64,000 bases of DNA from Myxococcaceae bacterium (GTDB taxonomy: Bacteria > Myxococcota > Myxococcia > Myxococcales > Myxococcaceae), in assembly GCA_017881265.1 (NCBI GenBank), contig JADGRA010000080.1, forward strand, positions 1-64,000, given 5' to 3'. Positions 1 through 64,000 of the stretch are shown here, in pieces. The translations under genes and the position numbers were made by a program. A model generated the notes under the pieces. It worked only from the letters and a program-made list of their open reading frames with translations, was not told where the DNA came from and ran no database searches. Every line of letters starts with the position of its first letter. Positions within the stretch are counted from its first letter, which is position 1.

Positions 1-4
1 CGAG

Positions 5-691
5 GTGGACGCTGTGAGAGGCCCGCCCCGCATCCGCAGCGCCCTGGCCGTGTCCGCCCTGGCCCACGCGGCCGTCCTCGGTGCGCTCCTCCTCACCGTC
101 CGTCCCCTGGCCGCGCCGGCGCCCCTGGCCGTGCGCCTGCTGGCGGTGGAGGTCGCGCCCGCCGGTGCCGCGGGGCCCGGCGCCGCCTTCGCCACGCCCG
201 TCCGGCCCCGGCCCCCCAGCCGTCCGCGGACGAAGGACATGGCTGGGGGCAGCGCAGCCCCGGTCCAGCCTCCAGCGTCGGCGGCATCCGGTGTCCCGGG
301 GGACATCGCAGCAGACGGGGCCCTGGCCACCGGGCCGGCCTTACCCGGCGGGGCGGGCGAGGACGGCGCCGCGCCGGGCGCGGGGACAGCCGGGGGTGGC
401 CGGGGCTCGGCCGGCGCGGCTTCGACGTCCCTGCTGTCCGAGTTGCACCGCCGTCTGGCCGAGGCGGCGCGGCGATGCTACCCGGCCGCCGCACAGCGCT
501 TCCGCCTGCAGGGGGAAGTGCCGGTGCACTTCTGCCTGGACGGCCAGGGCGTGGCGACGGCGTTGAGTCTGCAGGGCAGCACGGGCTCTCCGCTGCTCGA
601 CCGCTCGGCCCTGGAGTGCGTCGTCCCCGGTGCGGCGCCGCTCCCGGCCGTCGCGGGGTGCTTCCTCGTCCCGGTGCACTTCGGCGGCTGA
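5..691 (+). CDS. TonB-family energy transducer
   Basis: Probably an inner-membrane anchored TonB protein that carries proton-motive-force energy to an outer-membrane receptor. The N terminus has one hydrophobic segment (about residues 12-35) containing the Ser-x3-His spacing (SALAH) usual in TonB membrane anchors. A long Pro/Ala/Gly-rich linker follows, then a C-terminal domain (about 145-228) with the TonB-like pattern of a repeated-strand fold (LHRRLAEAARRCYP, then GEVPVHFCLDGQG). Three cysteines in the C-terminal domain are unusual for TonB. No ExbB/ExbD lies next to it on this side; the ExbBD-TonB set near 25 kb is separate. The GTG at base 5 is the first start in frame but the window begins only 4 bases upstream, so the true start could lie outside. 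It converges on the lipoprotein gene downstream. Confidence 0.72.
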   Translation: MDAVRGPPRIRSALAVSALAHAAVLGALLLTVRPLAAPAPLAVRLLAVEVAPAGAAGPGAAFATPVRPRPPSRPRTKDMAGGSAAPVQPPASAASGVPGDIAADGALATGPALPGGAGEDGAAPGAGTAGGGRGSAGAASTSLLSELHRRLAEAARRCYPAAAQRFRLQGEVPVHFCLDGQGVATALSLQGSTGSPLLDRSALECVVPGAAPLPAVAGCFLVPVHFGG

Positions 692-744
692 GCCCTGCGG
701 CGGCGGCCGGCGCCGCGTCGGCCGACGCTACAAACGCCGCCGCC

Positions 745-758
745 GGGCCTTTTGGCCC
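745..758. terminator. Possible small bidirectional hairpin between convergent genes
   Basis: GGGCC-TTTT-GGCCC forms a 5 bp stem with a T4 loop in the 67 bp gap between the TonB gene and the convergent lipoprotein gene. No T tract follows, so this is a weak terminator call. Confidence 0.25.
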
Positions 759-1304
759 CTACGGGTGGGACGCGGGGGGGTGTGCAGCGGGGGCCGGCAC
801 TGGCTCCATCATCTCCGAGGCCTTCAACTCCCGCGCCTCGGCCTTTCTCAGTCGCTTCAGCTTGCCGGGGCCGCCGGTGCCGGGCATGGCGTCCGTGCTA
901 GGGCCGGTGTCCACGCCGTGGATGAAGTAGTGGTCCGACGGCCGGTACACGACGCCGCGGGCCTGGGGGTTGCGCAACTCATTGGGCGCGTCCAGGTCCG
1001 CCTGCGGCAGGGTGCTGCCCGCGCCAGGACCCCCGACGCCGCCGGCAACCGCCAACTCCGCCATGCCCAGCTGCAATTCCTTCCCCTCCTCGTCGTCCAC
1101 GTCCGAGGAGGTACCGGACATGCCGCTGCGCTGGTAGCGGCCCGGGCCAGTGGCGGACATGTCCAGGCCGGCGGCCGCCATTTCCCGGTCACGCTGCATG
1201 ACGGGCTGGGAATTCCGGGGCGGGGGCGGCTCGGAATAGGTGTAGCAGCCGGCGGTGAGGGCAAGCACTCCAAGAAGGCCAACGGGACTCAGGGCGGGCT
1301 TCAT
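759..1304 (-). CDS. Lipoprotein of unknown function
   Basis: A 181-residue protein starting MKPALSPVGLLGVLALTAGC, a clear lipoprotein signal peptide with lipobox LTAGC, so it should be lipidated at Cys20 and exported. The mature part is low in hydrophobic residues, rich in Gly/Pro/Met and charged stretches, and I recognise no domain. It contains a YRPSDHYFIHGVDTG stretch near the C terminus that may be a conserved core. The ATG at 1304 is preferred over the one 15 nt upstream (1319) because it gives a normal-length signal peptide. It is the last of three minus-strand genes (glycosyltransferase, HIT protein, lipoprotein) with 40-60 nt gaps. Confidence 0.7.
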   Translation of the reverse strand: MKPALSPVGLLGVLALTAGCYTYSEPPPPRNSQPVMQRDREMAAAGLDMSATGPGRYQRSGMSGTSSDVDDEEGKELQLGMAELAVAGGVGGPGAGSTLPQADLDAPNELRNPQARGVVYRPSDHYFIHGVDTGPSTDAMPGTGGPGKLKRLRKAEARELKASEMMEPVPAPAAHPPASHP

Positions 1305-1361
1305 GAGGCCTGCTGGCATAGCCGAGCGACGGGCCTCCCGGCCAGTGCCGTCCGTGGCGCC

Positions 1362-1706
1362 CTAGTCCCCGCGCCCGCGGAGGTGCTTTCCGCCAAGCAG
1401 GTGCACGTGCAGGTGGAAGACAGTCTGTCCGGCGCCGGCGCCGACGTTGGCCAGGACGCGGTACCCGGCGGCCTCGAGGCCCTTGCTTCGGGCATAGGTG
1501 GCTGCTGCCAGGAGCAGCTGCCCCGCCGTCTCGCGGTCCGCCTCGGTAAGGGTGCTGACGCCGTCAATGTGGCGCTTGGGGACGAAGAGGACGTGCACCG
1601 GGGCGGCCGGGTGAATGTCGTCGAAGCCGATGCAGTCGGCGTCCCGGTAGACGACGCTAGCGGGGATTTTCCCGGCGATGATGTTGCAGAAGAGGCAATC
1701 CGCCAT
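1362..1706 (-). CDS. HIT-family nucleotide-binding hydrolase (HinT-like)
   Basis: A 114-residue histidine-triad protein. It starts MADCLFCNIIAGKIP, the standard N terminus of the HinT/PKCI branch with a CxxC, and carries the catalytic triad HLHVHLL near residue 97. HinT proteins hydrolyse purine nucleoside phosphoramidates and aminoacyl-adenylates in the cytoplasm. The length is typical (about 110-120). The ORF is open further upstream, but that part has no similarity to the family, and the ATG at 1706 starts exactly where HinT proteins begin. It lies 55 nt downstream of the glycosyltransferase gene and may be co-transcribed with it. Confidence 0.93.
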   Translation of the reverse strand: MADCLFCNIIAGKIPASVVYRDADCIGFDDIHPAAPVHVLFVPKRHIDGVSTLTEADRETAGQLLLAAATYARSKGLEAAGYRVLANVGAGAGQTVFHLHVHLLGGKHLRGRGD

Positions 1707-1761
1707 GCGTTGGCCCTCCCCAGGGGGACGTGCAAGTGCCCCCAGGAGACTGTAGCGGCGC

Positions 1762-3234
1762 CTAGGGCAGACGCCACGAGAAAGCGGCGTCCGGTGCACA
1801 CGGGCCGCCGAAGAGCTGCGCCAGCACGTACGGCCCCGCCCGAGCACGCACCGAACCCGGCGGCACCACCTGGGGCACACTCAGCACGTAGTTGTAGGTG
1901 CCCGCGCTGCGCGGCGGCCCGAGGTGCGAATAGAGCCGGGCGTCCCGGTGAAAGTAGGTGTAGCCCCCGGCCCAGGCCATGTGCACCGCCTCCACCTTCA
2001 GCCCGCAGAGGTCCGGCAACGCGCCCGCCGCGCTGAGCAGGCGGTTGACGTCGGCGAAGTCCTGGTAAGCGCTGGCTTCGGGCTTTAGGGTTTCGTAGGC
2101 GCCGAGGTCCCCGAAGGTGAGGTGGTGGAAGCCGGCCGCCGAGATGGCGGCGCCAACCAGCGCGGGCGCCACCACGAAGTCGGCCAGCTGCGGCCGCCGG
2201 GCGGCCACCCACGCCCGGGCACTGTCCATCCCCAGCCCGGCCAGGGCAGCCCAGACGGGAAGCACCGGGAGGATGAAGCGCAGCTCCTTGTGCGGCACCA
2301 GCGAATGCAGCGCCAAGAAAGCGGCCACCAGGGCGCACAGGCCGGGCGCGCGCCGGACGGCCAGCGCCGCCCCCACGGCAAGGACGGCCGTCACCGCCGG
2401 CATGGCCCGCCACAGGACCCGGACGTAGTAGCTGGCGTCCGAGGTGCCCCACGCCCGGCCGCCGCCCTCCAGAAGGTTGAAGCGCAGGTACACCACGGTC
2501 GACTGGAAGGGGTGCCCCCAGCTGGCCCAGTCCAGGCCGCCCAGGGCGAGCGCCGCCAGGGCAAACACGCCCAGGACTTCCCCGGCCGCCCGGCGCTCTC
2601 CCCGCCCCAGCAACGCGACGAGGAGTCCCACGCACACCACCGCGTCCTGCAGCCGCAGCAGCACGGCCAGGCCGAGCAGCGCCGCGCCGAGAAGTCGCGC
2701 CCGGCGCGAGGCCCCGTGGGGCCAGGCCCAGGCCAGCCCCAGGGTGAGGGGCAGGGCGGACAGCGGTTCCGACAGGCCGCGGGGCGCGAAGTAGATGGCC
2801 GGTGCCGCCAGTGCCCACAGCGCTCCGGCGGCGGCCGCCGGCAGGGCGGCGGCCCCCAGGGCCCGGGCCAGCCTGGCTGTGGCCCAGGCGGTGGCCACCC
2901 CCGCCAACGCAAACAACAGCTTCACCGCCGGCACGTAGACGTCCGGGCGGGAGACGCCCAGAAGCCGAAGCGGGCCCCAGACGGCAGCTACCAGGCCGGG
3001 CAGCGTCCAGGGCCGCGCTCCCTGGGCGAATTCCCAGGCCACCAGGCCTCGCCCCCACACCAGTCGGTGGGCCGGCTCCAGGGACTGGTAAATCTCGTCG
3101 GGCCAGTAGATGCCGGCGTCGGTGAGGGCGAGCCACCCCCGCAGGGCGGTCCCGACGGCCAGCGAAAGCCACAGGACGAGGGCGGCCGTGCGCTCGGCGG
3201 TCCAAGGCGGCGCGGGGGACGGAGCAGGAGGCAC
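1762..3234 (-). CDS. GT22-like polytopic mannosyltransferase
   Basis: A polytopic integral membrane protein (about 490 residues, roughly ten hydrophobic segments) of the ALG9/PIG-B/GT22 glycosyltransferase type. Support comes from the N-terminal acidic loop after the first membrane helix (GIYWPDEIYQSLEPAHR, with the DE pair expected to bind the metal/lipid-linked sugar donor) and the motif HKELRFILPVLP, a GT22 hallmark. Such enzymes use dolichyl- or polyprenyl-phosphate mannose. The acceptor here is unknown. The start is uncertain: a GTG at 3234 fits the family, while the open frame continues upstream to 3426 and would overlap hprK. The GDP-mannose genes at 19-21 kb could supply the sugar. 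Confidence 0.8.
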   Translation of the reverse strand: MPPAPSPAPPWTAERTAALVLWLSLAVGTALRGWLALTDAGIYWPDEIYQSLEPAHRLVWGRGLVAWEFAQGARPWTLPGLVAAVWGPLRLLGVSRPDVYVPAVKLLFALAGVATAWATARLARALGAAALPAAAAGALWALAAPAIYFAPRGLSEPLSALPLTLGLAWAWPHGASRRARLLGAALLGLAVLLRLQDAVVCVGLLVALLGRGERRAAGEVLGVFALAALALGGLDWASWGHPFQSTVVYLRFNLLEGGGRAWGTSDASYYVRVLWRAMPAVTAVLAVGAALAVRRAPGLCALVAAFLALHSLVPHKELRFILPVLPVWAALAGLGMDSARAWVAARRPQLADFVVAPALVGAAISAAGFHHLTFGDLGAYETLKPEASAYQDFADVNRLLSAAGALPDLCGLKVEAVHMAWAGGYTYFHRDARLYSHLGPPRSAGTYNYVLSVPQVVPPGSVRARAGPYVLAQLFGGPCAPDAAFSWRLP

Positions 3235-3270
3235 GGGGCGACTGCTCGTGATTAACTCACGGACAAGGGC

Positions 3271-4239
3271 ATGGGCTCCATCAAGATTTCCCGGCTGCTC
3301 GAGGAGAGGGACTTCGGCCTGCAGCTCACGCTGGTGGCCGGGGCCGAGGGGCTGGACCGGCTCATCTCCAGCCCGCGCATCCAGAAGCCGGGGCTGGCTC
3401 TGGCGGGCTTCACCGAGCACCTGCACCCCGAGCGCGTCCAGGTCTTCGGCAACACCGAGGTCAGCTACCTGGAGACCCTCGCCCTGGGGGAACAGCGGGC
3501 GGCGCTGCAGAAGCTGCTCTCGGACACCGAGATTGCCTGCGTGGTGGTGACCAAGGACTTACCGGCACCGCCGCCGCTGGTCGAGGCCTGCCAGAAGGCC
3601 GGCCTGCCGCTGATGAAGACGCCCCTCATGTCCTCCACCTTCATCGAGAAGGTGAGCGCATTTCTCGAGGAGGCGCTCACCGACGCCGCCAGCCTGCACG
3701 GCGTGCTGATGGACGTCTTCGGCATCGGCATCCTGCTGTTGGGCAAGAGCGGCATCGGCAAGAGCGAGATTGCGCTCGACCTCATCATGCGAGGGCACCG
3801 CCTGGTGGCGGATGACATCGTCGAAGTCACCAAGCGCCGGGAAGGGACGGTCCATGGCGTAGGCAACCCCATCATCAAGCACCACATGGAGATTCGCGGC
3901 CTCGGCATCATCAACATCAAGGACCTCTTCGGTGTGGCCGCGGTGCGCGACCGGAAGAAGGTCGAGCTGGTCATCGAGTTGGTGGAGTGGGACCCGGAGC
4001 AGGAGTACGACCGCCTCGGCCTGAAGGACCGCTTCTTCAGCGTGCTGGGGGTGGACCTGCCGCTGTCCACGCTGCCGGTGCGCCCGGGACGCAACCTCAC
4101 CACCCTCATCGAGGTCGCCTCCCGCAACCACCTGCTGAAGCTGCAGGGGCACCATTCGGCCCGGGACTTCGCCGAGCGCCTCAACCGGGCCATCGCCGCC
4201 GGGGCCATGCGTCGTCCGCTGGGCGACGAGGTCGAGTGA
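3271..4239 (+). CDS. hprK: HPr kinase/phosphorylase
   Basis: A 322-residue bifunctional enzyme that phosphorylates HPr on its regulatory serine and removes the phosphate again. It has the N-terminal HPrK domain (about 1-130), then Walker A GKSGIGKS at 158-165 inside the strand/loop GIGILLLG, the catalytic region DDIVEV, and the HPrK signature MEIRGLGIINIKDLFG. Length matches the family (310-325). It begins 36 nt from the divergent glycosyltransferase start and ends with a GTGA overlap into rapZ. HPr, its substrate, is encoded about 3.6 kb downstream on the same strand (7851), so kinase and substrate sit in one cluster. Confidence 0.97.
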   Translation: MGSIKISRLLEERDFGLQLTLVAGAEGLDRLISSPRIQKPGLALAGFTEHLHPERVQVFGNTEVSYLETLALGEQRAALQKLLSDTEIACVVVTKDLPAPPPLVEACQKAGLPLMKTPLMSSTFIEKVSAFLEEALTDAASLHGVLMDVFGIGILLLGKSGIGKSEIALDLIMRGHRLVADDIVEVTKRREGTVHGVGNPIIKHHMEIRGLGIINIKDLFGVAAVRDRKKVELVIELVEWDPEQEYDRLGLKDRFFSVLGVDLPLSTLPVRPGRNLTTLIEVASRNHLLKLQGHHSARDFAERLNRAIAAGAMRRPLGDEVE

Positions 4240-5102
4240 GCGAGGAAAGCAAGCGGATTGTCGTCCTCACCGGCATGTCCGGCTCGGGCAAGAGCACGGC
4301 CATCCGGGCGCTGGAGGACGCGGGCTACTTCTGCATCGACAACCTGCCGGTGCTGCTGCTTCCGCGGCTGACCGAGCTGGCCGAGCTCGGCGGCACCGCC
4401 ACCCGGCTGGCGCTGGTCATCGACGCCCGGGAGGGCACCATGCTGGCCGAGGCGCCGCGGGTGCTGGCGGAGCTGCGCCGGGAGGGGCACCACGTGGCGG
4501 TGCTCTTCCTGGACGCCAGCGACGAGAGCCTGCAGCGGCGCTTCAGCGAGACGCGGCGGCGCCACCCCCTGGCGCCGGAGGGCACGGTGGCCGAGGGGCT
4601 GGCCCGCGAGCGCGGCATGTTGCGCGAGCTCCGCTTGATGGCCGACCAGGTCATCGACACCTCCGCCCTCACCGTGCATGAGTTGAAGCGGGAGGTGCAG
4701 GCCCGCTTCGCCGAAGAGGGCAAGGGGGAGCCCAACCTCACCCTGGTGTCCTTCGGCTACCGCTACGGCGTCCCGCCCCAGGCCGACCTGCTGTTCGACC
4801 TGCGCTTCCTCCCCAACCCCTACTTCGTCCCGGAGCTGAAGGGCCTCACCGGGCTGGACCGGCGGGTCTCCCAGTACGTGCTGCACGCCGATGGCGCGGC
4901 CGAGTTCCTCACCCGGGTGCAGGCGTTGTGCGAGTTCCTTTTCCCCCGCTACCAGCGCGAGGGGAAGGCCTACGTGACGGTGGGCCTCGGCTGCACCGGG
5001 GGCAAGCACCGCTCGGTGGCCCTGGCGGAGGAGCTGGTGCGCCGGCTGGGCGGCGGCTTCCCCCGCATCCACGCGCAGCACCGCGACATCGAGAAGGAAT
5101 GA
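4236..5102 (+). CDS. rapZ: RapZ-type P-loop RNA/nucleotide-binding protein
   Basis: A 288-residue member of the RapZ/YvcJ family. The N-terminal P-loop GMSGSGKS is followed by the family signature DNLPVLLLP, and the C-terminal domain holds GLGCTGGKHRSV. In Enterobacteria RapZ binds GlmZ/GlmY RNA and directs RNase E; in other phyla the family binds nucleotides and UDP-sugars, so the exact role here is open. The GTG start at 4236 overlaps the hprK stop (GTGA). hprK-rapZ-PTS order is common in proteobacteria (rpoN/ptsN clusters) and supports a regulatory PTS. Confidence 0.96.
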   Translation: MSEESKRIVVLTGMSGSGKSTAIRALEDAGYFCIDNLPVLLLPRLTELAELGGTATRLALVIDAREGTMLAEAPRVLAELRREGHHVAVLFLDASDESLQRRFSETRRRHPLAPEGTVAEGLARERGMLRELRLMADQVIDTSALTVHELKREVQARFAEEGKGEPNLTLVSFGYRYGVPPQADLLFDLRFLPNPYFVPELKGLTGLDRRVSQYVLHADGAAEFLTRVQALCEFLFPRYQREGKAYVTVGLGCTGGKHRSVALAEELVRRLGGGFPRIHAQHRDIEKE

Positions 5103-5254
5103 GGGAGGGACAAAGGGGGGGGCACACCGCCCGGGGGGGGTCAGCGCTGCGCCACCCCAACGGTAGGGGGCCAGCAGCGCACCCCGCGCCGAATGGTTAT
5201 GGAGAGCTACATAGAGAGAGCACACTTGCGGCCGCCGGTGCAGGGGAGTATTGG

Positions 5255-5266
5255 CCCCGGCCGGGG
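5255..5266. promoter_or_regulatory. 12-bp perfect palindrome upstream of the PTS EIIA gene
   Basis: CCCCGGCCGGGG lies 18 nt before the EIIA start codon, inside the 182 nt gap between rapZ and the PTS genes. That gap also holds a short AT-richer patch (about 5194-5215) that could carry a promoter. A palindrome made only of G and C can arise easily in this DNA, so an operator function is a guess. Confidence 0.2.
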
Positions 5267-5284
5267 TTTGTGAAGAGGTGAAGA

Positions 5285-5737
5285 ATGGTCGGGCTCGTCG
5301 TCGCAGCCCATGGACGTCTCGCCGAGGAACTGGTGGCCACCGCCGAGCAAATCGTCGGTCCCATTTCCGATGTGAAGACGGTCGGCATCGAGCCGGGGAG
5401 CACCCCGGAGGTCATCCGCAAGAAGATGCGGGAGGCGGTGCATAACCTCGACTCGGGCGAGGGGGTGCTGGTGCTGGCGGACCTCTTCGGGGGAACCCCC
5501 TGCAAGGAGTCGTTGATGCTGGTGCACCGCGAGCACCTGGAAGTGCTGGCCGGCGTCAACCTTCCCATGCTGCTCAAGGCGGCCTCGCTCCGGAAGGAGC
5601 ACATGCCGCTGCCGGAGCTGGCCCTCATGCTGGCCGCCTACACCCAGAAGAACATTACCTGCGCCTCCGAGCAGCTCCGGGTTGCGGCCGCCCGCGCCGC
5701 GGCTGCCGCATCGGGAAACATTCCCGGTCACTCCTGA
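5285..5737 (+). CDS. PTS mannose-family EIIA component
   Basis: A 150-residue single-domain EIIA of the mannose/fructose/sorbose PTS family. The phosphorylated histidine is His9 in VVAAHG, and the second conserved block is LADLFGGTPC. It accepts phosphate from HPr and passes it to EIIB in the cytoplasm. It starts at ATG 5285 with GAGGTG just upstream, and heads the run EIIA-EIIB-EIIC-EIID-HPr-EI. In many myxobacteria and other delta-group bacteria EIIA Man-type proteins act as regulators. Here the full permease is present, so transport is possible too. Confidence 0.93.
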   Translation: MVGLVVAAHGRLAEELVATAEQIVGPISDVKTVGIEPGSTPEVIRKKMREAVHNLDSGEGVLVLADLFGGTPCKESLMLVHREHLEVLAGVNLPMLLKAASLRKEHMPLPELALMLAAYTQKNITCASEQLRVAAARAAAAASGNIPGHS

Positions 5738-5839
5738 AGCACGGCCCCGTCTGTGGAGGGAGGGGAGTGAATGGCGCCCGGCGTCAGTGCGTCTCTCTAG
5801 CGTGTGCCGCCCCGCCAGGGCCGCGCCAAGGGGTCAGGG

Positions 5840-6322
5840 TTGATTTCTCACGTCCGCATCGACAGCCGGCTCATCCACGGACAGGTGGTGGAGGCCTGGT
5901 TGCCCGCCCTCAAGGTGGCCCGGGTGGTGGTGGCCGATGACGAGGCCTCGGAGAGCCCGCTGATGCGCGCGGCGATGGGGCTGGCCGTCCCGCCCGGGGT
6001 GCAGGTGGACATCGGCCCGCTCGACGGAGTGCCGTTCGCCCGGCTGGAGAAAGACGCCGTGCCGACGCTTCTGCTGCTGCGGGACGTGGCGACCCTGTTG
6101 CGCGCCCGTACCTTGGGCCTGCCGCTGCGCCGCCTCACGCTCGGCAACGTCCACCATGCCCCCGGTCGCCGCCCGGTGTCGGCCTCGGTGTACCTAAGCG
6201 CCGAGGAGTTGGCGCAGCTGCGCACGCTTTCGGCCAGCGGCGTCGAGGTGGAGGCTCGGGGGGTGCCGGCCGACCGGCCCATTTCCTTCGCGGAGATGGC
6301 CGAGCGCTTCGAGAAGGGCTAA
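5840..6322 (+). CDS. PTS mannose-family EIIB component
   Basis: EIIB of the mannose family, about 160 residues. The active site is His13 in RIDSRLIHGQVVEAW, the defining motif. It transfers phosphate from EIIA to the incoming sugar bound by EIIC/EIID. I chose the TTG at 5840 because it places the motif at the normal distance from the N terminus and has AAGGGG 5 nt upstream. A GTG at 5804 is an alternative that would add 12 poorly conserved residues. A 102 nt gap separates it from EIIA. Confidence 0.9.
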   Translation: MISHVRIDSRLIHGQVVEAWLPALKVARVVVADDEASESPLMRAAMGLAVPPGVQVDIGPLDGVPFARLEKDAVPTLLLLRDVATLLRARTLGLPLRRLTLGNVHHAPGRRPVSASVYLSAEELAQLRTLSASGVEVEARGVPADRPISFAEMAERFEKG

Positions 6323-6337
6323 GCCGCCGCTCCAGCC

Positions 6338-7051
6338 ATGGTGGTGCATTGGCAGGACGTCGCCGTTGCCGGCGGGTGGGGCGGCCTTCTCGCGCTCGAG
6401 CGCCGCGCCTTCTTGCAGGCGATGTTCAGCCGTCCACTGGTGGCGGCCACCGGCATGGGGCTGCTTCTGGGCGAGTTGGAGACGGGCCTCTACATCGGCA
6501 TGCTTCTGGAATTGTTCCACCTCGGCTCGGCGGGGCTGGGGGCAGCCCTGCCGGAGAACGAGACGCTCGCCGCCTGTGGCACCACCGCCGCCTCGGCCTG
6601 CATGGCCACCGGGGAGGGTGGCGGCGGAACGCCGGCCCTGTGGGCGGTGGCGCTGCTTCTGTTTGCCGGCCTGGGTATGCTGGGCCGCCGCGTGGACCGG
6701 CGGCTGGAGCGGGTCTCCTCCGGCCTCGCCGACCGGGCCCTGCTGCTCGCCCGGTCCGGGGAGCTCGACCGGGCGGTGCGCCTGCACGGCTACGGTCCGC
6801 TGCCCTACGTGGCCGCCTTCGGCCTGCTCACCGCAGGCTGCGCCCTGTTGGGCTTTGCCTTGAGTCCGCTCGTCCACGCCCTGCCGCTGTCGGCGCTGCG
6901 GGGCCTGGCCTGGGCCTTCCCGGCCATGGCCTGCGTGGCGGCGGCCCTCGCCGCCCGGGCCAGCCACGCCCAGCGCGGTGAGCTGTGGGCCACCCTGGCC
7001 GGCGCCGCGGTGGTGCTGGGCAAGCTGGCCTCGGGATGGGTGTGGCGATGA
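6338..7051 (+). CDS. PTS mannose-family EIIC permease subunit
   Basis: A 237-residue hydrophobic protein with about six membrane segments, corresponding to EIIC (ManY/AgaC-type). Typical features are the early SRPLVAATGMGLLLGELETGL block, with a helix ending in ELFHLG, and PENETLA in a re-entrant region. With EIID it forms the sugar channel in the inner membrane. It is 15 nt downstream of EIIB and overlaps EIID by ATGA. It is slightly shorter than enteric ManY (about 266). Confidence 0.88.
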   Translation: MVVHWQDVAVAGGWGGLLALERRAFLQAMFSRPLVAATGMGLLLGELETGLYIGMLLELFHLGSAGLGAALPENETLAACGTTAASACMATGEGGGGTPALWAVALLLFAGLGMLGRRVDRRLERVSSGLADRALLLARSGELDRAVRLHGYGPLPYVAAFGLLTAGCALLGFALSPLVHALPLSALRGLAWAFPAMACVAAALAARASHAQRGELWATLAGAAVVLGKLASGWVWR

Positions 7052-7815
7052 TTGTGTCCACCTCCAGCCTGCCCCGGCCCCTGCGCTGGCGCGTCTTCCG
7101 GCGCTCGCTGTTTCTGCAGGCGAGCTGGAACCCCAAGGGGATGCAGAACCTCGGCCTGGCCTGGGCCATCTACCCGGCGCTGCGCTGGCTGTACCCGGAC
7201 CCGGCGGCCCGGCGGGCGGCCGTGGAGAGACACTTGAGTCCCTTCAACACCCACCCCTACGTGGCGGCGGCCATCGTCGGCGGCGTCCTCTACCACGAGG
7301 AGCGCATCGCCCGGGGAGAGGAAGGCCCGGAGCGGGTGGAGGCCTTTAAGCGGGCGTTGATGGGGCCGCTGGCCGCCCTGGGGGACAGCTTCTTCTGGCT
7401 GTCCCTCAAGCCGGCGGTGGGCGCGCTGTGCTGTGCCCTGGTGCCGGTGCTGGGGGCGTGGGCGGCCCTCCTCTTCGTCGTGCTCTACAACAGCGTCCAC
7501 TTCGTCCTGCGCATCAAGCTGTTCCGCCTCGGCGTGCACCTGGGCGACCGGCTGGTGGAGGGCATCGCGCAGGAGCATCTGCCGATGTGGGGCGCCCGGC
7601 TGCGGGGCGTGGCGGCGGCCTGTGCCGGCGGGATTGCAGCCTGGCTGGCGCTGCAATTCGGCACCCAGCAGGGCGGCTGGGGAGGGCCCATGCTGGCGGT
7701 GGGCTGCCTGGGCCTTGGCGGACTGTCCTACGGGCTGGTGGCGCGGGGGGTGTCCACGTATTTGCTGCTGGTGGTGGCGGGGCTCCTGGCCGGGGTTGCG
7801 GGCGCCTTCCTGTAA
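7048..7815 (+). CDS. PTS mannose-family EIID permease subunit
   Basis: A 255-residue EIID (ManZ-type) subunit. The N terminus carries the family pattern FRRSLFLQASWNPKGMQNLG and then FNTHPYVAAAIVGGVLYHEE, both diagnostic. Two or more hydrophobic segments follow towards the C terminus. EIID pairs with EIIC in the inner membrane. The ATG at 7048 overlaps the EIIC stop (ATGA); another ATG at 7036 lies 12 nt upstream in frame. Confidence 0.92.
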   Translation: MIVSTSSLPRPLRWRVFRRSLFLQASWNPKGMQNLGLAWAIYPALRWLYPDPAARRAAVERHLSPFNTHPYVAAAIVGGVLYHEERIARGEEGPERVEAFKRALMGPLAALGDSFFWLSLKPAVGALCCALVPVLGAWAALLFVVLYNSVHFVLRIKLFRLGVHLGDRLVEGIAQEHLPMWGARLRGVAAACAGGIAAWLALQFGTQQGGWGGPMLAVGCLGLGGLSYGLVARGVSTYLLLVVAGLLAGVAGAFL

Positions 7816-7850
7816 GCTGACGGACTCCCCAAGGGCCCTTAGGAGGCCGA

Positions 7851-8129
7851 ATGGTGGAAGTGGTGGAGGGCGAGTACGAGATTGTGAATGAGCTGGGCCT
7901 GCACGCGCGGGCCGCAGCTCAGCTCGTCCAGGCCACCAACAAGTACCCCTGCGACGTGCAGCTCGAATGCGAGGGGCAAACCGTCAATGGCAAATCCATC
8001 ATGGGGGTGCTGATGCTGGCGGCCGCCCAGGGGATGCGGGTGAAAATCACCTGTTCCGGCGAGCGCGCCCGGGAGTGTCTTGAGGAGTTGGGGCGGCTGA
8101 TTGTCCACAAATTCGGGGAAGGGCGATGA
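7851..8129 (+). CDS. ptsH: Phosphocarrier protein HPr
   Basis: A 92-residue HPr. The phosphorylatable histidine is His18 in LGLHARAA, and Ser49 in NGKSIMGVLML corresponds to the Ser46 site that HPr kinase modifies. Presence of this site together with hprK suggests both PEP-dependent and ATP-dependent control of the protein. It is 35 nt after EIID and overlaps ptsI by 4 nt. A few residues longer than usual at both ends. Confidence 0.97.
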   Translation: MVEVVEGEYEIVNELGLHARAAAQLVQATNKYPCDVQLECEGQTVNGKSIMGVLMLAAAQGMRVKITCSGERARECLEELGRLIVHKFGEGR

Positions 8130-9895
8130 GCGAGCAGGCCACGCCAAGCTGCACCATCGAAGGCATCGGCGCGAGCCCGGGCCTCACCCTGGGGCGGGCC
8201 TTCGTGCTCGACCGGCGGCGGCTGCGTACGCCCAAGCTGCGCATCTCGGAGACGGAGGTCGACACCGAGCTGATGCGGATGAAGACCGCCATCGACCTGT
8301 CGGACCACCAGCTGCAGGAGCTGAAGGAACAGCTCGAGCGCAGCGACGGCAAGGACCACGCGCTCATCCTCGAGGCGCACCGGCTGATGCTGCGCGACCC
8401 GATGCTGCTCGACGAGGTGAACCGCATCATCGCCGCCGACCGCATCAACGCCGAGTGGGCCGTCCGCCGGGTGACCCGCAAGCTCAAGCACGCCTTCGAC
8501 AACATCGCCGACGAGTACTTCCGGGAGCGCCGCGCCGACGTCGACTTCGTCGCAGACCGCGTGGTGCGCAACCTCATGGGCCAGGTGGTGGACGTGGCGG
8601 TGGAGGTGCCCGAGGGCTCGGTGGTGGTGGCGCACGACCTCCCCCCGGCCGACGCCGCCATGCTGGCCCGCACCGGCCGGGTGCTGGCCTTCGTGACCGA
8701 CGTGGGAAGCCAGACCAGCCACACCGCCATCGTGGCGCGCGCCCGAGCCACCCCGGCGGTGGTGGGCGCGGTGCGGGCCAGCGAGACCATCTCCCCGGGG
8801 GACCTGGTGGCGGTGGACGGCACCGCCGGGCTGGTGCTGGTCAATCCCCGACCGGAGGCGCTGAAGGGCTTCGAGGCGGCGCGAGCGCGCTTTGCCGAGC
8901 TCGAGCAGGAGACGCTCGTGCTCCGCGAGCTGCCCGCGGTCAGCACCGACGGCGTCCGGGTCCGGCTGCTGGGCAACATCGAGTTCCTCGAGGAGCTCCC
9001 GTCGCTGCTGGACCATGGCGCCGAGGGCATCGGGCTGTACCGCACCGAGTTTCTCTTCCTCGACCGCTCCGAGCCCCCGAGCGAGGACGAGCATTACGCC
9101 TGCTACCGCACCGTGCTGGAGGCCATGGGGACACGGCCGGTCACCATCCGCACCCTGGACCTGGGCGGAGACAAGGTGCCCGGCAACCGACGCTGGGAGC
9201 GCGAGCCCAACCCGGCGATGGGGCTCCGGGCCATCCGCTACTGCCTGTCGCGGCGGGACCTCTTCCGGACGCAGCTCCGCGCGCTGCTGAGGGCCAGCGT
9301 GCACGGAAACCTCCGGGTGATGTTTCCCCTCATCTCCGGAATGGCCGAGCTGCGCGAGGCGCGCAGCGAGCTGGAGGCGTGCCGGAGCGAGCTCGGCCGC
9401 GAGGGCGTGCGGGTGGGCGGGCGCTTTGCGGTGGGCATCATGGTGGAGACGCCCAGCGCCGCCTGGCTCGCCGACCGGCTGGCCACCGAGGCCGACTTCT
9501 TCAGCATCGGCACCAATGACCTCATCCAGTACACGCTGGCCATCGACCGGCAGAACCGCGAGGTGGCCTACCTGTACAAGCCACTGCACCTCTCGGTGCT
9601 GCGGGCGCTCGAGCACATCGTCGGCGCGGCGCGCACGGCGGGCATCCCGGTGTCCATGTGCGGGGAGATGGCCGGGGACCCGCGCTACACGCTGGTGCTG
9701 TTGGCCCTCGGACTGGACGAGCTGTCGATGACAGCGGGCCAAATCCCCGTCGTCAAGCAGCGCCTCCGCCGTCTCAGCCGGGCCGAGGCCCGCTCTGCAC
9801 TCGAGCAGGCGATGCGGCTGTCCACCGCGGAGGAGATTGAGCGCTTCCTGGACGAGACGGTGCGGCGCATCGGACTGGCCGAGGTGCCGGCCTGA
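8126..9895 (+). CDS. ptsI: PTS Enzyme I (phosphoenolpyruvate-protein phosphotransferase)
   Basis: A 589-residue Enzyme I that starts the phosphorelay by moving phosphate from PEP to HPr. It begins with the GIGASPGLTLGRAF motif. The active-site histidine is His199 in GSQTSHTAIVAR, and the PEP-binding barrel carries GLYRTEFLFL, TLDLGGDK, GTNDLIQYTLAIDR and the catalytic cysteine in SMCGEMAGD. There are no extra GAF (PtsP) or fused domains, so this is the carbohydrate-type rather than the nitrogen-type Enzyme I. It starts inside the HPr gene (ATGA). Confidence 0.97.
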   Translation: MSEQATPSCTIEGIGASPGLTLGRAFVLDRRRLRTPKLRISETEVDTELMRMKTAIDLSDHQLQELKEQLERSDGKDHALILEAHRLMLRDPMLLDEVNRIIAADRINAEWAVRRVTRKLKHAFDNIADEYFRERRADVDFVADRVVRNLMGQVVDVAVEVPEGSVVVAHDLPPADAAMLARTGRVLAFVTDVGSQTSHTAIVARARATPAVVGAVRASETISPGDLVAVDGTAGLVLVNPRPEALKGFEAARARFAELEQETLVLRELPAVSTDGVRVRLLGNIEFLEELPSLLDHGAEGIGLYRTEFLFLDRSEPPSEDEHYACYRTVLEAMGTRPVTIRTLDLGGDKVPGNRRWEREPNPAMGLRAIRYCLSRRDLFRTQLRALLRASVHGNLRVMFPLISGMAELREARSELEACRSELGREGVRVGGRFAVGIMVETPSAAWLADRLATEADFFSIGTNDLIQYTLAIDRQNREVAYLYKPLHLSVLRALEHIVGAARTAGIPVSMCGEMAGDPRYTLVLLALGLDELSMTAGQIPVVKQRLRRLSRAEARSALEQAMRLSTAEEIERFLDETVRRIGLAEVPA

Positions 9896-9959
9896 GCGGC
9901 GGCTGTGCTACACCCTGGCGGGGAGTTTCGCCTCCGGCGGCGAGCCGCTTGCACTGGTG

Positions 9960-11573
9960 ATGGCACAACCCTCCTCGGTCCCCCTGCTGCCTGCGCAGCG
10001 CGCTACGACGCCGACGCTGCAGGTGCGGACCCTCAGTCGCTTTCTGCCGGCGGCGGTGGTGGCCGCGGTGGTGCTGGCGGGACTCGGCTCTCCCTCCGGC
10101 GGCACGCATCCGGACGAGCGGCTGTACCTGTCGCTCGCCAATGAAATGGCGCTGCAGGGCACCTGGGTAACGCCCACCCTGGAAGGGCAGCCGGACTTCA
10201 CCAAGCCCCCGCTTTTGTACTGGGCCTCCGCGGCGTGCCTGCGGGCCTTCGGCCCCCACCTGTGGGCGGCCCGCCTCCCGGTGGCGGTGTGCGCACTGCT
10301 GCTGGCGCTGGTGGCGGGGCGGCTGGCCCGCCGCTTCGCCGGCGAGGCCGCCTGGGCGCGGGGGGTGCTGCTGGTCGGCACGTGCGTGGGCTGCTTGCGC
10401 TACGGCCGGCTGGAGATGATGGACGTGCCGCTGGCCCTGGCCCTGGCGCTGGGGGCGGAGGCGGCCTTCGTGGCAGCGGAGGAAGGGCGGCCGCGCTTTC
10501 TTCTGTCCGTCGGTCTGAGCGCGGGCCTCTCCGCCCTCCTCAAGGGGCCGGTCGGGCCGCTGTTGGTGTTCTCCATCGCCGCCGTGGTGCTGGCGGCCCG
10601 CGCCAGGCCGCTGCTGCTGAGTCGCTGGGCGCTCGCGTCGCTGGCGCTGGCCTTGGCGGTGAGTGCCCCGTGGTTTCTAGCCATGGTGGCCCAGCACGGT
10701 GCGCCTTTCGTCGAGCGCTTCATCCTGGTCGAGAACTTCGGAAAATTCTCCGGCCCCTGGACGCTTCGGGCCGAGGGCTGGCTCCTCCTCGTCCTCGCCC
10801 TGCTCGCGCTGCCCTGGGTGGGCCTGGTGCAGTGGCGCGCGGCGCCGCCCGGGCTGCGGCTGCTCAGCGGCGCGTGGCTGGCCGTGGTCCTGCTTGTCTT
10901 TTCCCTACCGGGCCTGAAGCAGTCCCACTACGTCGTGCCTTGCCTTCTGCCGCTGCTCCTCTTGGCGGCGGTGCCGGAGCGGCCGCACGCGCTGGCGGCG
11001 CGCGTCACCGCGGTGCTGTTTGTCGTGCTGACGGCGGTGCCGCTGCTTGTCCTGCGCGTGGGCTTTCCCTCCGGGGCCCGCTTCGGCCTCGCCGGGATGG
11101 CGGTGCTGCTGGCGCTGGGGGCCTTTGCGCTGTGGCGTCTTCGGGTGGACGCCGCGGCGGTGGGCTTCGCTGGGGCCTGTGTCCTCGCCCTGGCCCTGGT
11201 GCTTCCCGCCGTCAACCCGCCGCCCGTCCCGGAGGCGGCCTGGGCGGCCGCCGGGGAGCGGCCGGTGGTCATCTGGCGTCAGGAGCCGGGCCTGTACGAA
11301 TTGCTGGTGCGCCGGCGGGTCCACCGGGTGAATGACGCCGCGGAGACGGCGGCGGCGGTGGCCCAGGGCGCCGCCGCCATTCTCCCGGCGCAGGACCTGG
11401 ACGCCCTGCCGACTGGCCTCCGGGCCGAGCTGGTTAGCGTGTCTCGCTGGCGCCGGCTGCGCCCGCGCATTCTGCCGGCCGACGTGCTGAAAGCGGTGCT
11501 GGTGGCGGACCCGCTGCCGCTGCAGGAGGAGGCGGTGCTGGTGGTGCGCGCCCACCCCAGCCCCCCGCGGTAG
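9960..11573 (+). CDS. ArnT/PMT-like glycosyltransferase (GT39/GT83 type)
   Basis: A 537-residue polytopic membrane protein with about 10-12 hydrophobic segments. The first periplasmic loop has the family features: HPDERLYLSLANEM (acidic pair for metal/lipid-phosphate) and PDFTKPPLLYW. Enzymes of this group move a sugar from a polyprenyl-phosphate carrier to lipid A, protein or another acceptor outside the inner membrane. The donor and acceptor cannot be read from sequence. The C-terminal approximately 130 residues form a soluble tail. The ATG at 9960 is 64 nt after ptsI. Confidence 0.82.
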   Translation: MAQPSSVPLLPAQRATTPTLQVRTLSRFLPAAVVAAVVLAGLGSPSGGTHPDERLYLSLANEMALQGTWVTPTLEGQPDFTKPPLLYWASAACLRAFGPHLWAARLPVAVCALLLALVAGRLARRFAGEAAWARGVLLVGTCVGCLRYGRLEMMDVPLALALALGAEAAFVAAEEGRPRFLLSVGLSAGLSALLKGPVGPLLVFSIAAVVLAARARPLLLSRWALASLALALAVSAPWFLAMVAQHGAPFVERFILVENFGKFSGPWTLRAEGWLLLVLALLALPWVGLVQWRAAPPGLRLLSGAWLAVVLLVFSLPGLKQSHYVVPCLLPLLLLAAVPERPHALAARVTAVLFVVLTAVPLLVLRVGFPSGARFGLAGMAVLLALGAFALWRLRVDAAAVGFAGACVLALALVLPAVNPPPVPEAAWAAAGERPVVIWRQEPGLYELLVRRRVHRVNDAAETAAAVAQGAAAILPAQDLDALPTGLRAELVSVSRWRRLRPRILPADVLKAVLVADPLPLQEEAVLVVRAHPSPPR

Positions 11574-11590
11574 CGGCGGGCTCCCCGGGT

Positions 11591-11620
11591 TTGACGGGAA
11601 AGCGGGTGCGTGCGTAGTGT
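11591..11620 (+). promoter_or_regulatory. Candidate promoter for metK
   Basis: TTGACG, 18 nt, then TAGTGT, located 28 nt before the metK start codon. The -35 matches the housekeeping consensus in 5 of 6 positions; the -10 is poor but resembles the TAGNNT hexamers seen before several other genes in this window. A T8 run follows just before the ribosome-binding site. Confidence 0.4.
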
Positions 11621-11648
11621 CCGCGCCTCTTTTTTTTCGGAGTACGCC

Positions 11649-12824
11649 ATGACGAAGGACTTCCTTTTCACCTCTGAGTCCGTGACCGAGGGTCACCCGG
11701 ACAAGGTCGCCGACCAAATCAGCGACGGCGTCCTCGACGCCATCCTCTCCAAGGACATCCACGGGCGCGTCGCCGTGGAGACGCTGGTGAAGACGGGCCT
11801 GTGCGTCGTGGCGGGGGAAGTCAGCACCTCGGCCTACGTCGAGATTCCGAAAATCGTCCGCAGCACCATCGTCCGCATTGGCTACACGGACAGCACCATG
11901 GGCTTCGACGGCCACACCTGCGGGGTGATGGTGGCCATCGAAGGCCAGAGCCAGGACATCGCCCGGGGCGTCGACAACAACAAGGAGCAGGGCGCCGGGG
12001 ACCAGGGGATGATGTTCGGCTACGCCTGCAACGAGACGGCCGAGCTGATGCCGGCGCCCATCCACTATGCGCACGCCCTCACTCGCCGGCTGGCGGAGGT
12101 GCGGCGCAAGCTGCACCCCTGGCTCAGGCCGGACGGGAAGAGTCAGGTGACGGTGCAGTACGAGGATGGCCGTCCGGTGCGCATCGACACGGTGGTGGTG
12201 TCCACGCAGCATGCGGAGGATGCCACCAACAAGAAAATCCACGCCGCGGTGATGGAGGACGTCATCGCCAAGGCGCTCCCGAGGCGCCTGTTGGACAGGA
12301 AGACGCGCTACCACATCAACCCCACCGGCCGCTTCGTCATCGGTGGCCCGATGGGCGACTCGGGCGTCACCGGGCGCAAAATCATCGTCGACACCTATGG
12401 CGGGATGGGCCGGCACGGCGGCGGCGCCTTCAGCGGCAAGGACCCCTCCAAGGTGGACCGCAGCGCGGCGTACATGGGCCGCTACATCGCCAAGAATGTG
12501 GTGGCCGCCGGACTGGCCGACCGCTGCGAGGTGCAGGTGTCCTACGCCATCGGCGTGGCCGACCCGGTGTCGGTGATGGTGGACACCTTCGGGACGGCGC
12601 GGGCGGACGAGGCGCGGATTGCCCAGGCGGTGCGGCGCACCTTCGGGCTGAAGCCGCGCGAGATTGTCCAGCACCTGGATTTGCTGCGCCCCATTTACCA
12701 GCGCACCGCGGCCTACGGGCACTTCGGCCGCCCGGAAAAGGACTTCACCTGGGAACGCACCGACATGAAGGATGCGCTGCGCGAGGCCGTTGGCGCACGC
12801 CACCTGCGCGCGGTGGGCGCCTAG
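11649..12824 (+). CDS. metK: S-adenosylmethionine synthetase
   Basis: A 391-residue MetK making SAM from methionine and ATP. Family motifs are all present: [17 protein letters not shown] at the N terminus, [13 protein letters not shown], and [16 protein letters not shown] with the P-loop-like phosphate-binding residues. Length is typical (380-400). I chose ATG 11649, with CGGAG upstream, over an in-frame start 39 nt earlier, because MetK proteins begin just before the FTSESV strand. ahcY, which removes the SAH product, is 1.4 kb downstream on the same strand. The 75 nt leader is too short for a SAM riboswitch. Confidence 0.98.
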
Positions 12825-12845
12825 CGCGCCCCCCGGGCCTCCGGC

Positions 12846-13097
12846 ATGACGTTGACGGCCATGCCCCAGCTGCGTCGTCCGCTGTTGGCCCTCACGGCGC
12901 TCCTCGGCGCGGCGGCGTTGGCCTGCAGCCCAGGGCCGCCGGTGCTGTGCGCCGCTGCCCTTCCGGACGCCGGCTGCGCCTGGCACGTCGAAGTGCACTG
13001 CGGGGGCGGCGCGGTCTGCAGCCCGGGCAGCGTGCAGGTGCTGGACGCAGGTAGCTGCGTGCGGGACACCGGGGCCGACGTCATCGGCTGTTCCTGA
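12846..13097 (+). CDS. Small cysteine-rich lipoprotein
   Basis: An 83-residue exported protein. Residues 1-27 form a signal peptide ending in AALAC, a lipobox-like sequence. The mature part has six further cysteines with short spacing (CAAALPDAGC, HCGGGAVC, SCVRD, GCS), suggesting a small disulphide-bonded fold. No family recognised. Starts at ATG 12846 or ATG 12861. It is 21 nt after metK and followed by a good hairpin, so it may be read from the metK promoter. Confidence 0.6.
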   Translation: MTLTAMPQLRRPLLALTALLGAAALACSPGPPVLCAAALPDAGCAWHVEVHCGGGAVCSPGSVQVLDAGSCVRDTGADVIGCS

Positions 13098-13114
13098 CGC
13101 CCGCCCCCCTCGTT

Positions 13115-13134
13115 GGCCCCCAAGGGGCCTTCTT
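13115..13134. terminator. Bidirectional terminator hairpin
   Basis: GGCCCC-CAA-GGGGCC makes a perfect 6 bp GC stem with a 3 nt loop, followed by TTCTTC on the plus strand. It sits between the convergent ends of the cysteine-rich lipoprotein gene and the 54-residue minus-strand gene. Confidence 0.45.
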
Positions 13135-13298
13135 CACTGCAGCGGGATGCTGCGCGGCAGCGTCGCGCCCAGCCCCTGGGCCAGGGGCGCCACCACCGCC
13201 GCGCACACCCCCAGGGCCAGCAGCAGCCACACCAGCGTGTGGAGGAGGCCAAAGGCCACCTCCGGAGAGACGACAACCGAGAGTCTTGCGAGACGCAT
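13134..13298 (-). CDS. 54-residue membrane protein, unrecognised
   Basis: A short ORF starting ATG at 13298. The product is 54 residues: a positively charged N terminus (MRLARLS), one long hydrophobic helix (about 16-40, containing LVWLLLALGVC), and a short polar tail. GAGGAGG lies 8 nt before the ATG, one of the best ribosome-binding sites in the window. A TTGACA/TATAAC promoter lies further upstream, so the case for a real gene is strong despite its size. I know no homologue. It is divergent from the CGNR regulator and may be controlled with it. Confidence 0.6.
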   Translation of the reverse strand: MRLARLSVVVSPEVAFGLLHTLVWLLLALGVCAAVVAPLAQGLGATLPRSIPLQ

Positions 13299-13337
13299 GG
13301 CGACAACCTCCTCTAACCTTTAATCGGCTAGATGGGG

Positions 13338-13368
13338 GTTATATGCTCTCGAAGGCTTAACCTGTCAA
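13338..13368 (-). promoter_or_regulatory. Promoter for the 54-residue membrane protein
   Basis: On the minus strand a perfect TTGACA (plus coordinates 13363-13368) is followed by TATAAC (13338-13343) with a 19 nt spacer. The spacer is 1-2 nt longer than ideal. The transcript would have a leader of about 30 nt carrying the strong GAGGAGG site. Confidence 0.5.
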
Positions 13369-13383
13369 GTCCATTTAGTTGGT

Positions 13384-13389
13384 TATAAT
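13384..13389 (+). promoter_or_regulatory. TATAAT -10 element 9 nt before the CGNR gene start
   Basis: A perfect TATAAT in a short AT-rich island. Transcription starting the usual 6-8 nt downstream would begin at or within 3 nt of the ATG at 13399, giving a leaderless or nearly leaderless mRNA, in line with the absence of a Shine-Dalgarno sequence there. No good -35 is seen 16-18 nt upstream. Confidence 0.45.
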
Positions 13390-13398
13390 GGCGGTGCC

Positions 13399-15499
<2,101 letters not shown>

Positions 15500-15509
15500 G
15501 GCGCCCCCA

Positions 15510-17567
15510 TTAGGGGACGAGCGCCAGGTACTGCTCGTAGCGCGTCTGAATCTGGCTGACGTACTTCACCGGCTCGCTGCCGCGCGCATAGCCGTAGCGC
15601 GCGAGGCGGTAGTAGACGGGTTTCTGCAGGTCGAGCATCGCCTTCTCGACGTTGTTGAACCAGCGATTCCTGTCAAGCCCGCGCTCGGCGGCCAGCCGGC
15701 GGGCGTCGGTGAGGTGGCCCAGCCCGACGTTGTAGGCGGCCAGGGCGAAGCGCACCCGCTGCTGCAGCGCCAGCTCCGGCTCGAGCTGGCCCATCAGCTC
15801 CGCCAAAAACGCGATGCCGGCATGGGTGCACTCCTCGGGGTCGGTGAGGCGGCTGAAGCCGAGGCTTTTCGCCGTGCGCGGCAGAATCTGCAGCAGGCCA
15901 ACCGCGCCTTCCCGGCTTCTTGCCCGCGGGTTGAAGCGGCTCTCCTGGTAAGCCTGGGCGGCGGTCAGCCGCCAGTCGAAGCCGTAGCGCGGCGCCAGCT
16001 TCTTGAAGATGTCGTCGTAGGGGGACACCGCCCCTTTGACGTCGCCGCGGGGTGGGGCGACGTCCTGGGGAGCTTCGAAGATGCGCCGGTAGGCGAGGTT
16101 GAATTCGAGGCCGCGGTCGGCGCGCTTGACGAAGGCGTTGACGGCGGAGAGGAGCTTCGGGTTCCCTACCCGCACCGCGAAGGCGATGTCCTTCTTGCTG
16201 CCCGCTTCCAGTGGCAGCGCGCCCACCACGTCCTGGCGCCAGGTGAGCTCCGCCTGAAGGATGTGGCTGTCGGCGACCGTGAGGTCGGCCGCCCCGCTGG
16301 CCATCTGGTCGATGAGGTCCTCCGTCTCGACGTCCTCCGCCACGCTGACCAGCGTGAAGCCCAGCCGGGGCTGTAGCCGCGCCAGGGTGCGGGCGTAGCT
16401 CGACCCGGGCCGCACGCTGATGCGGCGCCCCTTCAGCTGCTCCAGGCTGGTCAGCCGCGTCTCGGCCAGCCGCTGCACCACCATCTCCTGCACCTGCAGG
16501 TAGGGCTGGCTGAAGTCCACCAGCTGGGCCCGGTCCGGGCTGACCGTGAAGGAGGCGGCGATGACGTCCCCCCGGCCCTCCAGAAGCCATGGCACCAGCT
16601 GGTCGTGTGCCGGCGGCACCACCATCGCCAGGCGCACCTTCAGCTGCCTGGCCAACATCGACGCCAATTCGTAGTCGAAGCCGCGCGGCTGGCCCCCTTC
16701 GAGGAAATAGCTGACGCCGTTGTTGCGGGTGAGGACGCGCAGCTCGCCGCGCTTCACAATCTCGTCGAGGTCCCCGGTGAAGCGGCGGGTGGCGTAGGAG
16801 ACCAGCCCCTTCTCCAGAAGGAAGCTGTCCAGCGCCGCGCGCAGCGCGTGGGCCGACAGGCGCACGGCCCACACCGCGGGCTGCCGCTCCGCCAGGGTGA
16901 AGAGGTGCTGCAGCCCGTGGTTGTAGGCCTCGAAGCGCTCCAACTCGGCCGAAGTGGCGACCGCCAGCGCGCGCTCGCCCCGGCTGACGTCGTAGAGCAG
17001 CTGCTCGGCGTCACTCACATTGGCCACGGCGTCGATGAGCAGCTCCGGGACGGCGGAGGCCTTCAGCGCCTCCAGCGTCTCCTGCGCGGCCGATCCGGCC
17101 ACCACCGACACCTTGCGCCCGCCCAGCTCCGAGGCGCGCACCGGCAGGCCGGCGGCTCCCTTGGTGCCCACCAGCACCTCGCTCACCACCCGCAGCGGCT
17201 GGGTGAAGGCGACGCGGGCGCGGTCGGCGGCAGTCACCGTCAGGCCCACCGCCACCACGTCCCCCTTTCCGGCCAACAGGGCCGGAAGCAGGGCGTCGCT
17301 GCGTTGGACGCCGACTTCCTCCACCTTCAGGCCCTGGCGGGCCGCGAATTCCGCCAGCAGCTCCGCGTCGGTGAAGCCGGTGCCGGTGCGCGGCAGCTCA
17401 GCAGCGGCGTCCCCCAGCACCAGCGCCCGCAGCGTCCCGCGCACGCGCACCGCCGCCAGGTCCTCGTCGGCGGCCCAGCCCGGTGCCGCGGCCAGCACGG
17501 CCACCGCCAAGGCGAGCGGCCCGTGTCCCGTCGCGACGACGCGCATCGGCCAGCGCCAGGAAGCCAT
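15510..17567 (-). CDS. MltF-type lytic transglycosylase with two SBP_bac_3 domains
   Basis: A 685-residue exported peptidoglycan lytic transglycosylase. Residues 1-32 are a signal peptide (ends AAPGWAA). Two successive amino-acid-binding-type (SBP_bac_3) domains follow: about 36-260 and 265-500 (the second starts GELRVLTRNNGVSYFLE). The C-terminal SLT domain is about 515-640, with catalytic Glu542 in AQAYQESRFNP and the motif GLLQILPRTAKSLG, then ALAAYNVGLGHL. E. coli MltF has only one binding domain, so this is an extended form; the binding domains may sense a wall-derived ligand. It converges on ahcY with a 10 nt gap and is divergent from uppP. Confidence 0.9.
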   Translation of the reverse strand: MASWRWPMRVVATGHGPLALAVAVLAAAPGWAADEDLAAVRVRGTLRALVLGDAAAELPRTGTGFTDAELLAEFAARQGLKVEEVGVQRSDALLPALLAGKGDVVAVGLTVTAADRARVAFTQPLRVVSEVLVGTKGAAGLPVRASELGGRKVSVVAGSAAQETLEALKASAVPELLIDAVANVSDAEQLLYDVSRGERALAVATSAELERFEAYNHGLQHLFTLAERQPAVWAVRLSAHALRAALDSFLLEKGLVSYATRRFTGDLDEIVKRGELRVLTRNNGVSYFLEGGQPRGFDYELASMLARQLKVRLAMVVPPAHDQLVPWLLEGRGDVIAASFTVSPDRAQLVDFSQPYLQVQEMVVQRLAETRLTSLEQLKGRRISVRPGSSYARTLARLQPRLGFTLVSVAEDVETEDLIDQMASGAADLTVADSHILQAELTWRQDVVGALPLEAGSKKDIAFAVRVGNPKLLSAVNAFVKRADRGLEFNLAYRRIFEAPQDVAPPRGDVKGAVSPYDDIFKKLAPRYGFDWRLTAAQAYQESRFNPRARSREGAVGLLQILPRTAKSLGFSRLTDPEECTHAGIAFLAELMGQLEPELALQQRVRFALAAYNVGLGHLTDARRLAAERGLDRNRWFNNVEKAMLDLQKPVYYRLARYGYARGSEPVKYVSQIQTRYEQYLALVP

Positions 17568-17665
17568 CGGCAGAGGCGCACCCTAGCACCGGCTGCGCGG
17601 CTCTCGGGGGGTGTCCTTTCACCTCTTGCCGCTGACGGCGCTTTGCGCAATGACCGGCGGCTTCC

Positions 17666-18544
17666 ATGGGACTCTTCCGCGCCATCGTCCTGGGCATCGT
17701 CCAGGGCGTCACTGAGTTTCTGCCCATCAGCTCCACCGCCCACCTCCGCATCGTCCCGGAGATTCTGGGCTGGCCGGACGCCGGGGCGGCCTACACGGCG
17801 ATGATTCAACTGGGCACGGTGGCGGCGGTGATTGTGTATTTCTGGCGGGACCTGGTCCGGCTGACGCAGGCCTGGGTGGAGGGCGTGCTGCGCGGGGCGC
17901 CCTTCCGGACGCTGGACTCCCGACTGGCGTGGTTCGTGTTGGTGGGCACCCTGCCCATCGGCATCCTGGGGCTGACCTTCAAGCACCACATCGAGACGTC
18001 CCTGCGTTCCCTGTACGTCATCGCCTTCGCCATGGTGGGCCTCGCCGTGGTGCTGCTGCTCGCCGAGCGCATTGCCCAGCACCGGCGGACGCTGAGCGAG
18101 ATGGGTTGGCCGGACGCCATCGTCATCGGCCTGTGCCAGGCGGTGGCCCTCATCCCCGGCAGCAGTCGGTCCGGTACCACCCTGACGGGCGGCCTGGCGC
18201 TCGGCTTTCGCCGCGAGGATGCGGCGCGTTACTCGTTCCTCCTCTCCATCCCGGCCACCGCCGCCGCCGGCGTCTTCGAGATGCGTCACCTTGTGCGCAG
18301 CGGCGAGCCCTTCACCGGCCCGGACGTGCTGATGGGCACGTTGGTGGCCTTCGTCACGGGGCTGGCTGCCATCGCCTGGCTGCTACGCTTTCTGCGCACG
18401 CGCTCGACCGTCGTCTTCGTCGTCTACCGTTTCCTCCTCGGCGGGCTGCTCCTGCTCTTGCTCGCTAGCGGCCGGCTCAACCCGCAGCCGGACGCCGCGC
18501 CGCAGGCGCATGCCGCGCTCGCCGCTGGGCCGGTGCGCGAGTAG
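17666..18544 (+). CDS. uppP: Undecaprenyl-diphosphatase
   Basis: A 292-residue polytopic inner-membrane phosphatase (BacA/UppP) recycling undecaprenyl pyrophosphate for cell-wall and polysaccharide synthesis. Signatures are the N-terminal GIVQGVTEFLPISSTAHL with catalytic Glu and Ser residues, and LIPGSSRSGTTLTGG with the phosphate-binding Arg. About eight hydrophobic segments. It stands divergent from the lytic transglycosylase and 8 nt before the NUDIX gene, so likely first in the uppP-nudix-manC-phosphomannomutase-purEK run. Confidence 0.96.
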   Translation: MGLFRAIVLGIVQGVTEFLPISSTAHLRIVPEILGWPDAGAAYTAMIQLGTVAAVIVYFWRDLVRLTQAWVEGVLRGAPFRTLDSRLAWFVLVGTLPIGILGLTFKHHIETSLRSLYVIAFAMVGLAVVLLLAERIAQHRRTLSEMGWPDAIVIGLCQAVALIPGSSRSGTTLTGGLALGFRREDAARYSFLLSIPATAAAGVFEMRHLVRSGEPFTGPDVLMGTLVAFVTGLAAIAWLLRFLRTRSTVVFVVYRFLLGGLLLLLLASGRLNPQPDAAPQAHAALAAGPVRE

Positions 18545-18552
18545 CCCGGGCC

Positions 18553-19152
18553 GTGGAGGCGCTCTTCGAGGAGCTCGCGGAAAGACTGAGGGAGTCCCCC
18601 GGGCGCCCGCTCGACTTGCCGGGCGTGGCCCTGCGCGAGGCCGCCGTGCTGGTGCCCCTCACCCTGCGCGAGGGCACCCCGACCATCATCTTCACCCGGC
18701 GGCCGGAGGGCCTACGGCGGCACGGGGGCCAAATCTCCTTCCCCGGCGGGGTCCGGGACGAAGGCGACGTCACCCCGCTGCACGCGGCGCTGCGCGAGCT
18801 TCAGGAGGAGGTGGGCGTCGCGCCGGAACGCGTCGAGGTGCTGGGCATGCTGGAGGAGATTCCCACCATCACCGAGTTCCGGGTCCTCCCCTTCGTCGGA
18901 CGCCTGGCGCCGGGCACCGTCCTGACGCCGGACCCCGGCGAGATTGCCGAGGTCCTGGAAGTCCCCCTGTCGGCGCTGCTTGAGCCGAGCCGGCAGCGCG
19001 TCGAGAAGCGCTTCCTCTTCGGCGCGGAGCGCGACATCTACTTCTTCGAGTATGCCGGGCACACCATCTGGGGTGCCACCGCGCGCATTCTTCGAAACCT
19101 GCTGGACCGGGCCGAGGGACTTCCCGCCTGGAAGGGATTGCGTCGACCATGA
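18553..19152 (+). CDS. NUDIX hydrolase, CoA pyrophosphatase type
   Basis: A 199-residue NUDIX protein of the NudL/YeaB branch. The NUDIX box is GGVRDEGDVTPLHAALRELQEEVG (positions about 67-90), with the CoA-type extension GGQISFPGG just before it. The branch hydrolyses CoA and CoA derivatives to 3',5'-ADP and phosphopantetheine. The GTG start at 18553 is 8 nt after uppP, and the stop overlaps the next gene by 4 nt. The box has the canonical REXXEE core (RELQEE). Confidence 0.9.
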   Translation: MEALFEELAERLRESPGRPLDLPGVALREAAVLVPLTLREGTPTIIFTRRPEGLRRHGGQISFPGGVRDEGDVTPLHAALRELQEEVGVAPERVEVLGMLEEIPTITEFRVLPFVGRLAPGTVLTPDPGEIAEVLEVPLSALLEPSRQRVEKRFLFGAERDIYFFEYAGHTIWGATARILRNLLDRAEGLPAWKGLRRP

Positions 19153-20213
19153 AAATCTACCCGGTGGTGATGGCGGGCGGCTCCGGCACGCGCTTCTGGC
19201 CGCTTTCGCGCGTGCGCCACCCCAAGCAGTTTCTCCCCCTCGTCTCGAGCAAGCCGCTGCTGGTGGAGACGCTGGCCCGGCTGAAGGGGCTGGCCCCGCC
19301 CGGCCACACCTATGTGGTGTGCGGTCCGAGCCACGCCGCGATGGTGCGCAGGCTGTTGCCCCGCCTGCCGTCCCGCAACGTGCTGGTGGAGCCGGTGGCG
19401 CGCAACACCGCCCCGGCCATCGCCCTGGCGGCCTGGGTCATCGGCGCCCGGGACCCGGACGGCGTGCTGGCGGTGCTGCCCTCGGACCACCACGTGGCGG
19501 ACCCGCGGGGCTTCCGCGCCGTGCTGCAGCGCGCCGCCAAGCTGGCCCGCGCCGGGCAGCTGGTGACGGTGGGCATCCAGCCCACCCGGGCCGAGACCGG
19601 CTACGGCTACATCCGGCTGGGGGCACCCCTGGGCGAGGGTGCCTTCCGGGTCCAGGCCTTCGTCGAGAAGCCGGACCCGGTGACGGCGGCCGAATACGTG
19701 TCTTCCAAGGAGTACCTGTGGAACGGCGGGATGTTTGTCTTCACCGCGCGGGCCATGCAGGAGGCCTTTGCGCGACACCTGCCGGACGTGGCCGAGGCGA
19801 TGGAACGGCTGGCCCCGCGAATTGGCAAGCGCGGCTTCACCGCAGCCCTCGCTCGTACCTTTCCGCGGCTGCCCTCGGTGTCTTTGGATTACGGGGTGAT
19901 GGAGAAGGCCCGCAACATCGCCGTCGTCCCCGGCGACTTCGGCTGGTCCGACGTCGGTAGCTTCGCCGCCATCGGCGAGGTCCGTCCCCAGGACGCCAAT
20001 GGCAACGTGGCGGTGGGCGAGCAGACGCTGGTCCTCGACTCGGCCGGCTGCGTGGTGCTCGGGTCAGGGCGCACCCTGGTGGTGCTGGGGATGCGCGACA
20101 CGGTGGTGGTAGATGCGGGGGACGCGGTGCTGGTCATTCCGCGCGAGCGAAGCCAGGACGTCCGTCAGGTGGTCGAGGCGCTCCGGCTCAAGCGTCTGAC
20201 GCGGACGCTGTAA
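19149..20213 (+). CDS. manC: Mannose-1-phosphate guanylyltransferase
   Basis: A 354-residue GDP-mannose pyrophosphorylase making GDP-mannose from mannose-1-phosphate and GTP. Family markers: MAGGSGTRFWPLSR with PKQFL following, LPSDHHV, FVEKPD, and WNGGMFVF. It is the one-domain form without the C-terminal phosphomannose isomerase cupin found in bifunctional ManC. GDP-mannose would feed O-antigen, exopolysaccharide or glycolipid synthesis. Overlaps the NUDIX gene by ATGA and precedes phosphomannomutase. Confidence 0.94.
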   Translation: MKIYPVVMAGGSGTRFWPLSRVRHPKQFLPLVSSKPLLVETLARLKGLAPPGHTYVVCGPSHAAMVRRLLPRLPSRNVLVEPVARNTAPAIALAAWVIGARDPDGVLAVLPSDHHVADPRGFRAVLQRAAKLARAGQLVTVGIQPTRAETGYGYIRLGAPLGEGAFRVQAFVEKPDPVTAAEYVSSKEYLWNGGMFVFTARAMQEAFARHLPDVAEAMERLAPRIGKRGFTAALARTFPRLPSVSLDYGVMEKARNIAVVPGDFGWSDVGSFAAIGEVRPQDANGNVAVGEQTLVLDSAGCVVLGSGRTLVVLGMRDTVVVDAGDAVLVIPRERSQDVRQVVEALRLKRLTRTL

Positions 20214-20224
20214 GAGGGAAAGAC

Positions 20225-21589
20225 ATGCACTCACACATTTTTCGCGAGTACGACATTCGCGGTCTGGTGGACACGGACCTCACCGATGAGGTGGTGGAGC
20301 TGCTCGGCCGCGGCCTGGGCACCGTCATCCGTCGCAAGGGGGGGACCAGCGCCACCGTGGGCCGTGACTGCCGCGCCTCCAGCCCCCGCTTTCGCGATGC
20401 GCTGAGCGCGGGTCTTTGCGCCACCGGCCTGGACGTCCTGGACGTTGGCGTGGTCCCCACCCCCCTCACCTACTTCGCGGCCAACACGCTGCCAGTGGAC
20501 GGGCTGGCGATGATTACCGGGAGCCACAACCCGCCCGAGTACAACGGCTTCAAGGTGGGGCATGGCAAGACCACGCTGCACGGGCACGAGATTCAGGAAC
20601 TGCGCCACCTGATAGAGGCCAGGGACTTCGAGACCGGGCGTCCGGGAAAGGTGACGCCGTTCGATATTGTGACTCCGTACACTCACTTCGTCCGCCAGAC
20701 GGTGAAGATGGGGCGGAGCATGCGGGTGGTCATCGACGCCGGCAACGGCACCGGCGGCGAGGTGGCGGTCCCGCTGTTCCGAAGCATGGGCTTCGACGTG
20801 GTCCCGCTCTTCTGCGACATGGACGCCCGCTTCCCCAACCACCACCCGGACCCGACGGTGCCGGCCAACCTCCAGGACCTCATCGCGGCGGTGCGAAAGG
20901 AGAAGGCCGAGGTGGGCATCGCCTACGACGGGGACGCAGACCGCATCGGCGTCATCGACGACATGGGGCAGGTGCTGTGGGGGGACCAGCTGATGATTCT
21001 GTTTGCCCGCAGCGTGCTGGCCGAGGTCCCGGGCAGCGCCATTGTCGGTGAGGTGAAGTGCAGCGCGACCCTCTACGAGGACATCGCGCGCCGCGGCGGC
21101 AAGCCCATCATGTGGAAGGCCGGGCACAGCCTCATCAAGGCGAAGATGAAGGAGACCAACGCCCAGCTGGCCGGGGAGATGAGCGGCCATATTTTCTTCA
21201 AGCACCGCTACTTCGGCTTCGACGACGCCGTGTACGCCAGTGCCCGGCTCTTGGAGATTCTCACCCACACCGACCGCCCGCTGAGTGCGCTGCTGGCCGA
21301 CGTGCCGAAGACGTACGCCAGCCCGGAGATTCGCTTCGACGTGCCGGAGGAGAAGAAGTTCGCGCTGGTGCGGCGGGCCACCGAACTGCTCCGGACGGGC
21401 GGGCACGACATCATCGACGTCGACGGGGTGCGGGTGACGTTCTCCGACGGCTGGGGCCTCATTCGCGCCTCCAACACCCAGCCCCTTCTGGTGCTGCGCT
21501 TCGAGGCCAGGACCGAGAAGCGACTCTCGGAAATCCAGAAGCTCATCGAGTCCACGGTGGCACGCGCGCAGCGAGAACTCGGCGCCTGA
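20225..21589 (+). CDS. Phosphomannomutase/phosphoglucomutase
   Basis: A 454-residue alpha-D-phosphohexomutase of the AlgC/ManB group. The active serine is Ser100 in [11 protein letters not shown]. The metal loop is [10 protein letters not shown], the sugar-binding loop GEMSGHIFF, and the phosphate loop [14 protein letters not shown]. It interconverts mannose-6-P and mannose-1-P (and often the glucose forms), supplying the preceding guanylyltransferase. AGAGGGAAAG lies 5-6 nt upstream of the start ATG. Confidence 0.95.
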
Positions 21590-21614
21590 CGGGGGCTGGA
21601 CTAGAGTTTCACCC

Positions 21615-22118
21615 ATGGAGCAGCCGGACCCCGCCGTCCGCCCGCTGGTCGGGCTCATCATGGGCAGCAAGAGCGACTGGGAGTACCTGCAGCCCGCCGC
21701 CAAGGTGCTGACCGAACTGGGCGTCCCCTTCGAAGCCCGGGTGGTCTCAGCGCACCGGACGCCCGACCTCATGTTCGAGTACGCCGAGAGCGCCGAGGAG
21801 CGCGGACTGCTGGTCATCATCGCCGCCGCCGGCGGCGCCGCCCACCTGCCGGGCATGGTGGCGGCCAAGACGCTGGTCCCGGTGCTGGGCGTGCCGGTGC
21901 CGGCCACCGCGCTGCACGGGCTGGATGCCCTGTTGTCCATCGTTCAGATGCCCAAGGGCGTCCCGGTGGGGACGCTGGCCATCGGCAAGCCCGGGGCAGC
22001 CAACGCCGGGCTGTTGGCCGCGGAGATTGTCGCCCTGCAGCACCCGCAGGTTCGCGAGCGGCTCCGGGCCTGGCGCGAAGCGCGCACCCGGGAGGCCCGC
22101 GAGAGCGAGCTTCCATGA
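21615..22118 (+). CDS. purE: N5-carboxyaminoimidazole ribonucleotide mutase
   Basis: A 167-residue class I PurE. It has IMGSKSDWE, the catalytic [18 protein letters not shown] and [10 protein letters not shown]. It converts N5-CAIR to CAIR in purine synthesis. A TAGAGT hexamer lies 8 nt before the start. The gene overlaps purK by 4 nt (ATGA), the usual partnership. Confidence 0.97.
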
Positions 22119-23260
22119 GGGCCATCCTTCCCGGCAGCACGCTGGGCATCCTCGGCGGCGGACAGCTCGGGAGGATGACGGCGATGGCGGCGCGCTCGCT
22201 CGGCTACCACCTGGCGGCGCTGGACCCGGACCCCTCCTGTGCCGCGCGCTTCGTCGTCGAGAGTTGCATCACCGCCGGCTTTGACGACGTGCCGGCGGCC
22301 CGCGAGCTGGCGCGGCAGAGCCAGGTCGTCACCGTGGAGATTGAGAAAATCTCCGTTGACGCCCTCCGCGCCGTGCAGCAGCTGGTCCCCATGCGGCCCG
22401 GGCCGGAGGTCCTCTTCACCATCCAGGACCGCGCCCGGCAAAAGGACTGGCTAGCGGCCCACGGCTTCCCGGTGGGTCCCTACCGGAAGGCGGCCAGCGA
22501 GGCGGCGGTGCTGGCCGCGGTACGCGCCTTGGGCGGCAAGGCGTACGTGAAGTCCACCCGCGGCGGCTACGACGGCCGGGGCCAGGCGGTGGTGCGCGCA
22601 GAGGCGGACGTGCCGGCCGCCTGGGCCAGCCTGGGGGGCGGCCCGGTGGTGGTGGAGCAGGCCCTGGCGCTGCGCCAGGAATTGTCGGTGCTGGTGGCGC
22701 GGCGTCCGTCGGGGGAGGCGCGCACCTATGCGCCGGCGCTCAACCACCACGTGCAGGGAATTCTCGAGTGGAGCGTGCTTCCCGGGCCCTTCCCGGCCGG
22801 GCTGTCCCGGGCTGCCGAGGAAACCACGACGGCCATCGCCGTGGCCCTGGGCGTGGAGGGCCTGTTGGTGGCCGAATTCTTCTGCACCGAGGACGGCCAG
22901 CTCCTCGTCAATGAATTGGCCCCGCGCCCGCACAACACCTTCCACACCACCGAGGTGGCCTGCGCCACCAGCCAGTTTGAACAGGTGACGCGGGCCGTGT
23001 GCGACTTGCCGCTGGGCTCCACCGAGGTGCTGGCCCCGGCCGCCATCGTCAACCTCCTCGGGGACTTGTGGCTGAAGCCGGAGCCACCGCACTTCGACGC
23101 TGCCCTGTCCATCCCCGGCGTCACCGTGCACCTGTACGGCAAGCGCCAGGCACGCCCGGGGCGGAAGATGGGCCACTTGTCCGCCATTGCCAGCACGCCC
23201 GAGGAGGCGCTGCGCAAAGTGCAGGAGGCGCGACGGCGCCTGGGGCGCGAGACGACCTGA
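22115..23260 (+). CDS. purK: N5-carboxyaminoimidazole ribonucleotide synthase
   Basis: A 381-residue ATP-grasp enzyme adding bicarbonate to AIR, using ATP. N-terminal [14 protein letters not shown]-grasp core with [12 protein letters not shown], and metal-binding [16 protein letters not shown]. The C-terminal domain has [16 protein letters not shown]. Partner of the overlapping purE. Confidence 0.97.
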
Positions 23261-23285
23261 GGCCGCCCCGCGCCCCGGGCCGCTG

Positions 23286-23711
23286 TCAGGCGACGACGGG
23301 CCTGCCGCCGGCCGTCGGGGTCCGGACCGGCTGGGCGTTCGGATTCAGCAGCGGCGCGAAGGCGTCCCGGTAGCTCACCGCCAGAAACACTTCCAGGGCC
23401 AGCACCACCACGCCCAGCCCGAGGCCGGCCGGGTGGAGGAAGGCGTGGAAGAAGACGATGTTCACCACGATGGGGGCCAGCGCCGTCAGCGCCAGCGGGA
23501 CGAAGCGCCCGGACAGCAGCAACACCCCGCACAGCACCTCCACGGTTTTAAGCAGCGGGAAGAAGTAGCCGGAGGCGAAGAGGGCCCCGGCGAAGGCCCC
23601 GGCCGCCGGTGGCGGAGGCGGCTGGGGGATGAAGTGGAAGAAGCCATTGAGGCCGAAGACGAAGAAGACGAGGCCGAGGAGGATGCGGGCAACGGTGGGG
23701 AGGTAGCGCAT
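23286..23711 (-). CDS. DoxX-family membrane protein
   Basis: A 141-residue protein with four hydrophobic segments typical of DoxX/DoxD-like proteins. It starts MRYLPTVARILLGLVFFVFG, with the second block FPLLKTVEVLCGVLLLSGRFVPLAL characteristic of the family. Function is poorly defined; some members associate with thiol/oxidative-stress enzymes. The ATG at 23711 is chosen because upstream frame content is not family-like. Divergent from a LysR regulator 67 nt away, a common pair, which suggests the regulator controls it. Confidence 0.85.
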   Translation of the reverse strand: MRYLPTVARILLGLVFFVFGLNGFFHFIPQPPPPPAAGAFAGALFASGYFFPLLKTVEVLCGVLLLSGRFVPLALTALAPIVVNIVFFHAFLHPAGLGLGVVVLALEVFLAVSYRDAFAPLLNPNAQPVRTPTAGGRPVVA

Positions 23712-23744
23712 GCGGCAAAAGGCTAACGGGGCTGCGCCAGTGGG

Positions 23745-23754
23745 ACAGTGCTGT
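23745..23754. promoter_or_regulatory. Possible LysR operator between doxX and lysR
   Basis: ACAGTGCTGT is an inverted repeat (ACAG/CTGT around TG) inside the 67 nt divergent gap. Position is right for an autoregulatory site but the match to T-N11-A is weak. Confidence 0.3.
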
Positions 23755-23778
23755 TTGGCGGGATAGACTGTTGCGCCT

Positions 23779-24735
23779 GTGACAACACCTGACCTGAACC
23801 ACATCGCCGTCTTCGTCCGGGTGGTGGAGACGGGCAGCTTCACCCAGGCGGCCTCGGCCCTCGGGCTGCCCAAGTCGAGCGTCAGCCGCAGCGTGGCGCG
23901 GCTGGAAGGGGAACTCGGCGTCCGGCTGCTGCAGCGCACCACCCGCAGCGTCCACCTCACCGACGCCGGGCACGCCTACTATGACCAGGTGGCGCGGGCC
24001 CTCTCCGGCCTTGAGGAGGCCCAAGCCGCGGTCAGTGACATGCAGGCCACGCCGCGCGGCCCGGTGCGCGTCACCACCGCCGTCGACATCGGCGTGAGTG
24101 TGGTGGCCGCCCTGGTGGCGCGCTTCGTCCGCAAGCACCCGGACATCCACGTGGAGATGCTTCTCACCGGGCGGCTGGTCAACCTGGTGGAGGAGGGGGT
24201 GGACCTCGCGGTGCGGGCAGGAAAGCTGGATGACTCCTCGCTGGTGGCGCGCCGGGTGGGGACGCTGGAGGCGCGGCTGCTGGCGGCGCCCGGCTACCTC
24301 CGTCGCCGCGGGACGCCCCGGACGGTGGCGGAACTGGCCAACCACGACTGCGTGCTGTTCCGGGGCCGCCGCGGGCAAAGCACCTGGGAGCTGACGGGCC
24401 CCCAGGGCGCGCAAACGGTGGACGTGACAGGCCCGGTGTCCGCCGACGACTTCGCCTTCGTCCGGCAGGTGCTGCTGGCCGGCGGTGGCATCGGCCTGGT
24501 GCCCTGGACGACGGTGGCCCAGGACATCGACCGGGGCCGGCTGGTGCGCGTGCTTCCGGAACACGCCGCTCCGGGCGGCGCCCTGCACGTCGTCTACCCG
24601 TCCAGCCGCTACGTGCCCCAGCGGGTGGCGCTGCTGCGCGACTTCCTGGTGGAGGGACTGCTGGAACGGGCCAGCACCTGCGACGCGCGGGACCACGGCC
24701 GAGGGGCGAAGCCCCGCACCGCCGTCACTGGTTGA
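23779..24735 (+). CDS. LysR-family transcriptional regulator
   Basis: A 318-residue LTTR. Residues 3-62 form the winged helix-turn-helix: DLNHIAVFVRVVETGSF, with the recognition helix around SSVSRSVARLE and LLQRTTRSVHLTDAG. The rest is the LysR substrate-binding domain with GVDLAVRAG, a feature of the CrgA/AaeR-like branch. GTG start at 23779. The 3' end runs 11 nt into the end of the convergent tonB gene. A likely target is the divergent doxX. Confidence 0.94.
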   Translation: MTTPDLNHIAVFVRVVETGSFTQAASALGLPKSSVSRSVARLEGELGVRLLQRTTRSVHLTDAGHAYYDQVARALSGLEEAQAAVSDMQATPRGPVRVTTAVDIGVSVVAALVARFVRKHPDIHVEMLLTGRLVNLVEEGVDLAVRAGKLDDSSLVARRVGTLEARLLAAPGYLRRRGTPRTVAELANHDCVLFRGRRGQSTWELTGPQGAQTVDVTGPVSADDFAFVRQVLLAGGGIGLVPWTTVAQDIDRGRLVRVLPEHAAPGGALHVVYPSSRYVPQRVALLRDFLVEGLLERASTCDARDHGRGAKPRTAVTG

Positions 24736-25468
24736 GGGCGAAGGTGTAGGTGTAACGCAAGTCGGTGGCCACCGGCTTGCCACCCTTGGTGGCCGGCTTG
24801 AAGCGCGCCCGGAGGATGGCGCCCTGGGCCGCCTCGTTGAGGCCGTAGCCCGGGCCGGACACCACCCGTGCCGCGCTGACGTGCCCGTCGGCCTCGACGG
24901 TGATGGCCAGCACCACCTGCCCCTCGATGCTCAACTTGCGGGCCTGGGCTGGGTAAATCTCCTCGCCGTTGATTTCCTCCAGCAGCTCGGGCCGCGTGTC
25001 CACCAGGTACAGCGGGGCGTAGCCCGGCCGCACGCTGCCCGGCGCCTCGGCGCGCTCGGCGGGCCTTCCCACCAGCGTGTTGCCCACCGGTACGGCCACC
25101 GTGCCGGCGGTGGTGGTGGACTGCAGCGTGAGGCCCACCACCACCGGGGGCGGCGGCCCGGGCTCCGGCGGCGGCGCGTCGTTGGGAGGGGGGGTCTCCG
25201 CGTGCGCCGGGGTGCGCGGCGCGACGACGGACAGCTTGGGACGCAGGTGCGGCTCCGTCCGCGGCGGCGGCTCCGGGGGATGCTCAACGGGCGGCTGCAC
25301 CTCCACCACCACCAACTCCGAGGGGCGCGGGCGCGGAAGCGGCCCGGGCGGCCGCGCCCGCGCGGCCAGAAGCAGCCCCACGGCGTGCAGCAGCAGCGAG
25401 GCCCAGAGGAAGAGGGCGAGCGAGGGTCGCCGCAGGGGTGCGGCGAGCGGCACCACGGCAGCGTTCAC
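24725..25468 (-). CDS. TonB-family protein
   Basis: A 247-residue TonB. An N-terminal membrane anchor (about 16-37) has the Ser-x3-His spacing SLLLH. A Pro-rich spacer follows (about 38-105). The C-terminal domain (about 165-247) has YPAQARKLSIEGQVVLAITVEADGHV and ends in RFKPATKGGKPVATDLRYTYTF, a clear TonB_C pattern. It couples the ExbB/ExbD proton channel to an outer-membrane partner. Start overlaps the exbD stop by 4 nt. It is last in the malQ-TamA-TamB-ExbB-ExbD-TonB run. Confidence 0.92.
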   Translation of the reverse strand: MNAAVVPLAAPLRRPSLALFLWASLLLHAVGLLLAARARPPGPLPRPRPSELVVVEVQPPVEHPPEPPPRTEPHLRPKLSVVAPRTPAHAETPPPNDAPPPEPGPPPPVVVGLTLQSTTTAGTVAVPVGNTLVGRPAERAEAPGSVRPGYAPLYLVDTRPELLEEINGEEIYPAQARKLSIEGQVVLAITVEADGHVSAARVVSGPGYGLNEAAQGAILRARFKPATKGGKPVATDLRYTYTFALNQ

Positions 25469-25908
25469 GGCCCGCTGGTGCCTCCGGCGGCACGGGAGCG
25501 CGCGTCCTTCTCGATGTTGAGTGCGAAGCGCGACACCCCCTCCCCCTTCACCACGTCGATGAGGTGCATCACCTCGCCGTAGGGCAGTGCCTGGTCGGCG
25601 CTGAGGATGGCCCGCGTCTCGGCATCCCGCTTCACGCTTTGGGCCACCTTGGCCCGCAGCTGCGCCTCGGACACCTCCTCGCCGTCCAGGAAGAGACGGC
25701 CCTGGCGGTCCATCACCACGGCCAGGAGGCCCTGCACCGTCTCGCCGGCGTTGGCGGCCTTGGGCAGGTCCACCTCCATCGTCTCGCGGACGATGAAGTT
25801 GGCGGTAACCATGAAGATGATGAGGAGGACCAGCACCACGTCCACCAGGGGGGTGACGTTGATGCCGGTAATCTCGTCGTCCCCGCCGTCCTGCAGCTGC
25901 GCGGCCAT
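25465..25908 (-). CDS. exbD: Biopolymer transport protein ExbD/TolR
   Basis: A 147-residue ExbD-type protein: cytoplasmic N terminus, single transmembrane helix (about 17-37) with the proton-carrying aspartate in [18 protein letters not shown], then a periplasmic domain with [18 protein letters not shown]. Forms the energising channel with ExbB. Overlaps ExbB by one base and TonB by four. Confidence 0.93.
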
Positions 25909-26621
25909 CAGCGTGCCCCGGGGACGGGCGGGCCCGGCTGGGCGGCTTCGGCCCGGGCCCGCATGGCGCCCACCAGGGCGTAGCCGAGGGCCTGGGTCCG
26001 GTTGACCAGCGTCTTCAACCAGCGGGTAAAGGCGTTGTAGGCCACCACCGCCGGGATGGCCACGCCCAGGCCGACCGCGGTGGCCACCAGCGCCTCGGAG
26101 ATGCCGGCCATCACCGTCTGCTGGATGGCGCTGCCCTTGATGGCCACCGCGCCCAGGTCGTTGAAGGCCTTGATGATGCCGAGCACCGTGCCGAAGAGTC
26201 CGACGAAGGGGGCGTTGCTTCCCAGCGTGCCGAGGAAGGAGAGGAACCTTTCATAGCGGGCGCGCTCCCGGGCCAGCACGCTGAGCAGCACCTCCTCCAC
26301 CGTGTCCGGCCCCTGGGGGACGGCCCGCAGCATCTCCCGCACCACCACCGCCTCCAGGCCGGTCTGTCCTTCCACCGCGGCCAGCGCCCGGTCGAGCTCG
26401 CCGGTGGCCAGCCAGCGGGCCAGCTGCTCGCCGTTGCGCAGGCGCTGGGTGCCGAAGAAGACGGCCCGCTCCAGCATCACCGCGAAGGAAACCACGCTGA
26501 GGGCCACCAGCAGCCACAGCACCCACTCGGCGGAACTCAGCGTCAGCCGCAGCAGCTTGGTCGTGAGCCACCCGAGCGAGGGATTTTGCGCCTGTGCCCA
26601 CACCAGCATGGAAGAAGTCAT
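25908..26621 (-). CDS. exbB: Biopolymer transport protein ExbB/TolQ
   Basis: A 237-residue MotA/TolQ/ExbB proton-channel protein with three membrane helices: about 28-50, then two helices in the second half. The conserved core is [25 protein letters not shown], and the last helix has [23 protein letters not shown]. ExbB rather than TolQ is suggested by the adjacent TonB and absence of TolA/TolB/Pal. It starts 9 nt after the TamB stop. Confidence 0.92.
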
Positions 26622-26630
26622 CGGCTGCCC

Positions 26631-29600
26631 TTAGTAGTCGCGAGACCAGACCGCGTCCAGCGAGCCGGCGTTGGCATCGCCATATTCGAGCTGCAGGCTC
26701 CACCGTCGCAGGATGCGGTACTCTACCCGGATGGCATTGGCATTCTGGTAGCGGAAGGCATCGGCGTTAATGCGCGCTTGGTAGCCGATGTAGATGTCGT
26801 CGGTGAGGTACTTGCCCGCCTCCAGCCGCGTCTGGTTGACGCCCCGCTCGTCGTTGTTCACCTCCACCGACAGCACGTCGATGGGCAAGGCCCCCCCCAC
26901 CGCCTTCTTGAGTTCAGTGGCAGCCCAGGAACCCAGGATGGACGCGCCGGCTTCCCCACCGCCGACGCTGGTGCTGCTGCCGAGGCTGCTCTGCACCAGC
27001 TGCGTCCTTCCGGTGGCCAGCAGGGTGTAGATTTCCGACTCCGACATGGGCGGGTCGCTCGACGGCGTCACCTTCACCCGGTCGGCCCCCCCCGAGAAGT
27101 GCATGTACACCTTGGCCTGGCTGAGGACGCTGCTGTAGACGCCCGTCACGTCCAGCTGCGCCTTGGCCGGCGCTCCGTCCAGGCGCACCCGCCCGCCGGG
27201 CTGCACCTCGAAGCGGCGTCCCCAGACGTCGCCGCGGCCCCGCAGGATGTACACCTCGCCCACCACGCGGGTCTGGCCTCCCAGGGCGACCTGGAAGGGG
27301 TCCGACAGGCCGAGCTCCAGCGCGATGTCCTTGCCGCGCATCCAGAGCGGCTGGGGGGCCTGCAGAGACACGCGGAGGAAGCTGGGCCCGGCCGCGGTCT
27401 CGGGCTCCGGGGCAGCCGTTCCGGCCAGCCGCGGGCCCAGCGCCACGGCGCGGCGTGCCTGGCTCGCGTCCACGGGCTTGCCGTTGCGGGTCAGGACGAC
27501 GTCCGGCGGGCTGCTCAAGCCTTGCAAGTCCTTGCGCCGGGCCTCCGGCAGCTGGAACTCCACGTCCTCCAGGCGGACGTGCTGCAAGTCCACCTCCCAC
27601 GGCCGTGCGGTCCCGGAGAGGTCCGCCTTCAGCGTGGCGATGCACCACAGCTGGTCGTCGAAGACGACGGGTAGCCCTTGGGTGCTCAGTGCCCCGGAGA
27701 TGGTGAATCCCTCGGCCGCACGCTCTCCCACAAGCCGCAGGGAGAAGGAGCCGCCCTGCACCCTGGCCGAGAGCTCCTCGATGGCGAAGCGCTGGTTGCT
27801 TGCTTCGGCGCGCAGCTGGATGTGCTGGTACAGGCCGAAGCCGATGACGCCCACTTCGCCGTCCGTCCAGGCCAGCGCCCCGCGCAGCGCGGGGTGGCCC
27901 AGCGTGCCGTCGGCCTCTCCGTCGACTTGCAGCTTGCCACTGATGCTGCGCATCCACGGGAAGAGGCTGGCCACGAAGTCCGGCTCGAAGCGCACCGAGT
28001 GAAGCGTCGCCCGCAGCGGAGCCTCCTCCAGCCGCAGCCCGCGGCGGAGGCCGGGCAGCGACAGGTCGAGGTGCACCGTCCCGTCCAGATGCAGCGTCCC
28101 TCCCGTCTCCGACTGCAGCTGCATGTCCACCGTCTCCTCGCCAGAGGCATAGCGGGCGTGCGCGGTGCCTTCGAAGTGGGCCCCGTCGCTCGGACCGAGG
28201 CCGGTGGCCTTCACCGTCGCCGTGCCGATGGGGGCCAGCAGCGTCCCGTGCCCCTCAAAGCGCACCGACAGCTGTCCGTCGAGGAGCCGGCGGTCCCGGC
28301 GCAGCCGGTTGACGTTGAGTGGCAAGTCCCGGAAGTCCAAGGGGCCCAGTTCCCCCTCCAGCGCCACGGCGGCGTGGGCGAGTTCCTCCGGGGACGTGCT
28401 GGTCAAAAGCTGGACGAGTGGCGCCCAGACTTCGAGGTGGGCCGAGCCCTTCCCCCCGTCCGGCGCGAGAACGGCCAAGGTGGCCTTCACCGTGTCGTTC
28501 GCTTCCACCGTCAGCGTGGCGTCCACCACGGGCCACGGCGGCACCAGCAGCTGCTGCAGCTGCACCTGCGCCTTCCCGCGTGGGTCGCCCAGCGTGCCGG
28601 TGACGGAAAGTTGCGCCGCGACCACGCCCTGGACGGCCGGCAACACCAGGCCGGCCTGGTGCAGCGGCTGAAGCCGCAGGCCCGCGGCGTGGACGTCCGC
28701 TTGAAGGGGCACCGTCCGCCACCCGGCCCAGCTGAGGCGGCGGGCCAGCAGTTGGGCGGTGGTGGACAGAAGCGAGGCCTGGACGTCCAGACTGCCCTGC
28801 AGGCCCTTGCCCTGCAAGGTGAGCGCGACGGGGGTGTCCTCGTCCCCGTCCAGGCGCAGCGTCGCCTCGGCCGTTGGAAGGCCCCGGGCGCGCACGTCCG
28901 AGGCGCGCACCGACACGTGCACGGCCGGCCCGTCGACAAACCCGTCGACGCGCGCCTGCACGGCGGCGTGCGCGCTGACTGCCGCCGTGCCCTCCGGGCA
29001 GCCGGCGGGCAGCAACCCGGCCCGGGCGAGCTGGCACAGGGCCATAGCGACGTCGACGTCCTCCGCCTGCAGGCGCAGGGCGAGCGGCTGGTGCACGCGT
29101 CGGGACAGCGCCAGCTCCGGCCCCTGGACGTCCAGCGACAGGGAAGTGCCCAGCCCGGCCAGCTGTCCGCTGAGACTGAGGTGGCCCCCGCGCCGGCTTC
29201 CTTCCAGCTGGGCGCTGAGGCCCCGCAGCCCAGAGAAGCCGCCGTCCGTCAGCTGGGCCGAAAGGGTGACGTCCGGGTGGCCTTCCGCGCCGTGCACTTG
29301 CGCGGCGACGTCCAACAGTCCAGCCAGCTGGGCCGAGGCGGGCACCAGCAGCGCCGGCAGGTGGGCCAGTTCCAGGTGCGCCACCTCCAGCGAGCCTTGC
29401 ACCTGGTGCGCACTCGAGCGCGCGCTGAGGGCGATGGACTGGCTGCCCGAGGTGAGTTCCAGCCGCTCCGTCTGGAGCCGGCCCGCCTGCAAGCGCACCG
29501 CGGCCGGCGCCGCCAGGGCAAACGCCTCCTCCGGAAAGCGCAGCCGCAGGGTGTCGAGCAGCAGTCCCCGTCCGTCGCCGTCCGCCGTGCCGGCCGCGTC

Positions 29601-31232
29601 CAGTTGGACCGGCCCGGCGGCCGTCGCACGCAGCTGCAGCGCACGCGCCTCGCTGTGGAGGTTGGCATGGACGTCCCGCAGCGCGCGGCCGGCCAGCGTC
29701 AGTGTTCCGGCGGTAACGGTGGCGTTGGAGTCCAGGGGCCGCCACACGTCCGGAAGGTGCAGCGACACGTCCAGGTCCTCGGCCCCGACGGGGCCCACCT
29801 GCAGCCGGGCAAAGTGGCCCTCGGCTTCGACTGCGGGGTGCGCCGGCCGTCCCGACACCTCCACGCGCAGGGCGCCCTGGCCGGACAGGGGGGGAAGTCC
29901 GCCAACGACGTCCCCGAAGGTGTCCGTCAGTGCGGCCAGCCGGCTCACCTCCAGGTGCAGCGTGGCCTGCAGCGCGCGCGCCGTCGCGTGCCCGCTGCCC
30001 TCCACCAACAGGCCCGGCAGCACCGCCCGCAGCGAGGGCACCTCGACGCGGCCCCCTTCCAGCCGCACCGCGGCCTGGACCGGGCCCACCTCCGTGCCGC
30101 GCACCACGCTGTGGGGAACGTCCAGCGTCAGCTGCCCGCGGGCCGAGGCCCAGGACGTGCCGCGCACCGTCCCCTGCAGACGCAAGGCGAAGTCGCTCTG
30201 TGGCCCGAGGCCGAGGAGCTCGGCCAGGTCCACGTGCTTCACGTCGAGACGCAGCGCGCGGGCCGAAGTATTCTCCACGTCAACGTCCGTCCGCAGCTCG
30301 AGCCGGCCCCGCCCGGCGGCCGCCTGCAGCGCGACGGCGTAGCCCCCGGTGCCGGCGTGTCGTGCTTCACCGCTTGCCGAAAGCGGCACGCGCAGTGGCC
30401 AGCCCGGCACCAGCGAACGTCCAAAGCTTGGCGAGACGTCCAGCGACAGGTGCCCGTCCGACAGGACGTCGCCCGCTGCCCGTGCGTCCGCCACCAGGCT
30501 GCTGCCGGCGGCGTGCACGTCCACCTCGGCCGACAGGCTGCTGCCCCGCCGCTCGCCTTGCAGCGCGATTGTGAGGGGCCCCGGGGTCGGCTCATTCACC
30601 GCCCCCGTGCCCTGGGCTTGTACCTGGAAGTCCTGCGAGCGCAAGCCGTAGCGGCCGCTGCCCGACAGCCCGAGGGCCTGCAACACCAAGGGCGGTCCCT
30701 CGGGCGTGTGCACCTGCAGCCGGCCCTCCTGGACGTCGAAGCGGTGGACGAGGAAGGTGAGAGGCGGCGGGCGTCCGGCCGCGTCCGGCGGCCCCGGTTC
30801 CCGGGCAGCAAAGGTGCGGTGCAGGTTACTGCCCTCGTCGTCCAGCGCCACCGACAGCTCGGGCCGGACGAGGAGGAGGGTGCGCGCCTCGATGTGGCCC
30901 TGCAGAAGCGCGGCCCACTGCAGCTCCAGCTCCACCCGCTCGATGAAGGCCACCCGCGTCCCTTCCGGGTCGAGCAGCGTCGCCCCCCGGACGAGGATGT
31001 GGTTTCCGTGGATGGTGGCACCCTCGGCCTCCACCCGGCCGGCGATGGCGTCGTTGGCCGCGGCGAGGCCCACCCGCAGAAGCCACGCTGTCCCGCTCGG
31101 CGTCTGCAGGTAGGCCCGGGCGCCGAGGAGGGCGAGCAGGACGAGGAGGGCCAGGCCGCAGAGGAGGAGCGCGGCGCGGACGAGGTGCCGGGCGGGCGTC
31201 GGCACGGGCGGAGGTGCAGCGGGGGCCGTCAT
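26631..31232 (-). CDS. tamB: TamB-family (DUF490) envelope-spanning protein
   Basis: A 1533-residue AsmA-like bridge protein. A single N-terminal signal anchor (about 20-43, [16 protein letters not shown]) is followed by a very long beta-rich region of amphipathic repeats (residues about 60-1150), and a C-terminal TamB domain (about 1170-1533) with [26 protein letters not shown]-type strands and a final [15 protein letters not shown]. TamB proteins bridge inner and outer membrane and are thought to move phospholipids and/or assist outer-membrane protein insertion. The TamA-like Omp85 gene ends one base upstream of its start, the standard pairing. Uniquely, ExbB-ExbD-TonB follow directly. Confidence 0.92.
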
Positions 31233-31233
31233 G

Positions 31234-33324
31234 TCAGAAGGACTCCCCGACGGCGAAGTGCAGGGCGCACCGGCTCCACGGCGCGCCGCCGTATTCCGGC
31301 GTGTTGTTCACCGTGGCGAAGGCGAAGCAGGCGGTGTTCTCGCTGTAACTCACGTGCGGCTGCACGGGAACCACTGGCAGCGGCCCGCCGAGGTTGAGCC
31401 GGTAGCCGAAGTCCACGCGGAACAGCCCCACCGGCGTTCGATAGCGCAGCCCGATGCCCACGGCCACCTGGGTGGTGGACACGCTGCTGAAACTGAAGGC
31501 GCCGTAGCTGACGAAGCCCGCGTCGACGAAGAAGGCCACCACCCACTCTCGTGCAAACGTCCACCGCAGTTCCAGCGAGGCGTCCAAAAGCCCGTTGCCG
31601 CCGATGGGGACGACGTAGCCGCTGGCCGAGGCGGGCAGGCCGACGTTGCTCACCAGGGACCCCGCGGCCTGGGTGGGCGTGAGGGGCTGGTAGGCCAGCG
31701 GCAACAGCGGCGAGAGCTCGCGACTGCCAAAGCCGCGGTTGGAGCCCGCGCCTCCGGCGAAGAAGCGGTTGACGATGGGGGAAGGGTCGCAGGCCTGGGC
31801 GGACAGACCCGCCTCGGCGGAGATGCTGCACGGGTTGGGCTGCAGGATGGTGCCCACCATCAGCCGCGCGGCGAGGGTGAAGGCCCCCACCGTGACGTAG
31901 CCGCGGGCCTCGGGAAGAATGCGGACGTAGGTGAAGCCACTTCCCAGCCACTGCCCCGACTCCTGGAAGGAGACGCCTAGGTAGTAGCCCTTCTTGGGGT
32001 CCACAATGTCGTCCCGGGCGTCCCACACCACGGTTTGCTCCAGGTAGGACAGAAGCTGCAGGCACGGGGAGGTGTTGCAGCCGTAGGCCAGCGTGGGCAC
32101 GTCGCCGGTGAGGCCGGTGGTGACGCCGGTGACGTTGTCCAGCTCGAAGGCGTACGTCGGTGACAGGACGAGGTGCGGCACCGGTTCCCAGGCCACGCCC
32201 GTCCGCGCCCGTCCGCCGACGTAGCCGTAGCCCGCCTCCACCTGCTTGTAGAGGTTGACGCCGAGCAGCCCCTTCAAGGTGGGCGCGAAGAAGTTGGGCT
32301 GCTCCAGCTGGGCGAGGAAGTCGAACATCAGCCCGTTGAATTGCACGTCCCAGACGGCCGGCAGGAAGGCCCAGCCCACCTTTGCCTTCAGCGTCAGCTT
32401 GCGCAGCCCGCCGAGGAAGTTGCGGTCCGTGTACTCGGCGATGCCCCGCACCTCCTGCCGTGCCGGGTCGAAGGCGACGCCACCGCCGAAGCGGACGGAG
32501 TGGAAGGGCGCCTCGCGCACGTCGATGAGGACGGGCACGGTGTCGGTGCTGGCGTCGAGCGTGCCTGCCGTCACCTTCACCGCGCCGAAAACTCCCATTT
32601 GAAAGACGCGGGTCTGCGCCGCGCTCAGCCCGGACTCGGAGAACCATTCGCCCTCCCGAACGGCCGGGCGTGCGGTGTCGGCGATGAGTTCCGGGCTCAC
32701 CTCCGGGTGGGGGCCCGCGGTGACGACGATGGCCCCGTACTTCACCCGCGGTCCCGGCGCGCAGATGACGTGGACCCGGGCCGTCTGGTTGGTGACCTCG
32801 ACGTACGTCTCGCCCCCCGCCTCCGCCGTGGCGTAGCCGAGCTCGCGCAGCCGGCTGCGCAGCTCGGCCTTCAGTGCCTCCCAGTCCTCCTGTCGGAAGA
32901 CGTCGCCCACCTGCAGCGGTAGCTTGGCCAGCACCCGCCGCCGGAGGCCCTCGGGAATGTCCAGCCCGTCGATGTCGAGGGCAGTGACGTGGGTGGGCGT
33001 GCCCTCGTCGATGGTGAGGGCCAGCCGGACGCCCCCCTTGCCATCCGGCTCCACCTGCTCCTCGGTGACTTCGGCCTGGTAGAAACCGAGCGACTGGTAG
33101 TAGCGCTCGATGCGGCGCAGGTCGGCCGTCCAGGTGGTGGGGTCGAACGTCGGCACCGGGCCGAAGACGTAGGAGAAGAAGTTGGCCTGGCTGGTGGCGA
33201 TGCGGTCTTCGATGGCGCCCTGGCTGACCTGCTTGGTGCCGGTGAATTGCATCTGCGTGACCACCGGTCCGCGCGGTGTGCCGGCGCAGCCGAGCACCAG
33301 AAGGGCGAGGGGCAGGCCCCTCAG
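31234..33324 (-). CDS. Omp85/TamA-like outer-membrane protein with possible lipobox
   Basis: About 696 residues. POTRA domains in the N-terminal half (QMQFTGTKQVSQGAIEDRI opens POTRA1, followed by two more) and a C-terminal 16-strand barrel (Omp85) with the lid motif NRGFG in GGAGSNRGFGSRELSP. It is TamA-like by size and by the adjacent tamB. The only plausible start after the malQ gene is a CTG (33324) overlapping its TGA stop as CTGA. The predicted N terminus is LRGLPLALLVLGC, a short hydrophobic stretch ending in a lipobox-like VLGC, so the protein may be a lipoprotein or use an unusual start. No ATG, GTG or TTG starts are in frame nearby upstream. Start is the least certain part. Confidence 0.88.
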   Translation of the reverse strand: MRGLPLALLVLGCAGTPRGPVVTQMQFTGTKQVSQGAIEDRIATSQANFFSYVFGPVPTFDPTTWTADLRRIERYYQSLGFYQAEVTEEQVEPDGKGGVRLALTIDEGTPTHVTALDIDGLDIPEGLRRRVLAKLPLQVGDVFRQEDWEALKAELRSRLRELGYATAEAGGETYVEVTNQTARVHVICAPGPRVKYGAIVVTAGPHPEVSPELIADTARPAVREGEWFSESGLSAAQTRVFQMGVFGAVKVTAGTLDASTDTVPVLIDVREAPFHSVRFGGGVAFDPARQEVRGIAEYTDRNFLGGLRKLTLKAKVGWAFLPAVWDVQFNGLMFDFLAQLEQPNFFAPTLKGLLGVNLYKQVEAGYGYVGGRARTGVAWEPVPHLVLSPTYAFELDNVTGVTTGLTGDVPTLAYGCNTSPCLQLLSYLEQTVVWDARDDIVDPKKGYYLGVSFQESGQWLGSGFTYVRILPEARGYVTVGAFTLAARLMVGTILQPNPCSISAEAGLSAQACDPSPIVNRFFAGGAGSNRGFGSRELSPLLPLAYQPLTPTQAAGSLVSNVGLPASASGYVVPIGGNGLLDASLELRWTFAREWVVAFFVDAGFVSYGAFSFSSVSTTQVAVGIGLRYRTPVGLFRVDFGYRLNLGGPLPVVPVQPHVSYSENTACFAFATVNNTPEYGGAPWSRCALHFAVGESF

Positions 33325-34871
33325 CCCAAAAGCCGCCCGCCCTGCGCGGTGAAGCGGCGCAGGCGCGCTGCCGCGGCCTCGGTATCCGGGTGGGCGAGCA
33401 GTTCCTCCACCGGGCGGGAGATGCGGTAGCTCCAGTTCTCGTCTTGCACCGTCCCAGGCAGGTTGATGCGGTCCGCCAGGCCGAGCACGTCCTGCCAGGG
33501 GACGACGCACAGCGCGGAGCCAGCGGTTTCCACCGTCTGCAGCAGGGCGTCCTGCACCTCCGCTGTGAAGTCGGCCGGCGGGGGGCGCAGCGCAGAAAAC
33601 GCCCGGTAGGCCTGTGCCACCGCCAGCCGCTCGGCCTCGTTGCTCGTCTCCCACCACTCGCGCAGCGTCTCCGTGTCGTGCGTGCCCGTCGTCGCCAGCG
33701 AGACGGCCGGGAAGGCCTCCGGGTCCCGGTAGACGGCCCCGTCGCGTTCCCAGCGCAGGACGCGGTAGCCGGGAATGCTGCGTCGCTCCAGCGTCTGGCG
33801 CACCCACGGGGGGATGACGCCGAGGTCTTCGGCGACGATTCCCGCCCCCATCGCCAGAATGCCGAAGAGGACCTCCCCCAGCGCCAACTGGGCCGGCTCG
33901 TCGGGCGGGACGAAGCGTCCGGTCGGCGTCGTCTGGTCGCGAATCCACTGGCGGAAGTAGCCGACGGCGTGGTCGACCCTGCGCAAGTCATAGTACGTGG
34001 CGCTCTGTCCGGCGCGAGAACGCAGCCACTTCCAGTCCTGGGCATGCATGGCCGGGAAGTCGAACCAGGGCAGCCCCCAGTCCTGCCCGGTGGCCGAGAA
34101 GGCATCCGGCGGGACGCCCAGCCGCGCATCCCGGCGCAGCAGGGTGGGGGAGGCCCAGGCGTCGACGCTGTCATTGCCGACGATGAACGGCTCATCCCCG
34201 CACAACAGAATCCCCCGCGCCCGCGCCGCGGCCCGCACGCGCGCCCACTGTTCATGCGCCACCCACTGAAGCCAGGTGTGGAAGCGGACATGGGTGGCCA
34301 GCCGCGCCCGGGCCACCTCCAGCGCCTGGGGCTGCCGCTGGGCCAGCTCCTCGGGCCAGTTCCACCACGGCCGGTGCTGCTGCTCCTCGGCCAGCGCGGT
34401 GAACAGCGCGTGGTCGTCGAGCCAGGCGGCTTGGACCTCCCGGAAAGCAGCGAAGGCCTCGCTGCGCTGGCCGGCGTGCGCCTCCGCGTGGCTGAAGGCC
34501 GCCCACAGCGCCGCGCGCTTCAGTTCGAAGACCAAGTCATAGCGAATACGAGGCGCCGCCCGCGCTTCCAAGAGGGCCTGCTGCTGCCGGCTGGACAACA
34601 CGTGGGGGCCGCCCGCGTCCCGGTACTCCTGCAGCCAGTCCAGGTGGATGAAGAGCGGGTTCAGTCCCGAAGCGCCGGAGGTGGCGTAGGGACTTGGGTC
34701 CCCGGCCGTGGTGGGAAGCAGCGGAAGCAGCATCCACAGCCTCTGGCCGGCGGCGGCCAGCCAGGCGAAGAGGCCCTCGGCCGCGCCGAAGTCACCGACG
34801 CCGTAGTCGGACTGCGAGCGCAGCGAGAAGACCGGCAGCAGCACGCCCGAGAGGCGCGGGGGGGGGGCCAT
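33321..34871 (-). CDS. malQ: 4-alpha-glucanotransferase (amylomaltase)
   Basis: A 516-residue GH77 enzyme that transfers maltosyl/maltooligosaccharyl units between glucans. Catalytic features: nucleophile aspartate in RRVDHAVGYFRQW, acid/base glutamate in VAEDLGVIPP, and the third acid in TGTHDTETLREWW. Glucan-binding opening is YGVGDFGA and SPYATSGASGLNP. The length fits the plant DPE1/Thermus type. Codons 2-5 consist of an uninterrupted C10 tract right after the ATG, so slippage there would disrupt the frame. It overlaps the Omp85 gene downstream and lies divergent from the glycosylase gene. Confidence 0.93.
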   Translation of the reverse strand: MAPPPRLSGVLLPVFSLRSQSDYGVGDFGAAEGLFAWLAAAGQRLWMLLPLLPTTAGDPSPYATSGASGLNPLFIHLDWLQEYRDAGGPHVLSSRQQQALLEARAAPRIRYDLVFELKRAALWAAFSHAEAHAGQRSEAFAAFREVQAAWLDDHALFTALAEEQQHRPWWNWPEELAQRQPQALEVARARLATHVRFHTWLQWVAHEQWARVRAAARARGILLCGDEPFIVGNDSVDAWASPTLLRRDARLGVPPDAFSATGQDWGLPWFDFPAMHAQDWKWLRSRAGQSATYYDLRRVDHAVGYFRQWIRDQTTPTGRFVPPDEPAQLALGEVLFGILAMGAGIVAEDLGVIPPWVRQTLERRSIPGYRVLRWERDGAVYRDPEAFPAVSLATTGTHDTETLREWWETSNEAERLAVAQAYRAFSALRPPPADFTAEVQDALLQTVETAGSALCVVPWQDVLGLADRINLPGTVQDENWSYRISRPVEELLAHPDTEAAAARLRRFTAQGGRLLG

Positions 34872-34946
34872 GGGGGACAGGCGTCATCCTATGTCTGCAG
34901 AGCTGGACAGCGAGGCGGCGCTTGGGCGATTGCTGGAAGGACGGTG

Positions 34947-35568
34947 GTGGCGCAAGTGTCCCCATGGACGGTGCAGCTGGGCCCGGTGCTGCCGCGCTCC
35001 TTCTACAGCCGGCCGGCGTTGACGGTTGCGCGCGACCTCCTCGGCCACCTGCTGGTGCACCGCACGGGCGGCCAGACGCGCGCGGCGCGCATCGTCGAGA
35101 CGGAGGCATACGTGGGTGAACACGACCTCGCCTGCCACGCCTGCCGCGGCCGCACCCCGCGGACGGAAGTGCTGTACGGGCCGCCGGGCCACGCCTACGT
35201 CTACTTCGTCTACGGGATGCACTGGTGTTTCAACGTCGTCACCTGCGAAGAGGGCGTGGCGGCCGCGGTGCTTGTCCGCGGCGTGGAGGCCTGGGCCGGC
35301 ATTCCCGCGGGCGTACGGACGGATGGGCCCGGGCGGCTGACGCGGGCCTTGGGCATTGGCCGCGCGCAAAACCGGGTGGACCTCACCACGTCCTCGCTGG
35401 CCATTCTGCACGGGCCCGCGCCGGCCGGCCGCAGCGTGCGGCGCGGTCCGCGGGTGGGGGTGGGCTACGCCGGGGTGTGGGCCGGCCGTCCCTACCGCTT
35501 CTGGGTGGAGGGCAGCCCCGGCGTCAGCCGCGCCCCGCCCAGCCCGGGCGCCCGGCGGCGACGCATGA
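34947..35568 (+). CDS. Alkyladenine DNA glycosylase (AAG/MPG family), 3' end unresolved
   Basis: A DNA-3-methyladenine glycosylase of the AAG type, a base-excision repair enzyme. The core is ARIVETEAYVGEHDLACHA with the catalytic Glu, then RTPRTEVLYGPPGHAYVYFVYGMHWCFNVV and the C-terminal GPRVGVGYAGVWAGRPYRFWVEGSPGVSR. Start is GTG 34947 with GGAAGG 6 nt upstream (34944 also possible). As written, the frame has no stop at the end of the domain and runs on through the next gene to 36716. If a single extra base lies in the C/G-rich stretch 35528-35560, the frame would end at the TGA 35566-35568, overlapping the next ATG as ATGA. Confidence 0.82.
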
Positions 35569-36716
35569 GGGGGGCCGCTGGCCGCTGGCTGTGGGCGGGG
35601 CTCGTGGGGACCGCCGTGTGCCTTTCGGCCTGCCGTCCCCAGCCCAGGCCGGGCACGGGGCCGGTGCGCGTCGGCCTGGTGGGCGCGCTGACTGGGCCCG
35701 AGGCGCAGCTGGGACAGAGCATCCGGGACGGGGCGCTGTTGGCCATCGAGGAGGCCAACGCCGCGGGCGGGGTGGCGGGCCGCGCGGTGGAGTTGCGGGC
35801 CTACGACACGCAGGGGCGTCCAGAGGAGGCGGCCAGTGCCACGGTGCGGCTGGTGACGCAGGACGCCGCCGTCCTCATCGTCGGTGCGGACACGTCCGGC
35901 AGCACGCTGGCCCTGGCGCCGGTGGCGGCCGGGGCCGCCGTGCCCGCCGTCACGCCCTCCGCCACCAGCCCGCGCGTCACCCCGGAGGGGGGGCCATACG
36001 TCTTCCGCGTCTGCTTCGTCGACTCCTTCCAGGGCGCTGCGCTGGCCCGGTTTGCGCGCTCGCTGGGGCTTGCCCGTATGGCCGTGCTGACGGACATGAA
36101 GAGTGACTACTCGGTGGGGCTGGCCCGGGCCTTCCAGGCGCGCTTCCTCGCCCTCGGTGGCACGGTGGTGGCCGAGGAGACGTACGGCAAGGGCGACTCG
36201 GACTTTCGCGCGCAGCTGACGCACCTCAAGGGGCAGCACGCCGATGGCCTCTTTATCCCGGGCTACTACACGGACGCGGCGGCCATCGCCCGCCAGGCGC
36301 GGCAGCTGGACCTGCGGCTTCCGCTGTTGGGCGGCGACGGCTGGGACTCGGTGTCGGAATTGGTGGCCCTGGGCGGAGAGGCGCTGGAGGGAAGCCAATT
36401 CACCACGCACTTCAGCCCGGACAACCCGGCGCCGGCGGTGCAGGCCTTCCTCCGCAACTTCCAGAGGCGCTTCGGCCACCCGCCTGAGTCGGGCGCGGCG
36501 CTGGGCTACGACGCGGCCCGGGTGGGGCTGGACGCCCGGCGGCGGGCCAAGGCCACGTCCGGCCCGGCCCTCCGGGACGCGCTGGCCCAGACGTCGGGCT
36601 TCGAGGGGGTGACCGGTCGCATTACCCTGGGCCCGGACCGCGACGCGGTGAAGTCCGCCGTGGTGCTGCGCATCCACGGCGGACGGGCCGTCTTTGTGAC
36701 GGAATTGCCACCGTAG
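35565..36716 (+). CDS. Branched-chain-amino-acid-type periplasmic binding lipoprotein (first paralogue)
   Basis: A 383-residue receptor-family ligand-binding protein (Peripla_BP_6, LivJ-like). The N terminus MRGAAGRWLWAGLVGTAVC then LSAC forms a lipoprotein signal peptide with Cys24. The mature protein shows GPEAQLGQSIRDGALLAIEEANAAGG, a typical first strand-helix unit, EGGPYVFRVCFVDSFQG, and GLFIPGYYTDAAAIARQA. It presumably binds an amino acid or small acid at the cell surface or periplasm. No permease or ATPase gene is near it. It is in frame with the upstream glycosylase with no stop between them. Very similar to the gene at 36848. Confidence 0.88.
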   Translation: MRGAAGRWLWAGLVGTAVCLSACRPQPRPGTGPVRVGLVGALTGPEAQLGQSIRDGALLAIEEANAAGGVAGRAVELRAYDTQGRPEEAASATVRLVTQDAAVLIVGADTSGSTLALAPVAAGAAVPAVTPSATSPRVTPEGGPYVFRVCFVDSFQGAALARFARSLGLARMAVLTDMKSDYSVGLARAFQARFLALGGTVVAEETYGKGDSDFRAQLTHLKGQHADGLFIPGYYTDAAAIARQARQLDLRLPLLGGDGWDSVSELVALGGEALEGSQFTTHFSPDNPAPAVQAFLRNFQRRFGHPPESGAALGYDAARVGLDARRRAKATSGPALRDALAQTSGFEGVTGRITLGPDRDAVKSAVVLRIHGGRAVFVTELPP

Positions 36717-36738
36717 GGCGTTCCCCGCGGGGGACGCC
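36717..36738 (+). terminator. Hairpin after the first binding-protein gene
   Basis: GGCGTTCCCC-GC-GGGGGACGCC forms a 10 bp stem with a single T-G mismatch, starting right after the stop codon. No T tract. May also stabilise the mRNA 3' end. Confidence 0.35.
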
Positions 36739-36847
36739 TGGCGGCCCCCGGGCTGTCCACACTTGAAGGTGCCAGTGCCGTCGCCGGCCGGGGCGGCCCT
36801 TGGGAGTGTGCAGCCGTCGCAGGGGTGCGCTAGAGGGGTGGGCTGGC

Positions 36848-37975
36848 ATGGGACGCTCGCGGACATGGCTGGCAGTCGCGTGCATGGCCCTGGCCTGCCA
36901 GCGGGCGCCCGGGCAGGCCGTCCTCATCGGCATGGTGGGTTCGCTCACCGGGCCGGAGGCGCACTTCGGCCTCGGCACCCGCGACGGGGTGACGCTGGCC
37001 ATGGAGGAGGCGAATGCAGCGGGCGGGGTGGCGGGGCGCCCGCTGGCGCTGCGGGCCTACGACGCGCAGAGCAAGCCGGAGGAGGCGGCCAGTGCGGCCA
37101 TGCGGCTGGTGCTGCAGGACAAGGTGCTGCTGGTCATCGGGGAGAATGCGTCCAGCAACACCCTGGCCATGGCGCCGGCGATGGCCGCCGCCCAGGTGCC
37201 CCTCATCTCACCCTCGGCCACCAACCCGCGGGTGACGTCCGAAGGCGGGCCCTACGTCTTCCGGGTGTGCTTTGTGGACAGCTTCCAGGGCGAGGCCATG
37301 GCGGCCTTCGCGCGCCGCACGCTGAAGCTGTCGCGCCTGGCCGTGCTGACGGACGTCAAGAGTGACTATTCGGTGGGTCTGGCAGAAGTCTTCCGCCGTC
37401 GCTTCCTGGCCCTGGGGGGCACGGTGGTGGCCGAGGAAAGCTACGCCAAGGGCGACAGCGACTTCCGCGCGGTGCTGACGCGGATGAAGGCCAAACGGCC
37501 CGACGCCATCTTCATCCCCGGCTACTACAGCGACGCCGGGCCCATTGCCCGGCAGGCCCGGGAACTGGGTCTCGAGTCGGTGCTGCTGGGCGGCGACGGC
37601 TGGGACTCGGGCGGCAAGCTGGCCGAGCTTGGGGGAGCGGCCGTGGAGGGGGCCTACTACTCGACGCACTTCAGCCCGGACAACCCGGCCGCTCCGGTGC
37701 AGCGGTTTCTGCAGGCCTACCGGGCGCGCTTCGGGCGGCTGCCCGATGCGCTGGGCGCGCTGGGGTATGACGCCGCCCGTGTGGGCATCGCCGCCCTGCG
37801 GGCTACCGCCGGGGTGGGCGGCGCGGCGCTGCAGGCCGCCATTGCCGCCACCCGCGACTTCGACGGCGTCACCGGGCGCATCACGCTGGGGGCGGACAGA
37901 AACGCGGTGAAATCCGCCGTGGTGGTGCGCCTCGTCCGGGGCGAGCCGACGTTTGTCAGCGAGGTGCTGCCGTGA
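36848..37975 (+). CDS. Branched-chain-amino-acid-type periplasmic binding lipoprotein (second paralogue)
   Basis: A 375-residue close paralogue of the preceding gene, sharing long identical stretches such as EGGPYVFRVCFVDSFQG and LLGGDGWDS. The signal peptide MGRSRTWLAVACMALAC ends in a lipobox with Cys17. Peripla_BP_6 fold, likely tethered lipoprotein with cytoplasmic-side neighbours absent. A tandem duplication with divergence in the ligand pocket is likely. The ATG at 36848 starts the signal peptide correctly. A GTGA overlap at its stop could couple it to the sigma-factor gene, if that gene starts at 37972. Confidence 0.9.
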   Translation: MGRSRTWLAVACMALACQRAPGQAVLIGMVGSLTGPEAHFGLGTRDGVTLAMEEANAAGGVAGRPLALRAYDAQSKPEEAASAAMRLVLQDKVLLVIGENASSNTLAMAPAMAAAQVPLISPSATNPRVTSEGGPYVFRVCFVDSFQGEAMAAFARRTLKLSRLAVLTDVKSDYSVGLAEVFRRRFLALGGTVVAEESYAKGDSDFRAVLTRMKAKRPDAIFIPGYYSDAGPIARQARELGLESVLLGGDGWDSGGKLAELGGAAVEGAYYSTHFSPDNPAAPVQRFLQAYRARFGRLPDALGALGYDAARVGIAALRATAGVGGAALQAAIAATRDFDGVTGRITLGADRNAVKSAVVVRLVRGEPTFVSEVLP

Positions 37976-38034
37976 GTGACAGGCGGGTGCCCTTGACGAC
38001 GGACGGCGGCGCTGGAACCGTGCACACTCCCGCC

Positions 38035-38631
38035 ATGTCCGACGCCGCCCTGGAAGACCGCGCCTTGCTCGACCGCGCCCAGGACGGCGACATGGAGGCC
38101 TTTGAGGCTCTGGTCGAGCGGCACGAGGACCGCCTGTACGGCCTGGCGCTGCGGATGACGCGCTCGGAGGCCGACGCGGCCGAGGTGGTGCAGGACACGT
38201 TTCTGGCCGCGTACCAGAACCTGAAAAATTTTCGCGGCGAGGCGGCCTTCGGCAGCTGGGTGCACCGCATCGCCGCCAACAACGCGCTGATGCGGCTGCG
38301 CCACCAGCGGGTGGTGGATGCGGTCACCGAGGAGCTGCGCGCGCCGGAATTCACCGAGCGGGGCAGCCTGGCCGAGGTGCCCGAGGTGGACTGGAGCCGG
38401 AGCGCGGACGAGAAGGTGCTCGACGAGGAGCTGGGTCGCGCCATCCGCCAGGGGACCGACGCGCTGCCGGAGGGCTACCGCGAGGTCTTCCTCCTGAAGG
38501 ACGTCGAAGGCCTGTCCTACGAGGAAATCTCTGAAATGATGGGAATTTCGGTGCCGGCGGTCAAAAGTCGCCTGCACCGGGCGCGGCTGGCGCTGCGAGA
38601 GGAAATCGACGCCTTTTACAAAGAAGTGTGA
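38035..38631 (+). CDS. ECF sigma factor
   Basis: About 198 residues with only sigma regions 2 and 4. Region 2: FEALVERHEDRLYGLALRM, DAAEVVQDTFLAAYQNL and FRGEAAFGSWVHRIAAN. Region 4: LPEGYREVFLLKDVEGLSYEEISEMMGI followed by a recognition helix in VPAVKSRLHRARLALRE. It resembles, from memory, the RpoE1-type sigma factor of Myxococcus. The ATG at 38035 gives a normal ECF N terminus; a GTG at 37972 overlapping the previous stop is an alternative. TTGACG at 37993 might be a -35 for an own promoter. Followed by its anti-sigma gene. Confidence 0.93.
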   Translation: MSDAALEDRALLDRAQDGDMEAFEALVERHEDRLYGLALRMTRSEADAAEVVQDTFLAAYQNLKNFRGEAAFGSWVHRIAANNALMRLRHQRVVDAVTEELRAPEFTERGSLAEVPEVDWSRSADEKVLDEELGRAIRQGTDALPEGYREVFLLKDVEGLSYEEISEMMGISVPAVKSRLHRARLALREEIDAFYKEV

Positions 38632-38675
38632 AACCGCCGCCTCTCGCCAGCATCATTAGGGGGCAAGCGCAATCC

Positions 38676-38912
38676 ATGTTCACGTGCAAGGACTCCATTC
38701 ACTCGCTGCTTGAGTACGTCGACGGCGAGCTGTCTGAGGCGCAGGCCGCGGAGCTGCGGGAGCACCTGCGTGCCTGTCCGCCGTGCGTGGATTTCCTGCA
38801 GAGCTACAAGGCGACGCCGAAGCTGGCGCGGCGGGCCCTGGTGGATGAGATGCCGCGGGAGCTCGCCGGCAAGCTGAAGGCGTTCCTGCGCACCAAGCTG
38901 CCCTCGAAGTGA
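38676..38912 (+). CDS. Zinc-binding anti-sigma factor (zf-HC2)
   Basis: A 78-residue protein of the ZAS/zf-HC2 type. It has Cys in FTCKDSIHSLLEYVDGEL, then His and two Cys in LREHLRACPPCVDFL, the HxxxCxxC zinc site that binds and sequesters ECF sigma factors. No transmembrane segment, so soluble. It lies 44 nt after the sigma gene (or overlaps it if started at GTG 38628). The stop overlaps rlmN by GTGA. Confidence 0.9.
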   Translation: MFTCKDSIHSLLEYVDGELSEAQAAELREHLRACPPCVDFLQSYKATPKLARRALVDEMPRELAGKLKAFLRTKLPSK

Positions 38913-39994
38913 ACCTGAAGTCTCTGGCCCTCGAGGAGTGGCAGGCGCAGCTCGCCCCGCTCAGCCCGTCGCCCACCGCGGTACGGAAGCTATTCGCCGC
39001 CGTCTTCGCCCATGGCGCCGAGGACGTCGACGCGCTGCGCACGGTGCCCCAGGTGCCGGCGCGCGTCCGGGACCACCTGCTGCAGCACGGCCAGCTTCCC
39101 GTGCTGCAGGTGGTGGAGCGGCGGCGGGCGTCGGATGGCTTCGTGAAGTACCTGTTTGCCTCGCCCTCGGGGGGACGCTTCGAGGCCGTCCGCATCCCCC
39201 TCTTCGAGGAGAAGTACGTGGTGTGCGTCTCAAGCCAAGTGGGCTGTGCCCTGGCCTGTGACTTCTGCGCCACCGGGCAGCTGGGCTTTCAGCGCAACCT
39301 CGAGACGTGGGAGATGGTGGAACAGGTGCTGCGCATCCGTGCCGAGGCGGACCGCCCGGTGCGGGGCGTCGTCTTCATGGGCATGGGCGAGCCGCTGCTC
39401 AACCCGACGGAGGTGCTGCGCGCGGCCCGCATCCTCTGCCACCCGGCCGGCCTGGCCATCTCGGCGCGGGCCATCACGCTGTCCACCGCCGGGGTGGTGC
39501 CGGCCATCCACCGCTACGTGCGCGAGGGACACCCCTACCGGCTGGTGTTTTCGCTGACCTCCGCCCTCCCGGAGAAGCGGCGGCGGGTGATGCCCATCGA
39601 AGCGACTTACCCGCTGCCGGCGCTGGTGGAGGCCATCGGCCGCTACGCCCGGGCGCGGCGCGAGCGGGCCATGCTGGCCTACGTCCTCATCTCCGGTTTC
39701 AACACCGGGCGCGAGGACGCCGAGGCGCTGGCGGAGGCCTTCCGCGACATCCCCATCAAGCTGGACCTCATCGACGTCACCGACCCAACGGGCCGCTACC
39801 AGCCGCCTGGGGCCGAGGAGCTCGCCCGGTTCAGGGACCACCTGCAGGTGCTGAAGGCCCCGGTGGCGCGGCGCTACTCGGGGGGAAAGGACATCCAGGC
39901 CGCCTGTGGAACGCTGGCCGGGACGTCCCTCGGCGGGGAAGTCCTGGCCGACACCCGCACCAGGCCTGTGTCGCCGCTGCCGTCGGTCCGCTAA
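38909..39994 (+). CDS. rlmN: Dual-specificity 23S rRNA/tRNA A2503-type methyltransferase RlmN
   Basis: A 361-residue radical-SAM methyltransferase. The [4Fe-4S] cysteines are in GCALACDFCATG, the substrate-methylating cysteine is in QAACGTLAG near the C terminus, and GMGEPLLNP is a further family motif. It methylates C2 of A2503 in 23S rRNA and A37 in some tRNAs. The GTG start overlaps the anti-sigma stop, making a sigma/anti-sigma/rlmN operon. An rlmN paralogue elsewhere in the genome is possible. Confidence 0.9.
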   Translation: MNLKSLALEEWQAQLAPLSPSPTAVRKLFAAVFAHGAEDVDALRTVPQVPARVRDHLLQHGQLPVLQVVERRRASDGFVKYLFASPSGGRFEAVRIPLFEEKYVVCVSSQVGCALACDFCATGQLGFQRNLETWEMVEQVLRIRAEADRPVRGVVFMGMGEPLLNPTEVLRAARILCHPAGLAISARAITLSTAGVVPAIHRYVREGHPYRLVFSLTSALPEKRRRVMPIEATYPLPALVEAIGRYARARRERAMLAYVLISGFNTGREDAEALAEAFRDIPIKLDLIDVTDPTGRYQPPGAEELARFRDHLQVLKAPVARRYSGGKDIQAACGTLAGTSLGGEVLADTRTRPVSPLPSVR

Positions 39995-40089
39995 AGCGGT
40001 CGAATTTTTCACATTGATTGTGTGGAAGCGTTCAAGGAGTATCCCCCGCCTCGGACGGTCTAGATTGACCCAGTTGACGGGTGGCACAC

Positions 40090-41481
40090 ATGGTTGAGCC
40101 GTTGCGCTTGCGGCCAGGCAGGCGGTCCGTCGGGACACAGGCCGCTGAGCCCTCCAGGGCCGGACGGGGGGAGGCGCCGGCAGAACAAGCCAGTGTCCGT
40201 CGCGCTCCGTGGCTGGCCTTCAACGCCGCCGCGCTGCCGGCGCCCCTCGGCGAGGCCTCCCCGGCCTTCGGCGCCAACCACTTTCTCCTCGGCGCTAACC
40301 TTCCCTGGATTCGCTACGGGCTGGACTACGGCTGCTCGACGGCCACGCCGGCGGGCGGGCTGCACGCCGACGCGAATGCCGCAGGCCTCCTGGACGTGGC
40401 CATGGGCCGTCTGCGGCGCGACGGCGTCGAGGCGGCGCGCGTCTTTGTGTTTGGTGACGCACGTGCCGGCGTCCGCTTCGCCGAGGACGGGACGCCCGAA
40501 GGCCTGGACGGCGCGGTGTTTCCGGACGTGGACGTGCTGTTGGCGACGGCCGAGCGCCACCGGATTGGCCTGTACCTCGTCCTCTTCGATGCGGGCCTGG
40601 TGGCACCGCCGTCCCTGCAGGACGGCGTGCGCTGCGGTGGCCACGCGGATGTGCTGGCCGAGCCGGCCAAGCGGCAGGCGCTGCTGGAGCGCGTGCTGGA
40701 ACCGCTGCTGCGGCGCTACCGCGGCCACCCCGCCATTGACGGATGGGACCTCTTCGACGAGCCGGAGTGCGCCACGGCTGGCATGGCGTGCCCGCACCCG
40801 GCGCGCTCCGCCTCCGCCCGGCGCTGGGGCCAGCTCACCGGTGTCCTCTCCGCAGGGCTGCGGGCCGTCGGCCTCGGCGGCAGTAGCCTGCCCGCGCCTG
40901 CGTTGGTGGAGGTCGCGGCCATGCGCAGCTTCCTCGGGGCCGCCGTCCAGGCCGTGCGCCAGCACAGCGGGGCGCTGGCCACGGTGGGCCTGGCCAGCAC
41001 CGCCAACCTCTCGCTGCTGCAGGGACTGGAACTGGACTTCTACCAGGCGCACTGGTGGGAGCCGTATGGCGACGCGGCGCTGCGCCGCGCGGCCGCGGAC
41101 TTCCGGCTGGACCGCCCGCTGGTGCTGGGTGCCTTCCCGGCGACGATGGCCAGCAAGAGCGTGAAGACGGTGCTCGACACCGCCCGCTGCGCTGGCTACG
41201 GCGGGGCGCTGGTGTGGAGTCTGCGCGCGGTGGACGGTCGCGGGGGCGAGGACGGACAGCTTTCCCAGTGGGTGCGCAACCACCAGGGCCAGCTGTACCG
41301 GCGTCCGCTGCGCGTCAAGGCGGCGGCCGACGTCCCTCCGCTGCGTCCGGCGGAGCCGCTTGCACCCGCGCTGAGCGTCCGCGCGGCCCCTCCGTCGGAC
41401 AGCGCCGAGGAAGAGGAGCCCGAGAGCGCGCGGGGTGAGGCGGACGCGCGGGCCCCGGGCCTGGCAGCGGCGCCGGCCTGA
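40090..41481 (+). CDS. Glycoside-hydrolase clan A (GH5-like) protein, possibly inactive
   Basis: A 463-residue protein with a TIM-barrel-like GH5 core: ARVFVFGDAR early, then IDGWDLFDEPE carrying the expected acid/base Glu (Glu224), and HWWEPYGDAA. The strand-7 position usually reads LGEFG with the nucleophile Glu; here it is RPLVLGAFPAT, an Ala. So catalysis is doubtful. No signal peptide is seen and the C-terminal 60 residues are acidic/Pro-rich. ATG 40090 follows a TAGATT hexamer at 40061. It could be a glycan-binding pseudoenzyme. Other GH families with a non-canonical nucleophile remain possible. Confidence 0.7.
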   Translation: MVEPLRLRPGRRSVGTQAAEPSRAGRGEAPAEQASVRRAPWLAFNAAALPAPLGEASPAFGANHFLLGANLPWIRYGLDYGCSTATPAGGLHADANAAGLLDVAMGRLRRDGVEAARVFVFGDARAGVRFAEDGTPEGLDGAVFPDVDVLLATAERHRIGLYLVLFDAGLVAPPSLQDGVRCGGHADVLAEPAKRQALLERVLEPLLRRYRGHPAIDGWDLFDEPECATAGMACPHPARSASARRWGQLTGVLSAGLRAVGLGGSSLPAPALVEVAAMRSFLGAAVQAVRQHSGALATVGLASTANLSLLQGLELDFYQAHWWEPYGDAALRRAAADFRLDRPLVLGAFPATMASKSVKTVLDTARCAGYGGALVWSLRAVDGRGGEDGQLSQWVRNHQGQLYRRPLRVKAAADVPPLRPAEPLAPALSVRAAPPSDSAEEEEPESARGEADARAPGLAAAPA

Positions 41482-41525
41482 CGGCTGTTCAGCAGGGCAC
41501 GTCCCGCTCCGCGGGCACTTTTCCG

Positions 41526-41555
41526 TTCACCGGGCCGTCCCGCTGTGGCTAGATT
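41526..41555 (+). promoter_or_regulatory. Candidate promoter for mscL
   Basis: TTCACC (41526-41531), 18 nt, then TAGATT (41550-41555), 41 nt before the mscL start. Same TAGNNT -10 pattern as upstream of metK. Confidence 0.35.
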
Positions 41556-41596
41556 TCGACGCGGTGCGGCAGCTGCACCCGTCGGGGAGGAACACC

Positions 41597-41995
41597 ATGG
41601 GAATGTGGCAGGAATTTAAGGCATTCGCCTTCAAGGGAAATGTCATGGACTTGGCCGTGGCCGTCGTCATCGGTGCCGCCTTCAGCAAGATTGTGAATGC
41701 GCTGGTGGAGCAAGTCGTGATGCCGCTGCTGAATGCCATCACGCCTGGCGGGGATTGGCGAACGCTCACCGTGACGCCGCTCAAACTGGGCCTCGGCCCC
41801 TTCCTCGGCGCGGTGGTGGACTTCCTCCTGATTTCCTTCGTCATCTTCGTCGTGGTGGTGAAGCTGCGCGGCATGATGGAAAAGAAGGAAGAGGCGAAGC
41901 CCACCACCAAGACCTGCCCGGAGTGCCTGGAAACCATTCCCCTGCAAGCCAAGCGCTGCAAGGCCTGCACGTCGGTCCAGCCGGGGCCGGCATGA
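41597..41995 (+). CDS. mscL: Large-conductance mechanosensitive channel with zinc ribbon tail
   Basis: A 132-residue MscL. Starts MWQEFKAFAFKGNVMDLAVAVVIGAAFSK, the N-terminal helix plus TM1; TM2 is the hydrophobic block LGAVVDFLLISFVIFVVVV. It opens under membrane tension during osmotic downshock. The C terminus carries CPEC and CKAC (positions about 109-126), a putative zinc ribbon not present in E. coli MscL. GGGGAGG 6-7 nt before the ATG is a strong ribosome-binding site. ATGA overlap with the following DUF481 gene. Confidence 0.95.
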   Translation: MGMWQEFKAFAFKGNVMDLAVAVVIGAAFSKIVNALVEQVVMPLLNAITPGGDWRTLTVTPLKLGLGPFLGAVVDFLLISFVIFVVVVKLRGMMEKKEEAKPTTKTCPECLETIPLQAKRCKACTSVQPGPA

Positions 41996-42957
41996 GGCGC
42001 CCACAGAATTGGAGGCGGGCGAGGGCGCTCGCGGTGGTGGCGCTCGTGCTCGGCTCGGCGGTGGCCCGCGCCGACGACCCGAAATTCGTCTACACCGAAA
42101 AGCCGAAGGACGACGCCAAGCCCGGCGGATGGAAGGCCGATGTGAAGGCGGGCCTTCTGTACCTCACCGGAAACTCGCAGTCGTTGAGTGTCGCCGCCGC
42201 GGCGCGCGTCAGCTACGACGCCGTTTGGCAGAAGTACAGCTTCCTCGGCGACTACACCTACAGCCGGGCGACGACGTTTGCCGCGCCCACCCAGACGGTG
42301 ACCAGTCTCAACCAGCTGCAAACCGTCAACGGGCTGAGCGCGCGGCTGTGGGACCTGGGCTTTCGGTTCGACCAGTTCCTCATTCACAACAACGCCCAGT
42401 GGGAGACGTCGCTGTACGCCCTGGTGGGGGTGGGTTCGGACTATGCCGCCGGGAAGAAGCTGACGGGGGACGCGCAGCTGGGGGCGAGCACGCTGTTACT
42501 GAAGACGGGCGAGCACGCGCTGAAGGGGGAAGGCGGCTTCGACTTCGCCTTCGTCGACCCCTACCAGACGCTTCCCGGCCAGGGCACCTACTTCATCGCC
42601 TCGCTGCGGCTGGCCCTCGGCTACGTCTGGCAGATTAGCAAGACGACGCAATTCAACGTCGGGGTGGAGTGGCTGAGCAACCTCAACGCGGAGAATGCTG
42701 CCTACGACAGCGCCACCAGCCCCAACATGGTGCCCGTCTTCGCCGACAACCGCGTCAACGCCAAGGTGGGCCTCACCGTCCAGGTCTGGGACGCGCTCTC
42801 GCTGGGGGTGACCTTCGTGCTGCGCTACGACTCCGCCCCGTCCCTCTCCACCATCCCCAACGTACCGCCCGCGGGGGGTGGCCCGACGCCGCCGCTGTTC
42901 GCCTATACGACGGACACCATCACCACGCTGCAGCTCATCTACTCCTTCGGCGGGTAG
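41992..42957 (+). CDS. DUF481-family outer-membrane protein
   Basis: A 321-residue exported protein with a signal peptide (1-27, ending SAVARA) and a beta-barrel type sequence typical of DUF481/YdiY: alternate hydrophobic strands, GGWKADVKAGLLYLTGNSQSLSV near the start, and terminal TTLQLIYSFGG ending close to an aromatic-Gly residue as in outer-membrane barrels. Ligand unknown. It overlaps mscL and may form a stress/osmotic unit with it. Confidence 0.78.
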   Translation: MRRPQNWRRARALAVVALVLGSAVARADDPKFVYTEKPKDDAKPGGWKADVKAGLLYLTGNSQSLSVAAAARVSYDAVWQKYSFLGDYTYSRATTFAAPTQTVTSLNQLQTVNGLSARLWDLGFRFDQFLIHNNAQWETSLYALVGVGSDYAAGKKLTGDAQLGASTLLLKTGEHALKGEGGFDFAFVDPYQTLPGQGTYFIASLRLALGYVWQISKTTQFNVGVEWLSNLNAENAAYDSATSPNMVPVFADNRVNAKVGLTVQVWDALSLGVTFVLRYDSAPSLSTIPNVPPAGGGPTPPLFAYTTDTITTLQLIYSFGG

Positions 42958-42964
42958 CCCGCCG

Positions 42965-42989
42965 CGCCGGGGGCGCCTTCCCCCTGGCG
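42965..42989. terminator. Bidirectional terminator hairpin
   Basis: CGCCGGGGG pairs with CCCCCTGGCG (bulged T) over a 6 nt loop. It lies in the 53 nt gap between the ends of the convergent DUF481 and MCP genes. Confidence 0.4.
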
Positions 42990-43010
42990 GTGGGGGGGGG
43001 AAGGGCCGCG

Positions 43011-46000
43011 TCACGTCTCGGCGGAGTCCAGCCACAGCTGGTCAAAGCGCACGGTGGGTGGCGTCTGGTGCAGCCGCAGTCCCTGCACCTTGGGGTTGGC
43101 CGCCGCGTAGCTTCGGTCGTGGTACAGCGGGATGAGGGGGCAGTCCTCGCCCACCAGCCGCTCGGCGCTGCGGTACAGCTCCTGGCGGCGGGCGGGGTCG
43201 ATGGACACGCGCGCTTCGTTCGTCAGCCGGTCGAGGTCCGCGTTCTGGTAGCCCAGGCCGTACACCGTCTGGGCGCGGGAGTTGAGGAGGAAGTGCAGGA
43301 AGTTGTCGGCATCCGGGTAGTCAGCAATCCACCCGGCGCGGAAGATGGAGAGCCGCCCATCATGGGCGCGGGACCAGAAGTCGCTCGACGCCAGTTCCAC
43401 GTGCACCAGCTCCGCCAGCCCGGCGGTCACCAGCGGGCCGAACAGCACCTGGTCCTCGGCCTCGGTGCTGCGCCCGGGCGGGTTGTACAGGGTGAGGCGG
43501 AGCAGCGGCACGCCGGCGTCCCGCAACAGCGCGCGGGAGCGCGCCAGGTCGGGCCGGGCCGGCATCCCAAACTCGCCTTCCAGAAGGCCGGGCGGGGTGA
43601 GGGTGGTGGCCACCGTGGCGCCCGGGTGGAAGCGTTCCACCAGGGAGTGCAGGTCAAGCCCGGCGCGCACCGCCTGGCGCACGCGCACGTCGTCGAAGGG
43701 CGGCAGGCGCACGTGAAAGGCGAGAAAGAAGGACGAGGGCTGGCTGCCAGCGATGACGGTCTGGCCGCTCAGCTGCGCGTCGCGCACGTGCTCGGCGTAC
43801 AGGCCACTCACCACGTCCACCTTGCCGGCCACCAGGCCGGCGATGGCCTCCGGGCGGTCGCGGAAGAAGTGGAAGGCCAGTTGGTCGAGCATCGGCCGCT
43901 CCGGTCGGAAGTAGGACGGGTTGCGTTCCAGCACCACGCCGCCCGCGTCCAGGCGCGTCGCGCGGTAAGGCCCGGCGCCCACCAGCCGGCCGTGGCTGTC
44001 CTTGCGCGCCACCAGGGTGGCCGGCAACGTCACCAGGTGGAGGAAGAAGGCCTTGGGTTCCTCCAGGCGAATCTCCAGCGTCAATTCGTCCAGCACCTCG
44101 AAGCCGCTGACGTGCTTGGCCTGGCCGGCAAGGTAGGCGCGGGCGCCCTCCACTTCCTTGAAAATCCACTGGTCGGGGGAGTCCACCGCCGGGTCGAGCA
44201 GCCGCTCGAAGTGGTGCTTCACCTCCAGCGCCCGCAAGGGGGCACCGTCGTGAAATACCAGGCGCGGACGCAGGTAGAAGCGGTAGCGCTGTGCACCGGG
44301 CGCCGCCTCCCAGCGCTCGGCCAGGTCCGGCAGCACCGCGCCGTCCTCCTGGCGGCAGAGTCCAGCGTAGAGGCTGGCGGCAATCTCAATCAGCTGGTTG
44401 TCGAGTGTGAAGAGCGGGTCGAGCGAGCGGGTCGACTCGAACATCTCCGACTGATGGATGCCCACCGAGAGGGTGCCGCCGCGCCGCGGTTCCGGAAGCC
44501 GGAAGCGGAACACCTCCGCCTCCAGCCCGGAGGCCTCGCGCGACAGCTGGTCCACCGTGCGCGACAGCCCGTCCCCAATGCGGATGACGGTGCGGGCGTC
44601 GTCGCGCACCTGGTTCACATCCTCGCCGATGGCGGTGTCCCCCCGCGTCAGCACGTCGTGGGCGTGGCGAATCTCGTCGATGGCGGCGGTGAGGCGCTGC
44701 ACCGCGCCGGAGAGGTCCCGCCCGGTGCGGGCCTGCCCCTGCGCCTTGGCCGAGGCGCCCTGGGCCAGCCGCGCCATCTCCTGCGTCTGGCGCACCAGTT
44801 CCCGCCCGGTGAGCGCTTGCTCGGCGGCGGCGCGGGTGACTTCCACCACCCGCTGCGCCACCCGCTCGCTGGCCTGGACGACGTGCGCGCCTTGCTTCTC
44901 CAGCTGGGCCGTCTCGGCCACGGTGGACTCCACCGCGGAGAAGGTGCGCTTGGTGATGGTGCGAATCTCCTTCAGCGCGCTGGCGGCGCGGTCCCCGAGC
45001 GCCACGCCGATGCTGGCCTGGGCCCGCACGTCCTTGACGTAGGCCACGGCAGCGTCCACCTGGCCGCGAATCTGCTGCACCATGGAGGAAATCTCCCGGG
45101 TGCTACGGGCCGTGCGTTCGGACAGCCCGCGGACTTCCTCGGCCACCACGCCGAAGGCGCGGCCATTTTCTCCGGCCTGGGCGGCGATGATGCCGGCATT
45201 CAGGGCGAGCAGGTTGGTCTGGTCGGCCACGTCCTGGATGACGTCGACAATCCGGCGGATTTCCATGGAGCGCGTGCCCAGCGAATCGACAATCTCCGCC
45301 GCCTTCCGCACCGTCTCCTCGACGCGGTACATTCCCTTCACCGAGTCGTTCACCAACGCCTCGCCGCGCTCGGCGGTGGCGGTGACTTCCCGGGCCAGGT
45401 CGCCCGTCTCGTTGGCGCGCCGGCGCACCGAGTCGATGCCGCCCTCCACCGCGGAGACGAAGGCCGCCGCCTCCCCGGCAAACCGGGCCAGCACATCCCC
45501 GCTGGCTGCCACCGCGGACAGCCCCTCGCTCATCACCTGCACCCGCTCGGTGGTGCGGTGGGCGAAGCTGTCCAGCGTCCCGAGCGCGCTCGCCACCTGT
45601 TCAATGCGCTCCGTCATCTCCGCCAGCGAGCGCGTGGTTTCCTCGGCGAAGCTTTCCAGCTGCCCCACCCGCCGGCCGGCGGCGTCGAGGCTGCCGCTCA
45701 TGCTTTCCACGCTGCCCTGGCTACGTTCCACCGCCGCCCCCTGGCGGCGGGCGGCCTCCAGCAGGGTGCGGGCCTGGCTGCCCACGTCACGGCACGTCCG
45801 GTAGACGTTGCCCGTCACCCGCTGCACCTGAAACAGCGCCCGGCGCAGCGAGAGGATGAGGCGTCGCAAGTCCTCCTGCCCCTCCAGCCCCTGCACCTGC
45901 GGGGTGAGGTCGCCCTGGGCCAACTGCGCGATGAGGGCCCGACGTCGGGAGGAGCTCTGCGACAGCCAGCGGTACCAGGTGAACCACGCCGAGCCGGTGA

Positions 46001-46205
46001 AGGTGGCCACCGAAAGGGCCAGCAGCCACAGCCACCAGCCCAGCCGGAAGCCGTGTCCGGCCAGCAGGCTGAGCGCCGTGCCGCTGACTGCGCCGGAGGC
46101 CAGGCCGCCGAGCACGCCGAAGACGAAAAGGAAGCGCTTGCCGAACAAGAGAGGTGCAGAGACTCTACTCCCGAGATGCGCCGGGCCCCGCAAGGTGTGC
46201 TCCAC
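43011..46205 (-). CDS. Methyl-accepting chemotaxis protein fused to a C-terminal SBP_bac_5 (peptide-binding) domain
   Basis: About 1064 residues. Two transmembrane segments near the N terminus (about 25-50 and 57-78), then a short HAMP-like stretch, then a long MCP coiled coil with the tip hairpin GENGRAFGVVAEEVRGLSERTARSTREISSM-type sequence (normally GFAVVAxEVRxLAERS). A complete periplasmic peptide-binding-like domain follows (about residues 575-1060): RGGTLSVGIHQSE, SLDPLFTLDNQ, and LERNPSYFRPERP are typical SBP_bac_5 blocks. No membrane segment lies between, so the binding domain should sit in the cytoplasm on this topology. Start uncertain: GTG 46205 here; the frame is open to an ATG at 46259 inside the divergent gene, and TTG starts exist downstream. 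No conserved CheR/CheB methylation motif was checked. Confidence 0.8.
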   Translation of the reverse strand: MEHTLRGPAHLGSRVSAPLLFGKRFLFVFGVLGGLASGAVSGTALSLLAGHGFRLGWWLWLLALSVATFTGSAWFTWYRWLSQSSSRRRALIAQLAQGDLTPQVQGLEGQEDLRRLILSLRRALFQVQRVTGNVYRTCRDVGSQARTLLEAARRQGAAVERSQGSVESMSGSLDAAGRRVGQLESFAEETTRSLAEMTERIEQVASALGTLDSFAHRTTERVQVMSEGLSAVAASGDVLARFAGEAAAFVSAVEGGIDSVRRRANETGDLAREVTATAERGEALVNDSVKGMYRVEETVRKAAEIVDSLGTRSMEIRRIVDVIQDVADQTNLLALNAGIIAAQAGENGRAFGVVAEEVRGLSERTARSTREISSMVQQIRGQVDAAVAYVKDVRAQASIGVALGDRAASALKEIRTITKRTFSAVESTVAETAQLEKQGAHVVQASERVAQRVVEVTRAAAEQALTGRELVRQTQEMARLAQGASAKAQGQARTGRDLSGAVQRLTAAIDEIRHAHDVLTRGDTAIGEDVNQVRDDARTVIRIGDGLSRTVDQLSREASGLEAEVFRFRLPEPRRGGTLSVGIHQSEMFESTRSLDPLFTLDNQLIEIAASLYAGLCRQEDGAVLPDLAERWEAAPGAQRYRFYLRPRLVFHDGAPLRALEVKHHFERLLDPAVDSPDQWIFKEVEGARAYLAGQAKHVSGFEVLDELTLEIRLEEPKAFFLHLVTLPATLVARKDSHGRLVGAGPYRATRLDAGGVVLERNPSYFRPERPMLDQLAFHFFRDRPEAIAGLVAGKVDVVSGLYAEHVRDAQLSGQTVIAGSQPSSFFLAFHVRLPPFDDVRVRQAVRAGLDLHSLVERFHPGATVATTLTPPGLLEGEFGMPARPDLARSRALLRDAGVPLLRLTLYNPPGRSTEAEDQVLFGPLVTAGLAELVHVELASSDFWSRAHDGRLSIFRAGWIADYPDADNFLHFLLNSRAQTVYGLGYQNADLDRLTNEARVSIDPARRQELYRSAERLVGEDCPLIPLYHDRSYAAANPKVQGLRLHQTPPTVRFDQLWLDSAET

Positions 46206-46216
46206 TGCGCCGCTGC

Positions 46217-47143
46217 ATGCTCGACGCACTTTTCCTCGCGGCGGTGCTACTCGTCGCACCCCCGGAGCGAACCTCCTACCTCTTCACACTCGAGGGCCTG
46301 CCGGCTGGCCAGGTGACGCTGGAACGCAGCGCCGACGGGACGTCCTTCACCTACCGCAGCGAGCACGTCTTCGGCCGCGGCCCGGCCCTGCGCAGCGTGG
46401 AGGCGCGCACCCTCACCCTGGATGAGGCGGGGCGGGTGGCTGGCGCCACCGCCACGCCGGTGTCCCTCTGGCTATGGACGCTTCATGTGCCCAGCTGCTT
46501 GGAGGTGATGGACGAGCGCACCGGGCGCACCGGGCAGGCCTGCTCCAACACCGTCAGCCGCGAGGAGTTGGAGGGAATTGCGCTGGACGAGTCCTTCCAC
46601 GCGACGTACCAGGACGGCGTCCTGGACGTGCTGGAGATGGGCCCGGCCCGCTTCGCCCGCGTCCGCGACGCCCCGGCGCTGGATGGGGCCCGGGGGCTGT
46701 GGGCGCAGGGACTCCGCGTGCCGGCTGGCCGCGGAGAATTGCTTCTCGAGCCGCCATTGCCCCTGGCCCACCCGCCGGCCGCGCCCTCCTCCCGGGGGCG
46801 CGCCTGGGCCGTGCGACTGCTGTCGGACTTCGGCGCCGCGCCGGCGAAGGAAACCTGCCTCGAATCAGCCCAGCGCCTGCTGGCCTACCTGGAGGAGCGC
46901 GGGGGCCACGGCGTGCTGGTGCTGGGGCTGCTGCTGGACGGCGGGCGGGCCTGGCCGCATGCCTGGGTGCGCGCCGAGGGCCCGTACAGCGAGGCGGTGG
47001 ACCTGGACCCGGCCTGGGGCCGGCTGGTGGTGCCCCCTGGCTACCTGGCGGTGGAGACGGTGGCGGCGGGCGGGCACGGCCTGGTGGCGGGGCAGGCCTA
47101 CCTGGAACTGGCCTCCGGCAAGCGGCGGTTGGTGCGCCGCTGA
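46217..47143 (+). CDS. Exported transglutaminase-like protein
   Basis: A 308-residue secreted protein (signal peptide about 1-14, MLDALFLAAVLLVA). The C-terminal part shows the transglutaminase-like Cys-His-Asp order: Cys214 in ETCLESAQRL, His248 in AWPHAWVRAEG, and Asp264 in AVDLDPAWGR, the layout of bacterial transglutaminase-core proteins. The N-terminal half is beta-rich and unrecognised. It may be a protease or amidase/crosslinker of envelope proteins. Divergent from the MCP-like gene and ending 27 nt before the acyl-CoA dehydrogenase gene's end. Confidence 0.65.
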   Translation: MLDALFLAAVLLVAPPERTSYLFTLEGLPAGQVTLERSADGTSFTYRSEHVFGRGPALRSVEARTLTLDEAGRVAGATATPVSLWLWTLHVPSCLEVMDERTGRTGQACSNTVSREELEGIALDESFHATYQDGVLDVLEMGPARFARVRDAPALDGARGLWAQGLRVPAGRGELLLEPPLPLAHPPAAPSSRGRAWAVRLLSDFGAAPAKETCLESAQRLLAYLEERGGHGVLVLGLLLDGGRAWPHAWVRAEGPYSEAVDLDPAWGRLVVPPGYLAVETVAAGGHGLVAGQAYLELASGKRRLVRR

Positions 47144-47169
47144 AGCGGCCGCTTCCTGGCGCTGGACCG

Positions 47170-48981
47170 CTACAGCCAGTCCGGCTCGAGCCGGCTGAAG
47201 CTGCCCTCGGCCGACCGGCACAGCGCGGCGAGGCCAGCCACGCGCGGCAACTCGGTGACGGCCCAGTACTGCGCGGCGGCCAGCTTGCCGCGGTAGAAGG
47301 CCTGCGCTTCGTCCTTCCCCCCGCGGCGCAGCGCCTCCTGGGCGACACAGGCCATGGTGAGCCACTGCCAGCCCACCGCGACGAGGCCAAACAGGGTGAG
47401 GTAGTCGTGGCTGTGGGCCAGCATGCTGTCCACGTCCCCGGCTGCGCCGCGGGCGGCGAGGGCGGTGGTGGTTTCCACCAGTTCGGCCAGCGCTTCCGCC
47501 AGCTGCTCGGCCCACGTCGGGTCGAGCTCGCAGGCCCGCGCCCGGGCCAGCGTCCGGCTCACCTCGTCGGAGAGGGCGTGCAGCGCCGCGCCGCCGCCGG
47601 CCACCGCCTTGCGACCCAAGAGGTCCAGCCCCTGGATGCCGGTGGTGCCCTCGTGCAGGCTGTTGAGCTTGCTGTCGCGGAGAAAGGCCTCCGGCAAGTA
47701 CTCGCTCGAGTAGCCGTAGCCGCCGTGGACTTGCAGCGCGAGGACGGTGGACTCGAAGCCCGCCTCGGCCGGAAAACTCTTCGCCACCGGGGTGAGCAGG
47801 TCGAGCAGCAGCTTGGCACGCTGGCGCTCCTCGGCGTCGGTGGCATGCGCCGCCAGGTCGGCCAGGCGGGCGGTGCTGGCAAGCAGCGCCAGACCACCCT
47901 CGACGATGGCCTTCTGTCGCAGCAGCATCCGCCGGACGTCGGCATGGGCGAGCAGGGGGACTTGTGGGCTTTCCGGGTCGCGCTGGGACTGCAGCCGGCC
48001 TTGCGTGCGCTCGCGCGCGTAGCCGAGCGCCTCCTGGTAGGCGACGGAGGCGGTGGCCACGCCGTTGAGGCCCACCATGATGCGGGCCTCGTTCATCATC
48101 TGAAACATCTGCCCGAGGCCGCGGTTGGGCTCTCCCACCAGCCAGCCGTGGCAGTCGTCGCGCTCCCCGAAGCGAAGCACGCAGCTGGGGAGCCCGCGCC
48201 AGCCGATTTTGTGCACCAGGCCACTCACCGCGACGTCGTTGTCCACCAGCGTGCCGTCCTCCTCGCGCCGGTTGGGCACGGCGAAGAGTGACACCCCGTG
48301 GCTTCCCGCCGGCGCCCCGTCGGCGCGGGCGAGCACCATCTGCACCACGTTGGGGGCGAGGTCATGGGCCGCCGCGGAAATGAAGACTTTCTCCCCGCGG
48401 ATGAGGTGGTGGCCCGCCCGGGTGGGGGTGGCCCGGGTGCGGATGTCCCCTAGGCTGGAGCCGGCGTGCGGCTCGGTCAGCGCCATGGTGCCGGTCCACT
48501 CGCCGGCGTACAGCGGCGCCATGAAGCGTGCCTTCAGCTCGGTCGAGCCGAAGGCTTCCAGAAGGTGTGCGGCGCCACTGGTGAGGCCGATGAAGCCGTA
48601 GGCGCTGAGGTTGCCGGCCATGAGGTAGGCCGAGGCGAGGCTCGCCACCAGGAGCGGCAGCTGAGCGCCCCCCACTTCTGGGCCGCGGGTGGCGGAGATG
48701 AGGCCCAAGTCCACCAGCTGGGGCCAGGCGGTCTTCAGCAGCGGGTGGACGTAGACGCGGCCGTCGCGGAGGACAGGCGGGGCAGCGTCGATGGTGCGGT
48801 AGTTGGGGAACAGCACCCGGCGGGCCAGGGTCCGGGCGCTGGTGAGGAACAGGTCAAAGGTGTGGCGGTTGTGCTCGCCGAAGTCGGGCAGGTTGCAGAG
48901 CGCCTCGGCATCCAGCATTTCGTAGAGGATGAATTCGACGGTGCGGTCGTCGAGCAACACGTTGGCGCGGGGCGCGGACAT
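47170..48981 (-). CDS. Acyl-CoA dehydrogenase (long DmdC-like form)
   Basis: A 603-residue FAD-dependent acyl-CoA dehydrogenase. The N-terminal part is helical; the middle has GTMALTEPHAGSSLGDI and LIRGEKVFISAAAHDL (FAD/substrate strand), and the C-terminal catalytic glutamate is in LHEGTTGIQGLDLLGRK, the pattern of DmdC/3-methylmercaptopropionyl-CoA-type enzymes, which are longer (about 590-600) than normal ACADs. Substrate is unknown. It follows the alpha/beta hydrolase by 62 nt and AstA before that. Confidence 0.9.
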   Translation of the reverse strand: MSAPRANVLLDDRTVEFILYEMLDAEALCNLPDFGEHNRHTFDLFLTSARTLARRVLFPNYRTIDAAPPVLRDGRVYVHPLLKTAWPQLVDLGLISATRGPEVGGAQLPLLVASLASAYLMAGNLSAYGFIGLTSGAAHLLEAFGSTELKARFMAPLYAGEWTGTMALTEPHAGSSLGDIRTRATPTRAGHHLIRGEKVFISAAAHDLAPNVVQMVLARADGAPAGSHGVSLFAVPNRREEDGTLVDNDVAVSGLVHKIGWRGLPSCVLRFGERDDCHGWLVGEPNRGLGQMFQMMNEARIMVGLNGVATASVAYQEALGYARERTQGRLQSQRDPESPQVPLLAHADVRRMLLRQKAIVEGGLALLASTARLADLAAHATDAEERQRAKLLLDLLTPVAKSFPAEAGFESTVLALQVHGGYGYSSEYLPEAFLRDSKLNSLHEGTTGIQGLDLLGRKAVAGGGAALHALSDEVSRTLARARACELDPTWAEQLAEALAELVETTTALAARGAAGDVDSMLAHSHDYLTLFGLVAVGWQWLTMACVAQEALRRGGKDEAQAFYRGKLAAAQYWAVTELPRVAGLAALCRSAEGSFSRLEPDWL

Positions 48982-49043
48982 AGCGTCTTCCTACAAGACG
49001 GGGCGGACTCCCCCCTGGGGGGGGCGGCGCGGGGGGGCGGATG

Positions 49044-49844
49044 CTACGCCGAGCCGAGAAAGCTCGACAGCTGCTCGGTGACGAAGCCCGGGTTGTCGAT
49101 GGGCGACAGGTGCCCGGCCTTGGGCACGCGCACCAGCGTCGCGCGGGCGATGGTCCGCGCAATGGCTTCCGACTTGGCCGGCACCGTGGCGGTGTCCTCC
49201 TCGCCCACCATCACCAGCGTCGGGACCCGGATGCGGACGAGCTCCTCCTGGACACCCTTTCTGTCCAGCACGCCGTTGACGGCGCGGACGGCGCCGATGC
49301 GGTCCATGGCCACAAAGCGGTCCCGGACGGCGCGGAGGTCGGCGGCCCGCGCCGGGTTGGCCCGCACGCTGGCGCCGTGCATGATTTTCATGACCGGCCC
49401 GACCACCAGGCGCGGGCCGAGCCAGCGTTCGACGAAGGTGAGCGTCCGGTAGCGGGGCAGGTTCTCCTCGGGCTCCGCGTCGGCGGAGGTGTCGAGCAGC
49501 ACCAGCGAGCGCACCAGCTCCGGGTAGCGCGCGGCCAGCCGCATGCCGACGAAGCCGCCCATCGACAGCCCGACGAAGTGCGCCGGCTGCACGCCCAAGT
49601 CCCGGATGAGGGCCGCGGCATCCTCGCACAGGGTCTCCATGTCGTAGCCCGAGGCGGTCACCTCGCTCTGGCCCTGGCCGCGATGGTCATAGGAGATGCA
49701 GCGAAAGCGGCCGCGCAACGACGGCACCTGGGCGTCCCACATCCGGCAGCTGTAGAGCAGGCCATGGGCGAAGAGGACGGTTGGCCCGTTGCCGCCGGTG
49801 TCCTCCACGTACAGCCGGACGCCGTTGACGCTTCGCTGCGGCAC
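49044..49844 (-). CDS. Alpha/beta-hydrolase
   Basis: A 266-residue alpha/beta-hydrolase. The nucleophile serine is in FVGLSMGGFVG, the acid in VGEEDTATV, and the histidine in KAGHLSPIDNP. The oxyanion/HG motif is FAHGLLYS. Likely an esterase or ring-cleavage hydrolase on a small ester/thioester. GTG start, overlapping the AstA stop by 1 nt, so translationally coupled. Confidence 0.9.
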   Translation of the reverse strand: MPQRSVNGVRLYVEDTGGNGPTVLFAHGLLYSCRMWDAQVPSLRGRFRCISYDHRGQGQSEVTASGYDMETLCEDAAALIRDLGVQPAHFVGLSMGGFVGMRLAARYPELVRSLVLLDTSADAEPEENLPRYRTLTFVERWLGPRLVVGPVMKIMHGASVRANPARAADLRAVRDRFVAMDRIGAVRAVNGVLDRKGVQEELVRIRVPTLVMVGEEDTATVPAKSEAIARTIARATLVRVPKAGHLSPIDNPGFVTEQLSSFLGSA

Positions 49845-50878
49845 TAGAGCGGCTCGAAGGGGATGGCGCCCACCCGGGCCCCGGTGGTGACGCCCAACAG
49901 CTCGCGAGCGAGCGGCGGAAGGTAGATGACTTGGTCGTCGAGGCGGGCTTGGGTGCGGACCGCGCGGAAGCGGTTTCTCGCCGAGTCGCGGTCCACGCCG
50001 ACCAGCATCACCTCGGCCACCTCGTCCCCGAGCGGCTCCGCCGCCACCCGGGCGGTGCGGAACTGCCGCACCAGGAGAATGTCCTGGGTGCGCGCTTCAA
50101 AGTGGGGGCCCCCGTCGAAGGGGTCGACCCGCTCCACGTAGCGGAAGCCGATGCGCTCGAGCATGTGCTGCACGCCGCGCGTCTGCGTCCCCACCTCCCC
50201 CACCACCTTCTGCGTCCGCTCGGGGAAAAGGGACACGTAGATGTCCGAGGAGGGAAACAACTCCTTGATGAATTCCTTGTTCTGGCGGCTCAGCCGGTCG
50301 GCTTCGGTGTAGGGCAGGCCGGTGAATTTCTTCCCCACCGCCTCCCACAGAAGGCTGCGCCCGTCGGGCATCAGGGGGGGCATCAGCTCGGCCAGCACCC
50401 GCTCGCGAAACAGCGCCCGGTGCATGGCCAGGAAGAGGAAGCGGACGTAGGACAGCTGCTTGCCAGGCTTCTCCGGTCCGGAGCGGTGGGGCGGGTCCAC
50501 CACCAGGCCGCCGATTTCGGTCGGCCCCGCGTAGTTGTAGGCGATGGACAGCACCTTGTGCCGGAAGTGCCGGTCCAGGCTGGCCGAGTAGTGCTCGCGC
50601 TCGCTCACCTCATAGTAGGTGTGCGGGGCCTCCTTGGTGCCGTGCTGGGCGATGACCAGGCTGGTGCCCACCACCGCCTCGCTGGTCGCCTTCTCCAGGA
50701 CGAAGAGGTACTCGCGCTCGAAGGGGTCCCGCAGCTTGCCGGCGAAGCTGCGCACCGAGGTGTCGATTAAGTGCTCGAGCGTCTCCTCGTCGTTGGGGAG
50801 GTTGACGGTGTTAAGCACCGCCGCCAGGCGCTTGAGGCTGGGCAGGTCCGCCCTCTGGACGTCGCGCAAGAGGTACAT
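49844..50878 (-). CDS. astA: Arginine N-succinyltransferase
   Basis: A 344-residue AstA-type acyltransferase, the exact length of the E. coli enzyme. It transfers succinyl from succinyl-CoA to the alpha-amino group of arginine. Signatures: YLLRDVQRADLPSLKRLA at the start, IGGLVVDPPHR, and IGFRYVERVDPFDGGPHFEA. No other ast genes (astB/C/D/E) adjoin; instead a hydrolase and an acyl-CoA dehydrogenase follow. The ORF continues upstream to 50932, but ATG 50878 matches the family. Confidence 0.92.
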   Translation of the reverse strand: MYLLRDVQRADLPSLKRLAAVLNTVNLPNDEETLEHLIDTSVRSFAGKLRDPFEREYLFVLEKATSEAVVGTSLVIAQHGTKEAPHTYYEVSEREHYSASLDRHFRHKVLSIAYNYAGPTEIGGLVVDPPHRSGPEKPGKQLSYVRFLFLAMHRALFRERVLAELMPPLMPDGRSLLWEAVGKKFTGLPYTEADRLSRQNKEFIKELFPSSDIYVSLFPERTQKVVGEVGTQTRGVQHMLERIGFRYVERVDPFDGGPHFEARTQDILLVRQFRTARVAAEPLGDEVAEVMLVGVDRDSARNRFRAVRTQARLDDQVIYLPPLARELLGVTTGARVGAIPFEPL

Positions 50879-51132
50879 GGTGGTGGGGGCGCCTGGGCGG
50901 AGCCCGTCCAACCTACCCCAGACGTGAAGCACGTCCCAAGCGCCGGCCCGCCCCGACGGCGAGGGTAGGGTTGCGCCATTCCGCGTCTATCGCTGACGGG
51001 ACACGGAAAACCCCTCCGCGGAATGCGGGCGGCGTCGGCCCCCCCCAAGGGGCGTGCAGGCAGTCGAGCGTCGGGCGCGCGAGGGCGGTATCGGCGGGGG
51101 CGTCGTCCCCACCCCCGAGGAGGTCTTGCCCC

Positions 51133-51991
51133 ATGTCCACTACCCTCGTCGCCGGAGTTTCCGGGCATACGGGCGGCGTCGTCGCCCAGACGCTGCTCGA
51201 GCAGAAGCAGAAGGTGCGCGTGCTGGTGCGCGACGCCGCCAAGGGCGAGCGCTGGAAGAAGCGCGGCGCGGAAGTCAGCGTCGGAAGCGTCGACGACGCG
51301 CACGCCCTGGCCGCCGCCCTGCGGGGCGTGGACGCAGCCTTCCTGCTGGTGCCACCACCGCCGCCCTCCACCAGCGGCTACTTCCAGCGCGCCCAGAAAA
51401 TCATCGACGCCTACGTCCAGACGCTGAATGGCAGCCAGGTGAAGCACGTCGTGCTGCTGTCCTCGGTGGGCGCGCAGCGGCGTCATCCGGGCCCTGCACC
51501 TGGCCGAGAAGGGCTTCTCCACCCTCAAGGTGCCGTGCACCTTCCTGCGTGCCTGCTACTTCGTGCAAAACTGGGGCGGCATGCTCGGGTCGGCCAAGGA
51601 CGGGCAGCTGCCCACCTTCTACCCGCCGGACTTCAAGTTTCCCCAGGTGGCCACCCATGACATTGGCCTGGTGGCCGCCGGCCTTCTGACAGACCACCCC
51701 AAGGCGCACCGGGTGGTGGAGCTGGCCGGGCCCGTGGATGTGAGCCCCAACGACGTCGCCGCCACCTTGGGTAAGCTTTTGGGGCGCGAGGTAAAGGTGC
51801 TGCCCCAGCCCGTGGCGCAGGTGGCGGCCGCGTTTCAGACGTTTGGCTTCTCCGCGGAGATGGCCGGCCTCTACCAGGAGTTGACGCAGGGCGTTCTGTC
51901 CGGCCGCGTCGCCTTCGAGCATCCGGAAGCACTGCGGCGGGGCAAGCAGGGCCTCGAGCAGACGCTGGGCGAGATGTTGAAACACAGCTAG
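51133..51991 (+). pseudogene. NmrA-like NAD(P)-binding protein gene broken by a frameshift
   Basis: The ORF from ATG 51133 (good GAGGAGG upstream) encodes an NmrA/SDR-type NAD(P)-binding protein starting TLVAGVSGHTGGVVAQTLL and reaching KHVVLLSSVGAQ at about 51476. Continuity is then lost, and the family sequence resumes in another frame with IRALHLAEKGF and CTFLRACYFVQNW, ending at the TAG 51989-51991. Homologues have a longer link after SSVGAQ, so about 10-15 nt seem deleted at 51471-51483, changing the frame. Could be a real mutation or an assembly/sequencing error. Without it the protein would be about 290 residues. Confidence 0.75.
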
Positions 51992-52024
51992 CGTTGCCGC
52001 CCCAACGCCCGACGGAGGACCGAC

Positions 52025-52429
52025 ATGCTGAAACCCCAGAAGGCCCTTGCCACGTGGTTGGCCGTGCTGACGCTCGCCCTGGCCAGCTGCGCCAACATCA
52101 GCGCGACGAGCCGGCGGTACCCCGACGCGCCCGCGTACGCCCCGACGGACCCGACGTCGGTGGAGATTCTGCGCAGCGACCCGGCGGTCCCCTTCGTGCG
52201 GCTTGGGGAGGTGACGGTGTCGCTACAGGGAAGCCCCTCGCAACAGGACGTCGTCTACGCCGTGGCCAAGGCGGCGGCCCAGATGGGGGCCACCGCCGCG
52301 GTGCTGGTGTTTGACGGCTCGGCCAGTATGGGCGTCGCCTACAGTGGCGCGCTGTGGACGCCAGTGCCGCCGGACCCCTCCCAGGCGAGCCAGCAGGTGC
52401 TGGTGGCGGTGGCCATTCGCTACACCTAA
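52025..52429 (+). CDS. Lipoprotein of unknown function
   Basis: A 134-residue lipoprotein. The signal peptide ends in LALASC (lipobox), Cys22. The mature part has an alpha/beta pattern with QQDVVYAVAKAAAQMGATAAVLVF, suggesting a small surface domain. No recognised family, and no related neighbours. Begins 33 nt after the broken gene and ends before a strong hairpin. Confidence 0.75.
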   Translation: MLKPQKALATWLAVLTLALASCANISATSRRYPDAPAYAPTDPTSVEILRSDPAVPFVRLGEVTVSLQGSPSQQDVVYAVAKAAAQMGATAAVLVFDGSASMGVAYSGALWTPVPPDPSQASQQVLVAVAIRYT

Positions 52430-52438
52430 GTCGGGCCC

Positions 52439-52467
52439 CGGGGCGGCCCCTTCCAGGGGCCGCCCCG
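52439..52467 (+). terminator. Strong hairpin, candidate terminator
   Basis: CGGGGCGGCCCC-TTCCA-GGGGCCGCCCCG forms a perfect 12 bp stem with a 5 nt loop just after the lipoprotein gene. No T tract follows, so termination may need other factors. Confidence 0.5.
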
Positions 52468-52490
52468 CGTCCTCTAGGGTGCGCCGCCAT

Positions 52491-53546
52491 ATGGCACGCA
52501 CCAAGGCAGTCCTCATCGGCGGGACGGGCTATGGCGGCGCGGAGATTCTGCGCCGGCTGCTCTTCCACCCCCACGTCGAGGTGACGCGCGTCACGGCCGC
52601 GGACAACCTCGGCAAGCGCGTCTCGGACGTCCACCTCAACCTGGCTGGCCTGACCGACCTCACCTTCCAGGAATTGCCGCCGCGCGAGGCGGCGGCGGGC
52701 GCCGACGTCGCCTTCCTCGCCATGCCCCACAAGGTGACGGCGAAGGTGGTTTTGGAACTGCTCGGGACGGGGGTGCGGCTGGTGGACCTCTCCGGGGACT
52801 TCCGGTTGCGCGACCCCAAGGCCTACGAAAGGTACTACGGCGCGGCACACCCCAGCCCGGCCACCCTCACCGAGGGCCTCTTCACCTACGGGCTGCCGGA
52901 GCTCAACCGGGAGGCCATCCGCAAGGCCCGCTACCTGGCCAGCCCGGGCTGCTTCGCCACCGCTATCGCCCTGGGCCTGTTGCCCCTGGCCCGCGCCGGG
53001 CTGCTGCGCGGGCCGGTACAGACGGTGGCCGCCACCGGCAGCAGCGGCAGCGGCGCCAACCCGCAGCTGACGACCCACCACCCGCTGCGGGCGGTGAATC
53101 TGCGGACGTACAAGCCGCTGGAACACCAGCACGTGCCGGAGATTGTCCAGACGCTGGCGGCCGCCGGGGCGACGGACGTCAGCCTGGAATTTGTCCCCGT
53201 CTCGGCCCCGTTGCCCCGTGGAATTTTTGCGACGTCCTTTGCCGACGTTCCGGCAGGCACTTCCGTGGAAGCGCTGCGGGCCGCCTGGGCGCGCACCTAC
53301 CAGGAGGAGCCTTTCGTCCGGCTGGTGGAGGGGCGGCAGCCGGAGGTGGTGGCGGTGTCCGGAAGCAACTACGTGGAGACGGGCTTCGTGCTGGGGCCGG
53401 TGAGCGGCAGTCGCCGCCGGGTGGTGTGCTTTTCCGCCCTGGACAACCTGGTGAAGGGCGGGGCGGGGCAGGCCATCCAGAGCTTCAACGTGATGATGGG
53501 CTTCGACGAGACGCTCACCCTGCGCGAGCCCGGCCTGTGGCCGTGA
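52491..53546 (+). CDS. argC: N-acetyl-gamma-glutamyl-phosphate reductase
   Basis: A 351-residue ArgC catalysing reduction of N-acetylglutamyl-phosphate in arginine synthesis. It has the NADP-binding start AVLIGGTGYGGAEILRRLL, catalytic cysteine in SPGCFATA, and the substrate-binding GSSGSGANP. LysY of the AAA lysine pathway is an alternative, but the argB-type partner and no LysW gene argue for ArgC. TAGGGT lies 10 nt before the start. Overlaps argB (GTGA). Confidence 0.93.
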   Translation: MARTKAVLIGGTGYGGAEILRRLLFHPHVEVTRVTAADNLGKRVSDVHLNLAGLTDLTFQELPPREAAAGADVAFLAMPHKVTAKVVLELLGTGVRLVDLSGDFRLRDPKAYERYYGAAHPSPATLTEGLFTYGLPELNREAIRKARYLASPGCFATAIALGLLPLARAGLLRGPVQTVAATGSSGSGANPQLTTHHPLRAVNLRTYKPLEHQHVPEIVQTLAAAGATDVSLEFVPVSAPLPRGIFATSFADVPAGTSVEALRAAWARTYQEEPFVRLVEGRQPEVVAVSGSNYVETGFVLGPVSGSRRRVVCFSALDNLVKGGAGQAIQSFNVMMGFDETLTLREPGLWP

Positions 53547-54388
53547 CGGGGCTGGAGGGCTTCGCCGGCCGGTGGTTTGTGGTGAAGGTGGGAGGGGAGC
53601 TGGCGCAGGACCGGGCGCAGCTGGCGGCCTCGGTGGGCGCGGCAGTGCGCGCCTTTCTCGACGCCGGCGTGCGCGTGGCGGTGGTGCATGGGGCCGGGCC
53701 CCAGGCGAGCGAGCTGTCCAAGCGGCTGGGCCTTGAGCCGAAAATGGTGGGCGGTCGACGGATGACGGACGCGGCCACGCTGGAAGTCATGAAGATGACG
53801 CTGGCCGGCCAGGTGTCGGTGGACGTGGCGTCCGCCTTCCGGCTGGCCGGTGTCCCCGCGCTGTGCACCACCGGCGTCTCGGCGGGCCTGGTGGAGGCCA
53901 CGCGCCGTCCGCCCCGTCCCATCACCGGGGCCGGCCCGGAAGCGGTGGACATGGGCCTGGTGGGGGACGTGGTGGCCGTGCGGACGGACCTTTTCGAGAG
54001 GCTGGCCGCCAGCGGACTGGTCCCGGTGCTGGCCTCGCTTGCCGCCGACGCCTCCGGCAACGTCTTCAACATCAATGCGGACACCGTCGCCGCCCGGCTC
54101 GCCGCCGACTTGCACGCGGCCAAGCTGTTCCTGGTGTCCAACGTGCCCGGCGTGCTGCGCGACAAGGACGCGCCGTCCACGCGCATGCCGCGGCTCAGCC
54201 GGGCGGACGCGGCGGCCGCCATCGCCAGCGGCATCATCGTGGGCGGGATGATTGTGAAGGTGGAGGAGAGCCTCGCCATGCTGGAACAGGGCATCGACGC
54301 CATACACATTGTTGGGGTGGAGCCGCCCGACACCCTGCTGGAGGAGGCCCGCAGCCCGGGCAGCCGCGGCACGGTGCTGGTGCACTGA
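53543..54388 (+). CDS. argB: Acetylglutamate kinase
   Basis: A 281-residue ArgB amino-acid kinase phosphorylating N-acetylglutamate. Typical blocks: WFVVKVGGELAQD, VVHGAGPQASELSKRLG, NVFNINADTVAARLA, and LFLVSNVPGVL. GTG start overlapping the argC stop (GTGA) supports translational coupling. Confidence 0.92.
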   Translation: MTGLEGFAGRWFVVKVGGELAQDRAQLAASVGAAVRAFLDAGVRVAVVHGAGPQASELSKRLGLEPKMVGGRRMTDAATLEVMKMTLAGQVSVDVASAFRLAGVPALCTTGVSAGLVEATRRPPRPITGAGPEAVDMGLVGDVVAVRTDLFERLAASGLVPVLASLAADASGNVFNINADTVAARLAADLHAAKLFLVSNVPGVLRDKDAPSTRMPRLSRADAAAAIASGIIVGGMIVKVEESLAMLEQGIDAIHIVGVEPPDTLLEEARSPGSRGTVLVH

Positions 54389-54505
54389 CGGCCGCCAGGG
54401 GGCGGCGGGGTGCGCCGTGGCGGAAAAGCTGACAGCCGGCGGGGCGGGACTAAGTTTTTCCCTCCGGGGAGTCCGTGCGACTCCCCCGAAGGAGAGTCCC
54501 GGGCC

Positions 54506-54934
54506 ATGTTGCGCATCATCACCACCTTCTTCCTGCTCAGCATCCTCGGCATCGCCCTGTCCGGCGTCGCCGCTTTCGGCGCCTCCGCGCCCGGCCCGGG
54601 CCGCCCGGTGCGGTGGCTGTCGGTGGACAGCGCGGCTTCCCTCGGCTGCGGCAGCAGCGTCGAGCCGGCCGGGCAGAGCCGGCTGGCCCTCGGGCCCGCC
54701 GGGGGCACGGCGCGGATGGAGTTTGCGCTGCTCGGCTGTGACGGCAAGGAACGGCAGCTGGGCATGGACGTCTTCGTCGTCCGCACCGGCGGGGGCTTTG
54801 AGTTGACCGTCCGGGACCACGACAGCGGCGAGACGGTGGTGCGCCGGCTGCGTTCGGCACACCCGGCGGACTTCGTCCTGTCCGGCGTGCCGGTGCGCTT
54901 CACCCTGGCCGAGCAGACCGACCCGGCCAGCTAG
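54506..54934 (+). CDS. Exported protein of unknown function
   Basis: A 142-residue protein with an N-terminal membrane segment/signal (MLRIITTFFLLSILGIALSG). The mature part is beta-rich and contains two cysteines (SLGCGSS, LLGCDGK) that could form a disulphide bond. No family recognised. A good Shine-Dalgarno sequence AAGGAGAG lies 8-9 nt before the ATG. Confidence 0.7.
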   Translation: MLRIITTFFLLSILGIALSGVAAFGASAPGPGRPVRWLSVDSAASLGCGSSVEPAGQSRLALGPAGGTARMEFALLGCDGKERQLGMDVFVVRTGGGFELTVRDHDSGETVVRRLRSAHPADFVLSGVPVRFTLAEQTDPAS

Positions 54935-54944
54935 GCCCCCCCCC

Positions 54945-55382
54945 GTGATTGACCACCTGACGCGCACCGTCCGGGACGCCGACAGAAGCGTCGCCTTCTT
55001 CAGCCGGGTGCTGCACCCCTTGGGCTACGGCGTCACCATGCGCTTCGCCGAGTACGTCGGCTTCGGGACGAAGGCAAAGCCCTACTTCTGGGTGAAGGCG
55101 GGCGGGGTGCCCACCACGCCCATGCACCTGGCCTTCGTCGCGCCGTCCCGCGCGGCGGTCGACCGCTTCTACGAGGAGGCGCTCGCCGCCGGGGCGCAGG
55201 ACAACGGCGCCCCCGGACTGCGGACGGACTACCACCCTCACTACTACGCGGCCTTCGTCACCGACGTGGACGGCCACTACCTGGAGGCCGTCTGTCACCT
55301 GCCGCCTGCGCGAAAGGCCCCACCCAAGCGCCCGCTGGCGCGCGGCGCCGCCAAGGGCAAGGCCAAGAAGCGCCGGCGCTGA
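54945..55382 (+). CDS. Glyoxalase/bleomycin-resistance (VOC) family protein
   Basis: A 145-residue VOC-fold protein: IDHLTRTVRDADRSVAFFSRVLHPLGY opens the first beta-alpha module, MHLAFVAPSRAAVDRFYEEALAAGA the second, and YYAAFVTDVDGHYLEAVCH the last, with metal-binding His/Glu positions (His4, His after PM, Glu). Small metal-dependent lyase, dioxygenase or resistance protein. A very basic C-terminal tail (KKRRR). GTG start follows directly on a C9 tract without any Shine-Dalgarno sequence, so it probably relies on coupling with the preceding gene. Confidence 0.88.
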   Translation: MIDHLTRTVRDADRSVAFFSRVLHPLGYGVTMRFAEYVGFGTKAKPYFWVKAGGVPTTPMHLAFVAPSRAAVDRFYEEALAAGAQDNGAPGLRTDYHPHYYAAFVTDVDGHYLEAVCHLPPARKAPPKRPLARGAAKGKAKKRRR

Positions 55383-55403
55383 AGGCCGTTCGGGGGGGGC
55401 GGC

Positions 55404-55423
55404 GCCGAGGGGCCCGGCTTTTT
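55404..55423 (+). terminator. Small hairpin plus T5, candidate terminator of the VOC gene
   Basis: GCCG-AGGGGCC-CGGC followed by TTTTT, in the 40 nt gap to the convergent kinase gene. The stem is short. Confidence 0.35.
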
Positions 55424-57261
55424 CAGTGCCCGGCGGCGTGCGCCTCGAGCTGGTGCACCGCGCTCGTCATCTCCTCTAGGCCGCACCCGGGCTTGGCCTT
55501 CTTGCGGGCGCGCTGCAGCGCGGGCAGCTGGTCCGTCGCGCCCAGTTCCCCCAGCCGCAGTGCGGCCACGGCGCGCGCCGGGCAGTCCTTCTGCTCGAGC
55601 CAGCCGGCGTACAGCAGCGACAGCGCATGGGCGTCGAGCCGCCCGCTGCTGTCCAGGTAGCGCAGGGCTCCCCAGGCGCCGTCGGAGTTGCCGCCGGCGG
55701 CCACCGTCTCCAGGGCGGCCGTCAGCCGGACGGGTTCCAGCCCATCCAGCCACTGCTGGCGCGCCGCCTCGCCCCGGCCGTGGGCCATGTCCTCGCCGAC
55801 GGCCGAGAGGACGAGTGGGTCGAAGGCCTCGTCCGAGCGCTGCCCGGCCTGCAGTGCCAGCAATTCCTGGTCATGGTCCTTGAGGGCGTGCAGGGCCGCG
55901 GCGCGCAGGGCCTGCCCGCCCGCGGACAGTCCCCCCTTTCCAGACTCGCTGAGGGCGTGCAGGGCCTCCTCCGGGTGCCCCGTCAACAGCTCGGCGCGCG
56001 CCCGGGACAGCGCCTGGCGCGGGCCCAAGGACCACAGGACGATGGCCACCAGCACCCCCAGGGCGGCCAGGGCGGCGACGGCCCGCAGGGCGAAGGAGCG
56101 CCAGTCGCGGCCCGTCTCGTACTGGGTGGCCGTCTCCTGGCCCACCGCCCGTAGCGACGGCTGGGTGTGCGCGTCCGGGGGCGCCTCGCCGGGCAGGCCA
56201 GTGGCCAGCTGGATGAGGGGCGTGGGCACCCGGGCGGGTGGGGCACCCTCCAGGGCCCGTACCCACTCCGCGGCGGACTGGGGCCGCGCCTTGGGGTCCT
56301 TCTCCAGCGCCCGCATGACGGCGGCGCAGAGGTCCGGGCTATGGGCCACCTGGGGCGCCAATTCCCACAGCGGCCGTGGCGCGGCGCTGACGTGCTGCAA
56401 CAGGTAGTCGCGGGCATTCGGCCCCTGGAAGGGCAGCTGACCCGTCAGCATGCGGTAGCCCAAAACGCCCAAGGAGTAGAGGTCGCTGCGCGCGTCCAGC
56501 GGGGCGCCCATGGCCTGTTCCGGCGACAGGTACTCCGGCGTCCCCAGCACCACGCCCACCTGGCTGAGGCCCCGCGAGTCCGGGTCCGGCTCCACCAGCC
56601 GGGCAATGCCGAAGTCCAGAAGGCGCGCCTGCTCGCCGCGCGGGCCGGGCGTCAGCACCACGTTTTCCGGCTTCAAGTCGCGGTGAATAATCCCCTTCTC
56701 GTGGATGGCGGCCAGGCCCTCCGCCAGCTGCACCAGTACCCGCCGGCCGCGCTCCGGCTCCAGGGGGCCGGACTCCAGCGCCTGCAGCAGCGTCTGCCCC
56801 TCGGCCAATTCCATGACCAGGCAGGTGCCCTCCTCCGACTGTCCGAAGTCGATGACGCGCACCACGGCCGGGTGCTCCACGCTGGACAGAAGGCGCGCCT
56901 CACGCCGGAAGCGCTCGCTCATGCCGGGCTGCTGCCCCACCTCTCGCCGCAGCACCTTCAGGGCCACCTTGCGGCCCAGGCTGACCTGCTCGGCCAGGTA
57001 CACCTCGCCCATGCCTCCGCCCCCGAGGTGGCCGAGCACCCGGAAGCGTTCGTCGAGGACGAGCGAGTTGAGGGTGAGCACGGGTCCGCGGCGGCTGAGA
57101 ATATCCGGCTTCACCGCACGACGCAGTCCCCTCGTCGTCCGGGCCGAAAGCGCAAGCCCCGGAAATTTGGGCGACTCCCGGGCGGGTGCTACCGTTCCGG
57201 GGGCCGTCGGCAGGGTCTCGAGGCCGTCGGCGCGGGCTGACTTCCCGTCCAGGGAAGGCAT
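55423..57261 (-). CDS. Membrane-anchored Ser/Thr protein kinase
   Basis: A 612-residue eukaryotic-like kinase. The domain runs about 66-335: LGHLGGGGMGEVYLAEQV (P-loop), KVALKVL (ATP-binding Lys), IIHRDLKPENVVL (catalytic loop), LLDFGIARL (DFG), GTPEYLSPEQ (activation segment). A membrane helix follows about 395-416 (LRAVAALAALGVLVAIVLWSL), and a C-terminal domain of helical repeats lies beyond it, possibly a sensor. Myxobacteria carry many such kinases. The ATG at 57261 is used; a GTG at 57081 would give the compact N terminus seen in relatives. Divergent from the giant TPR gene 68 nt away. Confidence 0.93.
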   Translation of the reverse strand: MPSLDGKSARADGLETLPTAPGTVAPARESPKFPGLALSARTTRGLRRAVKPDILSRRGPVLTLNSLVLDERFRVLGHLGGGGMGEVYLAEQVSLGRKVALKVLRREVGQQPGMSERFRREARLLSSVEHPAVVRVIDFGQSEEGTCLVMELAEGQTLLQALESGPLEPERGRRVLVQLAEGLAAIHEKGIIHRDLKPENVVLTPGPRGEQARLLDFGIARLVEPDPDSRGLSQVGVVLGTPEYLSPEQAMGAPLDARSDLYSLGVLGYRMLTGQLPFQGPNARDYLLQHVSAAPRPLWELAPQVAHSPDLCAAVMRALEKDPKARPQSAAEWVRALEGAPPARVPTPLIQLATGLPGEAPPDAHTQPSLRAVGQETATQYETGRDWRSFALRAVAALAALGVLVAIVLWSLGPRQALSRARAELLTGHPEEALHALSESGKGGLSAGGQALRAAALHALKDHDQELLALQAGQRSDEAFDPLVLSAVGEDMAHGRGEAARQQWLDGLEPVRLTAALETVAAGGNSDGAWGALRYLDSSGRLDAHALSLLYAGWLEQKDCPARAVAALRLGELGATDQLPALQRARKKAKPGCGLEEMTSAVHQLEAHAAGH

Positions 57262-57329
57262 GCCGCTTTGCGGTGCGGTACCCCCCTCGGGACACCAGCG
57301 CGGTTTCTCTCTCCTTTTCGAAAACGGAC

Positions 57330-60300
57330 ATGGCCGGCGAAGAAAAACGCGAGCCGGAACTGGCCAAGCCCGCCGGCCCCGAGCTGCGGCTGCTGGACCG
57401 GCGTGCCTTCGTCGCCTTTCCGCCGCTGGAGGTGGCCCCCGGCGTCAAGGTGACGGACTTCGGGCTGCAGATTCCCGACGTCACCTTTCCCTTCAGCGTC
57501 TCCGGCGGCGCCCTGCGCTACCAGAAGAAGACGCTGCTGTTCGGCTTCCTGGAAGTGTCGCTGGACGCCGAGCGGCTGCGCCGCGCCGTGCAGGAGGTGG
57601 CCAGCAGCGCCCTGGAATTGGAGGACGTCCAGCTCAGCTTCCGCACCGGCTACCTGGAAGGGCAAGCGCGGCTGCGGGGCCCGGCCGGCGCGCCCGCCAC
57701 CTTCAAGGTGGCCTTCGACGCCGAGGGGGAACGCCTGGGCGTCTACCTGTACGACGTCCGGCTGTACGCCTTCACCCCCACCCCGGCCGCGGTGGTGCCC
57801 CTGCTGCTGGCGGGGGCGGCCCAGTCCGCGCGGCTACTGCCGGACGTCGAGTTGCGCGGCACCACCGGCTTCTCCGCCCGCGTGCTGCCGGCGCTGGTGC
57901 AGGCGGCCGCCGTCACCCGTGGCTTCCGCGTCCCGTCCCTGGAAGGCGCCCGCCTCACCGGGCTGGACGTCTCGGCCACCGCGCTGCGCCTTCGGTTTGC
58001 GTCCACGGGACTTCCGCCGCCGGCCCTCCTCGACGAGGAATTGCTGCTGGCGCTGGAAGGCGCTCGGGCCTTCGCCGAGGCCGAGGCCTTGCTGGCCGCC
58101 GGGCGGCTGAAGGACGCCCGCGACGCGTACCTGCGCGGGGCGGAACCCCAGGACGCGCACCCCTTCGCGCTGGAGCGGCTGTTGGGCCTCCTCGTCGCGG
58201 ACCCGGGCGCGCATGAATTGGCCCTGGACGTCGCTCAGGCGGTGGCCCGACGGCGGCCCCACAGCGCCGCCCCCTTGTGGGTGGAGGCGGTGGTGCGCGA
58301 GCGGCGCGGGGAGCCGGCCCGCGCGGCCGAGCGCTGGCTGGCCCTCACCGCCCTGTCCCGCAAGCGCGGCGAGGACGCCGGGGCGGTGGCCGCTGCCACC
58401 GCGGCGGCGCGGGTGGCCGAGGGCGTCGCGCCGCAGATGGCCATTCGTGCGCTGCATGAGTTGCTCGGGCTGCGGCCGGACCATCTGCCGTCTTTGCAAG
58501 CGCTGGCCCGGGCCGCGGACGCCTCCCAGGACAGGGGGGGGGCGATGCGCGCCTACCGGCGCATTTCCGCCCTGGCCCGGGACCCGGCCGAGTCCGCCGA
58601 GGCGCACGTGCAGCTGGCGCGCCTGTCGGTGCTGACGGAGGACGACGTCGCCGGCGCGCGGCTGCACTGCGAGGCCGCCCTGCGGCTGGCCCCGGACCAC
58701 CCCGGCGCGCTGGAGCTGCTGGGGGAACTCTGCCACCGCGCCGGTGAACACCTGCGCGCCCTGAAAGCCCTGGACCGGCTGCGGGACGTCGCCCTGGGCC
58801 GCCATGACTTGGCACAGGTGGGCCGGGCCAACCTGCTGGCCGGCCGGGTGTGGGAGGTGGGCCTGCAGCACCTGGACAACGCGCTGTTGCGCTACCGGGA
58901 AGCAGTGGCCCTGTTGCCCGGTGAGCCCGAGGCGCTGGTGGCCCAGGCCCACGCTGCCGAAGGCCTCGGCCGCACCGCCGAGGCGGTGACGGGCTACCAG
59001 CAGGGCATTGAATTGGCCGGCCCGGCGCCGGCGTCCCCGGCCGTGCGCACCGCGGTGCACCGCGCCCACCGGGCGCTGGCCCGGCTGGAGCGCACCCGCC
59101 TTCACGACGCTGGCCGCGCGCGCGCCCACCTGGAAGCGGCGCTGGCCCTGCAGCCGGACGACGGCGAGGTGCTGGAGGAGTTGATTCCGCTGCACCGCGC
59201 CGCCAACGACGTGGAGCGCCTGGCCGCCGCCCTGGAACAGGCCGCCCCACTGCTGTCCGACGGCGCGCGCCGCGCCGCCTACCTGGCCGAGGCCGGGGAG
59301 TTGCTGCGCACGCGCCTGGACCGCCCGGAACAGGCCGAGAGGCTGCTGGGGCGCGCGCTGGAGGTGGACGGCCACAACCGCGTGGCCCTGGAGGGCATGC
59401 TGGCCCTGGCCGAGCAGCGGCGGGAAGGGCCGCTGCTGTGCCGGTGCCTGCAAGCCCTGGCCGCCCAGGCGCGGGACACCGCCGAACGGGCGCGCCTGCT
59501 GCGCCGGCTGGCGGTGGCGGCCAAGGACCTCTGCGGGGACTTCACCCTGGCGGCCGAGGCGCTGGCCGAGGTGCTGCGGCTGGAGCCGGACGACTTGGTG
59601 GCCCTGGGCGAGTTGTGCGCGCTGCAGCGCCGGCGCGCGGACATGCCCGGGCTGGCCGCCGCGCTGGAGCAGCGCGCGCGCGTCGCTGAGGCACAGGGCG
59701 ACACGCGTCTGGCGGTGGCGGCGCTGCGGGAATTGGCGCAGGTGCGCGAGAGCCGCCTGGGACGCCTCGGCGAGGCGCTGGTGGCCCTGGAAAAGGCGGC
59801 GCGGCTGTCGACGGAGCCAGCCGTCCTTCTGGAACTGGCCGAATTGTCGCTGCGGGCCGAGCGCCCGGAACACGCCCGCCGCGCGCTGGAGGATGTGCTG
59901 GCTGCGCTGCCGCGCCAGGCCCCCCGGGAGACGCGCGCCGAGGTGCAGGCCAAGCTGGGCCGCGCCTGCGAATTGCTGGGGGACGAGGCGGCGGCCATGG
60001 CCCTGTACGCCGAAGCGCTGCCCCTGCGCCCGGGCGACGACGCCCTGGCGGAGCGCCTGGAGGGCCTGTACCAACGGGCCGGGCGCACCCGGGAACTGGC
60101 CGAGTTGTGGGCCGCCCGCGCCCAGCAGCTGCTGGCTTCCGGGCGCGCCGAGGCGGCCGTCCCCCTACTTCTGAAGAGTGCGCGCGGCCTATTGGCCGCC
60201 GGGCACCGGGACTCGGCGCACCAGAAGCTGTCCGACGCGCTGGACTTGCAGCCGCACGGGCCCCTGGCTGCCGAGGTGCTGGAGGCGCTGGCGGAGTTGG

Positions 60301-63300
60301 AACTGGCCGCTGGAAACCGCGCCGAGGCGGCGCAGCTGTTGGCGCGCCAGGCGGAGCGCGCCAGTGACGCCCTGGCTGCCGGGCGCCTCTTCCTCCGCGC
60401 CGCGGAGGTGACGCCGGACAGCCAGCGCGGCCTGGCCTGGCTGGACGCGGCGCTGCGCCAGGACGGGACGCTGCTGCTGGCGCGGGTGCGCCGGGGCCGG
60501 GCGCGCCTTCAGGCCGACGCCCGCGGGGCCCTTCAGGACTTGGAGGCGGCGCTGGAGCTGTTGCGGACGGACCCCCTGGGACTGCCCCCGGCCGAGCGCG
60601 CCCAGCTGCTGCGCAGCGCCGCGGCGGCGGCCGGAGCCGCGGGCGAGGGCGAGGTGGCCCGCCGGCACCTGGAGGCCTACGCCCAGGCGCAGCCGCAGGA
60701 CGTGGAAGCCCAGCTGGAACTGGCGTCGCTGTACCGCCAGTCGGGAGCGCTGCAGGCGCTGCAGGCGCAGCTGCGGACCCTCTGGCCGCGGCTGTCCGGC
60801 CCCCAGGCGCGGGAGGCGGCGCGCGAATTGGTGGCGCTGAGTGTGGAAGTGCAGCGGCCCGAGGAGGCGCTGCCCGTGCTGCGCAGCCTGCTGGAAAGGG
60901 ACAGCACGGACAGCTGGGCGGCGGAGGCGCTGTTGGGTCTCCTCGGCCAGGAGACGTCGGCCGTCGAGGAGGCCCTGTCCTTGCGCGCGCTGCTGGCGTC
61001 CTCCACCGTGGGCAGCACCCGGGCCGGGCACCTGCTGGCGCGCGCCCGGCTGCTGCGCGCCCTGGGACGGCAGGAGGAGGCCCGGCGCGAGTTGGAGCGC
61101 GCCGCGCCGGACGCCGCCTCCCCGGGCCCCGTCTTCCAGGAAGTGGCGGAACTGGCACGCGCCGCCGGCGACGCCCCGGGCGAGCTGGCCGCGTGGGGGG
61201 CGGCGCTGTCCGCCCAGCCAGCCGCGGGCGCGCAGGCCGCGCCGCGGCTTTTGGCGCTGGGACGGCTGCTGCTGCAGGGCGGGGACGCTGCCGCCGCGGC
61301 CTCCGCATTCGGGCTGGCGGCCCGGGCTGCCCCGGACGCCGGCACCCTGTGCCAGGCGCACCTGGGCGCCGCCGAGGCGGCCTTCGCCCAAGGGGATTCG
61401 GCGGCGGCCGCCGCGGCCCTGCTATTGGCGGCCCAGCAGGGCCCGGTGGAAGGGCGCGTGCAGGCGCTGCTGCGCCGGGCGGAATTGGCCGAGGCCTCCG
61501 GCGACGCGGCCACCGCCGCGGACAGCCTGGAACGCGTGCTGGCCGTGGAACCCCACAACCCCTCCGCCGCCTCCCGGCTGCGCACGCTGCTTGAACGTGC
61601 CGGGGACTGGGCCGGGGTGGCGGAACTTCTGGCGGCGCGCGTCGCGCACCTGGGCCGGGCCGAGGCGGCGCGGCTGTCGGCGGAACTGGGGACGCTATAC
61701 TTGGAAAGGCTGGCCAGCCCCGGGCCCGCTGAGGCGGCCTGGCGCCGGGCGGCGCAGCTTGACCCCTCCGACGCCCCGGTGCGCTTGCAGCTGGTGCGCC
61801 TCCTCGTCCAGCGGGGCGCCTGGGCGGAGGCGGCGGAGACGGCACGCGAGGCCGCCCCGCTGCTGCCAGCGGTTGAGGCTGCCGGGCTGTTGCGCGAGGC
61901 GGCCGGGGCCGCTGCCGCGGCCGGGGCGGACGCCGAGGCGCTGGCCTTGCGCCGGCGCGCCCAGTCGCTGCACCCGGCAGCCGGCGAGGAGTTGCGCGCC
62001 CTCGGCTTTGCCCTCTACCGGGCGGGCGCGCGCGCCGAGGCCCTTCCCCTGTTTGCCACCGCGGCCGCCGGGGCGGCGTTTGACGACGCCCCGGACCGGG
62101 ACGAGGAGTTGCTGCTGGCCTACGCGGACCTCCAGGCCGCCTCCGGCGACATGGCCGCGGCCGAGGAGACGCTGCGCCGGCTGCTGCGCGAGCGCCCCCT
62201 CAGCACGGCAGCCGTGGAACGGCTGGCGGAGGTGCTGGCGGCCAAAAGCCCCCGCGAGTCCATCACCCTTCTGGCGAGTGCTCTGCAGGGCCGGGCGCCC
62301 AGCCGGGCGGTGGGGGAGAGTCTTCTGCAGCTGGGCCGCCGGGCCTTCGCGGAATTGGCGGACGCGGACTTGGCCAGCGCGCTGCTTCAGCGCGCGGCCT
62401 CCGCCATGCCGGAACCCTCGGCCGTCCGGCGCGCACAGGTGGAACTCTTCCGCCAGACGGGCCGCAGCGCGGAGCTGCTGTCCACCCTGCGGACGCTGCT
62501 GAAGGAGGCCACACAGGCCGGCGAGGCGGCCGGGGCGCTGGAAGCCCTGGAGGAGTTGGCCCGCGTGGCGGAGGAACTCGGCCACGCGGACGAGGCGCTG
62601 GAGACCCTCGCCAGCTTGCGCGACGCCCTGGAGGCGCAAGGCGCCCGGCAGCCGGCCGCCCAGGCCGAGGCGCGCCGGGCGGAGCTCCTCCTCTCCGCCA
62701 GACGGGACGCCCTGGGCGCCGAGGCGGCGCTTCGCCGCAGCTTCGCCCTGCACGAAAGCCTCCCCACCGCCCGGCGCGCTGCGGAACTGGCCGCCCGGCG
62801 GGAGGACGTGCGGGCGCAGGCCGACTGGCTGGAACGGGCCCTTCCCCTGCAGCAGGGGACGGCTGCGCGGGCGGAGGCCCTGCTGCACTTGGCGCAGCTG
62901 CACGCCGAGGTGCTGGCGGATGAGGGCCGGGCGGAGTCCCTGCTGCGGGACGTGCTGGCCGAAGTCCCCGGCCACGGCCAGGCGGAGTCCCGCCTCCTCG
63001 GCCTTCTGGAAGCACAAGGCCGCACCGCGGACGTCGCGGAATACTTCGAATCCGCCGCCCGCAGCGTCCGCACCGCCGAGGCGCGTGTGCAGCTGCTGCG
63101 CCGTGCGGCCGAAGTGCACCGGCTGCGGCTGGGCAACCTGCGCGCCGCGGTGGACGCCCTGTTGCGGGCGCATGCCCTGCTGCCTGGAGATGCAAGCCTG
63201 ACAGGGGACCTCGCGGACTGGCTGGCCGAGGCCGGCCGCGAGGCGGAGGCGGCGCCCTACGACGGCCAGCTGCTGCGCGACAACCCCTTCCGGCAGCCCT

Positions 63301-64000
63301 CCGCGGCGCGCCAGCTGGCCTTCCTCGCCTCCACCGGGGACGCGCGCGCCCTGGCCGCGCTGCACCTGGCGCGGGCGGAACGCCAGGGGGGAAGCGAGGC
63401 CGCCACCAGCTACCTGGAGGCGGCGCGCGCCTACCGGCAGGCGGGCCTTCTGGCCGAGGCCCTGGCGGCCGAGGACAGGGCCTTCGCCCACGCCCCGGAC
63501 TCCGACGCCGCCTTCAGCGCGCGAAGGGCCCGCGTCGGCAACGACGCGCGGGCCCTGGCCGAGTTGCTGGTGCAGCGCGCCCAGGCCGTCCCGTCCGAAG
63601 GGCCGGCCCTGCTGGCCGAGGCTGGCGACGTGCTGTCCCGCGCCGGCGAGCCGCTGCAGGCGGCCGAGGCGTATGACGCCCTTTTGCGCCTGCGCCCCGA
63701 CGACGTGCCGGCGCTGCTGGCGCGCGGGGAACTGGCGGCCCAGGCCGGCGGCCATTTGGCCGCGCAGCCCTATGACAGGCGGGCGCTGGCCTCCGGGACG
63801 GACACGCTGAATACCGCGCAGCGGGTGCGGCTGCAGCTGCGCCTCGGCCACGCTGCGCTGTCCAGCGGCGCCTTGCAGGACGCGGCGGAGGCGTTGGAGG
63901 CGGTGGTGACGGAGGCGCCGGAGACGGAGGCCGGCCGCGCGGCGCTGTCGCTGCTGGCCGAGGTGTACGCCAAGGCCCAGGACGTCCAGGGCACCTTCCG
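57330..64000 (+). CDS. Giant TPR-repeat protein (3' end beyond the window)
   Basis: An ORF starting ATG 57330 and open to the window end: at least 2223 residues, so the whole protein exceeds 2.2 kresidues. The first 230 residues are a distinct, beta-rich domain (VTDFGLQIPDVTFPFSVSGG and later LPDVELRGTTGFSARVL); no family recognised. From about 240 on there are repeated TPR-like helical pairs: A-L-x-x-x-G-x2-A-x-x-x-Y and GEPEALVAQAHAAEGLGRTAEAV. Helix pairs recur at 34-40 residues with Ala/Leu/Arg-rich composition. No signal peptide or membrane segment. No Shine-Dalgarno sequence is obvious. Function unknown; likely a scaffold. Coding is also supported by the absence of stops over 6.6 kb in this frame. 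Confidence 0.85.
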   Translation, partial: MAGEEKREPELAKPAGPELRLLDRRAFVAFPPLEVAPGVKVTDFGLQIPDVTFPFSVSGGALRYQKKTLLFGFLEVSLDAERLRRAVQEVASSALELEDVQLSFRTGYLEGQARLRGPAGAPATFKVAFDAEGERLGVYLYDVRLYAFTPTPAAVVPLLLAGAAQSARLLPDVELRGTTGFSARVLPALVQAAAVTRGFRVPSLEGARLTGLDVSATALRLRFASTGLPPPALLDEELLLALEGARAFAEAEALLAAGRLKDARDAYLRGAEPQDAHPFALERLLGLLVADPGAHELALDVAQAVARRRPHSAAPLWVEAVVRERRGEPARAAERWLALTALSRKRGEDAGAVAAATAAARVAEGVAPQMAIRALHELLGLRPDHLPSLQALARAADASQDRGGAMRAYRRISALARDPAESAEAHVQLARLSVLTEDDVAGARLHCEAALRLAPDHPGALELLGELCHRAGEHLRALKALDRLRDVALGRHDLAQVGRANLLAGRVWEVGLQHLDNALLRYREAVALLPGEPEALVAQAHAAEGLGRTAEAVTGYQQGIELAGPAPASPAVRTAVHRAHRALARLERTRLHDAGRARAHLEAALALQPDDGEVLEELIPLHRAANDVERLAAALEQAAPLLSDGARRAAYLAEAGELLRTRLDRPEQAERLLGRALEVDGHNRVALEGMLALAEQRREGPLLCRCLQALAAQARDTAERARLLRRLAVAAKDLCGDFTLAAEALAEVLRLEPDDLVALGELCALQRRRADMPGLAAALEQRARVAEAQGDTRLAVAALRELAQVRESRLGRLGEALVALEKAARLSTEPAVLLELAELSLRAERPEHARRALEDVLAALPRQAPRETRAEVQAKLGRACELLGDEAAAMALYAEALPLRPGDDALAERLEGLYQRAGRTRELAELWAARAQQLLASGRAEAAVPLLLKSARGLLAAGHRDSAHQKLSDALDLQPHGPLAAEVLEALAELELAAGNRAEAAQLLARQAERASDALAAGRLFLRAAEVTPDSQRGLAWLDAALRQDGTLLLARVRRGRARLQADARGALQDLEAALELLRTDPLGLPPAERAQLLRSAAAAAGAAGEGEVARRHLEAYAQAQPQDVEAQLELASLYRQSGALQALQAQLRTLWPRLSGPQAREAARELVALSVEVQRPEEALPVLRSLLERDSTDSWAAEALLGLLGQETSAVEEALSLRALLASSTVGSTRAGHLLARARLLRALGRQEEARRELERAAPDAASPGPVFQEVAELARAAGDAPGELAAWGAALSAQPAAGAQAAPRLLALGRLLLQGGDAAAAASAFGLAARAAPDAGTLCQAHLGAAEAAFAQGDSAAAAAALLLAAQQGPVEGRVQALLRRAELAEASGDAATAADSLERVLAVEPHNPSAASRLRTLLERAGDWAGVAELLAARVAHLGRAEAARLSAELGTLYLERLASPGPAEAAWRRAAQLDPSDAPVRLQLVRLLVQRGAWAEAAETAREAAPLLPAVEAAGLLREAAGAAAAAGADAEALALRRRAQSLHPAAGEELRALGFALYRAGARAEALPLFATAAAGAAFDDAPDRDEELLLAYADLQAASGDMAAAEETLRRLLRERPLSTAAVERLAEVLAAKSPRESITLLASALQGRAPSRAVGESLLQLGRRAFAELADADLASALLQRAASAMPEPSAVRRAQVELFRQTGRSAELLSTLRTLLKEATQAGEAAGALEALEELARVAEELGHADEALETLASLRDALEAQGARQPAAQAEARRAELLLSARRDALGAEAALRRSFALHESLPTARRAAELAARREDVRAQADWLERALPLQQGTAARAEALLHLAQLHAEVLADEGRAESLLRDVLAEVPGHGQAESRLLGLLEAQGRTADVAEYFESAARSVRTAEARVQLLRRAAEVHRLRLGNLRAAVDALLRAHALLPGDASLTGDLADWLAEAGREAEAAPYDGQLLRDNPFRQPSAARQLAFLASTGDARALAALHLARAERQGGSEAATSYLEAARAYRQAGLLAEALAAEDRAFAHAPDSDAAFSARRARVGNDARALAELLVQRAQAVPSEGPALLAEAGDVLSRAGEPLQAAEAYDALLRLRPDDVPALLARGELAAQAGGHLAAQPYDRRALASGTDTLNTAQRVRLQLRLGHAALSSGALQDAAEALEAVVTEAPETEAGRAALSLLAEVYAKAQDVQGTF

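Follow-up and report, generated by a model that had tools for sequence, protein, structure and literature searches.

A conserved myxobacterial chemoreceptor with a C-terminal OppA-type binding domain predicted to lie in the cytoplasm

The mcpK locus and its distribution

The window, that is, the whole stretch of DNA analysed, comprises 64,000 nucleotides of contig JADGRA010000080.1 from a bacterium of the Myxococcaceae (assembly GCA_017881265.1). On its minus strand, the frame 43011-46259 is stop-free throughout and holds a chemoreceptor (MCP) signalling domain and an SBP_bac_5 solute-binding (SBP) domain in one frame. Because orthologues begin with MG.KRYLF at the column of a TTG codon at 46148, this TTG is a likelier start than the GTG at 46205 chosen in the preliminary description. 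From the TTG the receptor is ~1045 aa long; residue numbers given here refer to the longest frame (to 46259) and not to the TTG-start protein. Pfam finds MCPsignal at residues 287-469 (E 9e-35) and SBP_bac_5 at residues 642-995 (E 7.6e-58). The features of the locus are as follows.

43011..46148 (-), gene for the McpK-type MCP-SBP_5 receptor, TTG start by homology
46077..46133 (-), membrane helix 1, residues ~43-61, from hydropathy in 31 orthologues and an AlphaFold helix
45981..46043 (-), membrane helix 2, residues ~73-93, with an Arg-rich, predicted cytoplasmic flank behind it, from hydropathy and charge pattern
45810..45974 (-), HAMP-like stretch, QLAQGDLT...DLRRLILSLRRAL, from sequence and alignment, without a Pfam call here
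44853..45401 (-), MCPsignal domain, Pfam PF00015
45015..45287 (-), signalling tip region, ADQTNLLALNAGIIAAQAGENGRAF, from alignments, the best conserved part of the protein
44478..44504 (-), junction F586-R-L-P...G594-G, where the end of the MCP arm joins the mature SBP N-terminus
43023..44480 (-), SBP_bac_5 (OppA-type) domain, from Pfam, alignment with solved SBPs, AlphaFold and Foldseek, predicted to be cytoplasmic
43320..43322 (-), Asp980, in GWIADYPDADNF, aligned with OppA Asp419, the anchor of the ligand alpha-amino group
46217..47143 (+), divergent transglutaminase-like gene, its product starting with a hydrophobic, signal-like segment, found beside mcpK in most family members
49844..50932 (-), arginine/ornithine N-succinyltransferase-like gene (astA), a conserved member of the mcpK neighbourhood

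The receptor is an orthologue of Myxococcus xanthus McpK (MXAN_6456), matched by description and length. It shares with the McpK orthologue group the transmembrane hairpin, the order MCP then SBP_5, the length of ~1045 aa and the conserved locus. Table 1 of Moine et al. 2014 (PMC3945109) gives M. xanthus McpK as an orphan of 1048 aa with MCP at 246-463, a 'Bacterial extracellular solute-binding proteins domain' and 3 TMHMM helices, and McpK is the only one of the 21 M. xanthus MCPs tabulated there with a solute-binding domain. The same source uses length class (44H) to assign McpK to DifA and its Dif system, and does not say where the binding domain is located. Orthologues measure 1048 aa in six loci and 1040-1058 aa in most others, so that the M. 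xanthus protein resembles many of them in length as well as in domain order; the window receptor differs slightly in length (~1045 aa) and comes from a smaller genome, which encodes 3 MCPs but neither CheR nor CheB. We found no functional study of M. xanthus McpK in the open literature. The P. aeruginosa receptor called McpK is unrelated and shares the name only.

Among 195 genomes of the phylum, mcpK is present in about 89 of the 96 from the window's family, in some as contig fragments. Beyond the family it occurs in G036 and G043, and also in G163 and, fragmented, in G164, the last two from another family of the class. Among 60 relatives searched at the protein level, most family genomes have full-length matches of 49-71% identity, and two sister families have matches of 39-49%. 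In Acidobacteriota, a query with one such protein (L026) matched across both halves in 29 of 297 genomes; all five matches examined carry both Pfam domains, and most of these fusions have an N-terminal hydrophobic pair. The same domain order thus recurs across most of the family and in Acidobacteriota. Four genomes of one genus (G103, G104, G105 and G106) have two mcpK copies each, every copy ~58-61% identical to the window protein. In the Acidobacteriota genome G319, the fusion lies in two overlapping frames that break elsewhere than at the junction.

In most family loci mcpK lies between two pairs of genes, the transglutaminase-like gene with astA and rlmN with an ECF sigma gene. The divergent partner had been described as an exported transglutaminase-like protein; the gene is real and its product begins with a signal-like segment, but its Pfam score of 22.5 bits falls below the 26-bit cut-off. 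The link with astA is a weak hint of arginine or amino-acid metabolism. The che genes sought among the neighbours did not turn up: neither che nor opp genes were found within flanks of 6-8 kb, where contigs allow. Elsewhere in the window, a TamB-domain protein of 1533 aa is encoded at 26631-31232 (-), and a frame of 466 aa at 40081-41481 (+) has no Pfam match but is retained in the neighbourhood of mcpK by the two closest relatives.

Membrane topology and the binding domain

The receptor and its relatives have only two conserved hydrophobic segments, both near the N-terminus, as judged by two hydropathy scales in 31 orthologues and the Acidobacteriota protein L026. No window after helix 2 qualifies consistently as a membrane helix in the same set. 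The two helices are joined by a loop of ~11 residues; therefore the receptor has no extracellular sensor domain at all, and the usual MCP ligand domain between two membrane helices is missing. The mean number of Lys and Arg residues is 2.7 before the helices, 0.33 between them and 4.8 after them, a positive-inside pattern. Given the two N-terminal helices, this charge pattern and the lack of a later helix, the N-terminus, the coil and the SBP domain are all predicted to be cytoplasmic. These results bear out the preliminary description in its two membrane segments and in the absence of any crossing between the signalling and binding domains, and they support its suggestion that the binding domain would be cytoplasmic. 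The full-length AlphaFold model has pLDDT of ~50-65 and lower in the coil and served for the helix limits only.

The SBP domain is complete, because solved OppA-type SBPs align over residues 608-1061. The AlphaFold model of residues 590-1082 has a mean pLDDT of 92.4, and Foldseek places it in the OppA family, with the best overlay on open MppA (TM 0.89) and TM ~0.67-0.69 to liganded OppA; the lower values are expected, as the model is in the open form. The complete fold and the amine-anchor Asp are thus common to this domain and the OppA/MppA-type SBPs of SBP family 5. In contrast to these SBPs, it has no signal peptide or lipobox ahead of it in the junction alignments, is fused to a coil and has no permease genes nearby; the family is represented here by its fold, with neither the export signal nor the ABC transporter partner.

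In OppA structures, Asp419 holds the amino group of the peptide. Its equivalent is kept in 12/13 McpK rows and 18/18 Acidobacteriota rows, and that of Trp416 in all rows of both sets (13/13 and 18/18). The Arg413 equivalent is kept in 12/13 McpK rows. At the positions that in OppA serve the far end of the peptide, the residues have changed: His371 is replaced by Thr and Lys307 by His, and Trp397 is lost. A peptide ligand is not secure because these far-end residues are replaced, and a ligand bearing a free amine is plausible from the retained Asp and Arg413. Both halves of the receptor are under purifying selection, with dN/dS of 0.09-0.22 for the SBP half and 0.01-0.20 for the MCP half in six pairs.

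The coil, its junction and an intracellular SBP lineage

The mature start of the SBP, P-x-x-GG-x-L, comes directly after the end of the MCP arm, and the junction is a coil of fixed length without a hydrophobic stretch. The distance between the tip Asn and the F-x-L-P Phe is exactly 237 residues in 31/31 McpK and 26/26 Acidobacteriota fusions measured, although the MCP parts of the latter are only ~15-31% identical to that of the window protein. Unfused McpJ-type receptors end 240 residues past the tip Asn and have a Phe at 237 (e.g. ...AEVQRFKV followed by the stop). Therefore, the SBP was added at the exact natural end of an MCP of the long class, replacing the last residues of the ordinary 240-residue arm. 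The constancy of the arm since that addition is the best evidence in the sequences for a signal of some kind passing from the SBP through the coil.

At the tip, the Glu and Arg of the EAARAGE motif (E385 and R388 of Tsr) are not kept; nearly all McpK orthologues have II..Q.GE, with G for Q in one. This distinctive tip was considered as a mark of non-chemotaxis signalling and rejected: an McpJ-type paralogue carries the same change, so the McpK tip represents a known subtype. This paralogue, at L129:7524-9575 of the same genome, resembles McpK in its tip (IIAAQAGEHG) and in the 240-residue arm that runs to its C-terminus. It differs in its 683 aa, HAMP domain, longer N-terminal part and lack of an SBP domain.

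A tree of 49 rows places the fused SBP domains in a single clade (UFBoot 99 / SH-aLRT 96) against 23 exported SBPs. The exported set includes Acidobacteriota and Myxococcota proteins with signal-like N-termini and E. coli OppA; the free SBPs were sampled by similarity, so that a closer exported relative may be missed. Two quick trees agree on the fused group. The clade also holds the SBP domains of Acidobacteriota kinase and DNA-binding AAA_16 proteins (L041, L199, L201 and L203), which have a Pkinase or Trans_reg_C domain followed by AAA_16-SBP_5-SBP_5 and are apparently cytoplasmic and soluble. Compared with McpK, these proteins have a kinase or DNA-binding output, two SBP copies and ~1800-2000 aa. 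The transcription factors SgrR and DsvR likewise contain SBP_bac_5 in a cytoplasmic signalling protein (PMC13060122), but with an N-terminal HTH output where McpK has the MCP. Pfam detects no HTH in the window receptor and the SgrR model matches it partially only; E. coli SgrR itself falls outside the fused-SBP clade on a very long branch.

In a tree of the MCP parts, built to test for a single fusion event, long branches meet and the alternatives do not separate. An independent fusion in Acidobacteriota is disfavoured; the identical junction and distance, together with the one SBP clade, argue for common origin or transfer. We give about even chances to a broader proposal, in which one SBP_5 lineage left the periplasm long ago to become a general cytoplasmic sensor module, was fused at an invariant register with the chemoreceptor coils of Myxococcota and Acidobacteriota as well as with kinase or DNA-binding AAA_16 regulators, and monitors imported or recycled peptides. 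If so, bacteria would track internal peptides with the same fold that they use to capture outside ones.

Proposed mode of action, alternatives and signalling partner

We consider it probable that McpK is an orphan receptor tethered to the membrane, whose ligand is cytoplasmic and probably a peptide-like molecule with an amine. The helical hairpin would hold the protein on the inner face of the membrane, and the two-lobed OppA-type sensor at the C-terminal end of the coil would sample the cytoplasm. Its ligands would probably be peptide-like or amino-acid-like, present after import or from turnover. Ligand binding may close the two lobes and pull on the end of the second arm of the coil, and the invariant arm length would allow this change to be relayed to the tip, the site of CheW and CheA. 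The sequences show the domain architecture, the topology as far as sequence rules give it, the conservation, the completeness of the fold, the retained amine-anchor Asp and the fixed register; ligand binding, the ligand class, kinase coupling and a Che8-type partner are what we infer. The occurrence of this build in most of its relatives, which are predatory soil bacteria, and in a second phylum probably means that it is a real receptor type sensing something inside the cell.

SBPs are regarded as proteins that capture their ligands outside the cytoplasm, and chemoreceptors as sensing mostly what is outside the cell. A conserved receptor class with an inward-facing capture domain would make the nutrients inside the cell a further input of chemosensory arrays. 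The architecture itself is not new. The conservation of the design and the place of the binding domain in an intracellular SBP lineage were previously unrecognised; new here are the near-universality in the family, the occurrence in Acidobacteriota, the 237-residue register, the SBP clade, the fit to McpJ-type receptors and the lack of CheR and CheB. These results provide a ligand handle on one uncharacterised M. xanthus receptor. With its fixed coil length, the receptor is also a clean model in which to ask how an MCP coil can be driven by a clamshell domain at its C-terminal end.

The SBP domain could instead have moved past small-ligand binding and act beneath the membrane as a site where, for example, an ABC importer or some other protein docks or clusters, and report the contact to the coil. 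The SBP fold does bind membrane permeases, several OppA pocket residues are replaced here, and in 5/6 pairs the rate of evolution is somewhat higher in the SBP half than in the MCP half. This role is nevertheless unlikely, as both phyla retain the amine-anchor Asp, the preceding Trp and the entire two-lobe fold, and no importer genes lie nearby. It is far less probable still that an additional or alternative membrane segment carries the SBP into the periplasm and that the receptor senses outside ligands in the usual manner. The unusual topology raised in the preliminary description has no backing beyond the 3 TMHMM helices in the published table for M. xanthus McpK (PMC3945109), which our hydropathy scans did not reproduce; neither the region after helix 2 in 31 orthologues nor the fixed-length coil of the junction offers such a segment, and sister SBP domains reside in DNA-binding and kinase proteins. 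The chance that the fusion is an assembly or annotation artefact is negligible. In one genome (G137, locus L140) the reading frame of mcpK changes precisely where the MCP meets the SBP, the sole such case noticed in the phylum and either a sequencing error or a young pseudogene. A frameshift splitting the domains, named beforehand as one way the picture of one fused protein could fail, is absent from the window gene, and dozens of independent assemblies from two phyla carry full-length orthologues of the same order in one frame. The preliminary description of a signalling coil, tip included, fused to a complete SBP_bac_5 domain is confirmed by Pfam and by the alignment with solved SBPs.

A cytoplasmic sensor is compatible with more than one kinase partner. 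The window's own genome (G000, 95.7% complete) has three MCPs, two CheA and five CheW-domain matches, and CheA and CheW are encoded in two che clusters elsewhere in the genome. The cluster on C11 (MCP of 412 aa, CheW, CheY, CheA) has the order and sizes of dif and its own short DifA-type MCP. The cluster on C2 comprises CheY (124 aa), CheA, CheW (192 aa), CheW (154 aa) and a response regulator. It matches che8 of M. xanthus, tabulated as CheY8b (124 aa), CheA8, CheW8b (188 aa) and CheW8a (174 aa) with no own MCP in the published tables (PMC3945109), and it too lacks an MCP. With the DifA-type MCP serving dif, the McpJ-type receptor and McpK are the sole receptors left for the che8-like kinase. 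By parsimony, which is not proof, we tentatively assign McpK to a Che8-type kinase. That McpK works with DifA in the Dif pathway, in line with their shared published class 44H (PMC3945109) and the dif-like cluster in this genome, is possible but doubtful: three DifA-type receptors end 172 residues past the tip, against 237-240 in McpK and the McpJ-type, their tip is IEAARAGE where both of the others have IIAAQAGE, and the che8-like cluster has no MCP of its own. The arm length of McpK fits McpJ-type receptors and not DifA as published, which puts the published pathway assignment in question. Co-occurrence of McpK with Dif or Che8-like CheA in 195 genomes did not discriminate, both CheA types being widespread.

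CheR and CheB domains are absent from the window's own genome at 95.7% completeness, where positive controls were detected; therefore, adaptation by methylation appears unavailable in this genome. As a separate observation, one Acidobacteriota subgroup of the fusions (L194-L198) has a degenerate MCP tip (e.g. NLLALNATIFSHNIDERPQDF) with an intact SBP domain, and these proteins may have lost kinase control.
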